A stretch of DNA of 64,000 bases from an uncultured Sulfolobales archaeon (lineage in GTDB: Archaea; Thermoproteota; Thermoprotei_A; Sulfolobales; NBVN01): positions 1 to 64,000 of the forward strand of contig CALEDH010000003.1 in the NCBI GenBank assembly GCA_937949785.1. The letters are read 5' to 3'. The position numbers and the translations under genes are program-made. The notes under the pieces are model-generated. The model saw only the letters and a program-made list of their open reading frames with translations. It ran no database searches and was not told the origin of the DNA. This document shows positions 1 to 64,000 of the stretch, in pieces (position 1 is the first letter of the stretch; each line of letters begins with the position of its first letter).

Positions 1-111
1 GTTTAGATGGATGTTGTCGGTGAGTTTTAACCTGTTCACAGCGGATTGTGTTCGATGATATTATGTTTTACCGGCGGGCTATCTAATAAGGAGAGAGGTA
101 TTCACGGATAG

Positions 112-513
112 CTAAGCATTGTTAGTGGAGGAACGCTTAAATTTGACTATGTACGGCACGTAGCCATCTAGGGTTGTCGCCGACCTCCTGACAGTTGCCT
201 CAACCTCCATACCTATGTAGACTTCCTCAGGCTTTACGTTAGTTAGCTGAGTTAATACTCTACCGTTGTCTGTCTCAACAAGTGCTATTACTAATGGTAG
301 CATGTTTTCAAACCCCTCTATAGGTACGTTAATGACTGTATACGATACTACCTTACCGGAACTTCCTAAAGATATCCTACTAACATTTCTTGAGGAGCAC
401 TTAGGGCATGCAGCTTTAGGTGGGTATGAGGTGTATCCACAGTCCGAACATTTAATACCAACTAGGTTTAGGAGGATATCCTTTAACCTCCATATTCTTT
501 GAAAGGACATCAC
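112..513 (-). CDS. DUF35 zinc-ribbon/OB-fold acyl-CoA scaffold protein, trio A
   Basis: A 133-residue protein with an N-terminal zinc ribbon (Cys-x2-Cys near residues 22-25 and Cys-x2-Cys near 36-39) followed by an OB-fold, the arrangement of the DUF35 family. In archaea DUF35 proteins bridge HMG-CoA synthase and acetoacetyl-CoA thiolase so that acetoacetyl-CoA is channelled between them at the start of the mevalonate pathway. It is the last gene of a three-gene minus-strand unit, 2 bases after the thiolase stop. All four zinc cysteines are present, so the scaffold looks intact even though the synthase-like gene of this trio is degenerate. A second copy lies at 28203-28610. Confidence 0.9.
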   Translation of the reverse strand: MMSFQRIWRLKDILLNLVGIKCSDCGYTSYPPKAACPKCSSRNVSRISLGSSGKVVSYTVINVPIEGFENMLPLVIALVETDNGRVLTQLTNVKPEEVYIGMEVEATVRRSATTLDGYVPYIVKFKRSSTNNA

Positions 514-515
514 TA

Positions 516-1676
516 CTACCTCCTTAAGATAATAGTGGTTATGTTGGAACCCACACCACCGATGTTCTGGGTTAAACCTACCTCACCGCTGACTTTAATT
601 CCTGGGAAATCCCCCCTTAACTGCATGGAAACCTCGCATACCTGGTAGACCCCAGTAGCTCCTACTGGGTGGCCTCTGGATTTCAAACCTCCTGAAGTAT
701 TTATAGATGGTTTATCGCCAGGTCTAAACTTACCTTCAACAACTAACTTAGCTCCCTTACCTTTAGGGGCGAACCCTACGTCCTCAAGCGTTATAACACC
801 ATTTATGGAATACGCGTCGTGGAGTTCCGCCACATCAACATCTTTAGGGGATAGTCCAGCCATCTTAAACGCTCTCTCTGATGATAGTCTTGATGCTAAG
901 AATGAATCTAACTCAAACCTAGATGATATGTCAGTACTATCCAACGCGTTACCGATCCCAGCAATTAGGACCGGTGTGTCACTATACTCCCTAGCAACTT
1001 CATCGGAAGCTAATATGAGGGCTGCAGCCCCATCACTCATCGGACATGAATCAAGTAGTCGTATAGGGTCAGCTATTATAGGTGATTTAACCACATCATC
1101 GTGAGTTATCCTCATCTTCAGATGTGCGTGGGGATTGTGATATCCGTTCTCATGCATTAATATGGGCCATGCAGACATCTCCTCCCGCCTCACATCATAC
1201 TTATTCATGTAGTACCTCATAACCAACGCGTTAAGCCCTGAGAAACTAATTCCGTAAGGTATTTCGAAGTCGGCGTCAGCTGCGTAAGCAAGTCCACGTG
1301 CTACTTCAGGGGTAGACCTCTCACTTAATTTCTCAACCCCCACCACGGCTACAACATCAGCCAGCCCGGAAGACACTAACGAGTACCCAGCAATTAATGC
1401 TGCCCCACCGGAACCACAGGCAGCCTCTACCTTAAACCCTGAAATACCTCTTAAGCCGCAGTAATCTGCTATAAGTGATGCTAGGTTCTCCTGCTCTACC
1501 TGACTGCTCAACATATTGCTCACCAATATAAATGATGGTACAGCGTTGCCGGCATCGTCTATAGCCTTAAACAGCGCTTCACCTGCTAAGTCTCTTAAAG
1601 AACGTTCATAGAACCTACCAACGTTACTCATACCTAAGCCAACTACGAATACGTGCCTGAACAGAATAACCACCAA
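516..1676 (-). CDS. Acetyl-CoA acetyltransferase-like thiolase (SCP2 type), trio A, catalytic Cys present
   Basis: A 386-residue SCP2-type thiolase of the archaeal acetoacetyl-CoA thiolase family. The nucleophilic cysteine is at residue 87 in the segment VEAACGSGG. The HDAYS motif and the C-terminal GHPVGATG motif with its catalytic histidine are also present, so the enzyme should condense two acetyl-CoA to acetoacetyl-CoA or do a related reaction. It lies between an HMG-CoA synthase-like gene (stop 2 bases upstream) and a DUF35 gene (2 bases downstream), which is the usual archaeal order. The paralogue at 27064-28203 lacks this cysteine. The start could instead be Met16, because the first 15 residues are not strongly family-like. 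Confidence 0.9.
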   Translation of the reverse strand: MVVILFRHVFVVGLGMSNVGRFYERSLRDLAGEALFKAIDDAGNAVPSFILVSNMLSSQVEQENLASLIADYCGLRGISGFKVEAACGSGGAALIAGYSLVSSGLADVVAVVGVEKLSERSTPEVARGLAYAADADFEIPYGISFSGLNALVMRYYMNKYDVRREEMSAWPILMHENGYHNPHAHLKMRITHDDVVKSPIIADPIRLLDSCPMSDGAAALILASDEVAREYSDTPVLIAGIGNALDSTDISSRFELDSFLASRLSSERAFKMAGLSPKDVDVAELHDAYSINGVITLEDVGFAPKGKGAKLVVEGKFRPGDKPSINTSGGLKSRGHPVGATGVYQVCEVSMQLRGDFPGIKVSGEVGLTQNIGGVGSNITTIILRR

Positions 1677-1678
1677 AT

Positions 1679-2542
1679 CTACTGCAGTATAATTGCCGGG
1701 ATACTGCTTAAGAATTTGTCTAGGTAATTAACGCATCCACGTATTGGCTGCAAGTTTTCATTAACTCTCAGAACTGAGGAAGTCACGCTATTGAAGCTTT
1801 CATCTAAGTCTAACAGTAATACGTAGTCACCTACAGATGAAAGCTCGAAGGCCCTAATCAACGCAAGCAGTGTATGTGAGGTGTTGAAGTAACCTACAGC
1901 ACTAATATACCTAGACGGTTCTAAAGTTGTATCAGCAATGCCTGCAGATCTTAAAACCTTAGAACAGTACCTTAAGTCCTTCATATTCGTAGCCACATAC
2001 TTTACCTCCCGCGGCTTAATCCCTACCCCCTCTAATAACTCTCTTAAGAACTTGGATAACATGTTAAGATATAAGTCAGCGTGGAACTCATTCCTAGCAT
2101 TCTTACTGGGTAGTAGTGGTGGTGAGTTAATTAGTGAATTACTTGAAAGCACTTCTACGTAACCTTTAGACTTACTAAAAACCATTGAAACCGATGCAGC
2201 CGCATTAATAGAATCGGAGGAGACTGCTAGGATATCACCCTCGCTAACCATCTCCTTAACCAGACCTACTAAATGGTATAAATCACTTATATCGTATTTC
2301 TTAATGCCGTTCAGCTTAAGTAGATCAGCTAATAATGCAGACTTAATGCCAATAGTTCTATCGCTTGATAAGTAAATTAGCGTTTTAATACTGCCATGAT
2401 AGCTACTTTTTAACATCCTACATGATTCATAACTCATCGTTACTAGGTCTTCATCAGGACCTAACACTGGAATTAAAGTCCCACCGTTTCCCTTACGGTA
2501 CCTTGGTATGTAAGCACACCATGCTAATATATAGAATCCCAT
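1679..2542 (-). CDS. Degenerate HMG-CoA synthase-like protein, trio A, no catalytic residues
   Basis: A 287-residue protein whose start (a WCAYIPRYR segment) and position before a thiolase and a DUF35 gene mark it as a member of the archaeal HMG-CoA synthase family, normally about 350 residues. Aligned by eye to the intact paralogue at 26001-27062, the catalytic Cys becomes Val, the catalytic His becomes Asn, and the active-site Glu becomes Asp or Ser. About 60 residues of the middle region are missing or replaced. The reading frame is fully open, so this is a diverged protein rather than an obvious pseudogene. It probably cannot make HMG-CoA. A structural role in a thiolase/DUF35 complex is inference. 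Confidence 0.75.
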   Translation of the reverse strand: MGFYILAWCAYIPRYRKGNGGTLIPVLGPDEDLVTMSYESCRMLKSSYHGSIKTLIYLSSDRTIGIKSALLADLLKLNGIKKYDISDLYHLVGLVKEMVSEGDILAVSSDSINAAASVSMVFSKSKGYVEVLSSNSLINSPPLLPSKNARNEFHADLYLNMLSKFLRELLEGVGIKPREVKYVATNMKDLRYCSKVLRSAGIADTTLEPSRYISAVGYFNTSHTLLALIRAFELSSVGDYVLLLDLDESFNSVTSSVLRVNENLQPIRGCVNYLDKFLSSIPAIILQ

Positions 2543-2640
2543 AATCGCTCTCTTATAATATTTAATAGTGGGGTTTTTATTACTTTCGTCAGAAGACTAC
2601 GAATGTGTTAGACATTAATCTAATATCATAGCATAGTATT

Positions 2641-2648
2641 ATTTAAAT
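2641..2648 (+). promoter_or_regulatory. TATA box of the subtilase gene
   Basis: The sequence ATTTAAAT is centred about 23 bases before the ATG at 2668. That spacing fits an archaeal TATA box for a leaderless transcript, and no Shine-Dalgarno sequence precedes the ATG. It supports the chosen start. Confidence 0.55.
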
Positions 2649-2667
2649 ACTAATACCATAAGTTTTT

Positions 2668-5067
2668 ATGGTGAATACAATATATAAAAGCGTTTTACTA
2701 CTTATAATTATCGCTATATCCCCTATTACGATACTATCAGAAAAATCTGCAGCTGAGTGGATGGCTAGTAGTAAAATCGATGAAGAAGTAAAACGTAATG
2801 TGCTAATAAGCGGTTTTAGTGAGTTCTTAGTGATTAGCAATGATTTGAATAGTACCTACGAAGTTATCGGGCCGAACGCTATTAGGGTGTTTAAAGAGTT
2901 TGAGATGATATTAGCTATAGGTGATTTAAACCTTATCGGTAAGTTAGTTAAAGAACACTCAGTTGTTAAGATAGTTCCTAATTTTAAAGTTAGGACTCAA
3001 ATAAGCGGTGATTTCAGGGTCTTCAACTTAGGGAATGATGAATTAAAAGAAGGTCTATACAGTTGGGGTAGGTCTAGGGTGGGTGCGAGAGTTGTTAGTG
3101 AGCTATATAATTTAAGCGGTTCTGATATCGTAGTAGCAATATTAGATACTGGTATTTCATTAGATCATGATGAGTTGAGAGAGAAGTTAGTCACGATTAA
3201 TCCACTGGATGATAAGTACCCAGGTGGTTGGATAGAATTCGACCGAAAGGGGATGCCTATATGTTCCGTACCTAGAGATACCCACTTCCACGGCACGTGG
3301 GTTAGTTCTATAGTGGCAGGTGAGTTTATAGGTATAGCTCCTAATGTAAGGCTTATGCATGGACTAATACTCCACGGCGGTGAAGGAACTGCTGCCCAAT
3401 TACTTGCTGGCCTTGAATGGGTGCTCAACCCTTACACATGCGTCGGGGTTAGGACCTCAGTAAAACCAAATATAGTTTCATTAAGCTTAGGTATTTCAGG
3501 TAATTACAGTGATATCTTCTTAAAACCGATATCTAGGTTGATAGAAGAAAACATCATTGTAGTGGCTTCAATAGGCAATGATGGTCCGGGAACTACTTCA
3601 AACCCGGGTAATATATGGGGTGTTATAGGTGTTGGCGCCTTAAATAGAAATGATGAAATAGCTGACTTTAGCTCAAGTGAAGTAGTTGAGTGGCCATCAC
3701 CGCCTGGTGAGTGGCCATTTAAAGGTAGCTATCCTAAGAACTACGTTAAGCCCGATTTCATATCCCCTGGAGTGATGATACTTGGCGCATATGTAATTAA
3801 TGGTTATTACCTAATAGCGTCAGGTACTAGTGCATCAGCCCCGATAGTTACCGGGGTCATAGCACTGGTTTTAGAAGCCCTTAAAACTACTGGTAAGGGG
3901 TTCACAGTCAGTGAGGTTTACGACATAATCAACGCTACTTCCGAGAAGTCATGTAATGTAGGCAGATGTGGGTGGGGAGTAGTTAACGCCATTAAAGCAG
4001 CTTCTTACGCATTAGGTAGGAGTTTGAGGGAGGTTAACGTAAGCGTTAGTCCTAAGGAGGTTGAGGTCTTTGATAATGTGACGTTAACATCTCAGTATAA
4101 AGTCACCTTCTTCATAGATGACCTAAGACTTTCTTCTGGAAATATGTTGGTAGTTAGTATCCCAATCCTCGATATGGGTTATCACTTTATCCACGCAGTT
4201 GATGAAGAGGTATATGGGTATGCGAAAATCTTCGTAAACCCCAGCATAATACTGGAGAATAAAACCTTAGTAAGAGGGGGATGTTTAGAATTAACAATAT
4301 TAGGATTTCCAGGAGCTTCAGAAGTTTTAATATATTTAAATGATAACTTACTTACTTATCAACCGTTGGGTTTGCTAGGGTGGAAGTCATTGAAATTACT
4401 GCTGCCATACCTAAACCCCGGTGTTTATAGCTTACTTGTGATGAGTGCAGATAAACAAGTAGTATTTAAGGAAGATATACATGTACGTAGGGATGAATCG
4501 AATGAAGAGGCATTCATACTACTGTCTCTAGCACCAACGTCTCAGTACGTTAATTCAGCAATACATGTATACGTAGTGTCTTTGATCAATAATACGGTTA
4601 GAGAACCGCGTAAGCTCTGGTACGAATTCTTAATAGGTGAGCCTACGACTACTTCAGGGATAATTAAGATAGTTGACGGGGTTTATTTCTTCTCGTTTAC
4701 TGCGGCTACACCTGGGGTCTACGTAGTCGTGTTTAATGGTGAGATAGAAGTTGGAGGTAGTTTAATTACTGCGGCAACAGCTGTAGTAACAAATTTAACG
4801 AGGCTGGGGATGGATATAGAGGCAGTAATTACTGATACCTTAGCTGAGGTAAGTAATATTTCATCTAAACTAGAACTTATAAGTACCAAACTATCTAATT
4901 TGAGCACTGACCTACACACTATAAATACGTCATACAGTGAGTTACGTAGTTATGTTCATACCATATTAAGCGAAGTGCTATATTTGAAAGTCCTTATAGC
5001 TACAGCATTTTTAGCCATCATGGTTCTAAGCATTACCTACATAAAACACTTAAAAAGACCGCACTAA
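2668..5067 (+). CDS. Membrane-anchored subtilisin-like serine protease (S8)
   Basis: A 799-residue secreted protease. A hydrophobic signal segment spans about residues 8-23. The catalytic triad is visible: Asp160 in AILDTG, His208 in HFHGTW and Ser388 in SGTSASAP, with the oxyanion Asn304 in SIGNDGPG. After the catalytic domain come roughly 300 residues of beta-rich, Ig-like sequence. Residues about 715-770 form a hydrophilic stretch with heptad-like leucines and isoleucines, probably a coiled-coil stalk. A transmembrane helix at about 772-792 and a short basic tail end the protein. This is the layout of cell-surface proteases held on a stalk in the S-layer of crenarchaea. The mature enzyme should face outward. 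The next gene, a membrane protein, starts about 20 bases downstream. Confidence 0.9.
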   Translation: MVNTIYKSVLLLIIIAISPITILSEKSAAEWMASSKIDEEVKRNVLISGFSEFLVISNDLNSTYEVIGPNAIRVFKEFEMILAIGDLNLIGKLVKEHSVVKIVPNFKVRTQISGDFRVFNLGNDELKEGLYSWGRSRVGARVVSELYNLSGSDIVVAILDTGISLDHDELREKLVTINPLDDKYPGGWIEFDRKGMPICSVPRDTHFHGTWVSSIVAGEFIGIAPNVRLMHGLILHGGEGTAAQLLAGLEWVLNPYTCVGVRTSVKPNIVSLSLGISGNYSDIFLKPISRLIEENIIVVASIGNDGPGTTSNPGNIWGVIGVGALNRNDEIADFSSSEVVEWPSPPGEWPFKGSYPKNYVKPDFISPGVMILGAYVINGYYLIASGTSASAPIVTGVIALVLEALKTTGKGFTVSEVYDIINATSEKSCNVGRCGWGVVNAIKAASYALGRSLREVNVSVSPKEVEVFDNVTLTSQYKVTFFIDDLRLSSGNMLVVSIPILDMGYHFIHAVDEEVYGYAKIFVNPSIILENKTLVRGGCLELTILGFPGASEVLIYLNDNLLTYQPLGLLGWKSLKLLLPYLNPGVYSLLVMSADKQVVFKEDIHVRRDESNEEAFILLSLAPTSQYVNSAIHVYVVSLINNTVREPRKLWYEFLIGEPTTTSGIIKIVDGVYFFSFTAATPGVYVVVFNGEIEVGGSLITAATAVVTNLTRLGMDIEAVITDTLAEVSNISSKLELISTKLSNLSTDLHTINTSYSELRSYVHTILSEVLYLKVLIATAFLAIMVLSITYIKHLKRPH

Positions 5068-5090
5068 GTTTTAATATTAAATGGTTGAAA

Positions 5091-6101
5091 ATGAACGAGA
5101 AGTTGAAGATCACTGCGGTGACGGCCTTAGCGATCATGGCTGTAATCTACGCTGCCCTTTTTTACTTAGTGTTTAACTTAAGTTTAGGAGATGTAGTCCC
5201 GGTATTCGTTAATTCAGAACCAAGCTACTTAATACCCACTTTAAGCTCCCGGACAGCTGCGTTACTATTCCATTCTTTCTCATGGTACTTCATCCTTAAA
5301 GTTTTCCGTAAGAATTTACCACCAGTTAAGGTACTTGCAATTACGTTAACAGCAATATTCACAGAAATACTCATACCTATCGGCGGTATTACCGAGGTAG
5401 CTAAAGTCTTACTAACATCTCAGTTCCTAACGCTCTCACCTGAGGTTATTCTTTCAGCTCTTCTAATACATAGGATATTATTAGCACTGATTACCGCCTT
5501 AGTTATGGTAGTTACCATCAACGTCATTAAACCACCCCTAGATACCTTGTCAACAATCATAACACCTATTGCAGCGTTGCTTATATTAAACGTAGCAGCA
5601 CTCTTAATACCGTCTTCTCGGATGTTTGGGAAAACATTAGATAGATTGGCAAGCAGGTTTAACATATCGATGTATGATTTCTCAAGTAAGTATAAGGAGT
5701 CCTTGAAGAGATTACTCAGTGAAGGTAAGTTAGCATTGATACTTACCTCGCTTACGATATTATTAGAGAAAGTAGCTAACGGCATTTACGGAGTATATTT
5801 ATGTAGACTAATGTCATATAGTATAGACTTCTTTACATCGCTAGTAATTTTCGACTTTCTCTACATCGTTATGTGGTTATTACCGGTAGTAACTCCTGGA
5901 AATTTAGGAGTATTTGAAGCACTTCAAATAATGATATTTAAACTCCTAAATACGCCGCTTAGATTAGCTACTTTAATAGCATTAACAAGCAGAGCTATCA
6001 CCTTAATTACAGAAATACCGCTGATGATGTTATCCACCACACATCTCGGTATGCATGCTAGGCAGTTGATAAAGACAGTAATCAGTAAGAGAGAGTATTA
6101 A
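5091..6101 (+). CDS. Flippase-like integral membrane protein (UPF0104 / LPG synthase TM family)
   Basis: A protein of about 336 residues with roughly seven to eight hydrophobic helices. It carries a segment of the form PIGGITEVAK near residue 105 that resembles the conserved glycine-rich loop of the UPF0104 / YbhN family, proteins related to the membrane half of lysylphosphatidylglycerol synthase. Members are thought to move or modify lipid-linked substrates, but the archaeal ones are uncharacterised. The ATG at 5091 is preferred. A TTG two codons earlier is also possible. It follows the subtilase closely and may share its transcript. A link to surface anchoring or glycosylation is inference. 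Confidence 0.7.
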   Translation: MNEKLKITAVTALAIMAVIYAALFYLVFNLSLGDVVPVFVNSEPSYLIPTLSSRTAALLFHSFSWYFILKVFRKNLPPVKVLAITLTAIFTEILIPIGGITEVAKVLLTSQFLTLSPEVILSALLIHRILLALITALVMVVTINVIKPPLDTLSTIITPIAALLILNVAALLIPSSRMFGKTLDRLASRFNISMYDFSSKYKESLKRLLSEGKLALILTSLTILLEKVANGIYGVYLCRLMSYSIDFFTSLVIFDFLYIVMWLLPVVTPGNLGVFEALQIMIFKLLNTPLRLATLIALTSRAITLITEIPLMMLSTTHLGMHARQLIKTVISKREY

Positions 6102-6372
6102 CTGCTTCAACGGAAGTGAGTATGTTGGTGAGAACAGTTTTCCGTGGTTCCTAGATATTTAACCTCTACATCCTTTCCTCGCTTTAATTGTTCAGCTTAG
6201 ATGCGCTGTCTACGGAAGCATTCATAGCTGAGGTTGATGGATAGCTAAAACTGCTCAACAACAGCATGTAAAAATAGTGCTTCGAATTAGACGTTCATAT
6301 TCCTAAGCTTCCTCTAATATTAGTTAATAATAACTCTTAGAAATCTTTATTATAAAAAAGGTTTTAATTTAA

Positions 6373-6846
6373 TTACCTCCACCTATATATCTCTTTAAGA
6401 TTGTTAGGCCATGGCGCTAACGTATACTTCTTAACCCACTCCTCATCAATCTTAACACTCTTTAATATTCTAACTATGCTATCTATTACATCACTGCTGA
6501 TCCTACCTTCAACCACTGCCGGACAATCCATATCAAGATATAAAACCTTCTCATCAGTGTTGAAGTCGTAGTATAGGAGTACAGGCCATACTCTGCAATC
6601 GAATGGGCGGCGTTCATAGTTTAAACATAGTCCTTCAGGGCTTAGGAAGGGGCATGAATTCCCACTATACGTTCCTAAACACCTTACAGGGCCTAAAGGA
6701 GTTTCCATGGTAAAGCACTTATCTAGGTATTCTTCTTCCTCCTCCGGAAGGAGGACTGCGTAAAATCTCCGACAACAATTTACGTGGCAGTTCTTACAGA
6801 TATTCCCAAAGTCTATAAACTTGAAGTACTCAGCTAGCCTGTTCAA
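6373..6846 (-). CDS. YkgJ-family cysteine cluster protein (UPF0153)
   Basis: A 157-residue protein with the spaced cysteines of the YkgJ/UPF0153 family: CKNCHVNCC near residues 17-25, then single cysteines in the RCLG, SCPF, LCLNYE and DCRVWP segments. The pattern ending in R-P-x-x-C-R is diagnostic of the family and is thought to bind zinc or an Fe-S cluster. No enzymatic role is established. It stands alone, with its start about 108 bases from the divergent tRNA-binding-domain gene. Confidence 0.85.
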   Translation of the reverse strand: MNRLAEYFKFIDFGNICKNCHVNCCRRFYAVLLPEEEEEYLDKCFTMETPLGPVRCLGTYSGNSCPFLSPEGLCLNYERRPFDCRVWPVLLYYDFNTDEKVLYLDMDCPAVVEGRISSDVIDSIVRILKSVKIDEEWVKKYTLAPWPNNLKEIYRWR

Positions 6847-6954
6847 GTAGGTACCTGCCTTAATTTACTTTTAATTAGTTATTTAAAAGTTTAACTAATT
6901 ATACTGCGAAAGCGTTATTAGATTCCGTGAAAATCTTTTTAGAGGTCGTATCGT

Positions 6955-7287
6955 ATGGATTTAATAGATATCAATGAGTTTTCGAAGGTAGACCTACGTG
7001 TAGGTTTTGTAAGGCATGCTGAGCACGTACCGGGTTCTAAGAAATTAATTAAAATCATCGTTGATGTTGGGGGTGAGGATAGGCAAATATTAGCTGGTTT
7101 AGCTGAGTTCTACGACCCTAAGGAACTTATTGGTAAGTACGTTATTGTGGTAGTTAATTTAAAGCCTAGAAGGATGATGGGTCTTGAATCACAGGGAATG
7201 ATATTAGCCGCTGGCTGCGGTCCTGATGAAGTTCCTGTAATACTTACAACGCTGAAACCTGTAAGACCTGGAACTAAAATTTGCTGA
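6955..7287 (+). CDS. tRNA-binding OB-fold domain protein (MetG C-terminal / CsaA-like)
   Basis: A 110-residue free-standing EMAP/Trbp111-type tRNA-binding domain. The segment VDLRVGFV near residue 11 and the SQGMILAAG segment near residue 82 are the usual landmarks. Homologues occur as a separate beta subunit of methionyl-tRNA synthetase or as the chaperone-like CsaA, and the sequence alone does not decide between them. A GAGGT sequence about 8 bases before the ATG is a good ribosome-binding site. The stop codon is immediately next to the stop of the convergent nadE gene. Confidence 0.85.
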   Translation: MDLIDINEFSKVDLRVGFVRHAEHVPGSKKLIKIIVDVGGEDRQILAGLAEFYDPKELIGKYVIVVVNLKPRRMMGLESQGMILAAGCGPDEVPVILTTLKPVRPGTKIC

Positions 7288-8103
7288 TTAGTAAGTTGGT
7301 TTCGGTGGGAGAGGTAATCCACATCTCTTATGCTCAGTATTCATCATACGTTTAACTAAGTTATTAATAACGTCTAACGGAATGTTAGTTATTTTAGAGG
7401 TTTTCTCAGGAGAGAGCCTTAAATCCACTAAGTGGTAGAGCGCCTTATCTATTAAGTCGTACTCCACTCCTAACTCATCTATTGCTTTATGACCAGCCCA
7501 TAGTCCAGGACTACTCTGCTTCCAGGCTATGCCTTCAGGAATCCCTAAATACCCTGCCAGAACCCTGACCTGAGTTTTATATAGATTTATTATAGGGTAT
7601 ATATCTGCTGCACCATCACCCCATTTAGTGAAGAAACCCAGCAAGTACTCACTACGATTACTAGTACCTAACACCAGTAAGTTATGTAGGTTAGCAAAGT
7701 AGTAGAGAAGTACCATCCTACTCCTAGCCTTAATATTCCCCTTAGCTAGCTTAGGAGCTGATTCGTAGGATGTCCCCGCAGACCTGAGGAACTCGCTGAC
7801 AATATATGTTATATCGATATGTCTGACGTCCCTCAACCCTAGCAACTCACATACGAGAAAAGCGTCCCTAACATCGTTTAAACTACTCTCCTTATCAGGC
7901 AGTATTAAGGTATGAACCCTTTCAGGACCTAAAGCCCTAACAGCTAAGGCGGCAACGACAGCTGAGTCCACACCACCACTCACACCTAATATAGCCCCCT
8001 CAACACCGGAGTTACCTACGTGGGTACGTATGTAATTAACTAGTTCTTCAGCTGTTTTTTGGGGGTTAATACTTAGGTACGGTGGAACTTCATATTTCCA
8101 CAC
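7288..8103 (-). CDS. nadE: NH3-dependent NAD+ synthase
   Basis: A 271-residue enzyme of the N-type ATP pyrophosphatase family that amidates nicotinate adenine dinucleotide to NAD+ using ammonia. The PP-loop SGGVDS is at residues 42-47, and the downstream segments GTSNRSEYLLGFFTKWGD and KTQVR match NadE. No glutaminase domain is present, so free ammonia is the expected nitrogen donor. The neighbouring glutamine synthetase also uses ammonia. The start is a GTG, and the alternative ATG a few bases upstream is out of frame. Confidence 0.95.
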   Translation of the reverse strand: MWKYEVPPYLSINPQKTAEELVNYIRTHVGNSGVEGAILGVSGGVDSAVVAALAVRALGPERVHTLILPDKESSLNDVRDAFLVCELLGLRDVRHIDITYIVSEFLRSAGTSYESAPKLAKGNIKARSRMVLLYYFANLHNLLVLGTSNRSEYLLGFFTKWGDGAADIYPIINLYKTQVRVLAGYLGIPEGIAWKQSSPGLWAGHKAIDELGVEYDLIDKALYHLVDLRLSPEKTSKITNIPLDVINNLVKRMMNTEHKRCGLPLPPKPTY

Positions 8104-8144
8104 CGGTATACACCATTAAAAGATTAAGTGTGAATACTATTATA

Positions 8145-9590
8145 TTACACATCAAGGTACATGTAAAATTCCATAGGTGTTGGATATGAGTAAGACTTTA
8201 TACATTCACCCCGCTTCAACTCTATATATGTTTCTATTAGCTCTTTTGAAAATACGTACTTTAAGAACTCATTATCCGATTCGAGTTCGTCGATTGCCTC
8301 CCACAAAGTTCTTGGTAGGGCCTTAATACCTAAAGACCTCCTCCTATCATTGGCCATATGGTATACGTTCTCGTCAACGGGGTCCCCCGGATCTACTTTC
8401 TTCTTAATACCGTCTAAACCTGCAGCTATTATGGCGGATATCGCTAAGTATGGATTTGATGAAGGGTCTGGAGGACGGTACTCGATCCTCTTACCGTTAA
8501 AATCTCCTCTGTGGTAGAGTGGGACTCTAACCGCTGCACTTCTATTAGACCTACTCCATACCAAGTATATCGGGGCCTCATAACCCGGTACTAACCTCTT
8601 ATAACTGTTGGTGGTCGGTGCTACTATAGCTGCTAATGCCCTGGAATGTTCTAATAACCCACCGACGAAGTACCTACCAATTTGACTTAGCTCAGCGTAA
8701 CTGTCACTAGGGTCGTAGAAGATGTTAACATCATCCCTCCACAGGCTCTGATGTATATGCATTCCAGAACCACTATCGCCGTAGAGCGGTTTAGGCATGA
8801 AGGTAGCTAGGACCCCGTGCTTAGCTGCTACATTCTTAACGACATACTTTAATGTCTGAACGTTATCTGCTACGTCCGAAGGAGTGCCATACTTAAAGTC
8901 TACTTCAACCTGACCTGAAGACGCTGTTTCATGGTGGTGTGCCTCTATGCGGATGTCAAAATACTTGATTAGTATTTCAGCAGCTTCCTCCCTCACATTT
9001 AACGTCTTATCTACTGGCTCAGTTACGTGATAACTATCTCCTAACCTAGTGAAGTAACCTGATCCATAGCTCCAAGGCGACTCGCTTGAGTATATCTTAT
9101 AACTCGAACCTGCATACGGTGTTAGAACATCTACCTCAACCTTATCGAATATGAAGAACTCTAACTCACAACCAACGTAAATCTTAAGTCCCTCATTACT
9201 TAGAAGTTCTTCTACCCTCTCAGAAGCATATCTAGGATCCTTAGTAAGTCTACCCCTACCAAACCCAGCATATATCTTAGAGAGAAATCTAGCTGCAGAC
9301 TTCCTCCAAGGTATCCTCCTAAAAGTACCGATTATCGGCACCAGGATTACATCGCTATCAAAAATCTGTGAAAAACCCTTAACACTACTACCATCTAATT
9401 TTCCAAACCCCATTTCCAACGACTTCTCATCTAAATCACTAGCAGATAATGTAACGTGGTGAAAACCACCTAGTAGGTCAGTGAATTGTAGGTCGATCCA
9501 GCCGATCTCCTCCCTCTGCACACGTTCTAAGACATCTCTAATACTAGCATGCAGTACATTGTTCCAAAGCTTATCATCACCTTCAACCAT
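8145..9590 (-). CDS. glnA: Glutamine synthetase, type I
   Basis: A 481-residue enzyme that makes glutamine from glutamate, ammonia and ATP. Metal-binding glutamates are seen in CELEFF (residues 141-146) and in the HHHE segment near 218-221. The GSGMHIHQS motif is at about 274-282, the substrate loop NSYKR at about 328, and EYRPPDPSSNPY at about 370-381. Length and motifs fit the archaeal GlnA family. It is expressed on its own or with nadE, which starts 41 bases downstream of its stop on the same strand. Confidence 0.95.
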   Translation of the reverse strand: MVEGDDKLWNNVLHASIRDVLERVQREEIGWIDLQFTDLLGGFHHVTLSASDLDEKSLEMGFGKLDGSSVKGFSQIFDSDVILVPIIGTFRRIPWRKSAARFLSKIYAGFGRGRLTKDPRYASERVEELLSNEGLKIYVGCELEFFIFDKVEVDVLTPYAGSSYKIYSSESPWSYGSGYFTRLGDSYHVTEPVDKTLNVREEAAEILIKYFDIRIEAHHHETASSGQVEVDFKYGTPSDVADNVQTLKYVVKNVAAKHGVLATFMPKPLYGDSGSGMHIHQSLWRDDVNIFYDPSDSYAELSQIGRYFVGGLLEHSRALAAIVAPTTNSYKRLVPGYEAPIYLVWSRSNRSAAVRVPLYHRGDFNGKRIEYRPPDPSSNPYLAISAIIAAGLDGIKKKVDPGDPVDENVYHMANDRRRSLGIKALPRTLWEAIDELESDNEFLKYVFSKELIETYIELKRGECIKSYSYPTPMEFYMYLDV

Positions 9591-10039
9591 CTACAGCACC
9601 TTACTAATTAACTATAAAACAATATTTAAGCATACCTCACAAGAATTCAAAACAATGTACTGCCAACATATGAAGCACGCCATATCCAAACAGAATAAAT
9701 CACAGACAACGCTTACCAGACAATTTATAAATTTCTTTACTGTATTATGCCTAATATTCAATGGCTTCAATTATTAGGTCAACTTACAGCCCTGTTGTTG
9801 GATGGTTAACTTTTTATGACTACCTATAATACCTCAGCCTTTAAGGTCTCATAGAAGGTTTTCTGAGGTGATGTAAGGAGACCTGATGCGATAGAAGTTA
9901 ACGTTAGGTCGGAACGGTAGTTAGATCTATTAGACCTTTGAGAGGCCTCACCACTGTAAGGATGAGGTTAGATATAAAAATGATTACGTCAGAGATCCGG
10001 AGGACTTAATTAATAATCGTAATAATTAAAGCAACGTGG
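9591..10039 (+). other. Intergenic region without a convincing gene
   Basis: About 450 bases between the divergent glnA start and the ppdK stop. The first 190 bases are very AT-rich and could hold the glnA promoter. A 98-codon open frame crosses into glnA antisense and has no family likeness. From 9780 to 9990 the sequence is less AT-rich and contains GGATGGTTAAC, which also occurs near 47600, but I find no consistent structure or reading frame. Confidence 0.5.
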
Positions 10040-12814
10040 TTAAGGATGTTTTTCATGTTTGATTGCTGCGTGGGCTGCTGCTAGCCTAGCTACAATTACT
10101 CTATATGGCGAGGCGCTTACGTAGTCAAGACCTACTTTATGGAGTATTTCTATGGATTTAGGATCTCCACCATGTTCACCGCAGATCCCTACCTCCAGTT
10201 GCGGATTCACTGACTTACCGAGCTTAGTACCTATCTCAACTAACTTTGCGACACCTCTATCGTCTAACGTTTCAAACGGGTTATAGGTGAGTATTTTAGT
10301 TTCAATGTACTGAGGTAGGAACTTACCTTCAATATCATCCCTGCTGAAGCTAAATGTTGCTTGGGTTAAGTCATTCGTACCATAGCTGAAGAAGTCTACC
10401 TCCTTAGCTATTTCATCAGCTGTTAGACATGCCCTAACGGTTTCAATCATAGTCCCTATCTTTAACTTACTGAGTAGTGTAACTCCGTACCTTATCTCCA
10501 CATCCTTAATTGCCGGTAATATAGCTTTCTCTTTAACATACTTAATCTCAGATGCTAAAGCTACTTGAGGGATCATAATCTCTAATATCGGGTTCTTCCC
10601 TTCATTAATTAACTCAGCAGTTGCTTCAACCATGGACTTAGTTAAGTAGTAGTAGAACTCTGGGTATGTAACACCTACTCTAACACCTCTATGACCCATC
10701 ATTGGGTTATGTTCCTTAAGCCTTAAGACCCTACTGTACAACCACTCTAACTCCTTAATGACCTCCTCACTAGCCCCTCTAATCTTAGATTCATATAGTT
10801 CCTTCAAGATCTCCTCCGGTGCTGGTAGGAATTCATGTAAGGGTGGATCAATAAGCCTTATAATTACTGGTAAGCCATCCATTATCTCGAGGATTTCCTT
10901 AAAGTCCTTCTTAATCATATCGGCTAAGGACTCTAAATACTTAGTCCTACTCTCAACGTCTTCGGTAAGTATTACTTTCCTAAGGAGTTCTAACCTCTCA
11001 GGCTTTCTAAACATCCTCTCAATACGTAGTAAGCCTATGCCCTCAGCACCGAACTTCCTCGCTATCATAGCATCTTCAGGAACGTCAGCATTAGCCCTAA
11101 TACCTAATTTTCTGATCTCATCAGCCCAGCTAAGCAGTACATTCATCTCATCTATTACTTCGGGTTCGACTGTAGGTACACTACCAACGTATACTTCACC
11201 GGAAGTCCCATCTATAGTGATCCAATCACCTTCCTTAACAACTATATCTCCAACTCTAAACTCCTTAAGATTGTAGTCTATGGATATCGCCTCAGCGCCA
11301 ACTACTGCTGATTTACCTATAGCTCTAGCAACTACTGCTGCATGACTAGTCATACCACCCCTACTTGTTAATATCCCAACAGCTGCGTAGAATCCGTGAA
11401 CATCATCTGGTTTAGTCTCAACCCTGACTAAAATTACCTTCCTACCGTTCTTAGCCCACTCTACAGCGGTATCGGGGTGGAAGATCGCTTGACCACTAAC
11501 AGCCCCTGGTGATGCTCCTAAACCTTTAGCTATGGGCTTCCCTCGGAACTTAGGATCTATTCTAGGGTATAGCAACGACACTATATGTTCGGGTTTGACC
11601 TTCAGAAGAGCTTCTTCCTTAGTTAGTATGCCGTCCATGACTAAGCCAACAGCCGTCTTAACCCTTGCTAATGGGGTCATCTTAGCATCTCTGTTTTGTA
11701 GGAAGTATAGCTTCCCCCTCTCAATCGTAAATTCGATATCCTGTACGTCTTTATTCAACCCCTCTAAAACCTTACCAGCCTTAATGAGTTCATCATATAT
11801 TTGAGGCATAATCTCCTTAAGTTTTTCTAAAGGTAGTGGAGTCCTAATACCTGCTACTACATCCTCACCTTGGGCGTTAGGTAGGAACTCACCGTAAGGT
11901 CTATCCTCCCCAGTAGCAACATCCCTAGTAAATAAGACACCGGTCCCTGAATCCCAGCCCATATTACCGAAGACCATGGTAACAACGTTAACAGCCGTAC
12001 AGTCAGCCTCATCCCTACTTATCTTATTAACCATCCTGTAAAATATTGCCCTAGGATTCATCCAAGACCTGAACACCGCCTTAACAGCTAGTTCGAGCTG
12101 AACCCAGGGGTCTTGTGGGAATTCCCCCCACTCCCTTCTTATTACGTCTTTAAACTCGTTAACAGCTTCTTTAAGACCTTCGACTGGGAGTTCCACATCG
12201 TATTTCACTCCATACTTAGTTTTAACCTCTTTAAAAGCGTCGTCGAATAACTCCTCCTTAATCCCCAGCACGATCCTACCAAACATCTGTAAGAACCTTC
12301 TATACGCATCATATGCGAACCATTCATTATTAGTTAGCTTAGCAAGCCCTTTAACAACTACATCGTTAAGCCCTAAATTCAATACGGTATCCATCATCCC
12401 AGGCATGGATACCGCAGCTCCCGACCTAACGGAAACTAGTAATGGGTTATTAGGGTCTCCGAACTTCTTACCTGTTTTTACTTCTAACTGCTTAACGTAC
12501 TCCCTCACCTGTTCAAATAAACCTTCGGGGATGGGTAACGCATCAACAATTCCCCATATCTCACCAATAAGTCTGTCTCTAACCTCCGGCGGGGGCCCTT
12601 TCTCCAACTCCCTCACTAACTTCTCGATATCCCCCTCACCTCTGTGGTAGAAGTCCCTGCAAGCTTCAGTAGTTATAGTAAAGCCTGGTGGGACTGGAAG
12701 CCCTAGCTGAACCATCTGAGCTAAGCTAGCTCCCTTACCACCTAATAGCTTCTTATCCTTCCAATCACCTTCTTCAAAACTGAGGACGTACTTCTTAACC
12801 ATCTTAGAGCCCAT
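10040..12814 (-). CDS. ppdK: Pyruvate, phosphate dikinase
   Basis: About 924 residues, interconverting pyruvate + ATP + Pi and phosphoenolpyruvate + AMP + PPi. The N-terminal ATP-grasp domain begins with LLGGKGASLAQM, the phosphohistidine domain has GGMTSHAAVVAR with the phospho-accepting His at about residue 491, and the C-terminal PEP/pyruvate barrel ends with CGEHGGDP. The frame stays open upstream to a GTG at 12874, but I chose the ATG at 12814. The family-like sequence starts there, and a TATA-like ATATTTAAG lies about 23 bases before it, suggesting a leaderless transcript. The role may be gluconeogenic or glycolytic. Confidence 0.95.
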   Translation of the reverse strand: MGSKMVKKYVLSFEEGDWKDKKLLGGKGASLAQMVQLGLPVPPGFTITTEACRDFYHRGEGDIEKLVRELEKGPPPEVRDRLIGEIWGIVDALPIPEGLFEQVREYVKQLEVKTGKKFGDPNNPLLVSVRSGAAVSMPGMMDTVLNLGLNDVVVKGLAKLTNNEWFAYDAYRRFLQMFGRIVLGIKEELFDDAFKEVKTKYGVKYDVELPVEGLKEAVNEFKDVIRREWGEFPQDPWVQLELAVKAVFRSWMNPRAIFYRMVNKISRDEADCTAVNVVTMVFGNMGWDSGTGVLFTRDVATGEDRPYGEFLPNAQGEDVVAGIRTPLPLEKLKEIMPQIYDELIKAGKVLEGLNKDVQDIEFTIERGKLYFLQNRDAKMTPLARVKTAVGLVMDGILTKEEALLKVKPEHIVSLLYPRIDPKFRGKPIAKGLGASPGAVSGQAIFHPDTAVEWAKNGRKVILVRVETKPDDVHGFYAAVGILTSRGGMTSHAAVVARAIGKSAVVGAEAISIDYNLKEFRVGDIVVKEGDWITIDGTSGEVYVGSVPTVEPEVIDEMNVLLSWADEIRKLGIRANADVPEDAMIARKFGAEGIGLLRIERMFRKPERLELLRKVILTEDVESRTKYLESLADMIKKDFKEILEIMDGLPVIIRLIDPPLHEFLPAPEEILKELYESKIRGASEEVIKELEWLYSRVLRLKEHNPMMGHRGVRVGVTYPEFYYYLTKSMVEATAELINEGKNPILEIMIPQVALASEIKYVKEKAILPAIKDVEIRYGVTLLSKLKIGTMIETVRACLTADEIAKEVDFFSYGTNDLTQATFSFSRDDIEGKFLPQYIETKILTYNPFETLDDRGVAKLVEIGTKLGKSVNPQLEVGICGEHGGDPKSIEILHKVGLDYVSASPYRVIVARLAAAHAAIKHEKHP

Positions 12815-12832
12815 GATCTTTAACTGTTGAAG

Positions 12833-12842
12833 CTTAAATATT
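12833..12842 (-). promoter_or_regulatory. TATA box of ppdK
   Basis: On the minus strand the sequence AATATTTAAG is centred about 23 bases before the ATG at 12814. It lies inside the open frame that precedes ppdK and supports the shorter start. Confidence 0.5.
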
Positions 12843-12873
12843 ATTCTAATATTAACTTCCTCTATTGTAAACA

Positions 12874-14325
12874 CTATGATTCAGGGTGTTCAATACCTAC
12901 GTAAACCTTAATGCTGACCTCACCTAATAACCACTTAACAACATTTAAAACTAAGGTATACCACCTCCTCATTAAATCCTTAAAATTCTCGGTGAACGTA
13001 GTCCAGAAGAGTTGAACCATCAGAGACGTGTAGAGTAGAGGTGTTAGTTGAACCATGTAGAAACTGTATTGAGTTCTACTACCTATAACCCATATAAACA
13101 CGTACATCAAGAAGATACACCACGTATAGATTGAGGTTATACCCCCGTCAGGTAATCTCCTTATCATAGGTAGAATTAAAACTGTCATTGCAGTAGCTAT
13201 TAAGTAAATAAAGTTATTACCTTTAGCAATTAGACCTGCTACCCATTCACCGTTTACGTATTCGTAGTGAAGTATAAACGGGTTTAAACCTATTAACCAT
13301 TCCCAAGGTGCCGACGTCGGAGGTCCTGTCACCGCTTTAATACTTAAGTGCCACCTCACAGCATTTTCCAAAGCCTCATACCACCATCGCTGAAAGCCTA
13401 ATGTAGAAATTAACGGTATTGATGAAATGATAAGTGTGAGTAGCGGGATGCTAACTATATATGAGATTGCCTTAAGAGGTATCATCCTCCTCAGCATGTA
13501 GTACATGAGGATAGGTGCTGCAAATAAGCCTACATACTTAGATATAAACGCTGATCCTAAGGTAATTAATGCTCCGTACACCTTCCACCTCATCATTAGG
13601 TAGAGTGTGAGGATGGTAAATAGGGAAACGAATATGTCTAACATTGCAACAACGCTTAACGACCTAAATAAAGTATCTAAGGATGTTAGTAAGGCTGCAA
13701 CAACGCCTAAGTAATTACCTATAACACTGCCTACTGCTAACCTAGTAGTTAGGTAGACCGTTATTAATATAACGCATGATGCTATTATAGAAGGTAATCT
13801 CCAATATACAGGTTTATCACCGAAGAGAAGTATTGACAAAGCTATGAAATACTTTGCAAGCGGTGGGTGTTCGGTATTCAGATAGTGGGTAATCCCAGCT
13901 GAGTCAGGATACCTGTAACCAGTGATAACCTTTAAGACACCTGGCATCTCAGATATTCTTTGAGTAATACTTAACTCTCTGACCTCCGCATATATTAACT
14001 GAACGTTACGGTAGTCCTGCTTAACTACTCTACCCCCACTAACTAATACCTCATTAACTACTCGGTAGGTATTGGCGTAATCGCTGACCAACACGTTAAT
14101 TCCGAATAAACCATCATCGCTTACGTATATGGGCTGACCCCTAAACACGGTGACGATTAGGTTTCTGGCACTACTTACATACCAGCACTCATCAGATATG
14201 TAGTCATTCACCCGCAACGCATAGCTATAGAGGTAGTGGAAGTGAGTGATAACTAAGATAATAACTAAGATGGTGGGGAGTGCCGAAGTTAAGACGTATT
14301 TAACGTCTGCTCTAATGTTAAACAC
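12874..14325 (-). CDS. Dolichyl-phosphate mannose-protein mannosyltransferase-like membrane glycosyltransferase
   Basis: A 483-residue multi-helix membrane protein of the PMT/ArnT (GT-C) superfamily. The first periplasm-facing loop has the acidic ISDECWY motif near residues 40-47, and the second has TEHPPLAKY followed by GDKPVYWRLPS near 150-178, typical of PMT-type enzymes. These transfer a sugar from a polyprenyl phosphate to protein or lipid on the outer face of the membrane. The start is a GTG. Its stop is about 60 bases before the chosen ppdK start. The acceptor is not known. Confidence 0.8.
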   Translation of the reverse strand: MFNIRADVKYVLTSALPTILVIILVITHFHYLYSYALRVNDYISDECWYVSSARNLIVTVFRGQPIYVSDDGLFGINVLVSDYANTYRVVNEVLVSGGRVVKQDYRNVQLIYAEVRELSITQRISEMPGVLKVITGYRYPDSAGITHYLNTEHPPLAKYFIALSILLFGDKPVYWRLPSIIASCVILITVYLTTRLAVGSVIGNYLGVVAALLTSLDTLFRSLSVVAMLDIFVSLFTILTLYLMMRWKVYGALITLGSAFISKYVGLFAAPILMYYMLRRMIPLKAISYIVSIPLLTLIISSIPLISTLGFQRWWYEALENAVRWHLSIKAVTGPPTSAPWEWLIGLNPFILHYEYVNGEWVAGLIAKGNNFIYLIATAMTVLILPMIRRLPDGGITSIYTWCIFLMYVFIWVIGSRTQYSFYMVQLTPLLYTSLMVQLFWTTFTENFKDLMRRWYTLVLNVVKWLLGEVSIKVYVGIEHPES

Positions 14326-14398
14326 CGATTAAAACAGTAGATAATGAGTTTATATAAGGCACGTACTTCACAGCTTAAGTAGAAATAGCTTTAGTGAG

Positions 14399-15697
14399 GT
14401 GGTAGGTATTAGGGAAAGGTTAACAGGATTTAAAACATTCGATAAGGTTGATGACGCCATTAATAAGCTATTAAAACATGTTAACATCAATCTAGACGTC
14501 GTTGAGGTCCAGTTAACAGAGTCTTTAAATAACGTATGTGCTGAGGATATTAGAACACCCTACGACATACCGTCATTCAATAGAAGCGCTGTTGACGGGT
14601 ATGCGGTGAGGTCTGCCGCTACGTCTAGTGCCTCACCCCACAATCCAGTATACTTTAAACTGCTAGGAACTATAGAAGCTGGTGATGATATATCGAGGTT
14701 AAAACCCCTAAACCCCGATGAGACTTACCTAATATTTACCGGAGGTCAAATCCCTCAGGGGGCAGATGCTGTAGTCCCAGTAGAGGATGCTGTACGTGAA
14801 GATGGTAGGATTAGAGTGATGAGGTCCGTATATCCCTATGCTAACATATCTAGGGTTGGAGAAGATTTTAGGAAGGACGACCTTATCATCGCGAAGGGTG
14901 TGCGGATAATGCCGTGGCATATTGCAGCACTAGCATCTGCAAATATAACTAAGGTTAAGGTGTATAGGGAGGTTAGGACAGCTATAATAAATACTGGTGG
15001 TGAGTTAAGGGAATTAGGAGATGAAGTAAGTAGTGGGCAAATAGTAAACTCTACTGGACTACTTATTGAGGCCTACCTCAGATACCATAACGTAGTACCT
15101 ATAAGGCTTGGCATAGTGCCTGACGATGTAGAATTAATTAAAACCGCCTTAATAAATGCGTTAAAGATCTCTGATGCCGTGATCATCACCGGGGGTACTT
15201 CAGTAGGTGGTAAAGACCTAGTTCCAGAAGCTGTTGAGTCTTTAGAAGGTTCTATAAAGATCTTCCATGGCGTCGCTATGAGGCCTGGAAGAACAGCTGG
15301 TGCCTATTCAGTAAACGGAAAACCCATATTCATATTTTCCGGACTACCAGTCGCTTGCCTAATATCATTAGAAGTTTTCTTTAAACCCTTCCTAAACATC
15401 ATAGTTGGAGGTACTGACCTACCTAAACCTGAGGTCACTGGAATTATAACTAGGAGGTTGGCTAACGAGGTTGGCTTCAGGTCTTTCTATAGAGTTAAGG
15501 TTTGCTACTCTGATGATGGAAGGTATTACGTAGAGCCGCTAAGGCTTACTGGTTCTGGAATTCTGTCTACGCTAATTAGAGGTAATGGAATACTGGTAAT
15601 CCCGGAAAACATTGAGGGTGTTGAGGCAGGTGAGGAAGTGAAAGTCCTCATAGTAAACCCCATACCTAAATGCGGTAATGGAGAGGAAAAAATTTAA
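14399..15697 (+). CDS. moeA: Molybdopterin molybdenumtransferase MoeA
   Basis: A 432-residue MoeA/gephyrin E-domain protein that inserts molybdate or tungstate into adenylylated molybdopterin. Landmarks are DIPSFNRSAVDGYA near residue 57, the GGTSVGGKDLVPE active-site loop near 258, and GVAMRPGRTAGAY near 285. The C-terminal domain IV-like segment is complete, so the length is normal. The start used is a GTG just after GAGG. In hyperthermophilic archaea the metal may be tungsten. No other cofactor gene is adjacent. Confidence 0.93.
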   Translation: MVGIRERLTGFKTFDKVDDAINKLLKHVNINLDVVEVQLTESLNNVCAEDIRTPYDIPSFNRSAVDGYAVRSAATSSASPHNPVYFKLLGTIEAGDDISRLKPLNPDETYLIFTGGQIPQGADAVVPVEDAVREDGRIRVMRSVYPYANISRVGEDFRKDDLIIAKGVRIMPWHIAALASANITKVKVYREVRTAIINTGGELRELGDEVSSGQIVNSTGLLIEAYLRYHNVVPIRLGIVPDDVELIKTALINALKISDAVIITGGTSVGGKDLVPEAVESLEGSIKIFHGVAMRPGRTAGAYSVNGKPIFIFSGLPVACLISLEVFFKPFLNIIVGGTDLPKPEVTGIITRRLANEVGFRSFYRVKVCYSDDGRYYVEPLRLTGSGILSTLIRGNGILVIPENIEGVEAGEEVKVLIVNPIPKCGNGEEKI

Positions 15698-15757
15698 ACA
15701 TCTCAGAGGCCTAACAACTCTTCAACAGCTTTTAAAATTTCTAAGATATCTAACTAC

Positions 15758-16549
15758 GTGGTATGTGGTTTGAAGGTTTTAATATCAAATGATGATAGTT
15801 ATCTGAGTCCAGGGCTTTACATACTCTACGAATCTGTTAAAGACCTCTATGAAGTATTAATAATATCTACTCAGTATCCCAAATCTGCAACTGGCCGTGA
15901 AATAACTTTCAATAAACCGCTGAGGCTTTATAAGACGAAGTATTTAGGGTATGAGGTATTTGTTACCGATGGTAGTCCTATCGATGCTTTACACCTAGCT
16001 GTTAATGTACTTGGATTTAAGCCTGACTTACTTCTCTCAGGTGTTAACGTGGGGGAGAACCTCTCATTACAGCATATATTCTACAGCGGTACGGTGGGGT
16101 TAGCCATAGAAGCTGCTTTAATGGGTATACCGGCAATAGCTATTTCAGCAGATGTGTATGAATTCTCGGACTTTAACGATCCGTTAATCAAAAATCTCAT
16201 CTCAGGATTTCTAAGAGGTTTACTAATTAATGTAGAGAAGTTAGGATTTCCTGAAGGAGTTGACGTACTTACAATTAACATTCCTAGGGCTGACGTCTAC
16301 AGGAATTGCTATAAAGTCACTAAGGCAGCTAGATTGAGGTGGAGGGCTAGATATAGAGTGGATAGGGATGTAAGAGAACGCTTATGTTATTGGCTGCAGG
16401 GAGATCCTAGACTATCCGAAGCAGATACAGATGTATACATCTTCGAAAACGAGAAGTGTGTGACTATAACGCCAATAACTGTAGACTTAAATGCTAAGCC
16501 TGAGACCTTAAGGCAGGTGGAGAGATTAGTCGGATATTCGGGAAGATGA
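15758..16549 (+). CDS. surE: 5'/3'-nucleotidase SurE
   Basis: A 263-residue SurE-family acid phosphatase acting on nucleoside monophosphates. The N-terminal metal site NDD, the QYPKSATGREIT segment, TDGSPIDAL, and SGVNVGENLSLQHIFYSGTV (Asn and Ser metal and phosphate ligands) are all present. The usual start context is M-K-V-L-I-S-N-D-D. The GTG at 15758 adds four residues, and a TTG at 15770 would give the more typical length. It lies downstream of moeA on the same strand, 60 bases away, with no evident functional link. Confidence 0.92.
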   Translation: MVCGLKVLISNDDSYLSPGLYILYESVKDLYEVLIISTQYPKSATGREITFNKPLRLYKTKYLGYEVFVTDGSPIDALHLAVNVLGFKPDLLLSGVNVGENLSLQHIFYSGTVGLAIEAALMGIPAIAISADVYEFSDFNDPLIKNLISGFLRGLLINVEKLGFPEGVDVLTINIPRADVYRNCYKVTKAARLRWRARYRVDRDVRERLCYWLQGDPRLSEADTDVYIFENEKCVTITPITVDLNAKPETLRQVERLVGYSGR

Positions 16550-16741
16550 CCAACCTTGTAGAGCTCTGAAGCTTTTCTCCCTAGCGTTTATTTCTGTAGG
16601 TAATGCCTATAAAACCTACTGAAGTAACTCCTAATGGTGGGGTAGAAATCTTCTCACAGTAAGAGAGGAAGCAAAGGTTAAAAGTTTATGTAGGGCTGAA
16701 ATGGAAATAGTGGGTCTGATGTACTTCTTAAGTTATTAATT

Positions 16742-17299
16742 TTACTGGTTAATCATGAATTTCGGATTGACCTCATAACCTGACTTAATTAGTAGGTTAT
16801 AACATGAATTACAATACTTAAGTTCCTTTAAATCGGTGTCGTAAAGACTGTTGCTAAAAGTCATTACACACCTCCTATAACTACAGTGTTTAAGCCCTAA
16901 TACATGACCTACTTCATGTAGGACCTCTTTCTTAATTCTTAAAGCATATCTACTAACTCCTGAAGAGTTCTCCACATCCTTTAGCCTCTCTAAAAATACT
17001 AGAGCTACTCTGTTCTTAGGATCTGCGATGCCGAAAATAAAGTTAAGACCTGAAACATATGCATCGACATCGGCCACCCCAACTAAAACCGAAGTTCTTA
17101 TAGATCTTAGACTACTTAACCATTGAAGAAGTTTTAACCCATCATATTGCCTCCTATACATATTTTTAAATTCTGATGGGATAGGTATTTGCGGTTGTAC
17201 GATGACCTTAGCTTCGAAGACCTCCATTAACAGGCTCTTAACGTCCTTAACTAACTCATTAGACCGTAACTCAATGGGTATTACTTCAAAAGTTATCAA
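16742..17299 (-). CDS. amzA: Archaemetzincin (M54 zinc metalloprotease)
   Basis: A 185-residue protein with the archaemetzincin signature: zinc-binding HEVGHVLGLKH (His128, His132, His138), directly followed by Cys139 and Cys144 (HCSYRRCVM), and a second CxxC at residues 163 and 166. The four cysteines bind a structural zinc in this family. Aminopeptidase-like activity has been reported for some members, but the physiological substrate is unclear. It ends near the left neighbour's gap and lies just downstream of the iron alcohol dehydrogenase on the same strand. Confidence 0.93.
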   Translation of the reverse strand: MITFEVIPIELRSNELVKDVKSLLMEVFEAKVIVQPQIPIPSEFKNMYRRQYDGLKLLQWLSSLRSIRTSVLVGVADVDAYVSGLNFIFGIADPKNRVALVFLERLKDVENSSGVSRYALRIKKEVLHEVGHVLGLKHCSYRRCVMTFSNSLYDTDLKELKYCNSCYNLLIKSGYEVNPKFMINQ

Positions 17300-17344
17300 A
17301 CCTGCTTAACTCCTCTAAAGGATGATTTGAACGTTCTCTAAATT

Positions 17345-18517
17345 CTAAGCCATGTATTTTAAATTACCGTATACTTTAGACCTCCCGAGTAAGGCCTTAT
17401 AAATTAGATTTTTAACTATGCTTTCATCAACTGGTGAGGGGTTATTCATTATATTCCTCTTATATCCCATCACATCGCGTGCGATAACATCTAGTTCTTC
17501 CTCCTTAAAACCTACTTCAGCGATGCTATCCGGTATTCCAACAGCGTCTATAAGTTTACATAAAGCTTTGATGAAGTCTTCAATAGATGATGTGCCAGTA
17601 ACCCTCATAAGAATGTTTAGCTTCTCCTCATCTAAATATCTGAGATTGTATTCAAGTATGAAGGGCATTAATAAGGCGTTAGCCAATCCGTGGTGGACGT
17701 TATGATGTGTTGTTAAGTAGTAACCAGCACTATGTATTAACGTGGTACCAGCATCATTAATAGCCATACCTCCTAGAGTAGATGCTATATGTAACTTACC
17801 TTTAACTCCTTCATCACCTTCATAAGCCTTAGGTAGGTATTTGATTATGTAGTCTGTTGCTATTAGGGCTACACCATCTGATATTGGGGTCGATGCCTTC
17901 GACGTATATGCCTCAATAGCATGTGATAATGCATCTAGAGATGTCCAAGCAAGTAACTTCTTAGGGATTTTCCTAAGGACTTCAGGGTCTAACATAGCTA
18001 CCTTAGGTAGTACTGAAGGTCCTGCCATGGTCATCTTCCTCTTAGTACTTAAGTCAGTTATTATAGCATACCTAGTGACCTCAGCACCTGTACCACATGT
18101 TGTGGGTATAGCTATGACGGGAATTGTCGGTCCCTCAACTACTTTAGGGAAGAAGTAATCGCTAGTCCTACCACCTAAGGACTTAAGAACTGATATGGCT
18201 TTACCAGCATCCATAGCGCTCCCACCACCGAACGCTATTACCGTATCAACACCTTCCTCCTTAGCAATCTCAGCCCCTTTCTCACATGTCTCAATACTTG
18301 GGTTCTCCTCAACTTCATTAAATAACACATAATTAATACCTGATGAGCTTAACGACTTTAAGATGATGTCTGAATACCCGGTAATCTCAAGTAGGTTACC
18401 GGTAGTTACTAAAAGTGCTTTAGACCCCCCTAACTTCCTAACTTCCTCACCCACCTTACCTACCACACCATCCCCAAACACTATCTTAGTATGTAGATAG
18501 TGTGTAAACCCCGTCAT
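17345..18517 (-). CDS. Iron-containing (type III) alcohol dehydrogenase, copy 1
   Basis: A 390-residue member of the Fe-ADH family. The N-terminal segment has the expected VFGDGVVGKVGEE pattern. The NAD(P)-binding loop GGGSAMDAGK is near residue 95, and TTCGTGAEVT near 140. The metal ligands appear as Asp and His in DALSHAIEA near 195-203 and as histidines in HSAGYYLTTHHNVHHG near 255-275. The substrate (alcohol, lactaldehyde or glycerol-like) cannot be told from sequence. A second member is at 43758-44909. Confidence 0.88.
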   Translation of the reverse strand: MTGFTHYLHTKIVFGDGVVGKVGEEVRKLGGSKALLVTTGNLLEITGYSDIILKSLSSSGINYVLFNEVEENPSIETCEKGAEIAKEEGVDTVIAFGGGSAMDAGKAISVLKSLGGRTSDYFFPKVVEGPTIPVIAIPTTCGTGAEVTRYAIITDLSTKRKMTMAGPSVLPKVAMLDPEVLRKIPKKLLAWTSLDALSHAIEAYTSKASTPISDGVALIATDYIIKYLPKAYEGDEGVKGKLHIASTLGGMAINDAGTTLIHSAGYYLTTHHNVHHGLANALLMPFILEYNLRYLDEEKLNILMRVTGTSSIEDFIKALCKLIDAVGIPDSIAEVGFKEEELDVIARDVMGYKRNIMNNPSPVDESIVKNLIYKALLGRSKVYGNLKYMA

Positions 18518-18572
18518 CTTAACTCAACCACGAACCTATACTAATATACGGTTTAATAAATCGTCATTAAAC

Positions 18573-19553
18573 CTACTTAACGTAATTTATTAGTGTTCCT
18601 ATACTCTCTACTTCTTCCTCAATCACATCTCCTGGCTGAAGCCCTTCAGACGGTCCTGCAGGAGGACTGCCGAAGGAGACTATATCTCCTGGTTCTAAGG
18701 TCATAATCTCACTTAGAAATTCTAAGATCTCTTCAGGCTTGAAAGTCATATTACTTGTCTTAGATTCGCCTTCAATAACGCCGTTCCTCCTCCTAAGTAT
18801 TCTGAGATTACCTATATCAATACCCTTCTCCTTTATCTCATCTACTGTAACTATCCACGGACCTGTAGGAGAGAACGTATCGAATGACTTAGATCTTTGC
18901 TGATATAGTACATGGCCTGGTTGGATGATTTCAATATCATGTGCTGTTACATCTCCGAATAAAGTAAATCCGAAAACGTAGGTGAGTACCTCTTTCCTAT
19001 CAACTCTTTTCATTCTCTTTCCAATAACTGCAGCGAATTCGTACTCGTGGAATAGAATCCGTGATGACGTCCCAGACCACTTACTGCCTCTAGGTATTAC
19101 GATATAGTCTTTATGTCCGATTAAGGTATTCGAAGGCTTTGAGAAGAATAATGGGACCTCCGGTTTCGCATACCCTAACATTACTCTATATTCTTCGTAG
19201 TTCAACCCGATCCCGATGATCTTCGACGGATCTGGAATTGGCGGTAAGAACTTAACTTCATCTAATTTCCTAATTAAACCTAACATACGGAGTTCATCTA
19301 TATTTGATGACGAGATCTTCTTTAAGGCCTTATCGATCAACGGCTTGAGGAACCGAATCCTCTCTACTATGTAGCCGCCTTTACATCTAAATGCTGATTT
19401 AACTAGGTCTTCAGCGTTTTCAGGCCTCAAATCGTTATCGAGAACGAGTTCATTAATCAGTAAGACCTCTAAATCTACTAATACCTCCTCAGATAAGACT
19501 AATCCGTAACGAGGACTTGAAGAACTACCAATTAAGTATGACATGAACCTCAT
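18573..19553 (-). CDS. Fumarylacetoacetate hydrolase-family protein
   Basis: A 326-residue FAH-superfamily protein. The conserved GIGLNYEEY segment is near residue 117. The metal site is seen in FHEYEFAAVIG near 168-178 and FGDVTAHD near 200, and the C-terminal GDIVSFGSPPAGP near 295 closes the FAH fold. Members hydrolyse or decarboxylate 2-oxo-3-enoate or acylpyruvate compounds in aromatic or sugar-acid breakdown. In archaea many are 2-keto-3-deoxy sugar acid dehydratases. The exact reaction here is undetermined. It lies 55 bases upstream of the Fe-ADH on the same strand. Confidence 0.85.
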   Translation of the reverse strand: MRFMSYLIGSSSSPRYGLVLSEEVLVDLEVLLINELVLDNDLRPENAEDLVKSAFRCKGGYIVERIRFLKPLIDKALKKISSSNIDELRMLGLIRKLDEVKFLPPIPDPSKIIGIGLNYEEYRVMLGYAKPEVPLFFSKPSNTLIGHKDYIVIPRGSKWSGTSSRILFHEYEFAAVIGKRMKRVDRKEVLTYVFGFTLFGDVTAHDIEIIQPGHVLYQQRSKSFDTFSPTGPWIVTVDEIKEKGIDIGNLRILRRRNGVIEGESKTSNMTFKPEEILEFLSEIMTLEPGDIVSFGSPPAGPSEGLQPGDVIEEEVESIGTLINYVK

Positions 19554-19755
19554 AGTTAAGGCCCTAGTAAATCTACGTTTAAAATAATAAATCTATTTCA
19601 TTCGTCGGGACTGGGGGTATAGGTTAGATTTACTAACGCATTACGTCAATCTCTAAGTTAACACGGTGGTGTTTCAATCTCATGTTGATGTTAGTGTTTA
19701 GACGGTAGTCATAGCTCGTTTACCGGTTTAACAAAGTTAATGTTTTAAGTTGTAT

Positions 19756-19765
19756 ATTAAATATT
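19756..19765 (+). promoter_or_regulatory. TATA box of the lone ABC ATPase
   Basis: ATTAAATATT is centred about 22 bases before the ATG at 19782, consistent with a leaderless transcript. Confidence 0.45.
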
Positions 19766-19781
19766 TGAAGGTTAAGTCGTG

Positions 19782-20486
19782 ATGGATGCTGAAATAATAA
19801 AGTTAGTTAACATTAGTAAGGTATATGTAAGTGCTGGCGGTGTGAAGACATGGGCTCTTAGAAATATAAACCTATCTATATGTAGAGGTGATTTTATTTC
19901 GATCATGGGCCCTTCAGGACATGGTAAATCAACGTTACTATATATAATGGGGACTTTAGAGAAACCTACTTCAGGTAAGATATTCATAGATGGTGAGGAT
20001 GTGATATTAATGAGTGATGAAGAATTATCTAGATTGAGGAACAGGAAGATCGGATTCGTCTTCCAGCAATATAACTTGATTAATAGAATGACAGTTGAGG
20101 AGAACTTAGAGCTACCGGCAATCAAGTTAGGTTTACCCCGTAGTGAGCGGAAGAAATTAGTTGAGGAAGCCTTACTTAAAGCAGGTTGTGAACTGTCATG
20201 GCTGAAGAAAAGGCCTATCCATTTAAGTGGCGGTCAGCAGCAAAGGGTTGCAATTGCTAGGGCTTTAGTAACTAATCCTCAAATACTGCTCTGCGACGAA
20301 CCTACAGGATCTTTAGATAGTAAATCAGCTGAAGTAGTACTCGATACCTTAAAGAAACTTAACACGTTAGGGCATACGGTAATATTAGTGACGCATGATA
20401 AAAACGTAGCGTCTATAGCTAGGAAGATATTATTAATTAGGGATGGTATGATAGTAGATGAAAAACCAGTAACTCAATCCGGTTAA
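19782..20486 (+). CDS. ABC transporter ATP-binding protein (LolD/MacB type), no permease nearby
   Basis: About 234 residues with every ABC ATPase motif: Walker A GPSGHGKST near residue 41, a Q-loop FQQYN near 92, the signature LSGGQQQR near 146, Walker B LLCDEPTG near 168 and the H-loop VTHD near 204. The sequence is closest in style to the LolD/MacB/FtsE group, which work with MacB-type membrane partners. No membrane gene is adjacent on either side, so the partner must be elsewhere or lost. An in-frame GTG lies directly before the ATG, at 19779. Confidence 0.85.
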   Translation: MDAEIIKLVNISKVYVSAGGVKTWALRNINLSICRGDFISIMGPSGHGKSTLLYIMGTLEKPTSGKIFIDGEDVILMSDEELSRLRNRKIGFVFQQYNLINRMTVEENLELPAIKLGLPRSERKKLVEEALLKAGCELSWLKKRPIHLSGGQQQRVAIARALVTNPQILLCDEPTGSLDSKSAEVVLDTLKKLNTLGHTVILVTHDKNVASIARKILLIRDGMIVDEKPVTQSG

Positions 20487-20560
20487 ACTTATCAAAGTTG
20501 AATTGAACTTAAGGTGTATTACTGTTATTAGGTAGGTGATGCTTGTCAATTACCGTTTCG

Positions 20561-20589
20561 CTCGGTCTTGAAGGACTTCATCGAGTTTT
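20561..20589 (+). repeat. Short dispersed repeat, copy 1 (24/29 identical to 46058-46086)
   Basis: A 29-base segment in the 289-base gap after the ABC ATPase gene matches 46058-46086 at 24 positions, including the shared run CTTGAAGGACTTC. Both copies sit in gene-free gaps. In one frame both encode Leu-Lys-Asp-Phe followed by stops, so they may be remnants of the same decayed gene. Confidence 0.4.
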
Positions 20590-20775
20590 AGGGAATGTGA
20601 GTTGGGTTTCACTATAAGCTCATATCGAAGACGTCCTAGCTAGTAGCCTCAACGCAGAACCATCAATATGTAATTAAATGGTAGGAGGAGCTCAAGGCTA
20701 ACTATTTAGGAAATACTGACAAACTCTACTACCTTACTACACCATGACTATCAAATTTATGGTGACTCTAAATAA

Positions 20776-21066
20776 TTATTCAAGATTTTCCCCACCGCCT
20801 TCCTCTTCATGCATTAGATCGAGGAAGACCTCATAGTATTCTTCTTTCTCATGTTCGAACTCCTCCTTAGATCTTATTTTCCTACCTCCCTCACTCACTA
20901 TAGACGTAGTCTTAACCTTCGCATCCTTCGTAGCGGATTTAGATACTCTATACCCTTCCTTAGCTTTTAATGGCTCCTCATAACCGCATTTAGGGCATTT
21001 TAAGAACTCTCTTGATGCCTCCTTCTTCGGAAGCATCAAAGTTCCACACTTAGGGCAGAACTTCAT
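20776..21066 (-). CDS. Short TFS-like / RPB9-like zinc ribbon protein without the cleavage domain
   Basis: A 96-residue protein. The N-terminal ribbon has FCPKCGTLM (Cys4, Cys7) and LKCPKCGYEE (Cys24, Cys27), which is the N-terminal zinc ribbon of archaeal transcription factor S and of RPB9. The C-terminal ribbon with the acidic Asp-Glu pair that stimulates RNA cleavage in TFS is absent. Instead the protein ends in a charged, glutamate-rich tail. It may be a TFS paralogue that binds RNA polymerase without cleavage activity, but that is inference. Automatic annotation would often label it RNA polymerase subunit M. Confidence 0.75.
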   Translation of the reverse strand: MKFCPKCGTLMLPKKEASREFLKCPKCGYEEPLKAKEGYRVSKSATKDAKVKTTSIVSEGGRKIRSKEEFEHEKEEYYEVFLDLMHEEEGGGENLE

Positions 21067-21549
21067 CGATAGTCCACGTTTTAAAATTTTATCTTCGGGA
21101 GTTAATAAATATTAGCTTCTCTTACTACCGGAAAATTTTAGGTAAGCTCAGCTTCTAGTGCCTAAATCATCACTACTTTAAATCATATGTAATACCACTC
21201 ATCACTACTCCACTTTCTAAACCACTAACACTGGTTTTATTTCTTCAACACCTCCACAGCCATAGCTAGGAACCCTTAAACTCATAACCATTCCGACTTC
21301 ATTTTCAAGTCTATGAATTCATAGCTTCAACAACTCGATGTCTTAAGCAATGCTCGGTATGTCGAGCGGTCTAGGGGTTGTGGGTTGATGAAGTGCCTTC
21401 GGAAAAGATGGATGTGGGACTTCATCCGTTCAGGCTGAAAGTCTCAATACGTGGTTTATCCCCCTTCCACTACTCATAAATAACTTGCTTCATGTAAACC
21501 TACCGATGTGTAAAAACTTACTGATCTCAGAGCTGATGTTTAGACTTCT
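21067..21549 (+). other. Gene-free gap with an inverted repeat at 21387-21426
   Basis: About 480 bases without a convincing reading frame. Within it, GATGAAGT at 21387-21394 pairs perfectly with ACTTCATC at 21419-21426, and two further G-C pairs follow after one mismatch, leaving an 18-20 base loop. The surrounding stretch 21355-21470 is richer in G and C than the rest of the gap. This could be a small structured RNA, but no known family was recognised. Confidence 0.35.
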
Positions 21550-21765
21550 CTATCGGAATTTAATGTAATTCGTGAAGACTAGGTAGATCCTACTTAACCT
21601 TACATATTCGTAACACTCCGTAACTATCTTAGTACCATCACTTAAAGTACCGACGAACTTAGATAGCCTAACGTTATTAGGATGCTCGCAATCAACAATC
21701 TCTAAACGCTGTATGAGACCGCTAAGTATTAGACCCTCCAGCTCAAGTAATGATAGCGATTTCAT
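21550..21765 (-). CDS. Small hypothetical protein (71 aa)
   Basis: A 71-residue, mostly beta-predicted protein with two cysteines and no motif I recognise. Support for it being real comes from a GGTGAT-like ribbon before the ATG (GATGTGAT), ordinary codon use, and a divergent arrangement with the well-supported gene at 21854. TATA-like sequences lie on the minus strand upstream. Function unknown. It may be a lineage-specific gene. Confidence 0.45.
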   Translation of the reverse strand: MKSLSLLELEGLILSGLIQRLEIVDCEHPNNVRLSKFVGTLSDGTKIVTECYEYVRLSRIYLVFTNYIKFR

Positions 21766-21853
21766 ATCACATCTTTCCGAATGAGAAGTTTAAGTTTCCA
21801 GCTTAAATAATTTTATCGTTTGATAACTTCTTAATTGGTAGGGTGTTAAATCA

Positions 21854-23371
21854 GTGAGGATATTAGTAGTAACTAGTTCATCCGCTTATGAGTTGGCGAG
21901 AGAAGTAGTTAAGCATATTAAAGATCATGAAGTAGTGATATATAGGTTGAATTACCCTATAGCGTCGTTAATGACTACATCATACATAGCTGAGGAACTC
22001 TCTGGGAAGATTAAAGATAGGTATGACTACGTAATAATACCTGGGCTCACAATAGGTGATGCATCCGTTTTAAAGGATGTTGTTATAGCTGAAGTTATTA
22101 AAGGACCTAAATACTTAGGCGACCTCCCAGACGTCATAAAGTTTCTTGAGCTAGGAGTTAAGTTCTCCACCAGGTTAGCTGCAGATGAGGTGATTAAGGA
22201 CTACCTAACAGTTAAGTATGGATTAAATTTCAGAAACTTTGCTGGATTTAGGTATGGTTTTGAAATTGGAGGCGTTAAAGTACCGTTAAGGCCTCCTCCT
22301 ATGAACATCTTCTACGAAGTCATGGTTAGAGAGGATGGTGATTACTTAAGGGTTCTAGAACGTATTAAGAAAGCATTAGGTCTAGGAGTTGACGCCGTGA
22401 TCATTGGGTTACCAGTAGATTGTAGGGTTTCCATAAATACTTTAATGGATTTAATCCAGGAGATCAGGTCTAATCTACGTAAACCTGTTGGAATAGATGT
22501 TCAGACCTCCGATTTGATTAAGTACTTAAGGGTGGATCCCGACTTAGTAGTAAATGTAAGTTTAGATAACATTAATTTGCTACGTGATTATAAGGATAAG
22601 GCAATCGTACTAGTACCTACTACTACAGCAGCTCCAGACACCTTAAGTGAGGTGCTTAAGAAGTCAGTCGAAGAGGTAGTTAAGGCAGGTTTCTCGAAAA
22701 TAATCTTAGATGTGGTGTTAAGACCTCTCCAGTTAGGCTTTATAGAAAGCTTAGTAAGCTACTACTTCATATCTAAGGAGTTGAACTATCCTCTGATGAT
22801 GGGTCTTTCAAATGTTTACGAATTACTAGATGCTGATACACATTCCGTAATAGCTTTACTGACGTCTACCGCGATGGAGTTAGGTGTTAGCGTGCTTTTA
22901 ATTACGGAGGAAAGTAGGAAGAGCGTAAACGCTGTTAATGAGGTAGTTAAAGCTCGTGAAATGGTTTATAGGGCTTATGCGAGGAAATCACCACCGATAG
23001 ATGTAGGTGTTGACCTCCTAATTGTTAAGGAGAAGAGATATAGGGGTGTTAAAGTCCCTGAAACCCACGTCGATACGTATTCAGTACTACAGAGAGTGCC
23101 TCCAAAGATTGAAGACCTGTTTTACTTTAAAATATATGTAGATGAAGTACGTAAGAACGTCGTAGTTGATGTGTATAGTACTAAAGCTAAAGTATGTGTT
23201 AGGAGGTATGTGGGTTCAGACCCACTATCGTTGTGCAGGGCGATTTCAGAGGATTTCCCAACGCTGTCCAAGGACCACTACTCGTATTTAGGTTATGAAC
23301 TATGTAAGGCTGAGATGGCTTTAAGGCTAGGTAGGAGTTATCTCCAAGACTGCACGTTGTTTGACTGGTAA
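21854..23371 (+). CDS. Dihydropteroate synthase-related protein (archaeal family)
   Basis: A 505-residue protein beginning with a GTG. It matches the archaeal dihydropteroate synthase-related family in layout: an N-terminal alpha/beta domain (about residues 1-140), a TIM-barrel-like DHPS-type domain (about 165-370) with VGIDVQTSD near 215, and a C-terminal extension of about 130 residues. The family is suspected to act in the pterin branch of folate or methanopterin synthesis, but no reaction is proven. Here it is followed by an AbrB-like gene and an alkyltransferase gene with no pterin gene in sight. Family assignment is from memory of the pattern, not a search. Confidence 0.7.
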   Translation: MRILVVTSSSAYELAREVVKHIKDHEVVIYRLNYPIASLMTTSYIAEELSGKIKDRYDYVIIPGLTIGDASVLKDVVIAEVIKGPKYLGDLPDVIKFLELGVKFSTRLAADEVIKDYLTVKYGLNFRNFAGFRYGFEIGGVKVPLRPPPMNIFYEVMVREDGDYLRVLERIKKALGLGVDAVIIGLPVDCRVSINTLMDLIQEIRSNLRKPVGIDVQTSDLIKYLRVDPDLVVNVSLDNINLLRDYKDKAIVLVPTTTAAPDTLSEVLKKSVEEVVKAGFSKIILDVVLRPLQLGFIESLVSYYFISKELNYPLMMGLSNVYELLDADTHSVIALLTSTAMELGVSVLLITEESRKSVNAVNEVVKAREMVYRAYARKSPPIDVGVDLLIVKEKRYRGVKVPETHVDTYSVLQRVPPKIEDLFYFKIYVDEVRKNVVVDVYSTKAKVCVRRYVGSDPLSLCRAISEDFPTLSKDHYSYLGYELCKAEMALRLGRSYLQDCTLFDW

Positions 23372-23448
23372 GGGTTTAGGACAATTAATCCTCTACTTTC
23401 TATTAAAAGATTTAAGCGCTAATTCTGTAAATAGAAGTAGGTGGTTTG

Positions 23449-23655
23449 ATGGCTATCACTAGTAGGGAGGTAGTAGTCCGTAAGATTATAGGGAGGAAGA
23501 CTGTTAAGGATAAAACCTATACATACACTTACTACACATTACCTTTAAATCTATACATCCCTAAAAGTGTTGTAGATAAGTATGGTACTGAATTCATAGT
23601 TGAAAAAGACTTTGATAGGGGAGTAATAACAATAAAGCCTAAGACTACTCGTTAA
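23449..23655 (+). CDS. Small AbrB/SpoVT-like protein
   Basis: About 68 residues. The C-terminal half, with the segments LPLNLYIPKSVVDKYG and GVITIKPK, looks like the swapped-hairpin AbrB/MazE DNA-binding fold, while the N-terminal half is basic. A GGTGG stretch just before the ATG at 23449 is a good ribosome-binding site. An in-frame TTG is directly upstream of it. The role is probably regulatory or nucleic-acid binding. No target is visible. Confidence 0.6.
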   Translation: MAITSREVVVRKIIGRKTVKDKTYTYTYYTLPLNLYIPKSVVDKYGTEFIVEKDFDRGVITIKPKTTR

Positions 23656-23680
23656 GATATGATTTTGAGCTGACAATTAG

Positions 23681-24049
23681 ATGATCGATATCATAGTAGT
23701 GTCTCCTCACGGTAGGGTGAGGAAGGCTGGGAACCCACGTGAGATTCTTAACGAAGCGATCGCAGCATTACTCCAGTTAATCCCCTTAGGGAGTGTTACC
23801 ACCTATAACGTTCTTGCTAGGACGTTAGGCATCCATCCAAGGTATGTCGGGCTTTTGATTAAGGGAAATTCTAAACCAGTGGTAGTGCCCTGCCATAGAG
23901 TTGTTATGAGTGATGGAAGGTTAGGTGGCTATACGTTAAATAAGAGGGAAGCTGTAGAATTTAAGAAAAAGCTGTTGACGGTTGAAGGGGTGGAGATAAG
24001 GGGTAGTAGAGTTATTAAAGATTTTATTATTAATAATCTAATTATTTAA
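23681..24049 (+). CDS. ogt: Methylated-DNA-protein cysteine methyltransferase (short Ogt)
   Basis: A 122-residue O6-alkylguanine-DNA alkyltransferase domain that repairs alkylated guanine by suicide transfer to cysteine. The acceptor is Cys71 in the motif VPCHRVV, and the helix-turn-helix with the arginine finger is in SVTTYNVLARTLG and PRYVGLLIKGN before it. It lacks most of the N-terminal RNase H-like domain seen in typical Ogt proteins of 150-170 residues. The stop is 4 bases before the next gene, so the two are probably co-transcribed. Confidence 0.9.
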   Translation: MIDIIVVSPHGRVRKAGNPREILNEAIAALLQLIPLGSVTTYNVLARTLGIHPRYVGLLIKGNSKPVVVPCHRVVMSDGRLGGYTLNKREAVEFKKKLLTVEGVEIRGSRVIKDFIINNLII

Positions 24050-24053
24050 CGGT

Positions 24054-25190
24054 ATGTTCAACTTTAATTTAAGGTTACTGAGGCCTGACGCTACAAGTAT
24101 GTGGGTTGATAGGGTTTTAGAGAGGCTTAAATGGTATTACAACGTAATGAATGGTTGGAAGCCAGCTAAGTTCTTAATATGCAAGAAGGTTGGCTTAGAC
24201 GATGTAAAGTTAGGTGGGTATACGTTTGATGAGCTATTAAATCTACATAGAGAACTATCAGGTAAGTTCAGCAAATTATTTAACGAAGTTAAAAACGGAA
24301 AACTAACGCTACGAGAGTTTAACGGTTTAAGCAGCCCTAAAACTACCTATTTAGATGTTAAAGTAGAGTTGGTTAGGAATATTATGCGGAGTTGCTACCT
24401 ATGTGAGCATCGCTGCGGTGTTAATAGGTATGAGTCTAGAGGTATTATGTGTAGGTTAGGTTTAGAGGTTTACGTAAGTAGTTACTTCCTACATATAGGT
24501 GAGGAAGCACCTCTAATACCTAGTGGGACTATATTCTACGGGAGCTGTAACTTTAGATGCGTATTCTGCCAAAACTATGAGATATCGCAGTTAAGGCCGT
24601 ATGACGGAATTAAAGTAAATTCTAAGGAGCTTGCGTTAATTCAGAAGCACCTCCGTGAGGAAGGAGCTATTAACATAAACCACGTTGGGGGGGAGCCAAC
24701 ACCTAACCTACTAACAGTATTAGAGTCATTTAAATACCTTGACGTAAACGTTCCGCAGCTATGGAATAGTAACATGTACCTCACAACTCAGGCTCTGAAT
24801 ATAATATTAGACGTTATTGATATATGGCTACCTGATTTCAAATACGGTAATAATTCGTGCGCCTTAAGGCTATCTAAAGTTAATAACTACTTCGACATAG
24901 TAAGTAGGAATCACAGCATTATATATCAAAACGGCGATCCGATAATCATAAGACACTTGGTAATGCCTAATCATGTAGAATGCTGCACTAAGCCGGTGCT
25001 AAGTTGGATATCTAATAACTGCCCAAACGTGTTGGTTAACATCATGGATCAGTATAGACCTGAGTACTTAGTTCTAAGTAAGTCAAGCGAGTATTCAGAC
25101 ATAAGTAGGAGGCCAACATATGAGGAATTAAGAAAGGCTTACAACTACGCAAAAGAGTTAAACATAGCTTACGAGGAAGTCAGTAGATAA
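24054..25190 (+). CDS. Radical SAM protein, PflX / COG1313 family
   Basis: A 378-residue radical SAM enzyme. The SAM-binding 4Fe-4S cluster cysteines are Cys165, Cys169 and Cys172 in CNFRCVFC. A second cysteine group at residues 114, 117, 121 and 133 (CYLCEHRC ... MC) precedes it and marks the PflX-type subfamily related to pyruvate formate-lyase activase. No glycyl-radical enzyme is nearby, and the substrate of this subfamily is unknown. The start is 4 bases after the ogt stop. A tRNA-Leu gene follows 43 bases downstream. Confidence 0.88.
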   Translation: MFNFNLRLLRPDATSMWVDRVLERLKWYYNVMNGWKPAKFLICKKVGLDDVKLGGYTFDELLNLHRELSGKFSKLFNEVKNGKLTLREFNGLSSPKTTYLDVKVELVRNIMRSCYLCEHRCGVNRYESRGIMCRLGLEVYVSSYFLHIGEEAPLIPSGTIFYGSCNFRCVFCQNYEISQLRPYDGIKVNSKELALIQKHLREEGAININHVGGEPTPNLLTVLESFKYLDVNVPQLWNSNMYLTTQALNIILDVIDIWLPDFKYGNNSCALRLSKVNNYFDIVSRNHSIIYQNGDPIIIRHLVMPNHVECCTKPVLSWISNNCPNVLVNIMDQYRPEYLVLSKSSEYSDISRRPTYEELRKAYNYAKELNIAYEEVSR

Positions 25191-25233
25191 TTGACAACTT
25201 TAAATTACTTCGTACATATAAACATCACGTAGT

Positions 25234-25321
25234 GCGGGGGTGCCCGAGCTAGGTCAAAGGGGACGGGTTCAGGCCCCGTTGGTGTAGGCCTGCGTGGGTT
25301 CGAATCCCACCCCCCGCACCA
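25234..25321 (+). tRNA. tRNA-Leu(CAG), intronless, CCA encoded
   Basis: A class II tRNA. The acceptor stem GCGGGGG pairs with CCCCCGC, the anticodon arm ACGGG-TTCAGGC-CCCGT carries CAG at 25270-25272, a long variable arm follows, and the T arm GTGGG-TTCGAAT-CCCAC is perfect. Discriminator A is followed by an encoded CCA. An AT-rich box (TTTAAATTA) lies about 31 bases upstream. No intron is present in the anticodon loop. Confidence 0.96.
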
Positions 25322-26000
25322 ACCTATTAGAACTTAGAAGTAGTTGAGGAATATTTTAAGGTATGGGCTAAGAAAGCTGTAATGATCAATAACGTGATCA
25401 CGTATTATGTAACGTATTTTTCCGCCATCAACAACGTCTCAGGTAGAGGTGTAGGTTGTAGTAGTTATTGATGATGTTTGCGACTGGTTATCGGTCTTAA
25501 GCCCTCGAACGCGGGGGGTTATACGGACTGCTGACCCTATGTGCTTGTTTGGATATATTGAAGGGTTCTTAAGATAAGGAGGGAGATTAAGTACAAGTAC
25601 TTTGTAGGGGGTTGTAAATCTCTTCTACCCACTAAACTTTATTAGCTTAAATGGGTTTGGAGGTGGTTGTGGGGGGTTTGAGCGGGAGTTTACGCCTGAT
25701 TAAAACGGTCTGAGCAGCTAAGGTAGAGGCAGGAGTGGATAGAGGAAACAGAGGGGAGAAAATGAAAACATATGAGATGGCGACTACTCCATGGATGGAA
25801 CCACACCTAGAAGGTTGGGTGATGTCATAACGGTCCTCGCAGACCTTATAATAGGTTCAGCCGATGCTGCATCCTAGCAGCGGTTGTAGAAAGGGATGTT
25901 ATGAGAGATACATGCTATTTAAATCTTAACTAGCAATTCTACAACATAGAGACTTGATTTCAGTTAGATTAAGTTATAAAAACATGGTTTTACTAATTTA
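25322..26000 (+). other. Long gene-free region downstream of tRNA-Leu
   Basis: About 680 bases without a supported gene. The middle (25490-25700) has G-rich patches, including GGACTGCTG, shared with the repeats at 28633 and 45218. A short frame starting at 25652 runs 20 codons before a stop. From about 25820 a stretch could encode a short hydrophobic segment but meets stops. This may be the remnant of an element that inserted beside the tRNA, though no second copy of the tRNA 3' end was found in the window. Confidence 0.4.
25974..25982 (+). promoter_or_regulatory. TATA box of the trio B operon
   Basis: TTATAAAAA is centred 23 bases before the GTG at 26001. This supports a leaderless transcript starting at that GTG and argues for the long synthase start. 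Confidence 0.6.
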
Positions 26001-27062
26001 GTGGTTGAGAAGGAGTTGCATGCCGGTATTATTGGTTGGGGAGCTTATATCCCGAGGTATAGGATTAAATGCTCAGAGATTGCTGAGTTATGGGGTTTTG
26101 ATCAGCCGTTGGTTAAGTCGTTGAATATTGAGGAGAAAGCTGTGGCTAATGTTGATGAAGATGCTACTACTATGGGTTGGTACGCAGCTCGTTCAGCTAT
26201 TCTTAGAGCAGGTATTGACGTTGTAGGTGAGTTAGGCGCGATTTTCGTTGGGACGGAGTCCAAGCCTTACGCAGTTAAACCTACTGCTACCATAATCGGT
26301 GATGCGTTAGGATTACCTAATAAGAAGTTAACTTCCGATATGGAGTTCGCCTGCAGAGCTGCAGGTGAAGGGATTAGGATTTCAATAGGCTTAATATCTA
26401 GTGGCATGTTAAGGTATTCCCTGGTAATAGGTTCTGACACTGCTCAAGCAAACCCTGGAGATGTGTTAGAACTTACTGCAGCTTCCGGGGCTGCTGCCTA
26501 CATCATAGGTCCTAAAGTTGAAAGTACTGCCTATTTTGAGGGGGCATACACTTACACAAGCGATACACCTGATTTCTGGAGGAGGGATGGATCGCCATAC
26601 CCACTACATGGTGAAATATTTACTGATGAACCAGCATATTTTAACCACATAGTTAATTCTGTGAGGGGATTGATGGACGAGCTTGGACTCAGACCTGACG
26701 ATTATGACTATGCGGTCTTTCATCAACCAAACGGTAGGTTCCCACTAAAGGTTGGTACTGAGTTAGGGTTTACTAAGGATAAGATACTTCCAGGCTTGGT
26801 GAATCCGTGGATTGGTAATACGTATAATGCCTCAGCACTATTAGGCTTAGCTAAGGTGCTTGAAGAAGCTAAGCCAGGGCAGAGGATACTGTTAGCAACT
26901 TTTGGAAGTGGGGCTGGTAGTGATGCTTTCAGCATCGTAACTACAGATAAGTTGCTGACAAAGGTTAACATAGCCTTAAAGGTAACGGATATGTTAAACA
27001 GCAAGATATATGTAGGATATGATACCTACGCGAAGTACAGAAAGTTGTTGGAGAGGATGTGA
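26001..27062 (+). CDS. Hydroxymethylglutaryl-CoA synthase, trio B, catalytically complete
   Basis: A 353-residue archaeal HMG-CoA synthase that adds acetyl-CoA to acetoacetyl-CoA, the second step of the mevalonate pathway to isoprenoid lipids. The active-site Glu86 (GTESKPY), Cys118 (EFACRAA) and His241 (VFHQPNGRF) are all present. It is the first gene of the trio and is followed after one base by the thiolase gene and then the DUF35 scaffold. The start is a GTG with a well-placed TATA box. Compare the degenerate paralogue at 1679-2542. Confidence 0.95.
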   Translation: MVEKELHAGIIGWGAYIPRYRIKCSEIAELWGFDQPLVKSLNIEEKAVANVDEDATTMGWYAARSAILRAGIDVVGELGAIFVGTESKPYAVKPTATIIGDALGLPNKKLTSDMEFACRAAGEGIRISIGLISSGMLRYSLVIGSDTAQANPGDVLELTAASGAAAYIIGPKVESTAYFEGAYTYTSDTPDFWRRDGSPYPLHGEIFTDEPAYFNHIVNSVRGLMDELGLRPDDYDYAVFHQPNGRFPLKVGTELGFTKDKILPGLVNPWIGNTYNASALLGLAKVLEEAKPGQRILLATFGSGAGSDAFSIVTTDKLLTKVNIALKVTDMLNSKIYVGYDTYAKYRKLLERM

Positions 27063-27063
27063 T

Positions 27064-28203
27064 ATGACTTCTAAGAAGGTTTACATCGCATCAACATCTA
27101 TGGTTAGAGTAGGTAGATACTTTACAAAGTCATATAAGGAGTTAGCATTCGACGTTGTAAGCGAACTTTTCGGAACATCACGACTTGGAGACCTAAATAA
27201 CTTAGACTACGTTATAGTGTCGAACGTGTTTAGTGATTCAATGCTTGACCAGCTTGACATCTCCGCAATCCTAGCTCAGGAGTTAGGATTAACACCCAAA
27301 CCTGCTTTAAGAGTTGAGACAGGTGAGTCAAGCGGTTTAACAGCTATTGCCCAAGCCTACGCCTTAATTAGGGCAGGATTAGCCTCATCAGTGCTTGTTA
27401 TAGGTGTTGAGAAATGTAGTGAGTATCCAACAACTGTTGTTAATAAGCATCTAACAAAGCTACTTGACTATGAGGTTGAGTCTATCTACGGCTTTACGTT
27501 AGTTAATGAAGTAGCTCTCCTTATGAAGAAATATATGAGGGAATATGGGTATAGTAGGGAAGATATGAGTAGTTGGTCAGTAAAGATGCATAGCAATGCT
27601 GTTAAGAACCCGTACGCACAGCTAAGATTTACTGTAACTAAAGAGCAAGTAGTTAGCAGTCAGGTATTATCCGAGCCGGTAAGACAGTTTGACTCATTCC
27701 CTATAAGTGACGGAGCAGCAGCTGTACTCATCACAAGCAATGAAAACTTAATAGTTGGTGATGACTGCCTTGAAGTTGAGGCGGTATACCAGGCAACAGC
27801 CTCTCAACTCAACTTAAGGGATGAACTGCTAGAACTACCAGCCACTAAGCATTTACTCAGTAAGTTATTAAATAAATGTAAATTTGATATCGGTGACGCT
27901 GTTATGGAGGTCCATGACTCATACAGCATACTTGGCTATCTAGTAGTAGAGGAACTCGGACTAGCTAGGAGGGGTAAGGCACCTGAAACGATCAACGACT
28001 TAAATAATGTTAACTTAAGTGGTGGCTTAAAGGCGAGGGGGCACCCGATAGGTGCTACCGGTGTTTATCAAGTTGCGGAGGTGTTTAAGATCCTGACCAG
28101 CGGGTTAGGTGATGTTAGACGTAAAGCGATGTGGGGTTTAATACATAGTATGTCTGCATTAGATGTTAATTCCGTAGGCATTGTGGTTAGGAGGTGTAGT
28201 TGA
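27064..28203 (+). CDS. Thiolase-like protein, trio B, nucleophilic Cys replaced
   Basis: A 379-residue SCP2-type thiolase-fold protein. The HDSYS segment and GHPIGATG are conserved, but the position of the nucleophilic cysteine (Cys87 in the paralogue at 516-1676) is Glu88 here, in VETGESSG. The bases at 27313-27336 read clearly, so this is not an ambiguous codon. Without this cysteine the usual acyl-enzyme cannot form. The protein may be a structural subunit or do another reaction. The ATG at 27064 is two bases after the synthase stop. An earlier in-frame codon would overlap the synthase by 44 bases and is unlikely. Confidence 0.85.
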   Translation: MTSKKVYIASTSMVRVGRYFTKSYKELAFDVVSELFGTSRLGDLNNLDYVIVSNVFSDSMLDQLDISAILAQELGLTPKPALRVETGESSGLTAIAQAYALIRAGLASSVLVIGVEKCSEYPTTVVNKHLTKLLDYEVESIYGFTLVNEVALLMKKYMREYGYSREDMSSWSVKMHSNAVKNPYAQLRFTVTKEQVVSSQVLSEPVRQFDSFPISDGAAAVLITSNENLIVGDDCLEVEAVYQATASQLNLRDELLELPATKHLLSKLLNKCKFDIGDAVMEVHDSYSILGYLVVEELGLARRGKAPETINDLNNVNLSGGLKARGHPIGATGVYQVAEVFKILTSGLGDVRRKAMWGLIHSMSALDVNSVGIVVRRCS

Positions 28204-28610
28204 TGAAGCTCTCAATACCTAGGTTCTGGAGAAGGAGGTTTGACTACTACTCTATTAAGATTACTGAATGTTTAGACTGCGGTAGGAAGTCATATCCTAG
28301 GAGATCTATATGCGTATACTGTAAGTCACGTAATGTTAGGACAGTGACCTCAGCCGGGGTTGGTGAGGTGGTGGCCTATACTCTAAGTTACTACAGGATA
28401 GAGGGAGAAGAGGAAAACACACCAAAAATAGTAGCTCTAATAAGGTTGGATGAAGGACCTATAATCATCGGTGAGGTAGTAGACGTTGACAAATCTGAAG
28501 TACGTGAGGGTTTAAGGGTTGAAGGAGTTTTAAGGAAGTTAAAATCTGAAGATCCGGGTGGGTTAATATACTACGGATTTAAGTTCAGACCCTTAATAAG
28601 AGATAGGTAG
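28203..28610 (+). CDS. DUF35 zinc-ribbon/OB-fold acyl-CoA scaffold protein, trio B
   Basis: About 135 residues with an intact zinc ribbon (ECLDCG and CVYCKSRN) followed by an OB-fold. The ATG overlaps the thiolase stop by one base (TGATG), so translation is likely coupled. As in trio A it should hold the synthase and thiolase proteins together. An in-frame TTG just before the ATG gives the alternative start at 28200. Confidence 0.9.
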   Translation: MKLSIPRFWRRRFDYYSIKITECLDCGRKSYPRRSICVYCKSRNVRTVTSAGVGEVVAYTLSYYRIEGEEENTPKIVALIRLDEGPIIIGEVVDVDKSEVREGLRVEGVLRKLKSEDPGGLIYYGFKFRPLIRDR

Positions 28611-28632
28611 TGGTCCCTATTTCTTAAATTAC

Positions 28633-28694
28633 TTATGTGGTGGTGGTTGTTGGGGGGACTGCTGGTTAGGTAGTGTTAGATGCTTATTTACGGG
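28633..28694 (+). repeat. G-rich dispersed repeat, copy 1
   Basis: A 62-base segment matching 45218-45278 at 57 positions with one single-base gap. It lies in the 170-base gap between convergent genes. The core GGACTGCTGGTTAGGTAGTGTT is identical in both copies. No inverted repeat at its edges is obvious. It may be the end of a mobile element or a small RNA. Confidence 0.6.
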
Positions 28695-28779
28695 TTTTGA
28701 GGTTATACCTTAAACTCTGAGTCCAGCAACAACTACAAACTACCCGGCAACGGTTAGTAAGTAATATGAAATCCAACCA

Positions 28780-29439
28780 CTACCACTTTATCTTCGGTTT
28801 AAAGATTACTGTTAATTGTCTAAGGAATTCCTTAATACTACCTAAAACTCCTTCATAGGTAAGGATGTTTAACACTGATGCCCAATCTATCTTTATAATT
28901 ATATATGAAAATATTACGGTCATCACCACATATACCGGTAGTAGGAAGCTATTTAGAGAAGCATACTCACTAATTAAATGCGAGTACAGCACTACTACTG
29001 ATGTAAGCGCTGTCTTACCCAGTAAAACCGCTACCACATACTTAGGTAGGCTATACCTAGACATCCCAGTCGGTATGTATAGAACATCGTCTGGTAACGG
29101 TAGGGATGCGAATAGGAATATTGCTAAGAACACGCTCTTATCTGCGACCCTACTAAATAATCTTAAATTCTCAATGACCTTCTTCGAGAGCACCAATCTG
29201 AAAGAACTGCCGATGATGTAGATGATGAGCTTACCGACAGTAGCGCCTAACGCCGATGATAGTATAAGCAATAACTTAATGTTTAAGTCTTGGATGAATA
29301 GTGAGTAGGCTAGTACTACTGCTAAGTACGGAATCCCTACTAATGGGATAGAATTAGCTACTAAGCTCACTGCGAATATACCTAACATGCTGAGAGGTCC
29401 GCTAAAAACGTTTAGTAGATGCCATAACCACTCAAACAT
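28780..29439 (-). CDS. DedA/VTT-domain membrane protein
   Basis: A 219-residue integral membrane protein with about five helices. The segment ATVGKLIIYIIGSSF near residue 67 and the later SLPLPDDVLYIPTG near 112 followed by a basic RYSLPKY segment are the hallmarks of the VTT/DedA (SNARE-associated) family, which includes lipid scramblases and transporters. The substrate is unknown. It faces the trio B operon convergently and is divergent from the ZPR1 gene. Confidence 0.8.
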   Translation of the reverse strand: MFEWLWHLLNVFSGPLSMLGIFAVSLVANSIPLVGIPYLAVVLAYSLFIQDLNIKLLLILSSALGATVGKLIIYIIGSSFRLVLSKKVIENLRLFSRVADKSVFLAIFLFASLPLPDDVLYIPTGMSRYSLPKYVVAVLLGKTALTSVVVLYSHLISEYASLNSFLLPVYVVMTVIFSYIIIKIDWASVLNILTYEGVLGSIKEFLRQLTVIFKPKIKW

Positions 29440-29489
29440 AATTCCTCACACATTAACACTCTTAAGTTTTAATTTAATAAATTAATTGG

Positions 29490-30029
29490 ATGGTTATAGC
29501 TATGAATGAGGCTTTAAAACTTTTATGGGAGGAACTAACCAGATGTGTAAATTGCGGTAGTCCGAACTTTAAAGTGTCTTCGTACATATACGAAGTACCT
29601 CTCATCGGCAGCATACTTATAGAACATGGTGTCTGTTCTCAATGCGATTATAGGAGGACGGATGTGTCTATGTTAGACTTCAGCCAACCTAAAACTGTAA
29701 AAAAAGTTGTTAAGTCCCCTGAAGACTTAAGAACTATAGTGGTTAAGTCATCGACTGCAACCATCATAATCCCCGAATTAGGTGTTGAAGTCTACCCCGG
29801 AGTTGATGCCTACGGTTACATAACAACTATTGACGGTATCTTAGAAAGGGTATTAGATATTATCCCCCAAGATTGTGCTGAGAGGGAAGAATGTGTTGAG
29901 AAAGTAACTATGATTAAGAACGCTATGGAAGGATCGCTGCCGTTCACCCTAATTATCGAAGATCCCCTAGGTAAGAGTGCTATAATTAGTGAGAACTTAG
30001 AAATCGTAGTTAAGGAAGAAGAGCTTTAA
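29490..30029 (+). CDS. ZPR1-type zinc finger protein
   Basis: A 179-residue archaeal ZPR1 protein. The zinc ribbon is formed by CVNCGS (about residues 18-21) and CSQCDYR (about 48-51), followed by the ZPR1 beta-domain with GVEVYPGVDAYGYITT near 94. In eukaryotes ZPR1 binds newly made EF-1A and helps it fold. An equivalent job in archaea is inference. Two start codons are possible, ATG at 29490 or 29502. Confidence 0.88.
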   Translation: MVIAMNEALKLLWEELTRCVNCGSPNFKVSSYIYEVPLIGSILIEHGVCSQCDYRRTDVSMLDFSQPKTVKKVVKSPEDLRTIVVKSSTATIIIPELGVEVYPGVDAYGYITTIDGILERVLDIIPQDCAEREECVEKVTMIKNAMEGSLPFTLIIEDPLGKSAIISENLEIVVKEEEL

Positions 30030-30188
30030 GTTAGGGGTTTTGAAGCAGTTTCTCTCTAACGTATATTCCGTAAATACTCATAAATTTTAATAAGTATAGT
30101 GTAGGGTTACTACTCTGAAACTATTAGTGACGACCTTAGGTAAGGGTTTACCATCAATTAATGCTGACCATGTGCTTCAATCAGTTCC

Positions 30189-30734
30189 TTATTCGATCTT
30201 TACTTCAATACCGCTCTTACCTTTCTTTTCCGATTTTTCTAGTACTACCTCAAGAACGCCATTCCTATATACCGCTTTAGCTGTTTCTGGTTTGACTTTA
30301 ACAGGCAGTTCGACTTCCTTATAGTACTTTCTACTGGCATTAGAACTCTGAATTTTGAGGGTATCTTCAGTTGCTATAACCTTCACTTTCTCTTTCTCAA
30401 CTCCGGGCATCTCAGCAATTACCTTAACAATATCTTCCTCCTCGATAATATCTACTAGAGGTTCTATCTCCTCAACTATCTTAGGCCTACTTCCAATTCT
30501 CTTTACATTACCGAATTCCTCGACCTTAGGCTTACCATCCGGACCTACTGTTATCCTGAAGCCGTATACGTAAGGCCTGTAGAACCGCTCAATACCGCCT
30601 TCATCAGCACTAAAAGATCTAAGCATGTCCTCAATTTCCTTCTCAAATTCTTTAGATCTAAGCATGTCCTCAAATCCTTTCATAAAATCCTCAAATATAT
30701 CGAAAATACTCTTCCTCCTCCTTCTATCGCTCAT
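30189..30734 (-). CDS. Small heat shock protein Hsp20
   Basis: A 181-residue Hsp20/alpha-crystallin chaperone. The alpha-crystallin domain spans about residues 85-181, with the AEMPGVEKEKVKV segment and the near-terminal YRNGVLEVVLEK (the G-V-L motif). The N-terminal part is unusual: the segment EDMLRS occurs twice, and the DNA AGATCTAAGCATGTCCTCAA is repeated exactly, 38 bases apart, so a short internal duplication has occurred. It should bind unfolded proteins in the cytoplasm during heat stress. Confidence 0.93.
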   Translation of the reverse strand: MSDRRRRKSIFDIFEDFMKGFEDMLRSKEFEKEIEDMLRSFSADEGGIERFYRPYVYGFRITVGPDGKPKVEEFGNVKRIGSRPKIVEEIEPLVDIIEEEDIVKVIAEMPGVEKEKVKVIATEDTLKIQSSNASRKYYKEVELPVKVKPETAKAVYRNGVLEVVLEKSEKKGKSGIEVKIE

Positions 30735-30801
30735 AACATATCACCAATAATATGTTATCCCTACTTAAATTATAAGTCTTAAAGAAGCGGTGTTAGTGAT
30801 C

Positions 30802-31059
30802 CTATAATTCGTAGTAAGATGCGAGGATCGGTATTTTCTTACCGCCTACGGAACTTTTCACAACGTCAATGATGTCTGGGTCCACATACGAAGCCTTCAT
30901 AACATCATCAACTATACTTAGATCTAAACGTCTTAATGTGAAGATGTTTGAAAGCTTATTAATTACTGATAGGTCTCTATCCTCGATGACGTCGAGTATG
31001 AAATTGTAGTTAGTTCTTACTCGAGGTCCTAAGGGGCTGGAGACGTGTGAGAACCACAT
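30802..31059 (-). CDS. Small hypothetical protein (85 aa)
   Basis: An 85-residue protein of unknown family. It is mostly alpha-helical in appearance with many Asp and Val residues and no cysteines. A clear ribosome-binding site (GAGGTGTG) sits about 8 bases before the ATG, supporting expression. It is divergent from the gene at 31212. I recognise no domain. Confidence 0.55.
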   Translation of the reverse strand: MWFSHVSSPLGPRVRTNYNFILDVIEDRDLSVINKLSNIFTLRRLDLSIVDDVMKASYVDPDIIDVVKSSVGGKKIPILASYYEL

Positions 31060-31211
31060 ATTGCTTCACACCTCTACTAGGTTACTCTAATTACTATTAA
31101 TAAATAATTCATGAAGGTGTAATGCGTTACATTTTCATCAGCTTGCTAACTCATTAATGTAATGAGTAGAAACGCTTATTATTAAAATTTAGAATAGCCC
31201 TATTTACGGAT

Positions 31212-31544
31212 ATGCTTATGTCTGTCGACGTCTATGTGATTTTAAGACGTAATAGCGTGTTAGGAGATGATATTTTAAAGAAGTTTTGGTTAGCCGCTAT
31301 GAAGATATTTAAGGATTACGGTGTTGAAATCTACGTAGTGCCATTGGTTACCGGTGAGAGGGGTAAGGATGTTTCAGTCATTATTAACGGTTTTGAAGTA
31401 CGTGTAAACGAGTTAATATCTGTTAATGATGCGGTAGACCTTATCTTAACATATCTTACAGTTAAAAACGATGTTAGCCCAGCGTACACGTTAGGGATCT
31501 ACGTCGATAGGGATGACTCATTATTAGATGCTAACGTTGTTTAG
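31212..31544 (+). CDS. Hypothetical protein (110 aa), possible thioredoxin-like fold
   Basis: A 110-residue protein that begins with a beta-strand, a helix, then a strand (VEIYVVPLVTGE), a pattern that could be a thioredoxin-like fold without active cysteines. An AT-rich element (ATTAAAATTTAG) lies upstream. Its last 21 bases overlap the end of the convergent gene at 31524-32492. Function unknown. Confidence 0.5.
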   Translation: MLMSVDVYVILRRNSVLGDDILKKFWLAAMKIFKDYGVEIYVVPLVTGERGKDVSVIINGFEVRVNELISVNDAVDLILTYLTVKNDVSPAYTLGIYVDRDDSLLDANVV

Positions 31545-32492
31545 TATTTCATCTAAGCCTATCTCCCTCCAAGTACCTAACCTCCCTATAGATTTTACGT
31601 CGTAATCCCTTAGACTGCTGATTACCCATTCTAATTCCGGACCTACATCTCCTAATAAGCCGTATTTCTCGCATATCAACTTATAGCATAGGAGCTTTAA
31701 GTCCTGAAGCCCAAGCCTTCTTAAATCGCCTAATAATCTGTTAACGTACTCACCTTTATAGCTACTATACGGCCTCTTTATAGATGTGATTGAGTATATT
31801 AAGGCGTAGTTTGACGGTAGTTCACTACTAAAACGTTCTAACGGAATTAATACGACTGTGTGAGGTATGAAGTTAGTCTTACCTATGTACATTACCGTAT
31901 ACTCACTTACCTTATATTCTCCTAGCACCACTCCTATGAGCAAGCTCACATAATCTAATTTAGATGACATAACCTTTATGTCCACGTTTAAGTCCACCTT
32001 ACCCGTGATGTAAGGTATTGGAAGCGAGTTCACCAAAATATCATAATCCATAGTGCCATGTCTTAATAGATTAAGTTTTTTATCGATTAACCTGACCTTA
32101 CTGATCGTATCATAGATCCTCCTACTTCCAACCCTAGCCCTCAACTCCCTATACATACCGCAGAAGAATTTACTAGGTATCTTACCACCACTAGATAGCT
32201 CTAATAACCAATTCCTCTGTACGTATGTGTTTTTAGAGACCTTAACATCGTATGAAGACTCACTACCTACGAACGTGGTAACCGGCTTTACGGAAATGAA
32301 CTCTGTTCCAAGCGATGTAGGTGGATTCCTAATTAACATGGGAACCCTATCAAACGTAATCCCGCATATCTCAATACCGCTTAGTAGACTACCACCGCTC
32401 CATAAATCAACTACTACGTCTTGATAATGTCGGTCCTTAATCAGTACTGCTAATGTTGATAGACTCTCACCTAAGTAGATTTTCTTACTCAT
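31524..32492 (-). CDS. Degenerate FAD-dependent oxidoreductase-like protein (UGM / amine oxidase style)
   Basis: A 322-residue protein. The N-terminus has a beta-strand and IYLGESLSTLAVLI where flavoproteins carry GxGxxG, then GGSLLSGIEICGITFDRVP, which resembles the GG-x-x-S...G-x-x-FD-x-G segment of UDP-galactopyranose mutase and protoporphyrinogen oxidase. A later YDILVNSLPIPYI resembles the family's YDxxIxTxPLP strand, and the C-terminal RLGTWREIGLDE resembles R-x-G-x-W-x-x-x-x-x-D. The nucleotide-binding glycines are mostly lost, so FAD binding is doubtful. The last gene of a three-gene unit. The assignment is tentative. Confidence 0.5.
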   Translation of the reverse strand: MSKKIYLGESLSTLAVLIKDRHYQDVVVDLWSGGSLLSGIEICGITFDRVPMLIRNPPTSLGTEFISVKPVTTFVGSESSYDVKVSKNTYVQRNWLLELSSGGKIPSKFFCGMYRELRARVGSRRIYDTISKVRLIDKKLNLLRHGTMDYDILVNSLPIPYITGKVDLNVDIKVMSSKLDYVSLLIGVVLGEYKVSEYTVMYIGKTNFIPHTVVLIPLERFSSELPSNYALIYSITSIKRPYSSYKGEYVNRLLGDLRRLGLQDLKLLCYKLICEKYGLLGDVGPELEWVISSLRDYDVKSIGRLGTWREIGLDEILNNVSI

Positions 32493-32794
32493 TCTTCCTC
32501 TTCTTCCTCTTCCTCAACGCCTTCCTCAGCCTCACCGTATCTCTCGATCCTAAAACTAACATTCCTACGGTTTTTATGGCTCTTCATATGGTAAATTAAA
32601 TCTCTAGGACTGAAAAACGTAACTAAATTCTCCTTAACCTTAGATGTTAACTTATTTTCAGGACAGTATTCGTCGATGTTCTCACATATCGGACAGAGAA
32701 TAAGCCCTGTAACCTCATCCTCACATGTTATCACATCAATACCGTCTACTAGGAACTCCTTCCTCACCCAACGGGACTCCCAGAATAGGGACAA
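32489..32794 (-). CDS. C2H2-like zinc finger protein with acidic tail
   Basis: A 101-residue protein. A zinc finger is suggested by Cys34 and Cys37 (CPIC) and His69 and His73 (YHMKSH), with a loop longer than in classical C2H2 fingers. The final residues form a run of glutamates. The gene overlaps the next one by 4 bases (ATGA) and follows a ribbon-helix-helix gene by 23 bases, so the three are likely one transcript. Function unknown. Confidence 0.6.
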   Translation of the reverse strand: MSLFWESRWVRKEFLVDGIDVITCEDEVTGLILCPICENIDEYCPENKLTSKVKENLVTFFSPRDLIYHMKSHKNRRNVSFRIERYGEAEEGVEEEEEEEE

Positions 32795-32817
32795 CTACTA
32801 ACCACCAAATATAATAC

Positions 32818-33009
32818 CTATTTACGTATCTGATTAATCTTATACATTATAGCTTTTCTGATAAAATCGCTTCTACTGGAGAACTTATAATGCTTTAATA
32901 CGTAATCGATCTTAGCTATCGTATTATATTCCAACTTAACTGATATAGTTCTAGTACTCCGAGATGCCTCACCACCATTTAAGTCACCTAATAACTCCTC
33001 ACTATTCAA
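32818..33009 (-). CDS. Ribbon-helix-helix (CopG-type) regulator
   Basis: A 63-residue protein. Residues about 17-60 match a ribbon-helix-helix domain: a beta-strand TRTISVKLE, then two helices with KIDYVLKHYKFSSRSDFIRKAI. Such proteins bind DNA as dimers and usually repress nearby genes. As the first gene of the three-gene unit it probably regulates that unit. That is inference from position. Confidence 0.7.
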   Translation of the reverse strand: MNSEELLGDLNGGEASRSTRTISVKLEYNTIAKIDYVLKHYKFSSRSDFIRKAIMYKINQIRK

Positions 33010-33160
33010 TAGAATAACCCCCTTACTATTTCTAAATCTAGTATAATATTATTTATGTTTAGAACTGGTTAGGCGTAATACCTAGGAAAATTAATACTTA
33101 TTTTATCAGGTTAATTGAGTAATATACGACGTACTACTACCTAATACCAATTTAAATCAC

Positions 33161-33583
33161 TTCTGATTTACGTAGTCTTTGATAGACTTAATTGGACTCA
33201 CCGGCCTAAGCCCCTCAAGAATTCATCGGAGCTCTCATCAACCTCTTTCTCAGTCAGGGTAAGCTCCCCCCATCTATTCATCAGCTCTTCGAAGAGCTCC
33301 AGGACGGAGGGAGAAAAGTTGAAAACGATCTTTTAAAGTTTCAAACCCAAACCTCGTGAGCTTGTCCTTATAGGCGACTAACGCTTTGGAAACCCTCCTC
33401 TTAGAGACTATTTCCAAAGAGCTTTGAAAAGTTCTTCACATCTCTTTGGGCTGAAGAAGAACCCTCACATACCTTACGAGAATTCTTTTCATCCTACTTT
33501 CAGGGATCTCCTATGATCGCCGAGAATTCTAACAACTCTTATCTTCTCCTCATCATCCATCTCTAGGTGTTCTCGTAGTAACT
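33161..33583 (-). pseudogene. Decayed coding element, repeat family with 54665-54771
   Basis: Reading the minus strand gives protein-like pieces in different frames: REHLEMDDEEKIRVVRILGD, then VSKALVAYKDKLTRFGFETL, then LFEELMNRWGELTLTEKEVD, then SIKDYVNQK, separated by stops and frameshifts. The two ends of the element reappear at 54665-54771 with the middle missing. The pieces look like a helix-turn-helix protein followed by a charged helical region, possibly an integrase or transposase accessory protein, but I cannot name the family. The gene is clearly dead. Confidence 0.55.
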
Positions 33584-33708
33584 CCTAAGAGCTTCTTCAT
33601 CTCATTAGGATTATAAGTTATCTTTAAATGGTTGAATACCGTGTTACATTTGCAATAAGCAGTATGCTTTTTATATTATTTACATCGATGAGTTTTATTG
33701 CGGGCGTT

Positions 33709-34116
33709 ATGGAAGACGCTATCACCGTCATAGCTAGGTATATGGTTATGAAGAGATTAATCAATGATGTAATAACCTTACTTGCCGTTAAGGAGTACCT
33801 GCTAGACGGTTTTCCTCCAAGTGTGATAGCGTTTAAGTATAAGACCAGTAAGTTTAAAGTTAGAGGTCATATTCAAAGAATTATAGATAAAGCAGGAAAC
33901 TATAGAATTGCTACTAAGATTTTAGAACGTTTATACCCTCTGCTCATGTCAGTAGAACCAGTTATGCTGAGAAACGGGGGTAGGATGCTGTGTACCCTAT
34001 GTAATACGTATATTAGACCTTCTGATGCTGAGTCACACCTTAGAAAGAAGCATAAGGAATTCGTTAATGCCGTCGTACATAAGGTGATAATGGCTTCTTC
34101 CGTTAAGGAGGTTTAA
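33709..34116 (+). CDS. C2H2 zinc finger protein with helix-turn-helix-like region
   Basis: About 135 residues. A classical C2H2 finger lies near the C-terminus (LCTLCN ... ESHLRKKH). Before it, GFPPSVIAFKYKTSKFKVRG looks like a helix-turn-helix used to bind DNA. The frame stays open to 33628, but that part would encode a hydrophobic stretch with no role, so the ATG at 33709 is preferred. Likely a DNA-binding protein of the crenarchaeal type. The target is unknown. Confidence 0.65.
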   Translation: MEDAITVIARYMVMKRLINDVITLLAVKEYLLDGFPPSVIAFKYKTSKFKVRGHIQRIIDKAGNYRIATKILERLYPLLMSVEPVMLRNGGRMLCTLCNTYIRPSDAESHLRKKHKEFVNAVVHKVIMASSVKEV

Positions 34117-34178
34117 AGCTGTGTTTAACCTACGCTAGAAAAGTTAATTAGTATTTACGATGTATCAAGCTCTTGGAA

Positions 34179-35744
34179 ATGAGTGTAGATGGTGTAGGCA
34201 TATTTAAAGAGTTGAACGTATATGTAAAGAAGGTTAGCTCACCAGTTAAGGTCGCGTTAGTTTACCCAAGCACCTATCAAGCATCAATAACAAATTTATT
34301 CACCCATATAGCTTACTACTATTTAAACTCGTATGAGGATTTACTGGCTGATAGATTTACAATAGATAACCCTACATCCAGCTGTACCCACTCACTTAGT
34401 CTAAGGAGGTTTGATATAGCCTTATTCAGCTTAAGTTATGAGTTTGACTACATTAATGCCCTTAAAATCATTACGGATAATAACATACCGATATTCAACC
34501 ATAGTAGTAGGAGACCGATACTCGTAGCAGGAGGTCCAACCGTAACTTCTAACCCACTACCTCTTTCTAAGTTTTTTGATGTTGTGGTTATTGGTGAGGG
34601 TGAGGAAGCATTAAAGAAGTTAGCATCTTCCATCAACTTACTGCCTAGTAGGAGAGGGTTCTTAGAGACTCTGGCTTCTAATGGTTTCTACATCCCATCA
34701 CTACATGATGGTAGTAGGATTAATAAGATGTATGTCAGCGACCTAGATACTTCCTACTACCCTGAATATCAGATCCAATCACTAATAGAAGAACCTGTAT
34801 TTGGTAGGGGGTTTATCATGGAAATTTCTAGGGGTTGCCCATACCTATGCACATTCTGTATGGAGTCCGTAGCTTCCTACCCGTACAGGACTAGGGGTTA
34901 TAGTAAAATAATTGATATAGTATCTAGAGGTGTGGAAAACAATAAGTTGAGTAGGGTTATTTTCTACTCACTATCGTTCTTTAGCCATCCAGCATCGGAC
35001 AGAATATTAGAAACCCTTATAGAGAGGGGTTTAGAGTTCAGCATCCCGTCAGTTAGGGCTGATACATTAGATGAGTCTAGGCTAAGCCTTATACGTAGAG
35101 GTGGGCAGAAAACCCTTACATTAGCCCCTGAGACACATAGCCGTAGGCTTAAGTGCTTAATTAGGAAGTATATTGATGATGAACTCCTAACTAAGTTAGT
35201 TGTTGATGGCATTAAGTTAGGAATGGATGTTAAGATGTATTACTTAATCGGCATACCGTTTGAGACCGTTGATGATGTAAATGAGATGATCAGCTTCCTT
35301 AAGAACTTAGCCCGTACGCTGTCAAATCATAGCTTAAGAAGGAGGATTAGAGTAACGTTAAATCCGTTAATCCCTAAGGCAGGCACACCCATGCAGTTCC
35401 TAGGATTAACGAGTAGGGAAGATTACCAACGTAAGGTAAGGCTTATTAAAAGTGAACTGCCTGGTAAGTACTTCACGGTTGAGGCACTAAGTCATAATTT
35501 AGCGTATGTACAGGCACTTCTAAGCTTAGGTGGTGCTGAATTAGGTGACGTCTTAATTAAGTACGTAGTTAGCGGGTATAACCTCTCCGACTTCAGAACA
35601 CTTCTAACCTCGCTTAGAGTAGATCCGGACTACGTCTTCAGGCGTAGGAGTGATTTAGATATCCTTCCTTGGGACTTTATAAATCTCGGTGTAGATGTTA
35701 ATCAGATGTATAGAGCTATGATGAGGTGTGTGGATCAGGTATAA
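34179..35744 (+). CDS. B12-binding-domain radical SAM protein (COG1032)
   Basis: About 521 residues. The N-terminal part has an alpha/beta domain of the cobalamin-binding type (VALVYPSTYQASITNLF near residue 22, and VAGGPTVTSNP near 111), although the usual DxHxxG His motif is not evident. The SAM cluster cysteines are in SRGCPYLCTFCMES near residue 217. A GGQKTLTLAPET segment follows in the barrel. The reaction is unknown for this subgroup. An in-frame TTG sits two codons before the chosen ATG. Confidence 0.85.
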   Translation: MSVDGVGIFKELNVYVKKVSSPVKVALVYPSTYQASITNLFTHIAYYYLNSYEDLLADRFTIDNPTSSCTHSLSLRRFDIALFSLSYEFDYINALKIITDNNIPIFNHSSRRPILVAGGPTVTSNPLPLSKFFDVVVIGEGEEALKKLASSINLLPSRRGFLETLASNGFYIPSLHDGSRINKMYVSDLDTSYYPEYQIQSLIEEPVFGRGFIMEISRGCPYLCTFCMESVASYPYRTRGYSKIIDIVSRGVENNKLSRVIFYSLSFFSHPASDRILETLIERGLEFSIPSVRADTLDESRLSLIRRGGQKTLTLAPETHSRRLKCLIRKYIDDELLTKLVVDGIKLGMDVKMYYLIGIPFETVDDVNEMISFLKNLARTLSNHSLRRRIRVTLNPLIPKAGTPMQFLGLTSREDYQRKVRLIKSELPGKYFTVEALSHNLAYVQALLSLGGAELGDVLIKYVVSGYNLSDFRTLLTSLRVDPDYVFRRRSDLDILPWDFINLGVDVNQMYRAMMRCVDQV

Positions 35745-35807
35745 AGCTTATTTAAACGTAAGTCTTACAAAGCCTTATATATTTATAGTTACTATTGTTG
35801 TAGGTGT

Positions 35808-37034
35808 ATGGCTTTGAATAGCTTTAACGTTAGAAAGCTCCTTGCCGAGAGAGTTAGTTTGATGGCATCTTCAGAAATAAGAGAACTACTTAAGATTACT
35901 GAGGGTAGGAAGGTTATTAGCTTGGCTGGAGGTCTTCCAGACCCTCAAACCTTCCCAAAGGATGAGTTGAAGGGTATCATCAGTAAGATCTTACAGGAGA
36001 AAGGTGATAAAGCGCTTCAGTACAGCCCTACGAAAGGTATAGGTGAGTTAAGGGGCGAGCTAATCAACTTCTTAAACAGTAGGGGTGTTACAGTAGGTGA
36101 TGAGGATGACATCATAGTGACTACTGGGAGCCAGCAAGCTCTCCACATCATAGCTCTTACCTTAATAAATCCTAATGACTACGTAGTTATGGAGTTACCA
36201 TCATACTTAGGCGCTATTAACGCGTTTAGACTCAGCGCTCCGAACTTCATCGGGATCCCCTTAGATGATGATGGCATGAACGTTAGCCTACTTGAGGTTA
36301 GGTTACGTAGGTTATACGGTGAGGGAAAGAAAGTTAAGCTGGTTTACACTATACCGATAGCACACAATCCAGCGGGCGTTACCATGAGCTTAGATAGGAG
36401 GAAGTACCTCATAGAGTTGGCAGATAGGTATGACTTCTTAATCGTTGAAGACGACCCGTACAGTTCTTTTACATATGAACCTAGTGATACAACCTCGTTG
36501 AAGAACTTAGACAGAAGTAACAGGGTAGTCTACATCAGTACCTTAAGTAAGATATTATCACCTGGGCTGAGGATTGGATGGATAGTAGCTCATAATGAAT
36601 TGGTTAACGTGTTTGAAAGATGTAAGCAATCACTCGACCTCCACACATCGACCTTCGCCCAATACGTCTCCTCAGAAGCTATTAAGACTGGAATCGTTAA
36701 ATCGGTAATAGAGAAGGCTAGGGCTATATATAAACGTAAGAAGGACGTAATGTTAGAAGCGTTAGAAAAATACGCTGTTCCTGGATGCTGGTGGTCTAAA
36801 CCTGTCGGCGGACTCTTCGTAATGCTTAGATTGCCAAGGGAGGACTTAAATACGTCAAGTATGTTGTTTAGGGCTATTGATGCCGGAGTCGCATATGTCC
36901 CAGGCAACTCGTTCTACATAGATGGGAGCGGTGTTAATACTATGAGGCTTAACTTCAGCTTCCCGAAAGAAGATGAAATCGCTGAAGGCGTTAAAATATT
37001 GAGCAGCGTTATAAAATCTTACTTAAATGCTTAA
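35808..37034 (+). CDS. PLP-dependent aminotransferase (class I, LysN / 2-aminoadipate type)
   Basis: A 408-residue fold-type I aminotransferase. SLAGGLPDPQTFP near residue 38, the NPAG motif near 187, EDDPYSSF near 214, and the PLP-binding Lys248 in STLSK followed by PGLRIGW are all present. The N-terminal GGLPDP pattern is characteristic of the group that contains LysN, 2-aminoadipate and kynurenine-type aminotransferases. Substrate specificity cannot be set from sequence. An AT-rich region precedes the start. Confidence 0.88.
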   Translation: MALNSFNVRKLLAERVSLMASSEIRELLKITEGRKVISLAGGLPDPQTFPKDELKGIISKILQEKGDKALQYSPTKGIGELRGELINFLNSRGVTVGDEDDIIVTTGSQQALHIIALTLINPNDYVVMELPSYLGAINAFRLSAPNFIGIPLDDDGMNVSLLEVRLRRLYGEGKKVKLVYTIPIAHNPAGVTMSLDRRKYLIELADRYDFLIVEDDPYSSFTYEPSDTTSLKNLDRSNRVVYISTLSKILSPGLRIGWIVAHNELVNVFERCKQSLDLHTSTFAQYVSSEAIKTGIVKSVIEKARAIYKRKKDVMLEALEKYAVPGCWWSKPVGGLFVMLRLPREDLNTSSMLFRAIDAGVAYVPGNSFYIDGSGVNTMRLNFSFPKEDEIAEGVKILSSVIKSYLNA

Positions 37035-37045
37035 CCCATCTTCAG

Positions 37046-38386
37046 CTAGTTAGATTGCAGTCCTAACTCCTTTAACGTTTTTCCTATACTTAATAATTTG
37101 TTAACTACGTTGCTAGGGTTTTCACCGAGCACTGCTATCATGGCCTCCTTACCGTAATCACCTCTATGATAGATTACGTCCGGGACGAATCCGACTCTCT
37201 TAATAGCCTCTCCAACACCCCACGGAATGGTCGCACCTTCAACGGACTTAACCTCCGGGGGTTCTAAGGACCTATCGTAAAATGAAGTAGTATACCCTAA
37301 CTTCTCAATAGCCTTAAGGATTAGGTCGTCAAACCTTATGTTAGCTACAGACCTAATCTTAGGGTCATACTCCATGACCTTTATTAACGCCTTAGCTAGG
37401 TGTTTAGAAGCACCAAATTCGGGTTGGGAGGTAGCCTTAACAACGTTACCTACTTTAACTATCCTGCCCGGAACCGCTGCTACATCATTTAAACCTCTTA
37501 CAAAACGTTTAGGTAACGAGTAGGCTAAGTTCATCTGAACTTCAGGTATTAAATCGATTATTAGGTGGGAGTTCTCCTCTATAATTCTAACCGCGTTAGC
37601 TAATTCATTAATAACCTTAAATTTCTCAGCATCTAGGACTGTCACTCCATAAACATCTGGTATCAAATACGTCCTACATCTTACCCCGTAGTCTACAGAC
37701 ATCCTAGCAAATTTCAACGCGCTATTAACTAAGTCTTTCAATTCTGCCTTACTGGCTAGGCCTAACGTAATGTAAGTAGCCACCACTTCCTTAGGTAGCT
37801 CTACTTGATCCTTGAATTCTAAACAGTTACCAGCATGGTAAATTAGGTTTACGAAGCCACCGCACATTACTTTATGGTTTAATAATACAACAACATCTAT
37901 ATTTAAGGTATTTGATAGAGACTTAATGAGATCGTGAACGGATTCTGAAGAAATGCCTAATACCTTAGATAAGTATTCAGCTATATCTGATGTGATGAAC
38001 AGTATGCTGGAAGCGCTGATCAAGTCATTAATGCTTAAACGCTTTAAACGCTCATATGTTAGGCATTCCGATAGAACGTCAGCGCTTAAAGTCAGTGCCT
38101 TAACCTCTAACCTACTCATACTTAAACGCTCTTTAATGTAGTTAATAATTGAGACACTCATAGCGGCATTAAGTTTGATGGTGTTGACATTGCTTAAATC
38201 TAATACTTCAAGCTGCTTAATTATTTCCTCCGCTTTTACGTTTAAGAGGGCTTTACCACCGCTAACGATTTTAGTTACTACAGGATAGCATTCAACCCCG
38301 AATAACTTACATAGCTCTAAATCTAGGTATATACCATCTCTTAAAGTTAGGTCGAATTCGTTAAGGATAAGTACTTTCGTTTTCAT
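37046..38386 (-). CDS. ThiD-ThiN fusion: HMP(-P) kinase-like / thiamine phosphate synthase
   Basis: A 446-residue two-domain protein for thiamine synthesis. Residues about 1-265 resemble ThiD but the ligand loops are degenerate (the usual Gly-rich GSGGAG start reads LTLRDG, and the phosphate-loop GTGC near the end of the domain is not conserved). Residues about 275-440 are a ThiN domain with FDDLILKAIEKLG, YDRSLEPPEVKSVEG and YHRGDYGKEA, which makes thiamine phosphate in archaea lacking ThiE. It follows the 2-oxoacid dehydrogenase genes on the same strand, but has its own TATA-like box just upstream of the ATG. Thiamine diphosphate is the cofactor of the E1 subunits next door. Confidence 0.85.
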   Translation of the reverse strand: MKTKVLILNEFDLTLRDGIYLDLELCKLFGVECYPVVTKIVSGGKALLNVKAEEIIKQLEVLDLSNVNTIKLNAAMSVSIINYIKERLSMSRLEVKALTLSADVLSECLTYERLKRLSINDLISASSILFITSDIAEYLSKVLGISSESVHDLIKSLSNTLNIDVVVLLNHKVMCGGFVNLIYHAGNCLEFKDQVELPKEVVATYITLGLASKAELKDLVNSALKFARMSVDYGVRCRTYLIPDVYGVTVLDAEKFKVINELANAVRIIEENSHLIIDLIPEVQMNLAYSLPKRFVRGLNDVAAVPGRIVKVGNVVKATSQPEFGASKHLAKALIKVMEYDPKIRSVANIRFDDLILKAIEKLGYTTSFYDRSLEPPEVKSVEGATIPWGVGEAIKRVGFVPDVIYHRGDYGKEAMIAVLGENPSNVVNKLLSIGKTLKELGLQSN

Positions 38387-38422
38387 ATCTTACCATAGTA
38401 ATATCCACATAAACTTTTAAAA

Positions 38423-39778
38423 TTAAATGTGTATGGGTTTCCTAAGTATGACTAATGCAGCCTCCTTAATCGCTTCAGACACCGTTGGATGTACGTATAA
38501 GGTATTTAAGAGATCTGCTACATCTCCATTCCTACTTAAGACCAGCGATGCTATATGAACGATCTCCGAGGCTTCAGGCCCTATCATATGCGCTCCTAAG
38601 AGCTTACCCTTCATATCAGCCACTATCTTAATGAAACCTTCGTAGGAGTCTAAAGTAAGTGCCCTACCATTAGCTATTAACGGGAACTTACCTACGGCAA
38701 TCTCCCCCACCGCTTTTCTAGCCTCACTTTCGCTCATACCTACACTAGCAACCTCAGGGTCTGCGAATACCGCTATAGGGACCGCTGAGTAGTTAATAGT
38801 TGAGTTAAGTCCTAAAGCGTTCTCAGCAGCTACAACACCCTCTTCAAAAGCTGTATATGCTAGGAAGTACTTCCCAACAACGTCGCCGGCCGCATATACA
38901 TTAGGTACGTTAGTCATCATGTTGTTATTGGTTATTATCTCCCCCCTCCCACCGACTTTAATTCCTAAGGCTTCAACACCTAGGTCAGCTGTGTTAGGCT
39001 TCCTACCAACCGCTAGGACTACTCTATCAACTGTTAGTTTAACGTTATTAGATAGGTAGACCTCCACACCATCTGAGGTTCTGTCAAACCTGTGGACCAA
39101 CGTATTAGTATGTATTCGAATACCTTCCCTGGAGAGAATTTTTTGTAATGCTAACGCTACCTCACTATCTATGTTTGGTAGTATGTGAGGCATAACCTCT
39201 ACAACGCTTACCTCACTTCCTAACGTATTATAAATCTGAGCTAATTCCACTCCTATAGGACCGCCTCCAACTATTAGAAGTCTTTGGGGGACTTCATTCA
39301 TAGTGATGAAGTGGTCACCGCTTACAGCATTAGCTGACTCAATGCCTGGAATTCTTAGCTGAGCAGGTATGGAACCAGTAGCTACTATTAATCTATCATA
39401 GCTGAGCTTACTTCCCCCGACCTCAACGAATCCGTTACCTAATGCCTTAACCTCCCCATATACTATCTGCACACCTGACTTTCTTAGTAAGTATTCAACG
39501 CCCTTCACCAACCTACTCACGATAGAATCCTTATTAGTGAAAACTTTCTCGACGTTGATTATTAAATCACCGCTTAATATACCCTTCTTCTTAAACTGCT
39601 TTAACTTCTTTATAGTAGATGATATAGAGTTTAAAGCCTTAGTAGGTATGCATCCCCTATTAACGCAGACACCACCGATAGAATCCTTCTCTACGACTAT
39701 GACTTCACCTCCTAATCGCGCTGCTCTTATAGCAGCTACGTAACCAGCAGGACCTGAACCAACTACGACTATCCTCAT
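38423..39778 (-). CDS. lpdA: Dihydrolipoamide dehydrogenase (E3)
   Basis: About 451 residues, the flavoprotein that reoxidises dihydrolipoyl groups with NAD+. The FAD-binding GSGPAG start, redox cysteines in GGVCVNRGCIPTKA, the NAD-binding GGGPIGVE near residue 175 and the C-terminal HPTVSEA with the active-site His near 440 are all present. The ATG at 39778 is preferred because a TATA-like TAAAATTT lies about 24 bases before it. An in-frame ATG six codons earlier is also possible. Fifth gene of the complex. Confidence 0.92.
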   Translation of the reverse strand: MRIVVVGSGPAGYVAAIRAARLGGEVIVVEKDSIGGVCVNRGCIPTKALNSISSTIKKLKQFKKKGILSGDLIINVEKVFTNKDSIVSRLVKGVEYLLRKSGVQIVYGEVKALGNGFVEVGGSKLSYDRLIVATGSIPAQLRIPGIESANAVSGDHFITMNEVPQRLLIVGGGPIGVELAQIYNTLGSEVSVVEVMPHILPNIDSEVALALQKILSREGIRIHTNTLVHRFDRTSDGVEVYLSNNVKLTVDRVVLAVGRKPNTADLGVEALGIKVGGRGEIITNNNMMTNVPNVYAAGDVVGKYFLAYTAFEEGVVAAENALGLNSTINYSAVPIAVFADPEVASVGMSESEARKAVGEIAVGKFPLIANGRALTLDSYEGFIKIVADMKGKLLGAHMIGPEASEIVHIASLVLSRNGDVADLLNTLYVHPTVSEAIKEAALVILRKPIHI

Positions 39779-39798
39779 ATAAGAGTCCCTTAACATCT

Positions 39799-39806
39799 AA
39801 ATTTTA
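39799..39806 (-). promoter_or_regulatory. TATA box of lpdA
   Basis: TAAAATTT on the minus strand is centred about 24 bases before the ATG at 39778. It would let the E3 gene be transcribed separately from the E1-E2 genes. Confidence 0.4.
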
Positions 39807-39827
39807 GGATTAAAACTCTGTCCCGAC

Positions 39828-40544
39828 CTAGACCTCACTATCTTTAATTACCGATTCAGGCTTTTCGAGGAACACCTTCAAAGTAGCTAAGAACTCAGCA
39901 CCGTCATATCCATCAACTACTCTGTGGTCGAATGTAAGGCTAAACACGCATGTAGGCCTTACTTTTATCTCGTTATTAATAACTAAAGGCTTATCTACTA
40001 TCCTACCGATACCGAGGATAGCTACCTGCGGCGGGTTTATTATCTGAGTGAACGCGTCTACAGAACCTAATATACCAACATTCGATATGGTGAAGGTCCC
40101 TTCTGCTAGGTCTTTAATACTGAGCTTACCGTCCCGAGCCCTACTTACCAATTCGTTAAGTTGTAAGGCGATCTCCCCTAATTTTCTTAGATTAGCATTC
40201 CTAATCACAGGTGTGACTAACCCTAGCTTACTGCTTTGAACCGCTACACATATGTTTATATCTTCTATTACCTTAACCTCATCACCATCTATAATTGAGT
40301 TAAACACTTGATGATTGTTAAGGACGTGAGAAATAAGCTTTACGAATAATGATGTATAAGTTAAACGCGTATTATACTTATCCATAATTATCGGTTCTAA
40401 CCTACTCTTTAGTTCCTTCAGATAGCCAATGTCAAACTCGCCATGGAGTGTTACATGAACTCTTTCCTCATAACTCTTTGAGAGCCTCTCAGCTATCGTT
40501 GCCCGGGGCCATGACTTCAACGATAAGGTCTTAATAACTTTCAT
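39828..40544 (-). CDS. 2-oxoacid dehydrogenase acyltransferase E2, catalytic domain only
   Basis: A 238-residue E2 core. The catalytic His207 and Asp211 are in DHRVVDGYDGA and the VTPVIRN and GTFTISNVG segments typical of this domain are present. There is no lipoyl domain and no peripheral subunit-binding domain, both of which are normally in the same chain. The lipoyl domain is a separate gene ending 25 bases upstream. The protein begins with a complete catalytic-domain N-terminus, so the split is not an obvious frameshift. How E1 and E3 dock without the binding domain is unclear. Confidence 0.88.
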   Translation of the reverse strand: MKVIKTLSLKSWPRATIAERLSKSYEERVHVTLHGEFDIGYLKELKSRLEPIIMDKYNTRLTYTSLFVKLISHVLNNHQVFNSIIDGDEVKVIEDINICVAVQSSKLGLVTPVIRNANLRKLGEIALQLNELVSRARDGKLSIKDLAEGTFTISNVGILGSVDAFTQIINPPQVAILGIGRIVDKPLVINNEIKVRPTCVFSLTFDHRVVDGYDGAEFLATLKVFLEKPESVIKDSEV

Positions 40545-40569
40545 TGATTAAACTCCTCACCTATAGAGC

Positions 40570-40812
40570 CTATTCAATTATAGCTACGGCCTTACCGACC
40601 GGGACGACATCACCTACGTTTGCAAGTAATTTCTTAATTACTCCTGACTTAGGTGCTTCTAATTCGAAGACGACTTTCTCAGCCTCAACCCTCGCTATTA
40701 TTTCCCCCTCACTAACCGGATCTCCTTCACCCTTCAGCCACTCTACTATCCTACCCTCCCTCATTTCAGGGTCCATTCTGGGCATTATTACTTCAACCAA
40801 GTTCACACCCAA
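40570..40812 (-). CDS. Free-standing lipoyl-domain protein of the 2-oxoacid dehydrogenase complex
   Basis: An 80-residue protein consisting of a single biotin/lipoyl-attachment domain. Lys46 in the turn VEAEKVV is the expected lipoylated lysine. The glycines of the flanking turns and the final GKAVAIIE strand are conserved. It sits between the E1 beta gene (14 bases away) and the E2 catalytic gene (25 bases away). It should shuttle acyl groups between E1, E2 and E3, but here as a mobile separate protein or a non-covalent subunit. Confidence 0.9.
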   Translation of the reverse strand: MGVNLVEVIMPRMDPEMREGRIVEWLKGEGDPVSEGEIIARVEAEKVVFELEAPKSGVIKKLLANVGDVVPVGKAVAIIE

Positions 40813-40826
40813 TAATATTCGTAATT

Positions 40827-41837
40827 TTATTTATATAACTGCTTACCTGATTTAACTAATGTTTTTACGGTGCTTATCAATTTCTCCTCATTAGGTAGGA
40901 ACGCGTTGTATGCCTTAGGAGAGAATGGTGGTGGAATATCCTCAGCTGCTAACCTAACCGCAGGTGCTTTAAGGTAGTCAAGAGCTTCCTCCATAGCTAT
41001 CGCTATTACCTCAGCACCGACGCCAGCTGTTTTATGGTCTGGTTCAATGACTACTAAGCGCCCTGTCTTCTTAATAGACTCCACTAAAGTCTTCTTATCG
41101 AATGGATTAAGAGTTCTAGGGTCTACGACCTCAATACTTATCCCCTCACCCTCTAATTTCTTAGCTGCTGAGAGAGCTATGTGAACCATGTACGAAACGG
41201 CGAACACTGTGACATCACTACCTTCCTTCTTAACGTCTGCCTGACCTAAAGGTATCGTATACTCCTCAGCTGGGACTGGACCTCTCAACCTATATAGGGC
41301 AGCACACTCTATGAATATGTCCGGGTTTTCATCCCTTATAGCAGATTTAAGCAATCCTTTAGCATCATAAGGCGTTGAAGGTACTTCAACATACACTCCC
41401 GGGATGTTCATTAGGAATGCTGGATAGAACTGTGAGTGTTGGGCTGCCGCATACCTGTAAAGCCCGTACTGAGTCCTTATGACGGCTGGAACTTTAAGCT
41501 TACCCCCACTCATATACCTAATCTTAGGTAAGTGGTTGATTACCTGATCCCCAGCACACATTAGGAAATCCATATACATTATCTCAGCAATAGGTCTCAT
41601 ACCAGCTATTGCAGCGCCTATAGCTGCACCAACGATGGCTGTTTCCGATATGGGGGTATCCCTAACCCTTTCACGGCCGAATTCCTCATAAAGCCCTTGA
41701 GTAACCTTAAACACGCCTCCGATTAACCCTATATCCTCACCCATCAAGAAGACTCTATCATCTCTTAACATCTCTTCTCTTAACGCCTCCCTCAACGCCT
41801 CTGCGTAAGTTATCTCACGTACTGCCATCCCCATCAC
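40827..41837 (-). CDS. 2-oxoacid dehydrogenase E1 beta subunit
   Basis: A 336-residue transketolase-fold subunit. GEDIGLIGGVFKVT near residue 33 and the C-terminal VVIEPDHKTAGVGAEV are typical of PdhB/BkdB. With E1 alpha it forms the TPP-dependent decarboxylase that passes an acyl group to lipoate. The start (GTG at 41837 or ATG at 41834) overlaps the E1 alpha stop, so expression is coupled. Pyruvate, branched-chain or acetoin-type substrate is not determined. The complete complex with this gene order resembles the one in Thermoplasma, which prefers branched-chain oxoacids. Confidence 0.9.
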   Translation of the reverse strand: MMGMAVREITYAEALREALREEMLRDDRVFLMGEDIGLIGGVFKVTQGLYEEFGRERVRDTPISETAIVGAAIGAAIAGMRPIAEIMYMDFLMCAGDQVINHLPKIRYMSGGKLKVPAVIRTQYGLYRYAAAQHSQFYPAFLMNIPGVYVEVPSTPYDAKGLLKSAIRDENPDIFIECAALYRLRGPVPAEEYTIPLGQADVKKEGSDVTVFAVSYMVHIALSAAKKLEGEGISIEVVDPRTLNPFDKKTLVESIKKTGRLVVIEPDHKTAGVGAEVIAIAMEEALDYLKAPAVRLAAEDIPPPFSPKAYNAFLPNEEKLISTVKTLVKSGKQLYK

Positions 41838-42811
41838 CTCACATATACGAAATGCTTAACAAACTCTAAATCAGGTTCTTCGCTCTCCCTCGCAAACCTA
41901 ACAGCTTCATCGACGTCGTGTACCGCTTTACTCTCTAGGCGACTTAACTCTGACTCCGTGGATATCCCCTCACCTATTAATCTCTCCTTCAAAACCTTTA
42001 TAGGGCACCTTTGCTTCCACATCATAAATTCCTCATCACTCCTATACTTACCTAAGTAGTACATTCCGTGGTCAAGCCATCTATAGGTCCTAGCTTCGAT
42101 TAACGTAGGGCCTTCACCTCTTCGCGCCCTCTCAACAGATTTTAAGGTTGCTTCATACACTGCCACGACATCATTACCGTCAACCACAATACCTGGCATG
42201 TTATAGGATACCGCTCTATCAACTATTTCCTTAGCGGAGACTGATTTACTGATATGCATTGAGATCGCATAGAAGTTATTCTCGCATACGAAGACTATAG
42301 GTAGTTTCCAAACCGATGCTAAGTTAAGTGCTTCATGGAATGCCCCAGTATTAGTGGCTCCATCACCGAAGAATGAAACCGCAACTCTATCCTCCCCACG
42401 CATCTTAAACGCTAACGCAACACCTACCGCTATAGGTATATTACCACCAACTATAGCTGATGAAAATATCACACCAACTTCCGGCTCTGTGCTATGCATG
42501 GAGCCGCCTATACCCTTACAAACACCTGACTTCTTACCGTAGAGTTCAGCCATTAGGTGCCTGGGATCTATACCCTTCGCCAGGCTGTGTCCGTGACCCC
42601 TATGAGTACTTAGTATGTAGTCATCCTTTCTGAGAGCTGAGCATACACCTACTGCGACACCTTCTTGGCCTACATAACCATGTGCTATGCCGGGAATCTC
42701 ACCAGCTCTGTAAAGCTCTACTACCCTTTCCTCAAACCTTCTCAATAAGACCATCTTATAATACATATCGAGGAGTAGTTCCTTACTCAACGACTTTAAA
42801 CTCAGATACAT
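41834..42811 (-). CDS. 2-oxoacid dehydrogenase E1 alpha subunit
   Basis: About 325 residues. The thiamine diphosphate motif GDGATNTG ... CENN near residue 145-175 is complete, and the N-terminal MYYKMVLLRRFEERV is typical of the family. The frame is open to 42847, but a TATA-like TTTTAAAT lies inside that extension about 27 bases before the ATG at 42811, so I chose the shorter start. First gene of the minus-strand complex. Its upstream gap is shared with the divergent SDR gene. Confidence 0.9.
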   Translation of the reverse strand: MYLSLKSLSKELLLDMYYKMVLLRRFEERVVELYRAGEIPGIAHGYVGQEGVAVGVCSALRKDDYILSTHRGHGHSLAKGIDPRHLMAELYGKKSGVCKGIGGSMHSTEPEVGVIFSSAIVGGNIPIAVGVALAFKMRGEDRVAVSFFGDGATNTGAFHEALNLASVWKLPIVFVCENNFYAISMHISKSVSAKEIVDRAVSYNMPGIVVDGNDVVAVYEATLKSVERARRGEGPTLIEARTYRWLDHGMYYLGKYRSDEEFMMWKQRCPIKVLKERLIGEGISTESELSRLESKAVHDVDEAVRFARESEEPDLEFVKHFVYVR

Positions 42812-42912
42812 CACCAACATAAAAATCGGTATGACATTTAAAACCATTTCAATAATTGAGGACCTTCTTATATGCTATAAAATTTTTTAGATCTCTGTGA
42901 AGATCTTCTACG

Positions 42913-43668
42913 GTGTTTGCCTTGAAGCTACAGGGACGTGTGGCCATTGTAACTGGTGGTGCTAGAGGTATAGGTAAGGCAATCGCGGCAGAATTCACTA
43001 AGGAGGGAGCTAAGGTGGTCTTAATCGATATTGCTGAAGAAGAACTAACTAAGACGGCTGAGGAGCTAGGTAGATATGGGGAGGTAATATCTATAAAGAC
43101 GGATGTATCGAAAGTTGATGAAATACAGAGGGCGGTACAGGAAGTAATACGTAGGTATGGTAGGGTAGATATTTTAGTGAATAATGCCGGGATCTTCTCA
43201 AGAAGTTCTCTTGAGGAATTAACTGAGGAGAGTTGGGACAGGATTATGAAGGTTAACCTAACCTCTGCAGTAATGTTCTCTAGGGAAGTTGTTAAGTATA
43301 TGAAGGACCAAGGCTTCGGTAAGATAATTAATATGGCATCACTTGCTGGTCAGGTAGGCGGTATATATGCGGGGGTAGACTACGCGGTCTCTAAGGCTGG
43401 TCTTATATGTTTAACTAAGTCCTTAGCTAGGAGGCTAGCTAAGTATAACATACTAGTTAACGCGGTTGCTCCAGGAGTTATAGAAAGCCCTATGACCGCA
43501 CCGTGGCCTGAAGAAGTTAAAGCAGGGTTTATCCAGAAAATACCTTTAGGTAGGTTAGGCAGACCTGAGGACGTAGCCAAAGTAGTGTTATTCCTAGCCT
43601 CCGATGATTCTAACTACATAACCGGTCAGATCATAAACGTAGATGGAGGTATATCTATAGGTCCTTAA
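42913..43668 (+). CDS. Short-chain dehydrogenase/reductase (FabG-like)
   Basis: A 251-residue classical SDR. The cofactor loop TGGARGIG, the NNAG motif near residue 92, the catalytic Ser, Tyr and Lys (MASLAGQVGG and YAVSK) and the final ITGQIINVDGG are present. The substrate is unknown. It is divergent from the E1 alpha gene with a 100-base shared promoter region holding CTATAAAATT. The GTG at 42913 or a TTG three codons later (with GGTG upstream) may be the true start. Confidence 0.88.
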   Translation: MFALKLQGRVAIVTGGARGIGKAIAAEFTKEGAKVVLIDIAEEELTKTAEELGRYGEVISIKTDVSKVDEIQRAVQEVIRRYGRVDILVNNAGIFSRSSLEELTEESWDRIMKVNLTSAVMFSREVVKYMKDQGFGKIINMASLAGQVGGIYAGVDYAVSKAGLICLTKSLARRLAKYNILVNAVAPGVIESPMTAPWPEEVKAGFIQKIPLGRLGRPEDVAKVVLFLASDDSNYITGQIINVDGGISIGP

Positions 43669-43757
43669 AGGTTCTCACGGAATACTTAAAAATCAAAATC
43701 GTGTTATCGTCTTAATAAGTTCAAATAATTTTTATTAAATTATGAATTAACTAGTAG

Positions 43758-44909
43758 CTACCACAGCTTAAGTGACCTCATTAATATTCTCTCTATAAGT
43801 TTTTTGCTTGCATCTACAGGGCTTTGATTAAGCAACCTACGCATTAATAATGTCTTCTCAGCTATTGATGGTATGTCAGACTCCTTAATACCTAAATCAT
43901 ATAATCCGTTCGGGAATTCAAACCCTGAGAGTAGGTCTTTAATAGCTTCAACGGACCTAGCAGCACGCTTCTTTATGCTAGGCTCATCATCGTAACCTAA
44001 CATACCAGCGATCTTAGCTAATTTTTCAGGTACTACTTCAATTAATACCTCCAGCAATGCTGGGGCTGTAATAGCAGCACATACACCGTGTGACGCATCT
44101 GTAATTCCACCTAATACTAAAGATATAGCATGTGATATATGAGTTCCTGCATTACCTAATGCTATACCAGCCATATAGGATGCTAGGGACATACCAAATC
44201 TAGCTTCTAAGTCCTGGCCGTTATGGTAGGCCCTCTTCAAGTACTTCCCTATAAGTTCTATTGACCTCTCTGCAATGTTATCAGATACAGGATTAGAACC
44301 TACGTAGACAGGCCTTAAATCACTCCTAATAGGTTTAGGTCTTACGTTATATGGTTTAGAGGTGTAGGCCTCGATAGCATGCATTAACGCGTCTAACCCT
44401 GTTGAGGCAGTAGTCTGCTGAGGCATAGTAATAGTGTTTATTGGATCTACCACGGCTAGGGTTGGGAGTAAGTACTCATGAGTTAAACCAAACTTCAACC
44501 CACTCTCAGCGACTGTAAATACTGCCGTAGGGGTTGTCTCACTACCGCTACCAGATGTTGTGGGTATGGCTATAAGCGGTTTTAAAACCCCCGGAATGGG
44601 CTTACCCTTACCTACTGGTTGTGGTATATAGTCTAAGACGCTCTCTGTTGGGTAAGTCGTATATAGGTTAATCAATTTCGCAGTATCGATTGAGCTCCCA
44701 CCACCAACAGCTACTAAAGCATCAAACTTAACGTCGGACGCGTACTCAATACCCTCCTCAACAGATTCTAAAGTTGGTTCTGGTTCAACCCCATTCCAAA
44801 TACCTACCTCAATACCTTCTGACTCAACGTTCTTCACAATATTTCTGATGATCTCTGTTTTTTCGTAGATGTTTTTACCGCATATAAGTAATGCCTTCGA
44901 CACCTTCAT
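43758..44909 (-). CDS. Iron-containing alcohol dehydrogenase, copy 2, with problematic N-terminus
   Basis: From its first ATG the protein has 383 residues with GGGSSIDTAK near 69, TTSGSGSETT near 114, DALMHAIEAYT and the histidine ligands in HISHAI and DASHGVCAA, so the catalytic part is intact. However, the family's N-terminal strand-turn (VFTFRASQAKVGVGATKE) is encoded in the same frame upstream to about 45010, where no ATG, GTG or TTG is present. A TATA-like GTTTAAAAAC at 45056-45065 points to a start near 45033-45037. The only plausible codon there, a GTG at 45033, is in another frame. A one-base frameshift or a non-standard start codon is likely. Confidence 0.8.
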   Translation of the reverse strand: MKVSKALLICGKNIYEKTEIIRNIVKNVESEGIEVGIWNGVEPEPTLESVEEGIEYASDVKFDALVAVGGGSSIDTAKLINLYTTYPTESVLDYIPQPVGKGKPIPGVLKPLIAIPTTSGSGSETTPTAVFTVAESGLKFGLTHEYLLPTLAVVDPINTITMPQQTTASTGLDALMHAIEAYTSKPYNVRPKPIRSDLRPVYVGSNPVSDNIAERSIELIGKYLKRAYHNGQDLEARFGMSLASYMAGIALGNAGTHISHAISLVLGGITDASHGVCAAITAPALLEVLIEVVPEKLAKIAGMLGYDDEPSIKKRAARSVEAIKDLLSGFEFPNGLYDLGIKESDIPSIAEKTLLMRRLLNQSPVDASKKLIERILMRSLKLW

Positions 44910-45217
44910 CTTTTTTAACTCATATCCAACTTCTTTTGTTGCCCCAACACCTACTTTAGCCTGAGAAGCTCTAAACGTGAATACGGTATCTACCTGACCA
45001 AATTCGGGTATCGGTAGTATTAATAACGACCACCTTAGTAGTAGTTAATGAAGGTGTTTAAAAACTTAACTAATATGAAAGTATACGTAATGATGATAAC
45101 CAATTATTGCGGTTCACCCTAATCAGCTATGCTAACTACTAACCCTCCCTCCAACATAGGATTTTTTAGTGGTTCCTAAGCAGTTAACCAAACATCTTTC
45201 CCCCCAATCATCTATCT

Positions 45218-45278
45218 TTATGTGGTGATGGTTGTTGGGGGACTGCTGGTTAGGTAGTGTTCGATGCGTATTTATGGG
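45218..45278 (+). repeat. G-rich dispersed repeat, copy 2
   Basis: 61 bases matching 28633-28694 at 57 positions. Here the repeat runs up to the first ATG of the ABC ATPase pseudogene at 45275. The core GGACTGCTGGTTAGGTAGTGTT is unchanged. It carries one G fewer in the G-run than copy 1. Confidence 0.6.
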
Positions 45279-45932
45279 GCTACGTCTTAGAGGGGTATGG
45301 CATAGTTATGACGGCGTGACCTACGTATTGAAGAACGTAAATCTATTCTTCGCTAGGCCAGGTATACACGTCGTGCTCGGCCTAACGGCTCCGGTAAGAC
45401 AACGTTACTTAAGATAATTGCTTTAATGATTAGACCAATAACGGGTTTTATCAACGTTAACGGTAGTGATTTTTGGAGTTTAAGTAGTGTAGAGAGATGA
45501 GTTGAAGAAGTCTGTTATCTACGTACATGATAATCTGTTAAACCTCATAGGCACTGTAGAGTATAACGTAGGTTTAGGGCTTAGAATGAGAGGGGAGGCT
45601 AAGCGACTTAACATCGCATATGACTACATGGAACGTTATAAGATATTAGATGTTAGGAGGAAGCCTGTCTCAAAGCTTAGTACGGGGCAGATGAAGGTGG
45701 TCACCATCTTAAGAACCTTAGCTTTAAATCCACTGATGATAGTGTTAGATGAGCCTTTCACATATCTTGATAGAGAGAGAATAGAAATACTCCTAGAAGA
45801 TGTTAGAACATTATCTAAGGATAGGGTAGCCATTATCTCAACACATTACGTGTACGGAGAACTAACGGATATGGGAAAGCCATTATAGAGCTCGTTTCAG
45901 ATGAGGCAAATGATTTAAGAAGAGTAGAATAA
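45275..45932 (+). pseudogene. ABC transporter ATPase pseudogene (tungstate/molybdate-type)
   Basis: Joined across frames, the sequence encodes a recognisable ABC ATPase: LRGVWHSYDGVTYVLKNVNL, then a Walker A region read as VLG / PNGSGKTT after a one-base shift near 45385, then ALMIRPITGFINVNG and a stop near 45498, then VIYVHDNLLNLIGTVEYNV, the signature LSTGQ and Walker B MIVLDEPF. A further shift near 45882 is needed to reach the C-terminal AIIELVSDEANDLRRVE and stop at 45932. At least three lesions show the gene is inactive. No permease or binding protein is adjacent. Confidence 0.8.
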
Positions 45933-46322
45933 TTGCCTTCTAGAATGAATAAAGACCCTCCCCATCAAATTAATAAAATCAGATAACGTAGAACTTAAAA
46001 CCTACTACGAGCTACATCTTTATCAGGTAGTTAATAATTGTTAAGTACTTGTCCTGCCTCGTTCTTGAAGGACTTCTAGAAGTTTTCACTGTTGGCGATG
46101 AAGGGTAGTACATGTGGTTTTAAGGTATGTTCGTCCTGCTTTCCTACTACTGCATATTAGGCATACCTAAGCCGCACTATATAAGTAAGGAATAACAGTT
46201 AGCTATCTGATGACTGTAGAGCTATTATCGTTAAGCAGTTCCAGAACAGGAGGAGTTAAGTAATATCGTTTACGAACTCCTCGTGCTTGCGTTAGCTAGC
46301 TCTTTACGCTCCTCATACTATC
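45933..46322 (+). other. Gene-free gap containing copy 2 of the 29-base repeat (46058-46086)
   Basis: About 390 bases between the pseudogene and the methyltransferase stop. The segment 46058-46086 matches 20561-20589 at 24 of 29 positions. The rest has no reading frame I trust. With the pseudogene, it marks a decaying region. Confidence 0.45.
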
Positions 46323-46342
46323 TCACCACCTCATACTATCTC
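46311..46342 (-). repeat. Tandem duplication at the 3' end of the methyltransferase gene
   Basis: On the minus strand GAGATAGTATGAGG occurs twice, offset by 18 bases (46329-46342 and 46311-46324). The stop codon of the methyltransferase lies between the two copies' cores, so the last four codons are part of the repeat. It is probably a recent slippage event. Confidence 0.6.
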
Positions 46343-47342
46343 TGTAATTCTTTAGATCCTCATCTTCACCTGGTTTTCTGAATATGAATAGGTGTTCGTG
46401 GCTGATCATGTAGAAGTCTGTCCAGTATCGCCTACCCTCAGGCTTCTCAACCCAGCATCTTTCAGCTGTCTTAGCTAGCCCAGCCCACTTCATACCAGTA
46501 GTTTTAGTATGCCATTGAATTTTAATTATATCTTCCTTCAGTATGAAGCCTGCGTCCAGGAATTGAAGCATTACCCTGAAGGCTATTGGGACGTAATGCC
46601 TGTTCTTCCTAATATCTCCTATCAGTATTGCCGCATACCTCCCGGGCTTTAAAACCCTAAAGCTCTCCCTAGCTACTTCACCTATACCTTCAAGATATCC
46701 CTCTAAGCTATAGACCTGGGACAGATCTCCCTCACTCTTCCTGTTCTTAGAATATGGAATTATGTTTAAGTAGGGTGGATGCGTGGCTATTAGGTCTACG
46801 GAGTCATCCTCAATTGAATTAAGGTTTCTAGCATCGCCGTGGTATACCTTTATATCTGGTTCTCTGTGGTTGGGGCCCAGAGGCTTATATGTGAAGTTTA
46901 GCCTGTCTAATGTAAGCATTAGGGCCTCGTAGTTAATATCGACGCCTATAGCATTACGTCCTAAAAGCTTAGCCTCAATGAGGGTAGTACCACTGCCGCA
47001 CATCTGGTCGAGGACTAGCTCTCCAGACCTACTATACCTTAAAATTACGTTTCTAACGACCTGGGGAGCCCAGTTACCCCTGTAATCACCCCTATGAGTG
47101 GCCCAGTTACCCCTCTTAGGGAAGGACCACACGGTAGTGGTTTCCAGTGTAAAATCTTCGGGCTGATACTCCTCAATAATATGTTGCCTTCCAATAGGTA
47201 TTTCCTCATCCTCTATACGAACAATACCATGAGTTTTAACATACTCGTAATATTCCTCCCACGTTATAAGTTTCATTGAAATATACCTACCCCTATCACT
47301 ACTGGCACTCTCCCGCCCAGACTTAACGTTAACTCCCATCAT
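46323..47342 (-). CDS. Orphan site-specific DNA methyltransferase (N4/N6 type)
   Basis: A 339-residue SAM-dependent DNA methylase. The SAM motif MCGSGTTLIEA near residue 130, VDINYEAL near 148 and the catalytic motif HPPY near 188 fit the N-4 cytosine / N-6 adenine class. No restriction endonuclease gene lies within several kilobases, so it is an orphan modification enzyme or the remnant of a restriction-modification system. The start is the ATG at 47342, and a shorter start at the later Met before KLITWEEYYEY is possible. Confidence 0.85.
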   Translation of the reverse strand: MMGVNVKSGRESASSDRGRYISMKLITWEEYYEYVKTHGIVRIEDEEIPIGRQHIIEEYQPEDFTLETTTVWSFPKRGNWATHRGDYRGNWAPQVVRNVILRYSRSGELVLDQMCGSGTTLIEAKLLGRNAIGVDINYEALMLTLDRLNFTYKPLGPNHREPDIKVYHGDARNLNSIEDDSVDLIATHPPYLNIIPYSKNRKSEGDLSQVYSLEGYLEGIGEVARESFRVLKPGRYAAILIGDIRKNRHYVPIAFRVMLQFLDAGFILKEDIIKIQWHTKTTGMKWAGLAKTAERCWVEKPEGRRYWTDFYMISHEHLFIFRKPGEDEDLKNYRDSMRW

Positions 47343-47396
47343 ACTAGGCCCCCTTCGATATGCAAGTTAGTAAATCCTAAAGACTACTGATCTAGG

Positions 47397-47480
47397 CGCC
47401 GGGGGCGGGATTTGAACCCGCGCGGGGATACCCCCACCGGCTTAGCAGGCCGGCGCCCTACCGGACTAGGCGACCCCGGC
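47397..47480 (-). tRNA. tRNA-Ser(GCT)
   Basis: A class II tRNA read on the minus strand. The acceptor GCCGGGG pairs with CCCCGGC, the anticodon arm CCGGC-CTGCTAA-GCCGG carries GCT, a variable arm of GGGG/CCCC follows and the T arm is GCGGG-TTCAAAT-CCCGC. The discriminator is G and CCA is not encoded. No intron. It lies upstream of the methyltransferase gene on the same strand. Confidence 0.95.
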
Positions 47481-47658
47481 TCCCTCAATTCTACTTCCCT
47501 CAATTCTGTAGTATAATGATTAATGAACTAAAAAATCTTTAGTTTACATTATTTCGACATACTGTAAACCTCTACTACAGTAGGTCTCCCAGTCATCGGA
47601 TGGTTAACATTTACTATCCACTCCGCATTTCAGCGGCCTTCCGTGTGACAGGTTTCCC

Positions 47659-48426
47659 TCACTTTAAGGATTTAAACTCGTTTTCAGCTTCCGTTACTAA
47701 CTCAATTAATGTTTTTAGTGTGTGAGGAGGTATTAGTAAGGCTATACTTAAATTTCTAATAGAGAAGATCGATTTAACACCTAAGATGCTTCCCCCACTA
47801 TTTAAGTAACTATTAATTAATCGCTTAACGAATTTCTTATATTCCCCAGGTTCGACAACGTATTTATAGCTGGCGAATAGCAAGGTAAGTATTAAGTCCC
47901 AACTAAATAATTCGTTATTATCACTCATAACGGCTTGCTCAGCATCTATAACGTAAATATTATTATCGTTAATTATGAAATTAGATGGTTTTACATCGCC
48001 TAACGCATAACCATTAGAATGTATCTCAGCTAATGCTTTCCCTAAGACTTCACTAATTTCTAAGTCATACGTTAGTTTATTACCGTCTATAAACTCCCGT
48101 ATAATCACTGCTTCCTCTTCATCAATTTCGTAAACCTTCGGTACATTATACCACTTACCGCCACTGCTGAAGAACTGTAATTCCCTTCTAAGCCTCTCAT
48201 ATGGGGAGATCGTGAATGGGTAAGAGGCCTTATAAAAGATTGAAGGAGGTAACCATTTAAGGAACCCGATCTCGCTTGAGAATTTCTTCCTAACTGCTTT
48301 AACCCCGTTCCACTCAATGATATCAACCTGCCCTAGTAGTAGGTCTACGTTAATTATTTGACTTTGTGTGAATTCCTTCAAATGCTTAATAACTTCGCTT
48401 AAGAGTTCTTTAAATTCTATGCTCAT
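47659..48426 (-). CDS. Protein kinase-like protein (Bud32/Kdo-kinase style)
   Basis: A 255-residue protein with kinase-like catalytic elements: HSNGYALGDVKPSNFII near residues 137-153 (the catalytic Asp in GDVKPSN) and YVIDAEQA near 158, where the DFG-like metal Asp is in ID-A-E. The N-lobe Lys is probably in VRKKF near 47. The spacing resembles Bud32, Rio and lipopolysaccharide kinases rather than classical kinases. Archaeal members phosphorylate proteins or sugars, and the substrate is unknown. It ends in a gap of about 180 bases before tRNA-Ser. Confidence 0.7.
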   Translation of the reverse strand: MSIEFKELLSEVIKHLKEFTQSQIINVDLLLGQVDIIEWNGVKAVRKKFSSEIGFLKWLPPSIFYKASYPFTISPYERLRRELQFFSSGGKWYNVPKVYEIDEEEAVIIREFIDGNKLTYDLEISEVLGKALAEIHSNGYALGDVKPSNFIINDNNIYVIDAEQAVMSDNNELFSWDLILTLLFASYKYVVEPGEYKKFVKRLINSYLNSGGSILGVKSIFSIRNLSIALLIPPHTLKTLIELVTEAENEFKSLK

Positions 48427-48548
48427 CTTCGCACCATTATAATATACTACGAATAAAATTAATTAGCTTAAGATGATGTACGTCCTTAAGCCTTACATCC
48501 AATATTAAGCTTATAACCTCTTAAGTAATAGTCAGTAAGGTTAGGGTA

Positions 48549-50762
<2,214 letters not shown>

Positions 50763-50782
50763 TATTTTACAGTATAAGATCT

Positions 50783-51682
50783 TTAAGATCTCTGGAAGTA
50801 ATACCCATTTAGGTTATTTGTTAAGGGCATTCTATAGAACAGCTCATTAATTAATAGCTTAACATTATTTAAGTTAATCCTACTAATATTCTCACTCCCA
50901 AGTTCGTAGATTAACCTTCTAAGTATGTCGGCCTTAGAGGCGCTGTTAACATACCTTCCGAAGAACCATAAAACGGTGTCTAGACGTAGAGGAGGTATAC
51001 GGCACTTAAAGCTAATAGCGTTCCAAGCATCTCTTACGATCTGCGGCTTCTTAAATAGTTTGATTAGGACTTCGTTGAGGTGTGAGGTATTCCGACCTAA
51101 CTCATCAGAAATTATTAATCCAGATAGGTATGATATCTTAATAATCCTCCTATCAACGGGTATTGGTATGTTAAACGGTATTTCAACATTAATTCCGACG
51201 GCCTTCATACCGTAGTACAGCATCTTAATAGCGAATACTATGGTTTTATCATCTACGTTTGCTCCTAAACACCTAGCTACCCTCCCTCTCAACGTGTTTA
51301 GGTCTTCATGTGATATGGAATCATATAAGTATATACACATTTTTAACTTGTTTAGGCGTTTTTCCTTAGCTTTAACTGCGAATTTATGTAGGTGCCTAAG
51401 TATGTAGAAAGTTCTGTCTAGGACCTCCTCATAACTATTTGGGCATTCCTCTACGACTAGTTGAGCTAGGTTAAGCCAGTACTCCTCTCCTGGAATGCTT
51501 AACTGATAGCTTACTAGTGCGTTAGTAAACATGATGTGGGGGGTTAGTGAACCGCATTTCTCGTTAATCATTTTTGCAGCTACTAGCTGCCGGTCTAACT
51601 CCTCAAAAACCCTAACACCTTCTAAACCTACTTCCTCAAAAACCTTAGATAGCCGTTCAACCCTTTCACTATCCACTATCAC
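50783..51682 (-). CDS. 8-oxoguanine DNA glycosylase/lyase, AGOG type
   Basis: A 299-residue protein that aligns well with the archaeal GO glycosylase family known from Pyrobaculum (Pa-AGOG). The N-terminal NALVSYQLSIPGEEYW, the catalytic Lys146 in VDDKTIVF, the catalytic Asp177 in PIPVDRR and the IPPLRLDTVLWFFGR segment near 243-257 are all conserved in the expected spacing. It removes 8-oxoguanine opposite any base and nicks the abasic site. The C-terminal 40 residues exceed the Pyrobaculum length. It is convergent with the EF-2 gene, 20 bases apart. Confidence 0.9.
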   Translation of the reverse strand: MIVDSERVERLSKVFEEVGLEGVRVFEELDRQLVAAKMINEKCGSLTPHIMFTNALVSYQLSIPGEEYWLNLAQLVVEECPNSYEEVLDRTFYILRHLHKFAVKAKEKRLNKLKMCIYLYDSISHEDLNTLRGRVARCLGANVDDKTIVFAIKMLYYGMKAVGINVEIPFNIPIPVDRRIIKISYLSGLIISDELGRNTSHLNEVLIKLFKKPQIVRDAWNAISFKCRIPPLRLDTVLWFFGRYVNSASKADILRRLIYELGSENISRINLNNVKLLINELFYRMPLTNNLNGYYFQRS

Positions 51683-51765
51683 CGTAGACTACCTAACCAA
51701 GAATAATTAGGTCTGAAGCTAAATTTATTAATGATTACGTTAGGGAGGTTAATTAACTATTTACT

Positions 51766-52107
51766 TTAATCCCTTCTTCTAGATGCGAGAACCTCAGATA
51801 CTATATCAGGTGTTTCAAGCTCTTCAATCCTACTTTCTAAGTCGGATATCTTATTTATAAGATTCTCAATAAGTTTAGATATCTGCAGTATTTTCCCTTC
51901 AATATAGATAATTCTGGTGTTTAATTCCTCACCTGAATTACTACGACTTTCACCAGTACTGCCTATCTCTTTCTTAAGCCCCATCATTACATATACTTTT
52001 ATTAAGTCGGTTACTTGAATGCCTAATTCCTCAGCCTTACTTCTTAACTCCCTATAAAGTTGGTCAGGTACTGATAGATGTACAGTTGGTATGAGTCCCA
52101 CTCTCAA
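51766..52107 (-). CDS. Ribbon-helix-helix protein with C-terminal coiled coil
   Basis: A 113-residue protein. Residues 8-50 (TVHLSVPDQLYRELRSKAEE and a second helix ending near VMMGL) form a ribbon-helix-helix domain. Residues about 65-100 have heptad repeats of Ile and Leu and likely form a coiled coil, giving a dimer or larger assembly. A DNA-binding regulator is likely. Its target is unknown. Confidence 0.7.
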   Translation of the reverse strand: MRVGLIPTVHLSVPDQLYRELRSKAEELGIQVTDLIKVYVMMGLKKEIGSTGESRSNSGEELNTRIIYIEGKILQISKLIENLINKISDLESRIEELETPDIVSEVLASRRRD

Positions 52108-52233
52108 GAAAACTTTTTGAATAGGAGTATATAAATCTGTCTAACAATATGTATTAGTATTACAAGAACTATCCATATACTTAAATACAGCAGATTATAA
52201 TAGTTCGATTTACTACCATTTCTACGGTGTTAG

Positions 52234-52413
52234 GTGGTGCGCGTAATTACCTTTAAAATTGATGAGTCCTTATTGGAGGAAGTAGATAGGTTCGCTAAGG
52301 TGTTTGGGGTCAGTAGGTCGGAAATTATAAGGGACGCGCTCTCCAACTACTTAAGGTCTGCGAGGATTATAAGGAAAAATAACGTTAGTATTAAGAAAGT
52401 TACGCTAACTTAA
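52234..52413 (+). CDS. Small ribbon-helix-helix protein (59 aa)
   Basis: A 59-codon gene not usually caught by length filters. Translation gives a beta-strand VRVITFKIDESLLEE, then VDRFAKVFGVSRSEIIRDAL and a basic C-terminus, a clean CopG-type RHH domain. The start is a GTG at 52234 (or the next GTG at 52237) preceded by AGGTG-like and GGTGT sequences. It is divergent from the RHH gene at 51766-52107 and its last 14 bases overlap the end of the convergent MBL-hydrolase gene. Confidence 0.75.
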   Translation: MVRVITFKIDESLLEEVDRFAKVFGVSRSEIIRDALSNYLRSARIIRKNNVSIKKVTLT

Positions 52414-53053
52414 ATACTACGACGGAGTTATCAGGTAAACTATCCTTACTTACGTCCCAAGAATTTGATTCTAAGTTAATAATCTTACGTACCGTAACTA
52501 TCTTGAGGAAGTCTGAGACCGGTACTAAGGGGAGGTTAACACCTTCAATCCAATAATGCATTGGGATGATTACATCAGGCATTAACTTCTCAGATATTTG
52601 TAATGCCTCCCTAGCATCTATTGTAAAAGTCCCACCAACAGGTACCATTAATATATTGACCGGCGTTAGAGCTTTTAATTCCTCGTCAGGAAGCACGTAC
52701 CCTAAATCACTTAGGTGTACTACGCTTAAACCCTCAATACTGACTCTATATATGACGACTTCCCCCCTCCTCCTACCTTTAGACTTATCGTGATATGAGC
52801 GTAGTCCGAGGACATCATAACCTAGAACGTTAAACCTACCCACTTTCATGTTATGGACTTCCCCACGTTCTTTCAACACCCCGTGGTAGGCATTATGGTC
52901 GAAGTGGTTGTGAGTTATTAATACAGCATCAGCTTTAACGTAAGGCGGCTTAATTCCAATACTCCTACCGTCATGCGGATCTATTACGATGGACCTACCC
53001 TTAGAATCTAATAATTCGAAGCATGCATGTCCATGCCATTTAATGGTCAGCAA
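52400..53053 (-). CDS. Metallo-beta-lactamase fold hydrolase (UPF0173 / UlaG-like)
   Basis: A 217-residue MBL-fold enzyme. The metal motif THNHFDHN near residue 46-53, WHGHACF near residue 5, and later DLGYV and MPVGGTFTID and HYW segments correspond to the metal ligands of UPF0173 (TTHNHxDH). The catalytic role of the family is only broadly known (metal-dependent hydrolase). It ends in a 14-base overlap with the RHH gene at 52234. Confidence 0.88.
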   Translation of the reverse strand: MLTIKWHGHACFELLDSKGRSIVIDPHDGRSIGIKPPYVKADAVLITHNHFDHNAYHGVLKERGEVHNMKVGRFNVLGYDVLGLRSYHDKSKGRRRGEVVIYRVSIEGLSVVHLSDLGYVLPDEELKALTPVNILMVPVGGTFTIDAREALQISEKLMPDVIIPMHYWIEGVNLPLVPVSDFLKIVTVRKIINLESNSWDVSKDSLPDNSVVVFKLA

Positions 53054-53097
53054 GTCAAACCCACCTACTTAAGTAGTATGATGTTAAGTTAATAAGT

Positions 53098-53373
53098 ATG
53101 TTGAGGATCTATACGTGGGTGTATGGTTTGAGTGCGGAAAAGGTAGGTGGTATAATAGCCTACATCTTAGCTAGAATTAACTTAGGTAGGGAGTATGAAT
53201 TATTAGAGCAGATCAGCGGACTCCCCAACATAGATGAAGTAAGGATTGTATATGGGGAATACGACATGATAATTAAAGTTAAGGTCAGTGCGCTATCTGA
53301 GTTAGATAAGATAGTTACACACATAAGGAAGTTAAATGGAATTATAACGACTACAACTTTAATAAGTAGTTAG
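53098..53373 (+). CDS. Free-standing Lrp/AsnC ligand-binding (RAM) domain
   Basis: A 91-residue protein that is only the C-terminal ligand-binding half of Lrp/AsnC regulators. The pattern of a beta-strand, GLPNIDEVRIVYGEYDMIIKVKV, and a C-terminal helix and strand fits. No DNA-binding domain is present. Such stand-alone RAM domains may bind amino acids and modify true Lrp regulators. No such regulator is adjacent. Confidence 0.85.
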   Translation: MLRIYTWVYGLSAEKVGGIIAYILARINLGREYELLEQISGLPNIDEVRIVYGEYDMIIKVKVSALSELDKIVTHIRKLNGIITTTTLISS

Positions 53374-53423
53374 AACTTTAGTAAGTTGTTAGGTAGGTCT
53401 GACTATGCGGAGTTAAAAATGAC

Positions 53424-54467
53424 TTAGCTGATACTCCAATATTTCTTAACTACCTTTTTAACTTCGCTGACGATGTCCTTACCGGAAATTCCTGAGGTTT
53501 CAACCTCATTCACGTATGGTTCTAAGCCTGCTAAGGCGGCTATGGAATTTGGCAACCCACTACGTATACCTTCAGCATACCCACCTTCTAAGACGGCGAT
53601 TAACCTACTGTTACATAACCTACTGGCTAAACCGTAGAACTTCTTAAAATAGTTGTAATATGTTGTGGCTGTAACTCTTAAGTTGGTGAGAGGGTCTGAG
53701 TAGTGGGTATCGTAGCCAGCTGAAATTAACATATAGTCAGGTTTAATGCAGTTGATTAACGGCTCTAATATCTCATCTAATATCTCCTTATACGTACTGT
53801 CGCTACTGCCGCTTGGTACCGGTATGTTAATCTTAGTTCCCTCAGCCTCACCCGAACCTACTTCATAGATACTCCCTGTACCTGGGTAAATACCCTTCTG
53901 ATGAATATCTATGTGGATGACTTCAGGCACATCCATAAATATCTCCTGAGTTCCGTTTCCGTGATGAGCATCTATATCAACAATAATTACCCTCTTAAAA
54001 CCAGCATTAATTAAGCGTTTGGCTAGGACTGCAATGTTATTAAAGATGCAGAACCCAAGTGTGGGGGCACCTAAAGCACTGCCACGAATTCCTGCATGAT
54101 GCCCTGGAGGTCTAACTAACACGAACACAGGATTATTGCTGACCTCCCTGAGTTCATAACTCATTACGGAAGCTGTTAGAGCTAACGTAGCCACTTCGAA
54201 CGTATACCTGTTAACATAGGTATCACCATCAACATAGTGAAAACCTTTAGACGATAATTCCCTTATATAATTTACGTAAGCTCTCTCATGAACCTCATAC
54301 GGCAACTCATAGTCTAACCTATCCACAGCCACCGATTTAAACTTCTGAAGTATGTTATATGTCTTCAAAGATTCTAAAGCATTTATCAACCTTGACGGCG
54401 CCTCCGGATGCGAGTAACCCTCACTATAATGTCTTAGGAATCTCTCATCATAAACTATTATTACCAT
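53424..54467 (-). CDS. Histone deacetylase / acetylpolyamine amidohydrolase family protein
   Basis: A 347-residue zinc hydrolase of the HDAC superfamily. The catalytic segment RPPGHHAG near residue 117, GFCIFNN near 136, and the zinc ligands in VDIDAHHGNGTQ near 160 are complete, together with ISAGYD near 245. It should deacetylate a protein lysine or a polyamine. The archaeal substrate is not known. It is convergent with the Lrp-domain gene, and is followed by a gene-free gap on its upstream side. Confidence 0.9.
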   Translation of the reverse strand: MVIIVYDERFLRHYSEGYSHPEAPSRLINALESLKTYNILQKFKSVAVDRLDYELPYEVHERAYVNYIRELSSKGFHYVDGDTYVNRYTFEVATLALTASVMSYELREVSNNPVFVLVRPPGHHAGIRGSALGAPTLGFCIFNNIAVLAKRLINAGFKRVIIVDIDAHHGNGTQEIFMDVPEVIHIDIHQKGIYPGTGSIYEVGSGEAEGTKINIPVPSGSSDSTYKEILDEILEPLINCIKPDYMLISAGYDTHYSDPLTNLRVTATTYYNYFKKFYGLASRLCNSRLIAVLEGGYAEGIRSGLPNSIAALAGLEPYVNEVETSGISGKDIVSEVKKVVKKYWSIS

Positions 54468-54920
54468 AAGACAACACCTACACTTATAAGTTCAGCAATC
54501 CTAAATTTAATGTTTAACGCTAAAACCGTATTTGCTACCTATAATACTTCACTACCATATTTACATGATTAACTTATCAGCGTCAACCTAACATTACATC
54601 TTCATCAAACTCTCATACCGCGTTGCAGATTACCGTAAACCCCATCCATTACTGTATATTGGGGTTCTGAGTTACGTAGTCTTTAGTAGACTTAAGTAGT
54701 TCTTAGGATTCACCGACCTTACCCCATGTCAGGATGAACAATCTCCATCTCCGGTAGTTCTCATAGTAACTTTAAGGGTATAAAGTCTTCCACCAACATT
54801 AATTTTCTATCTTGGAACAGTTGAGTACAGCGTACGGTCTATAAAACTTAATTTAACTTAAAACTACTGACGGCAGCATATACGTATTGATAATTGCTAT
54901 TAGGTAGAAATCAGTTAATT
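54468..54920 (+). other. Gap holding a deleted copy of the 33161-33583 element (54665-54771)
   Basis: About 450 bases without a gene. The stretch 54665-54725 matches 33161-33214 (with a 7-base insertion), and 54745-54771 matches 33557-33583 at 22 of 27 positions. The roughly 340-base middle of the longer copy is replaced by about 19 bases. The copy cannot encode a protein. Confidence 0.55.
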
Positions 54921-55631
54921 TTAATTCTTCGTAAAATCGTCAACATATCTTGATAGCCCACTACTACCTTTAGGCTTCTTCACATAGGGTTCTGTAATCA
55001 CCTTAATTATTTTACTAGCTTTTCCCTCGCTAATTCCCTCAACCATTGATAACTCACTTTGCGATGCGTTAAAGATAGCTCTTAAAGTGCCGAACTTCTC
55101 AAGAAGTTTATGGGCTGTCTTAACACCTACGCCGGGGAGGGATTGCAGTACGTATAGTTGCCGACTACGTATATCATCGGTTTTCAGCTTGACGTACCTT
55201 CTAAAATACTGGTATGATTTGAGAGGTGCTTTACTCCCGAATTTCTCGGCTATGTACTTGATCACTTCTGCGGTGTGCTCACTACCTCTGGTATAGTAGG
55301 GCGTCACTCTGAACTTTACTACAGCAGTTATTAACGCTCCCTCTATAGCTTTCCACCTATGGGTTAGTTGTCTAACCTCATCTAAATCACCCTCAACAAT
55401 GAGCATAGGGACCTCGCATGCTTCTGATAACTTCCCTACCTGCTCGAAGAACCTACCATCGAAGACTGACCTTATTAAGTCATCTACCCTCTTACGTTCT
55501 ATAATTAGAGAATCGTTGATCACATAATCACCTACTTCAAGCATTCTGTAAATCACTGTTATACCTAGGTTGCTGAGGATTTCAGGTATCCCGGAGTTCT
55601 TCTCTCTCTCATCAACGTATACTTTAACCAT
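54921..55631 (-). CDS. xpf: XPF-type structure-specific endonuclease (short crenarchaeal form)
   Basis: About 236 residues: an ERCC4 nuclease domain at residues about 1-130 with the active site ERKRVDD near 43-49, and a tandem helix-hairpin-helix domain (LPGVGVKTAHKLLEKFG and VEGISEGKASKI) at about 160-215. Like Sulfolobus XPF it lacks the helicase domain. It likely needs PCNA for activity. The frame continues to 55667, but the ATG at 55631 has a strong GGAGG site 12 bases upstream and is preferred. Overlaps the DHH gene stop by 8 bases. Confidence 0.92.
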   Translation of the reverse strand: MVKVYVDEREKNSGIPEILSNLGITVIYRMLEVGDYVINDSLIIERKRVDDLIRSVFDGRFFEQVGKLSEACEVPMLIVEGDLDEVRQLTHRWKAIEGALITAVVKFRVTPYYTRGSEHTAEVIKYIAEKFGSKAPLKSYQYFRRYVKLKTDDIRSRQLYVLQSLPGVGVKTAHKLLEKFGTLRAIFNASQSELSMVEGISEGKASKIIKVITEPYVKKPKGSSGLSRYVDDFTKN

Positions 55632-56673
55632 ATCGAGAGCATTCCTCCAACCATCTACCGTTGTCAACAGTCTTAAAACTACCGAGTAATGACTTAAAAA
55701 ACAGTTCTAAGGCTTTAAGTATTTTTTCAGGTTCTCTACAACGTATATAGGAACCGCTTGCTAATGAGTGTCCCCCTCCAGACCCGCCTAACTCATCAGC
55801 TAAGTAGGAGGTCAGCAAACCAGCTAATGGCTTGCCTAACCTACTTACTACGTCTTCACCGACCCTTACGGTAACTCTGAAGCCTTCATCTCTACGTGTT
55901 AATGCTATAGAGATATCTGCGCCGTTATCCAACAAACTTTTAAGCGCGTTGCTTTCATAAGCACCTATGCATGTAATAACTACTACATAATCATCTGCTT
56001 TGTATATACCAATCCTTGACATAGCTTTAAGCCTAGCAATTCTCTCAGAGTAGTCCATGGAGGTATGCTTGGATAGTAAGTTCCTCGCCTTGACGTAGTC
56101 ACCTCCTAATCTTATCAACTCAGCAAGCGTGTTGAAGGTGGTTTCATCAGCTAAATGTAGAAACCTACTATCATGTAGTATCCCACCTATTAGAAGTGTT
56201 AGATACTCATCCCTCAAAATCATACCTAATGTTAAGATAAGGTAGGCAACGATCTCGGAGGTTGACTTCCTCTTAGGATCGTATAACTTCACGCTAGCTC
56301 TGCTGATTAACGTATTCACTTCATGGTGGTCAACTAATATGTAATTCTCTAACGCGTTAAAACGTCCTAACTGATCTTTAGAAGCAACGTCTACTACTAC
56401 GTAGTAATTACAGCATTTATTGAATTCAACATCTTCGTATAGGTAGTTAGGTAGTATGTTTAGATTGCTCAGGAACGACCTAGAGGTGGCATCTAAGCCG
56501 TCAGGGGTTATGACGTAGACCTCATTTGAGGATGTTAACGTAACTATTACTTCACGGAGTACTAGTGCTGAGGCTAGAGCATCTAAATCGGCATTTCTAT
56601 GGGTGATTAGGCAGTATTTCCCAGGGGTTAAGGCGTTTAAGAATTCATCTATGTCTAACCTAGGTAGTAACAT
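55624..56673 (-). CDS. DHH-family phosphoesterase (RecJ/NrnA-like)
   Basis: About 349 residues. Phosphoesterase motifs: THRNADLDAL near residue 24, VVVDVASKD near 87, DHHEVN near 113, and the C-terminal DHHA1 GGSGGGHSLASG near 317 are all present. It probably cleaves oligonucleotides or nucleotide phosphates. The gene shares an overlap of about 14 bases with DUF3194 at its start (ATG at 56673) and 8 bases with xpf at its end, so it is translationally coupled to both. Confidence 0.88.
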   Translation of the reverse strand: MLLPRLDIDEFLNALTPGKYCLITHRNADLDALASALVLREVIVTLTSSNEVYVITPDGLDATSRSFLSNLNILPNYLYEDVEFNKCCNYYVVVDVASKDQLGRFNALENYILVDHHEVNTLISRASVKLYDPKRKSTSEIVAYLILTLGMILRDEYLTLLIGGILHDSRFLHLADETTFNTLAELIRLGGDYVKARNLLSKHTSMDYSERIARLKAMSRIGIYKADDYVVVITCIGAYESNALKSLLDNGADISIALTRRDEGFRVTVRVGEDVVSRLGKPLAGLLTSYLADELGGSGGGHSLASGSYIRCREPEKILKALELFFKSLLGSFKTVDNGRWLEECSRYG

Positions 56674-56983
56674 TAGAACCAACTTCAGATAGCATATACT
56701 CTATAAGTTTAAATACCTCACCTACGGTTTTATCTATGATTACCTCATACTCTAATGGGATAGGAACTGAAGATATGATTTCAACTATTACCTCAAACGT
56801 TATTACCTCATCCTTAACCGCTAGGATTGATGTATTGACATCTAGGTTCTTCCCTAAGTTAATGTGGGAGGAAAGTCTTTCCTCGATAAACCTATTAGCT
56901 TTAGTTAATATATCCTCAAGAACTTCTTCTGAGATCCTCTCATAGCCTAGGTCTAGATTAACTACGTATTTCCTTCTACTCAT
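56660..56983 (-). CDS. DUF3194 family protein
   Basis: A 107-residue archaeal protein of the DUF3194 family, which is usually found beside prefoldin beta, as here. It overlaps pfdB by 4 bases (ATGA) and the DHH gene by 14. The sequence is rich in beta strands and has no catalytic motif. Family recognition rests on length and gene neighbourhood more than on a motif. Confidence 0.7.
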   Translation of the reverse strand: MSRRKYVVNLDLGYERISEEVLEDILTKANRFIEERLSSHINLGKNLDVNTSILAVKDEVITFEVIVEIISSVPIPLEYEVIIDKTVGEVFKLIEYMLSEVGSNVTT

Positions 56984-57357
56984 CCGGCCTTGGCCTGCTT
57001 TCCATAAATTTTAGATAGGTACTCATTTACCTTATTTTGGAGTTCATTTATCTGATTCCTCAGAAGCTGTTCTTGCCTCTCTACGCTCTTCAATCTTAAC
57101 TCAAGTATTTCCTTCCTATCGTTTAATTCTTTAATAACATCATCTCTTTGAACCTTAACCATTACATGGCCTACACTCTTAAACACCACTCCGTTAGGGT
57201 CTATAGAATTCAGAACTTCTAAAGCCCTGTTAATCTCAGATAATTCGGTCATGATTAAGTTCTTCTCGTTTACAACCTGACCTAATTGGTTTTGAGTTTG
57301 TTGGTATCTTATTAGCATTTGTTGTAGTTCAGGAGGTAGTTGCTCGGTGACAGACAC
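56980..57357 (-). CDS. pfdB: Prefoldin subunit beta
   Basis: A 125-residue molecular chaperone subunit. The N-terminal coiled coil (QMLIRYQQTQNQLGQVVNE), the central beta-hairpin (VFKSVGHVMVKV near 58-70) and the C-terminal coiled coil with LRNQINELQNKV are the prefoldin beta layout. With the alpha subunit it forms a hexamer that delivers unfolded proteins to the thermosome. First gene of the left part of the superoperon. Confidence 0.95.
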   Translation of the reverse strand: MSVTEQLPPELQQMLIRYQQTQNQLGQVVNEKNLIMTELSEINRALEVLNSIDPNGVVFKSVGHVMVKVQRDDVIKELNDRKEILELRLKSVERQEQLLRNQINELQNKVNEYLSKIYGKQAKAG

Positions 57358-57533
57358 ATCACATCACCTAAACCTCACTTTCTATTTTACTTAGAACTTA
57401 TATAAGCTTAAAACGTTTTAGATAAAACTAGCATGACGGTTCACGTAAACATAGCGTTTTAAGGGGTTTTAAGTAGTTACGGCTTAGGAGTAAGGTTTAT
57501 TTTATTAACCTAAAATAATATGTGGGTCGGTCG

Positions 57534-58241
57534 ATGTACTTAACTCCTAATGAGTTAATTAAAAATATATTGAATGAAGGAAGAAATAGACTCTACGAAC
57601 ATGAGGCGTTCAAACTTTTAGAGTTAAGCGGTTTCCCAGTTCCTAGGACGGGCTTAGCTAAAGATGTAGGTGAGGCTGTGAGTATTGCTGAAGCTGTAGG
57701 GTATCCCGTGGTTTTAAAGATAGTCAGTCCTCAAGTGCTTCATAAATCAGATGTTGGCGGTGTAATACTTAACATCAACTCGTCTAAGGAGGTGGAGGAA
57801 GGATTTAATAAAATAATTAATAACGTTAAGAAGCACGTGCCAAACGCCGAGATCTACGGGATATTAGTACAGGAAATGGTGCCGCAAGGCTTAGAGACGA
57901 TAGTAGGTTCTACGAAAGACCCGGTCTTCGGACACATCATGGTTTTCGGATTAGGCGGTATATTCGTAGAAGTTCTAAGGGATGTTAGTTTTAGAATAGC
58001 ACCTCTAGAGTTTGAGGAAGCTCTTGAGATGGTTGATGAGATTAAGAGTAATAGGATATTAGCAGGGTTTAGAGGTAGCCCGCCAAGAGATAAGAAGGCT
58101 CTAGCAGAGATCATAGTTAAGTTGTCTAAGCTTGTGACGGAGAACCCTGAAATTAGTGAGGTAGACCTAAATCCAGTAATAGTGTTCGAAGAAGGTAAAG
58201 GTGCGAAGATAGCTGATGCTAGATTCATCATATCTAAATAG
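57534..58241 (+). CDS. Acyl-CoA synthetase (ADP-forming) ATP-grasp / beta subunit
   Basis: About 235 residues: the ATP-grasp half of an NDP-forming acyl-CoA synthetase, with FKLLELSGFPVP near residue 22, VVLKIVSPQVLHKSDVGGV near 60, FGLGGIFVEVLRD near 140 and EVDLNPV near 215. It would conserve energy from acyl-CoA as ATP. The alpha (CoA-binding) subunit is not in the window. The gene is on the opposite strand to, and interrupts, the flanking superoperon. The ATG at 57534 is preferred over a GTG four codons earlier. Confidence 0.88.
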   Translation: MYLTPNELIKNILNEGRNRLYEHEAFKLLELSGFPVPRTGLAKDVGEAVSIAEAVGYPVVLKIVSPQVLHKSDVGGVILNINSSKEVEEGFNKIINNVKKHVPNAEIYGILVQEMVPQGLETIVGSTKDPVFGHIMVFGLGGIFVEVLRDVSFRIAPLEFEEALEMVDEIKSNRILAGFRGSPPRDKKALAEIIVKLSKLVTENPEISEVDLNPVIVFEEGKGAKIADARFIISK

Positions 58242-58289
58242 CGGATGAGCTCAAATAAGCAGCTTTAAAATTAACTCAGTGGTGTTTTC

Positions 58290-58532
58290 CTATCTTAGGT
58301 CTCTTACAATATCAATTGTTAACTTAATTAACCTCATAGTTGAGTTAATAGTAGCTCTGAGTAGGTTTAATGTCGGTGCTTCAATAGTTATTATAAGTTT
58401 GCCCTGGGTTCTAAGTAAGACGGTCTTAACCCCCCTAACATTAAACGATTCTTCAGGCTTTAAAGCCATGTAGACAGCATTTAGCAGTTCTTCATCTACA
58501 TTGTTAAGAGTTATGAGTGCTTTATGAACCAT
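58290..58532 (-). CDS. pcc1: KEOPS complex subunit Pcc1
   Basis: An 80-residue protein with the Pcc1 pattern: MVHKALITL, ALKPEESFNVRG near residues 24-34 and a C-terminal helix with LNLLRATINSTMRLI. Pcc1 dimerises the KEOPS complex that makes t6A in tRNA. Its start overlaps the Brix gene's end by 11 bases. It lies where archaeal superoperons normally place it. Confidence 0.85.
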   Translation of the reverse strand: MVHKALITLNNVDEELLNAVYMALKPEESFNVRGVKTVLLRTQGKLIITIEAPTLNLLRATINSTMRLIKLTIDIVRDLR

Positions 58533-59070
58533 TTCTTATAACCTTCAAGATCTTTAGTTCGGGACCGCAAACTTTCCCACTACCAATACATACGAAATTT
58601 AAAGTGATGTGCTGTCCTTCGTATCTGAACTTCAGCCTAACCACATCACTTAACGTATCAGCTACCGTGTTAGACCTCACGTCTAACACCGTCTTTATAG
58701 CTTCTACTATATCTGTAGGTACTCCGCCTTCAATGCTTTCTTCATCTAGGACCAGTCCACACACGTTAAGCGGTCTTTGAGCTTCTTTAACTTCTCTAAG
58801 CAATTTAATAGAAGCAAGTTTAATTACCATAACCCTTACTAATTCCCCATCGTTGTTTACGTAGTAACTAAGTGCTGAGGGATTACCCCTCCTCTCAAGA
58901 ACTATTACCACTCCTCGGGATTCGTAGATACGTGCAATGTTAAGTAAGTCATCAAAGGTTTTCTTACCTCTATTAATTCTAATTACATCTTTAACGACAG
59001 ATGTTAAATCCTTGACAAAACTCCTCGTCCTCCTTGAGGGATTTCTAGAAGTGGTTACTAATACTACCAT
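58522..59070 (-). CDS. Brix-domain ribosome biogenesis protein (Imp4-like)
   Basis: A 182-residue archaeal Brix/Imp4-type protein. The N-terminal VLVTTSRNPSRRTRSF and the following beta-alpha elements (VVIVLERRGNPSAL near 54) match the Brix fold, which binds pre-rRNA. It overlaps pcc1 by 11 bases and begins 23 bases after the eL43 stop. The C-terminal part is close to the usual length. Confidence 0.85.
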   Translation of the reverse strand: MVVLVTTSRNPSRRTRSFVKDLTSVVKDVIRINRGKKTFDDLLNIARIYESRGVVIVLERRGNPSALSYYVNNDGELVRVMVIKLASIKLLREVKEAQRPLNVCGLVLDEESIEGGVPTDIVEAIKTVLDVRSNTVADTLSDVVRLKFRYEGQHITLNFVCIGSGKVCGPELKILKVIRNGS

Positions 59071-59093
59071 AGCTACCTCAATATACGGACTAC

Positions 59094-59321
59094 TTAAAAC
59101 TTTGATGTTGGTTGATATGCATCGCCTGCGAAAACCCTACCGCATTTACTACAGCTCCAGATGCCTACAGAAACCCTCTTCATCCTCACTCTTAACCCGC
59201 AGAACGGACAATAATATAGCTGGTACTTCCTAACCATTATGCTGTTCCACTTCTTCCTGACTGAAGAACCGTAACGCGGTCCGAATCTACCAGCTATACC
59301 TACGGTCTTAGTCCTTCCCAT
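59094..59321 (-). CDS. Ribosomal protein eL43 (L37Ae)
   Basis: A 75-residue large-subunit protein. The N-terminal GRTKTVGIAGRFGPRYGSS and the zinc ribbon YYCPFCGL (Cys-x2-Cys) and WSCSKCGRVFAG (Cys-x2-Cys) are typical. The ATG at 59321 gives the conserved N-terminus. The frame opens three codons earlier with a GTG. In many archaea rpoP follows this gene, but here the Brix gene follows directly. Confidence 0.95.
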   Translation of the reverse strand: MGRTKTVGIAGRFGPRYGSSVRKKWNSIMVRKYQLYYCPFCGLRVRMKRVSVGIWSCSKCGRVFAGDAYQPTSKF

Positions 59322-59437
59322 TACTGTCACACAATTTTACTTATCTAACACAATTATATAAGCCTTATTTAATATCGATCCGTATGTTTGATGTAGTGGT
59401 CTTGGTATGCTTCACATATCAATGGTTAGCTAGTAGT

Positions 59438-60280
59438 TTATGAATCCTTCAGTAAGGCCTTAACGATAGAGAGTATTTCCTTCCCTTTATTCAACGCCAT
59501 ATTTACTAGTAGTGGTAGTTCATCCTCAGCTAAATACCCCATACCCGACTTCTGTAGTCCGGCTATTAATCCATCATCGGTGACTGCCACCGAGAACTTA
59601 GAGTCTAGTAGGGATTCTTCTTCAAGGTCAGGGTCTACTAGTACGTAATTACCTATCTTACCTATAGTTACTGTAACCACCGACCTGTTTAATAATGGTT
59701 GTTCCTTTCTGTTATTCCTATCTACGACTATTTCGCCAGTATCCCTCACCTCAACTTCAGGGAGTTTAGTTAGCATTAACGCTGCTAAGGCCCCTATAGA
59801 CGATGCGTCGGTTAGGTTTCCATCATGGTCTAATACGTATATATCTACCCATATATTCCAGACTTTTTTCCCAGGTATGATTACTAGCTTAGATAGGTCT
59901 ACGGCCCTAGCTTCCCTAATACCCCTGTCTACAACTCTTGATAGCTCTATAGCGTTTTCATCAGGCGGTCCAGGCTCAAAGACAGGCGATGCTGTAGGTA
60001 CAAACTCTGCGTTAACCATCAAGTTACCCTCGCTCGGTGTGTCGGGGAACGGTGAACCGACCTCTAATTTAATTCCAGTTAATACCTGGGTATTACCTAA
60101 TTTAACCAACACCGAACTATCAGCATTAGGAATGTAGTTCTTAATTACTGTGATAGGCCTGACCTCATCAACTTTCCTACCATTGGGTCTTACCCCTCTA
60201 CCTAACATTGAAATTATAACATCGCTCTTTAACTTCGGTATGAGGAACTCTGCTGACGGTGTTACTGACATAGCATTCAC
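59438..60280 (-). CDS. rrp42: Exosome subunit Rrp42
   Basis: A 280-residue RNase PH-domain protein that forms the hexameric ring of the archaeal exosome with Rrp41 but has no active site of its own. Landmarks are [19 protein letters not shown] near residue 25 and the substrate-binding loop [18 protein letters not shown] near 200. Its GTG start overlaps the rrp41 stop by 4 bases, and the last gene of the exosome block. Confidence 0.95.
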
Positions 60281-61005
60281 TCCTCAACTTTAACGTCTAA
60301 GTATTTCTTTTTAAGCGCCTCTTTCTGCATTTCATGAATTACTTCTACACCCTTCCTAGCCAATTCTAATGCCTGCGTAAATTCCCCAGGGGTTAAGACT
60401 CCATTTAATTGTAACAAGGTTATCTGACGAAGTGATGGTGCGATAGCTACCGGCATATCTGCCTCTCCATACATATCCTCCACCTCATCAATATCTAAGG
60501 CTAAATATCCATCGATCTTACCGACAGCGACCCCAGCCACTAAACCCTTCATTGGAATGCCTGCTTCAGCTAGTGCTAGGGACGCAGCAGTAACGCTAGC
60601 TGTTCTAGTACCTCCATCAGCATTTATGACCTCTATGAAGACATCTATTGAGGTTCTGGGATATAGTTCGGATATGATCACAGGCTCTAAAGCCTCTCTA
60701 ATTACCTTAGACAGTTCTATCTCCCTCCTACTTAATGTAGGGCTCTTACGCTCGTATGTAGAGAATGAGGCCATATGATACCTACACCTAATTACAGCCC
60801 TATTAGGCAGTAATATATGTTTCATTTGAGGCTCTCTTGGACCATATACAGCTGCTAATACCTTAGTCCTACCATATTCGACTAGGGCTGAGCCGTTAGC
60901 ATTCTTCAACACCCCGACGGAGATGGTTATAGGTCTTAACTCATCTAATCTCCTACCATCATGTCTTAAACCTCCCTCTACTAATTTAACTTTACCTTTA
61001 CCCAC
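60277..61005 (-). CDS. rrp41: Exosome subunit Rrp41 (catalytic RNase PH subunit)
   Basis: A 242-residue phosphorolytic subunit. The metal and phosphate-site acidic residues in [17 protein letters not shown] near 175-190 are present, as is [10 protein letters not shown] near 73, needed for RNA binding. With Rrp42 it degrades or tails RNA 3' to 5'. It overlaps the rrp4 gene by 8 bases and the rrp42 start by 4. Confidence 0.96.
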
Positions 61006-61720
61006 TAAACAATCCCCTCCTCACTTTCTCCTTAATAATAAATTCTTTAATCCTATCTGTGAGTCCGGGTATGTGTGCTTCTTTCTCTATCTTCTTAATC
61101 GACATTATAGCTATTTCCTTGAAGTCGTTGTTTGGGCAATTATCAACTAATATTCTACCGTTCTGAGCTACTACGACCTCACACTTACATTCATTTAGAA
61201 GCAATTGCAGCATAGAACCTTTCTTACCTATAACCCTGGGGACCTTAGCAGAATCGATCTCGACTAAAGAACCCTTATTAATCTTACCGAAACCCTTACC
61301 CTTAACAGTTAGCGTTGTAGCCCTACCCCTACCGACGTTTTCAACCTTCGCAAGTATTACATCACCAACATCTAAGTGGTCGGAAAGCATTTCACGTCCT
61401 GGGTTGAGGGGTCTGCCTAGTAGGTCTGAGGCGTAGAGGATTGCAGTATGCGGCGCTCTTATGTCTACTTCCCAACTATTAGTACCGGTAGATACTACGA
61501 TCCCGATAACTACATCGCCTACCTTAGGATAGTAAAAACCTTCTAATGGGATTACACCGATCTTATCGCCTTCGACGTCAGCTAACCCAACTACAGCTGA
61601 GTAATATTTACCGTCTAAGCTATACACTGTTATAGGGGTTGTTATCGTTAACTTACCTCTGCCTAGGAGTTGTCCAGGGGTCACTAACTCCCTATTCTGT
61701 ACGTATACGGAAGACTCCAT
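60998..61720 (-). CDS. rrp4: Exosome RNA-binding subunit Rrp4
   Basis: A 240-residue cap protein with an S1 domain at about 60-130 and a KH domain at about 140-215 carrying the GxxG loop in VIGKKGS. It recruits RNA to the Rrp41/Rrp42 ring. Its ATG directly follows the SBDS stop codon, so the two are coupled. Confidence 0.95.
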
Positions 61721-62419
61721 CTAAGCCACCTTAATACTTACTTCGGCATTACCTCTACATAAGGAGTTAACCTTATCTATGACTTCTGTTTGAAGGCCTG
61801 CAGGTATTTCTAATTCAATAATTAACGACCCATCTGAAAGCCATTGCTGGTTTTTAACATCGCCTAACTTCTTAACATCGCCATAGACCTTCTTAGAGTG
61901 TTCAGGCGGGATCTTAACCGTTATTAAAGCTCTAGCAACCTTTATCGGTATGTACTTAGAGACCTCCCTAATAATATGCATGGATTGCTCCTCAACACTC
62001 TTATATAAGTCGACACCGATCTTAGCCTCCTCCATAGCTTTTTCAATACGTTGTGGTGGTATGGGCACTTTAGTCTTAGGGTCTATAACCGATTTAGCTA
62101 TGTAGTTCACGATCTGCTTCTTCTTGGCGTCTAGTAATGCCCTCCTCTGATCTGTGGTGAGTTGTAATTCCCCTTTCCTTACAATTTCAGTAGCTATTGA
62201 TACTACGTCCTCAGTTCCAAAAACTTTCTTTAATTCATCGGGTGATGATTTCAAACCCTTCTTCACATCTTTATATATGAAATCGCTGACTAAGAGATCA
62301 TCTATGCTAACTTTCTTATCTCCTTCTCTAAACCTTAGAGCCAGATCAGGCTTCACAAGTACTTCAAATCTAAAGCCTTTAGACTCATACCTGGCGATGA
62401 CATATTCCTTACCACTCAT
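61721..62419 (-). CDS. sdo1: SBDS-family ribosome maturation protein
   Basis: A 232-residue SBDS orthologue with the three expected domains. The N-terminal FYSH domain (RYESKGFRFEVLVKPD), the helical middle with LTTDQRRALLDAKKKQIVNYI and the C-terminal ferredoxin-like domain. It helps release aIF6 from the 50S subunit. Overlaps psmA by 4 bases (ATGA). Confidence 0.95.
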   Translation of the reverse strand: MSGKEYVIARYESKGFRFEVLVKPDLALRFREGDKKVSIDDLLVSDFIYKDVKKGLKSSPDELKKVFGTEDVVSIATEIVRKGELQLTTDQRRALLDAKKKQIVNYIAKSVIDPKTKVPIPPQRIEKAMEEAKIGVDLYKSVEEQSMHIIREVSKYIPIKVARALITVKIPPEHSKKVYGDVKKLGDVKNQQWLSDGSLIIELEIPAGLQTEVIDKVNSLCRGNAEVSIKVA

Positions 62420-63147
62420 TTATTTACCCCTGCTTCAACGATGTGCTGCGCTAACTCACTTACCGATAACTTCTTGAATTCCTTCTCCTGAATGGTTATA
62501 TATCCTAACTCAACACCTTCAGGGGTTAAAGGACTTTCAGAGGCAGCTCTTAACGCTCTCAAGCCTAAGGTAACTAGGTCCTTAAGACGTAGGTCACTGC
62601 CGTAGTTCTTCTCAAGGAATTCCATAACTTGCTGCTCACCAGCCCCCATAGCCATTGCTAGGTAGCTGAAGTAATATCCGTTAGTCTCAGTCTTGAATAA
62701 GTTCACACCCTTCCTATCCACTCCTAAAAAAATCAATGAAACGCCGAAAGGCCTTACACCAGCATGTTGAGTGTAGAGTTGTTTAATATCGCAGACAGCT
62801 CTAACCAACATCTCCACATCTGCTGGTTCATCATATATGAATCTATGGGTGAATGCCTGCCTCCTAGCATAATCTATTAGCACTCTACCATCAGCAGCTA
62901 ACCCAGCAAAACTCGCACCTACATGTGTATCTATTAGGAATATCTTCTCTATGGAGCTAAGGTCTACTAACTGAGTAACTCTTTTCTTCTCAGCTAATAT
63001 CACACCGCATTCATTTAACTTAATACCTATGGTCGTCCATCCCTTCCTTACGTTCTCAGCAGCGTATTCAACCTGATATAATTTACCGTCAGGTGAGAAT
63101 ACCGTGATCGCTCTATCATATCCCATTGCAGGCGGTCCGAAAGCCAA
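62416..63147 (-). CDS. psmA: Proteasome subunit alpha
   Basis: A 243-residue alpha-type subunit, outer ring of the 20S proteasome. The N-terminal GYDRAITVFSPDGKLYQVEYA segment is the alpha signature and there is no N-terminal catalytic threonine. The gate-forming extension is complete. First gene of the exosome superoperon. It is divergent from the DUF1152 gene, 83 bases away. Confidence 0.97.
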   Translation of the reverse strand: MAFGPPAMGYDRAITVFSPDGKLYQVEYAAENVRKGWTTIGIKLNECGVILAEKKRVTQLVDLSSIEKIFLIDTHVGASFAGLAADGRVLIDYARRQAFTHRFIYDEPADVEMLVRAVCDIKQLYTQHAGVRPFGVSLIFLGVDRKGVNLFKTETNGYYFSYLAMAMGAGEQQVMEFLEKNYGSDLRLKDLVTLGLRALRAASESPLTPEGVELGYITIQEKEFKKLSVSELAQHIVEAGVNK

Positions 63148-63230
63148 ATTAACACCTACTACAGTTTACAACATTTATATTATTAAGCTTTAAATTACAT
63201 CGGTCTAATGTAATTTAAGGACTTACCATA

Positions 63231-64000
63231 ATGTATGGAAATTCAAACCCGGTTAAAATGTTTGAAAATCTTAGAGTCGGTATCATCGGAGTTGGCGGTG
63301 GAGGTGATATCGCATCAGCGTATGTCTTATGTAAGGTGTTTAAGGATTTTTTCAAAGTAGGGTTTTGCATGCCTATAGCTGTTTTATGGGAGAGATGGGT
63401 TGTTGATCCAATGGCAGGGCCACCGTCAAAAACTCTAATAAGAGATGCTGTTATTAAAGAATGTGCTTACTTGACCGGTAAATCATATGTGAGTAGGGGG
63501 ATTTACACTTACAAACCTCAGGCCTCTATCATAGCATCGCTGATAGGTGATGTAGTTCCGGTGATAACGCTTGAATATGGTGTTCAAGGATATTCTAAGT
63601 GTTTAGATGAGTTGATGAGTACTTATTCGTTAGATTGTTTTGTAGGGCTTGATGTAGGCGGTGATATCCTAGCTGAAGGTTGGGAAGACTATTTAGGAAG
63701 TCCGTTAGCAGATGCTATGGGTTTAGCTGCGTTATCTAATTTCAACTCCGTCATCGCCGTATTAGCACCTGGTGCTGATGGCGAATTACCTCAAGACTAC
63801 GTACTAAGTAAGATTAGTGAGTTAGCTAGGCGTAATGGTTATGTGGGCTCGATAGGCCTGTGGACCAACCACTTAGGACATATGGAGGAGGTGACTTCGA
63901 GGATAGAAACGGAGGCAGGTAAGATACCTTTAATCGCGCTTAAGGGCTTTGAAGGCGTTCAAAACATAAGGGGTGGGTTAAGGAAGGTGAAAATCAACAT
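63231..64000 (+). CDS. DUF1152 family protein (partial, runs off the window)
   Basis: 256 codons remain in frame to the window edge. The N-terminal VGIIGVGGGGDIASA near residues 16-30 and VLWERWVVDPMAGPPSKTL near 51-70 match the archaeal DUF1152 family. The glycine-rich loop suggests nucleotide binding, but no function is known. TATA-like GCTTTAAATTAC lies about 39 bases before the ATG. The ATG at 63258 is another possible start. Confidence 0.8.
   Translation, partial: MYGNSNPVKMFENLRVGIIGVGGGGDIASAYVLCKVFKDFFKVGFCMPIAVLWERWVVDPMAGPPSKTLIRDAVIKECAYLTGKSYVSRGIYTYKPQASIIASLIGDVVPVITLEYGVQGYSKCLDELMSTYSLDCFVGLDVGGDILAEGWEDYLGSPLADAMGLAALSNFNSVIAVLAPGADGELPQDYVLSKISELARRNGYVGSIGLWTNHLGHMEEVTSRIETEAGKIPLIALKGFEGVQNIRGGLRKVKIN

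Follow-up and report, generated by a model that had tools for sequence, protein, structure and literature searches.

A shortened homologue of HMG-CoA synthase (pHMGCS) is encoded at positions 1679–2542 on the minus strand of the window, a stretch of 64,000 nucleotides from an uncultured Sulfolobales archaeon. The protein was shown, as judged from aligned residues, to be catalytically dead, and is probably a non-catalytic subunit (scaffold) of an acetoacetyl-CoA thiolase complex that arose by reciprocal degeneration of a duplicated module. Thiolase and HMG-CoA synthase carry out the first two steps of archaeal membrane-lipid building.

Two sets of three genes were compared. Trio A, on the minus strand, consists of pHMGCS (gene 1), thiolase A (gene 2; 516–1676), in which Cys, His and His are present (VEAACGSGG, HDAY, GHPVG), and DUF35 A (gene 3; 112–513), with a zinc ribbon and an OB fold. 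Trio B, on the plus strand (26001–28610), consists of HMG-CoA synthase B (gene 1; 26001–27062), with Glu, Cys and His intact, thiolase B (gene 2; 27019–28203), with Glu in place of the nucleophilic Cys (VETGESSGL), and DUF35 B (gene 3; 28200–28610). The true start of thiolase B may lie 3′ of the first ATG, because its homologues are without the N-terminal stretch. The genes of trio A follow each other with near-zero spacing in the order pHMGCS, thiolase and DUF35, which is the synthase–thiolase–DUF35 order of trio B, and pHMGCS adjoins a Cys-bearing thiolase and a DUF35 gene, as expected of a PhlA-like protein.

An earlier, sequence-only reading of the DNA described the pHMGCS frame as open for 287 codons and its operon position as conserved. 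Both points were confirmed: the frame runs from ATG to TAG, giving a product of 287 aa, and pHMGCS is part of the thiolase A operon wherever the surroundings were read. Upstream of trio A stands a frame resembling a membrane protein, divergent from the trio, both in the window (5085–6101) and in several genomes of the host family, f1 (L136: 1441–2475; L137: 2141–3175; L152: 3877–4887), and the wider neighbourhood of trio A may be conserved across this family, which includes Zestosphaera tikiterensis and several metagenome assemblies.

Homology, fold and residues of pHMGCS

The Pfam search with pHMGCS gave no match, and the NCBIfam search gave PRK04262 at 26.7 bits (E 2.6e-6), below the family cut-off of 244 bits. 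When a profile of 14 pHMGCS sequences was aligned with a profile of 11 true synthases (hhalign), the probability was 97.9 and the E value 3.6e-13 over 243 columns. When PDB sequences were searched with a pHMGCS profile, no HMG-CoA synthase was retrieved; KAS III was found at E 0.0049, and the designed PPR repeats in the same search were rejected as probable chance matches. The homology of pHMGCS therefore rests on the hhalign result, the fold and the weak NCBIfam match.

The alignment used for structure prediction contained the 14 pHMGCS rows only (window and 13 loci). From these own-family rows, AlphaFold2 gave a model of the window protein with the HMG-CoA-synthase fold (pLDDT 83.2, pTM 0.83). 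Its best VIA match was 6ESQ_J, the synthase of the archaeal complex (Z 27.6, rmsd 3.2, 275 residues aligned), followed by 6ET9 and PhlA chains (Z 26–27) and then by further HMG-CoA synthases, and Foldseek placed KAS III on top with PhlA and 6ESQ near (E 4.9e-16 to 8.0e-15). Together, VIA and hhalign assign the window protein a condensing-enzyme fold of the HMG-CoA-synthase type. The model of the distant Zestosphaera member (pLDDT 83.8) also had a condensing-enzyme fold, with a type III PKS as the best match (Z 20.6), KAS III and PhlA (Z 18.9) close behind, and no archaeal HMG-CoA synthase among the best 50 fold matches listed. As modelled, the window protein clearly resembles HMG-CoA synthase in particular, the Zestosphaera member only in general.

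For the catalytic positions, 21 pHMGCS were aligned jointly with 57 true synthases; the very diverged G003 and G012 and the partial G011 and G021 pHMGCS were omitted. All 57 true synthases had the catalytic Glu, Cys and His that define an HMG-CoA synthase; pHMGCS did not. In all 21 pHMGCS, the Cys column was a gap, with no Cys at a distance of up to 8 residues, and the His column was never His (Y, F, N, W or S). The sequence-only reading had all three positions changed, which holds across the family for Cys and His and needs amending for Glu, kept in two of the 21 members.

Compared with synthase B, the window pHMGCS is without synthase residues 27–43, 117–121, 169–181 and 206–211, the last 15 and first 5 residues, and three pieces of 3 residues. 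About 50 internal residues are missing in total, and the lost segments include the surroundings of the former Cys. Segments 117–121, 169–181 and 206–211 account for the shortened middle noted earlier; the front half had been thought conserved in length, but the 17-residue segment 27–43 is missing there. Among relatives, pHMGCS was mostly 254–289 aa long (220–221 aa in G003 and G012), and like the 287-aa window protein fell short of a full-length synthase scaffold (about 350–360 aa).

Trio A, trio B and thiolases elsewhere

The pHMGCS profile matched in 23 of the 214 genomes of the order, all in f1, and two of these matches were partial (G011, G021). In G003 and G012, a 220-aa frame was found at the same place (hhalign probability 85.5, E 5.7e-6; reversed control, E 0.64). 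With these two, pHMGCS stood alongside thiolase A in 25 of the 31 f1 genomes. The remaining six, all from genus g7, were without pHMGCS and thiolase A, gave no DUF35 A match at E 1e-15, and retained trio B; all six had a different, Cys-bearing thiolase. Since pHMGCS, thiolase A and DUF35 A are missing together, trio A has been lost as a unit, and this loss, with trio B retained, links pHMGCS with thiolase A and not with synthase B. The distribution points to an origin of pHMGCS of its own within f1. Two sets of candidates were rejected: a pHMGCS–thiolase fusion in G006 (677-aa open frame), where an in-frame TAG splits frames of 288 and 388 aa, and possible pHMGCS outside f1 (L141, L142, L149, L150, L151), which were true synthases. 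A thiolase follows the synthase at four of these five loci and is Cys-less where present.

Rate co-variation (mirror-tree) was computed for 15 of the 25 genomes, those having all four genes, with G003 and G012 omitted. The rates of pHMGCS and thiolase A were correlated at r 0.87 (partial 0.63 given synthase B), and those of thiolase B and synthase B at r 0.93 (partial 0.80 given thiolase A), in each case with 0/999 permutations as high. The partial correlation of pHMGCS with synthase B given thiolase A was weaker, 0.34 (21/999 permutations as high). This pattern agrees with a scaffold role of pHMGCS for thiolase A.

Trio B is the mirror image of trio A, a complementary defect that the sequence-only reading had missed. 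Thiolase B had Glu for the nucleophilic Cys in 30/30 f1 members (the G028 assembly is without trio B), while full-length thiolase A had Cys, His and His in 21/21, fragments of it from three further genomes showed the Cys, and all true synthases retained the Glu/Cys/His triad. Searches of the window's own genome, which is 87% complete, found thiolases A and B only (Thiolase_N) and synthase B only (synthase search at E 1e-10). Neither trio couples an active thiolase with an active synthase in one operon, the synthase being dead in trio A and the thiolase having Glu for Cys in trio B. With one Cys-bearing thiolase (A) and one intact synthase (B), acetoacetyl-CoA would be made in trio A and used in trio B, unless the assembly lacks some genes.

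Thiolase A matched 6ESQ_A at E 1.4e-73. In the thiolase tree, where deep placements are unsure (several long branches), thiolase A of f1 clustered with thiolases of families f2, f3, f7, f9 and f10 that have the Cys, and thiolase B with ones that lack it, from f4 and, with less certainty, f11. Grouping in the synthase tree was mostly by family. Outside f1, a thiolase adjoined the synthase in 20 of 29 genomes of the order, and 16 of these 20 thiolases were without the Cys (E, D, Q, G or L instead; the exceptions were G036, G049, G055 and G058). In the phylum sample outside the order, a thiolase adjoined the synthase in 15 of 19 genomes, with the Cys lost in seven of the 15 and kept in eight.

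Other arrangements were also observed. Cys-less synthase-linked thiolases (G, T, E, A or D) occurred in several further families (L197, L198, L205, L206, L208, L209, L210, L211), which suggests that the nucleophile was lost repeatedly. Genus g10 had a third synthase–thiolase–DUF35 operon with an intact Cys thiolase (L116: 613–3292 in G017; L117, reverse strand, in G028); its synthase formed a long branch of the synthase tree, and the operon was perhaps acquired from elsewhere. In two f9 genomes (L112 in G048, L023 in G057), the synthase was directly followed by DUF35, with no neighbouring thiolase, and in two f18 and two f26 genomes (L192, L193, L195, L196), no thiolase or DUF35 match was found in the stretch around the synthase. 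HMG-CoA synthase frames of about 510 aa were seen in several Thermoproteota families (G214, G218, G242, G303 and others; G038, C3: 175357–176394), a size that a synthase–DUF35 fusion would give.

Proposed role and alternative readings

The scaffold role is inferred from the operon position, joint loss, rate co-variation, fold and the precedent of PhlA. The archaeal thiolase/HMG-CoA-synthase/DUF35 module would have been present twice in an ancestor. Copy A would have kept an active thiolase, and its synthase, stripped of catalytic residues and active-site loops, would have kept its fold, because thiolase and DUF35 would still assemble on pHMGCS. In copy B, the synthase would have stayed active, and the thiolase, having lost its nucleophile, would have been kept for the same assembly reason. 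Complex A would then make acetoacetyl-CoA and complex B use it, so that channelling within one complex would be lost and acetoacetyl-CoA would presumably diffuse between the complexes. The three-subunit module would thus be kept as an assembly, though one of its two activities had moved elsewhere. Physical assembly of the complex, and its dependence on pHMGCS, are part of this proposal. Against a scaffold, no synthase-like gene stands upstream of the A-type Cys thiolase in families f2, f3 and f9, which belong to the same order, so a scaffold of the pHMGCS kind is not indispensable in general. The lost loops and C-terminal end of pHMGCS could include contact surfaces, and another thiolase or synthase could be missing from the 87%-complete host assembly; either would count against the scaffold.

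A pseudogene in decay would explain the lost catalytic residues, shortened protein and fast evolution, and such a reading may describe genus g3, which keeps only a barely recognisable 220-aa frame with a dN/dS of 0.22. Decay predicts neutral dN/dS or premature stops in relatives, and neither sign was seen. The dN/dS of pHMGCS (NG86) was far below 1, at 0.034–0.222 in 13 of 17 pairs (undefined with saturated dS in the other four) and 0.034–0.113 in the 12 defined pairs without the very diverged g3; thiolase A gave 0.033–0.112 in the same computation. Between the window pHMGCS and its nearest relative, changed bases amounted to 0.23, 0.15 and 0.52 at codon positions 1, 2 and 3 (dS saturated, dN/dS undefined). 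Frames were open in ten genera, and no premature stop was found in the homologous frames read; stops flagged inside the G005, G002 and G007 matches were those that end the genes themselves. Under simulated neutral evolution, the frame was still open in 1/400 runs at 0.25 substitutions per site, where about 7 stops are expected, and in 0/400 at 0.5, 1.0 and 1.5. The own-family alignment alone also yielded a confident fold. A decaying pseudogene is ruled out for most of family f1, and for pHMGCS as such this reading is extremely improbable. Of the earlier proposal that the protein is retained as a structural or regulatory subunit, purifying selection is thus established, the structural part is inferred and the regulatory part is possible.

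The same strong selection could have acted on a new enzyme working on CoA or another substrate supplied by thiolase A, and W8, Y11, P13, P25, D30-E31-D32, Y38, E39 and A115 were indeed invariant in 21/21 pHMGCS. In the joint alignment, however, W, Y, P, DED and T were invariant in true synthases too, so these residues probably mark the fold; with no conserved nucleophile and the segment around the former Cys lost, a new activity is very unlikely. Alternatively, pHMGCS may be a regulatory partner of synthase B that tunes the mevalonate pathway by forming a heterodimer or by competing for partners. The modelled fold, which is that of synthase B, would suit such pairing, FabH-like condensing enzymes being usually dimers according to the available text of PMC4807248, and some rate correlation with synthase B persists after control for thiolase A. 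But wherever the surroundings were read, pHMGCS shares its operon with thiolase A and not with synthase B, and the six g7 genomes kept synthase B after losing trio A, which makes regulation unlikely. It is distinctly unlikely, though conceivable, that the two half-dead trios form one asymmetric mixed complex, with pHMGCS paired with synthase B and thiolase A with thiolase B. Live sites would then face dead paralogues, and acetoacetyl-CoA would still be channelled, across the trios.

If the scaffold reading is right and the dead partners are needed by the live ones, selection keeps the three-subunit assembly itself. By losing function reciprocally, the duplicated operons provide a natural experiment that separates the structural from the catalytic roles of subunits in a well-known substrate-channelling complex. 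Where the thiolase beside an archaeal HMG-CoA synthase is without its nucleophile, as is often the case, it would be a mistake, in many Thermoproteota, to annotate it as acetoacetyl-CoA thiolase and to assume channelling. Among the matches listed from the open-licence literature searched, there was no shortened dead archaeal HMG-CoA synthase, no reciprocal degeneration of duplicated trios, and no frequent loss of the thiolase nucleophile beside archaeal HMG-CoA synthase.

Comparison with known systems

Non-catalytic partners of condensing enzymes are already a known theme, as PhlA and, in the available text of PMC4807248, PqsB illustrate. The archaeal thiolase/synthase/DUF35 complex (6ESQ) resembles trio A in gene order, and its synthase is the best VIA fold match of pHMGCS. 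In that complex, both enzymes are active and have a common CoA site (available text of PMC12329534), whereas each trio here has one dead enzyme; the synthase of the complex is also longer than pHMGCS. DUF35 joins thiolase and synthase both in the archaeal complex and in PhlABC, as far as described in the accessible parts of PMC12329534 and PMC6996347.

PqsB of Pseudomonas aeruginosa PqsBC has a condensing-enzyme fold with none of the three triad residues and partners an active paralogue (PMC4807248, same text), and the pHMGCS model matched 5DWZ at Z 24.9. PqsBC differs from trio A in being a heterodimer of two FabH-like proteins, without thiolase or DUF35.

PhlA of PhlABC from Pseudomonas protegens (5M3K/5MG5) is an HMG-CoA-synthase homologue without the catalytic Cys and Glu; the whole operon is required for activity, and acyl transfer uses residues of PhlC only, as stated in the available portion of PMC6392133. 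Like pHMGCS, PhlA is a dead synthase homologue in an operon with an active thiolase-like enzyme and DUF35, with which PhlA also forms a complex, and the two folds match at Z 26.1. PhlA is of full length (362-aa chain), whereas pHMGCS is without several loops, and PhlABC acylates phenols, whereas the product of trio A is most likely acetoacetyl-CoA. By analogy, the role of PhlA fits pHMGCS, as the scaffold on which thiolase A and DUF35 would assemble.

What the first reader, a model, noticed from the sequence alone, without database searches (positions are those of the whole stretch)
39828..40812. E2 of the 2-oxoacid dehydrogenase complex split into a lone lipoyl domain and a lone catalytic domain, with no subunit-binding domain
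E2 normally carries lipoyl, subunit-binding and catalytic domains in one chain. Here the lipoyl domain (80 aa, Lys46) and the catalytic core (238 aa, His207/Asp211) are separate genes 25 bases apart and no subunit-binding domain is found between them. A separate lipoyl protein would act as a diffusing carrier, as in the glycine cleavage system.
Basis: partly seen in the sequence, partly recalled or inferred. Interest (0 to 1): 0.6.

Follow-up and report, generated by a model that had tools for sequence, protein, structure and literature searches.

The report
Archaeal dehydrogenase E2 in two pieces
In this uncultured archaeon and several distant relatives, the central protein of a pyruvate-dehydrogenase-like machine is made as two unlinked pieces that lack the usual docking domain, so the swinging arm that normally hands intermediates between enzymes probably works as a loose carrier protein.

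Summary
In an E1α–E1β–LD–CAT–E3–ThiN operon, an 80-aa lipoyl domain (LD) and a 238-aa catalytic domain (CAT) are separate genes, and the operon has no subunit-binding domain (PSBD). It is not a frameshift: the split recurs in three relatives (four genomes, three genera) with different spacers and strong protein conservation. That literally meets their refutation clause but does not undo the split. Across Thermoproteota, CAT-only E2s arose several times: at least four changes on starred branches, and one origin is rejected (p-AU 4e-31). Several near-complete genomes with split E2s have no detectable PSBD anywhere. The split operon's E3 also lacks both acidic residues that dock the PSBD in the solved bacterial E3. 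Most likely the LD shuttles in trans between E1, a CAT trimer and E3, as GcvH does; diffusion versus a stable untethered assembly is untested. Separate LDs, PSBD-less E2 and lipoyl-in-trans are each known; a dedicated system combining all three is a new variant.

The parts
41834..42847 (-). E1 alpha (thiamine-diphosphate dehydrogenase alpha subunit)
   Evidence: PF00676 289 bits; TIGR03182 364 bits, below its 393.85 cut-off
40827..41837 (-). E1 beta; overlaps E1 alpha by 4 bases
   Evidence: PF02779 and PF02780; NF006667 367.8 bits, over its cut-off of 321
40570..40812 (-). stand-alone lipoyl domain protein (80 aa, lipoyl lysine K46); ends with the domain, no linker
   Evidence: PF00364 65.5 bits; 82-92% identical between four genomes of three genera
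40555..40561 (-). GGTGAGG, Shine-Dalgarno-like site before the catalytic-domain start codon
   Evidence: sequence read; inference from motif only
39828..40544 (-). stand-alone E2 acyltransferase catalytic domain (238 aa; H207, D211), no lipoyl domain, no PSBD
   Evidence: PF00198 221 bits, no PF02817 at E up to 1; closest solved cores are 2-oxoglutarate dehydrogenase E2
38423..39796 (-). E3, dihydrolipoyl dehydrogenase; PSBD-docking acidic positions are N335 and S421
   Evidence: TIGR01350 484 bits, over its cut-off of 408.8; alignment to PDB 1ebd
37046..38386 (-). ThiN-domain protein (thiamine-phosphate synthase domain), last gene of the cluster
   Evidence: PF10120 205 bits; kept next to E3 in G001, G004 and G006
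42913..43668 (+). SDR oxidoreductase, divergent neighbour conserved in relatives; membership in the system uncertain
   Evidence: PF13561 241 bits; present beside the operon in G001, G004 and G006
43758..44909 (-). iron-containing alcohol dehydrogenase, neighbour conserved in G001 and G004; membership uncertain
   Evidence: PF00465 149.5 bits

Best explanation
This is a 2-oxoacid (or acetoin) dehydrogenase system whose E2 has been split into an 80-aa lipoyl carrier protein and a catalytic acyltransferase, and from which the peripheral subunit-binding domain has been lost. Shown: gene anatomy, intact catalytic and lipoylation motifs, conservation of the split, recurrence in other lineages, and absence of PSBD in the operon. 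Inferred: the lipoylated LD is acylated by E1, carries the acyl group in trans to the active site between CAT subunits (a trimer, as in known members of the fold), where it is handed to CoA, and is reoxidised by the E3 of the same operon. E1 and E3 would not be tethered to the core by a PSBD; the LD would work as a soluble carrier, as GcvH does in glycine cleavage.
For: LD and CAT are complete and separate, without linkers. All parts needed for the cycle (E1 alpha, E1 beta, LD, CAT, E3) sit in one tight operon, conserved with ThiN in four genomes of three genera. LD is 82-92% identical between them, above the tethered LD of the second complex (75-81%), so it is under strong constraint. CAT-only E2s evolved repeatedly (5 changes, at least 4 forced by starred branches; single origin rejected, p-AU 4e-31), most with a separate LD gene beside them. 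PF02817 is undetectable genome-wide in G073 (one contig, 99% complete), G522 (98%), G303 (96%), G348 (94%) and others, with G323 showing only a 14.6-bit match. The window E3 has N335 and S421 where the bacterial E3 has the PSBD-docking Asp and Glu; its three orthologues have N or K, and S. Lipoate-ligase family proteins are in the genome.
Against: No biochemistry: direct E1-CAT, LD-E1 or LD-CAT complexes are not excluded. A PSBD-bearing E2 is encoded elsewhere in the same genome. The E3 of that canonical operon also lacks the acidic pair, so its absence does not by itself prove PSBD-free function. The genome is 87% complete. The structure prediction of CAT was poor, so trimerisation is by homology only.
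Confidence: 0.68

Rival explanations
1. The parts form a stable complex by direct contacts (E1 on CAT, or LD on E1), as E1o and E2o domains contact each other in actinobacterial OdhA, so the LD is held locally although not covalently tethered.
For: OdhA shows E1 and E2 catalytic domains can assemble directly and use lipoyl groups in trans (PMC10415282). All genes are kept in one cluster.
Against: The E1 beta of the split operon and that of its CAT sister G522 fall in different E1 clades, so CAT seems to have changed E1 partners, which argues against a long-coevolved E1-CAT interface. No extra domain on E1 or E3.
Confidence: 0.2
2. The split subunits are accessory to the canonical complex of the same genome: the C8 full-length E2 supplies the PSBD scaffold (and possibly lipoyl domains), and the split operon plugs into it.
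For: A full-length LD-PSBD-CAT E2 operon coexists in G000, G001, G004 and G006. Mixed PDH/ODH complexes are proposed in Corynebacterium (PMC10415282).
Against: The split operon is self-sufficient (own E1, LD, CAT, E3). Its E3 lacks both PSBD-docking acidic residues. LDs and CATs of the two complexes are only 40-47% and 42-54% identical. Split systems in other lineages have no detectable PSBD anywhere.
Confidence: 0.08
3. Artefact: a sequencing frameshift or stop in a normal fused E2.
For: None found; the genome is a draft.
Against: Split, order and a complete domain end on both sides are conserved in independent assemblies with different spacer lengths. No PSBD or linker remnant lies between the genes.
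Confidence: 0.01

Closest known systems
Dihydrolipoyl acyltransferase (E2) of 2-oxoacid dehydrogenase complexes
   Same: Lipoyl domain and catalytic domain with DHRxxDG motif; operon with E1 alpha/beta and E3
   Different: Two polypeptides, no linkers, no PSBD; separate LD gene
Glycine cleavage H protein (GcvH) and lipoate-binding proteins (LbpA, PMC6067878)
   Same: Small stand-alone lipoyl carrier expected to visit several enzymes by diffusion
   Different: Sequence is an E2-type lipoyl domain (PF00364 65.5 bits; GCV_H only 15.4 bits, below cut-off) and it is encoded with E1, CAT and E3
Actinobacterial OdhA/KGD (PMC10415282)
   Same: E2 catalytic domain without its own lipoyl domain; lipoyl group supplied in trans
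   Different: OdhA is fused to E1 and borrows lipoyl groups from the PDH E2; here a dedicated LD gene sits in the operon and CAT is unfused
Eukaryotic 2-oxoglutarate dehydrogenase E2o with MRPS36 (PMC9974300)
   Same: PSBD lost from E2
   Different: There the LD stays fused to the core and MRPS36 is proposed to replace the PSBD as E3 adaptor; no such adaptor seen in this operon
Single-domain lipoyl proteins of archaea (class noted in PMC3904984; an unattached lipoyl domain in Haloferax 2-oxoacid dehydrogenase operons is recalled from own knowledge, not checked)
   Same: Stand-alone E2-type lipoyl domain
   Different: In the passages read, the paper does not describe a PSBD-less CAT-only E2 or a pairing of the two in an operon

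Membership tests
2-oxoacid dehydrogenase complex E2 | Acyltransferase catalytic domain with His/Asp active site (DHRxxDG) | tested here: met
   PF00198 221 bits; H207 and D211 invariant in 15 CAT-only homologues
2-oxoacid dehydrogenase complex E2 | Lipoyl domain in the same chain | tested here: not met
   Separate gene, frames differ, conserved in relatives
2-oxoacid dehydrogenase complex E2 | Peripheral subunit-binding domain | tested here: not met
   No PF02817 in LD or CAT at E up to 1; the genome's only match is in the C8 E2
2-oxoacid dehydrogenase complex E2 | Trimer-based multimeric core | not testable with these tools
   AlphaFold2 model from 3 sequences poor, pLDDT 49.6; multimer prediction not available
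2-oxoacid dehydrogenase system (whole) | E1 alpha/beta, lipoyl carrier, acyltransferase and E3 encoded together | tested here: met
GcvH / LbpA carriers | GCV_H-type lipoyl protein | tested here: not met
   GCV_H 15.4 bits against cut-off 22.2; E2-type PF00364 65.5 bits
GcvH / LbpA carriers (works like) | Free carrier shuttling between enzymes | not testable with these tools
   Inferred from absence of linker and PSBD
OdhA-type E2 | E2 catalytic domain fused to E1 | tested here: not met
   CAT is 238 aa and alone
Acetoin dehydrogenase (Aco) system | AcoX-type gene in the operon | tested here: not met
   The AcoX-like (NAD-kinase-like) gene is in the C8 operon, not in the window operon; the AcoX name rests on own knowledge of aco operons
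Acetoin dehydrogenase (Aco) system | E1 specificity for acetoin | not testable with these tools
   E1 alpha is below the PDH equivalog cut-offs; substrate unknown

The most novel reading that the evidence does not exclude
Several Thermoproteota lineages have independently dissolved the 2-oxoacid dehydrogenase megacomplex into freely diffusing E1, acyltransferase trimers, E3 and a soluble lipoyl carrier, showing that neither swinging-arm tethering nor PSBD docking is needed for function, and letting CAT and E1 modules be exchanged between systems.
Probability: 0.4. Interest if true: 0.75.

Novelty: new variant of a known kind. Interest (0 to 1): 0.55.

Why it matters
The 2-oxoacid dehydrogenase complexes are the textbook case of substrate channelling by a tethered swinging arm. 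A natural system with the arm cut loose and the docking domain gone, evolved several times, would be a ready-made experiment on what tethering is for, and the small separate proteins should be easy to express and reconstitute. It also qualifies the picture that PSBD loss from E2 is a eukaryotic E2o trait (PMC9974300, which regards archaeal E2o as likely to have a PSBD).

Tried and rejected
AlphaFold2 of CAT with three sequences gave pLDDT 49.6 and pTM 0.48; discarded, no fold search made on it. Frameshift artefact: rejected on conserved split with variable spacers. Idea that a special lipoyl-domain loop (MPRxDPxM) marks split LDs: rejected, tethered LDs in L102, L106, L107 and L108 have a similar loop. 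Loss of the C-terminal trimer-trimer 'knob': split CATs end in LEKPESVIKDSEV-like tails rather than LLENPALLF-like ones, but some full-length E2s also lack it, so it was not used as evidence. Acetoin dehydrogenase assignment: considered because of SDR and Fe-ADH neighbours, not supported by a defining feature. Literature searches for a described LD/CAT split found none in the open library; a subscription paper on Haloferax was not held.

Full report
OBSERVATION. The minus strand carries a tight cluster: E1 alpha (41834-42847), E1 beta (40827-41837), an 80-aa lipoyl domain protein (40570-40812), a 238-aa acyltransferase (39828-40544), E3 (38423-39796) and a ThiN-domain protein (37046-38386). 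The lipoyl protein's best match is PF00364 (65.5 bits), and the protein ends with the domain. The acyltransferase matches PF00198 (221 bits, profile positions 13-230 of 232) and not PF02817 even at E up to 1. The genes are 25 bases apart, in different frames, with a GGTGAGG motif before the second start codon.

NOT AN ARTEFACT. The same order E1a-E1b-LD-CAT-E3-ThiN is found in G001 and G004, and in G006 with an insertion between E1b and LD; spacers between LD and CAT differ (25, 24, 9, 10 bases), while the LDs are 82-92% and the CATs 73-78% identical. These are four genomes of three genera of one family.

The genome (1.385 Mb, 29 contigs, 87% complete) has a second operon on contig C8: E1a, E1b, an AcoX-like NAD-kinase-family protein, a full-length E2 of 397 aa with LD, PSBD (PF02817, 49 bits, 53) and catalytic domain, E3 and a lipoate-ligase-family protein. 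The three close relatives have both operons too. So the organism has one canonical and one split system. The two CATs are only 42% identical in G000.

HOW WIDESPREAD. In the class (229 genomes, 60 with PF00198) the open frames of about 17 genomes are too short to hold a lipoyl domain (own count, contig-edge fragments and weak matches left out). Reading the loci gives these kinds. CAT-only with a separate LD in the same stretch: G000, G001, G004, G006, G522, G073, G550 and, in other classes of the phylum, G303, G323, G348 and G328. CAT-only without an LD in the stretch read: G087, G228, G256, G403, G413. Separate LD plus a 273-280-aa protein with a PSBD or its remnant before CAT: G011, G039 and G119 (PSBD detected, 31-37 bits), and G047, G146, G122, G135 and G140 (about 45 extra residues, PF02817 not detected). 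PF02817 is absent at E up to 0.1 from the whole genome of G047, G073, G087, G122, G135, G140, G146, G522, G303, G348, G145 and G550; G323 has only a 14.6-bit match. The search rings in 11 of 14 control genomes. Strongly diverged PSBDs can be missed, but a 220-240-aa CAT-only protein has no room for one.

EVOLUTION. A maximum-likelihood tree of 50 CAT domains puts the window CAT with G001, G004, G006 and G522 (100/100). CAT-only proteins need five changes on the tree, at least four forced by starred branches; holding them in one clade is rejected (p-AU 4e-31), and so is one clade of all split forms (p-AU 2.5e-4). The groups were named from architecture before the tree. The E1 beta tree (quick method) puts the window E1 with non-AcoX E1s of distant families (98), whereas the E1 of G522, the CAT sister, falls among AcoX-type E1s. 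CAT and E1 thus seem to have been recombined, which is easier once the E2 is in pieces (inference).

E3 DOCKING SITE. In the solved G. stearothermophilus E3-PSBD complex (PDB 1ebd) the docking acids are, from own knowledge, Asp344 and Glu431; PMC9974300 describes the contact as an electrostatic zipper. Aligned with 1ebd, the window E3 has N335 and S421, and its three orthologues N or K, and S. E3s in operons with full-length non-AcoX E2s mostly keep both acids. E3s of PSBD-less lineages G303, G323, G348 and G073 have K at the Glu position, and G135 has L. The C8 E3s also lack the pair although their E2 has a PSBD, so this is supporting, not decisive, evidence; it does weaken the idea that the split operon's E3 docks on the C8 PSBD in the canonical way.

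MECHANISM. Known family chemistry gives E1 decarboxylation and reductive acylation of lipoyl-LD, transfer to CoA at the CAT subunit interface, and reoxidation by E3. What is new here is how the parts meet. With no linker and no PSBD the simplest account is a soluble lipoyl carrier visiting three separate enzymes, as GcvH does. The genome also has a GcvT-GcvH-like pair and a second GcvH-like protein (named from sequence by eye), so soluble lipoyl carriers are not foreign to this cell. Substrate is unknown: E1 alpha lies below the PDH equivalog cut-offs; the conserved SDR and Fe-alcohol dehydrogenase neighbours are compatible with acetoin or butanediol metabolism but prove nothing.

KNOWN AND NEW. 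Lipoyl in trans (OdhA, PMC10415282), PSBD-less E2 (eukaryotic E2o with MRPS36, PMC9974300) and single-domain lipoyl proteins in archaea (PMC3904984) are each known. The combination, in a dedicated operon and recurring in several lineages, was not found in the open literature searched. Verdict: new variant of a known kind; the mechanism is inferred, not shown.

Noticed in passing
L029:4068-10340 (G000 contig C8): Second, canonical operon with an AcoX-like NAD-kinase-family gene and a lipoate ligase; its E3 is divergent (304 bits, below the 408.8 cut-off) and lacks the PSBD-docking acids although the E2 has a PSBD.
   Followed up: partly
G522 and G047 whole genomes: Both have E1, separate LD, E2 and AcoX-like genes, but no full-length dihydrolipoyl dehydrogenase match (best 129 and 146 bits, partial); how dihydrolipoyl is reoxidised is unclear.
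   Followed up: no
L034:8802-11426 (G006): A zinc-type alcohol dehydrogenase and a histone-deacetylase-like protein (named by eye) sit inside the split operon between E1 beta and LD.
   Followed up: no
L096, L098, L099, L100 (G228, G256, G403, G413): CAT-only genes with no LD or E1 in the stretch read, in genomes that also have a full-length PSBD-bearing E2.
   Followed up: partly
L109:6702-8099 (G314): A 465-aa E2 with LD directly before CAT, no PF02817 match anywhere in the genome and a long C-terminal extension: apparent PSBD loss without splitting.
   Followed up: partly
L004:203-1758 and L005:1339-1794 (G000 contigs C15, C1): GcvT-like next to a GcvH-like protein, and a second GcvH-like protein beside a lactate-utilisation-like iron-sulphur protein (names by eye).
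   Followed up: no
window:37046-38386: A ThiN-domain protein follows E3 in the split operon in all four genomes, suggesting coupled supply of the E1 cofactor; it is the least conserved protein of the cluster (43-55% identity).
   Followed up: partly
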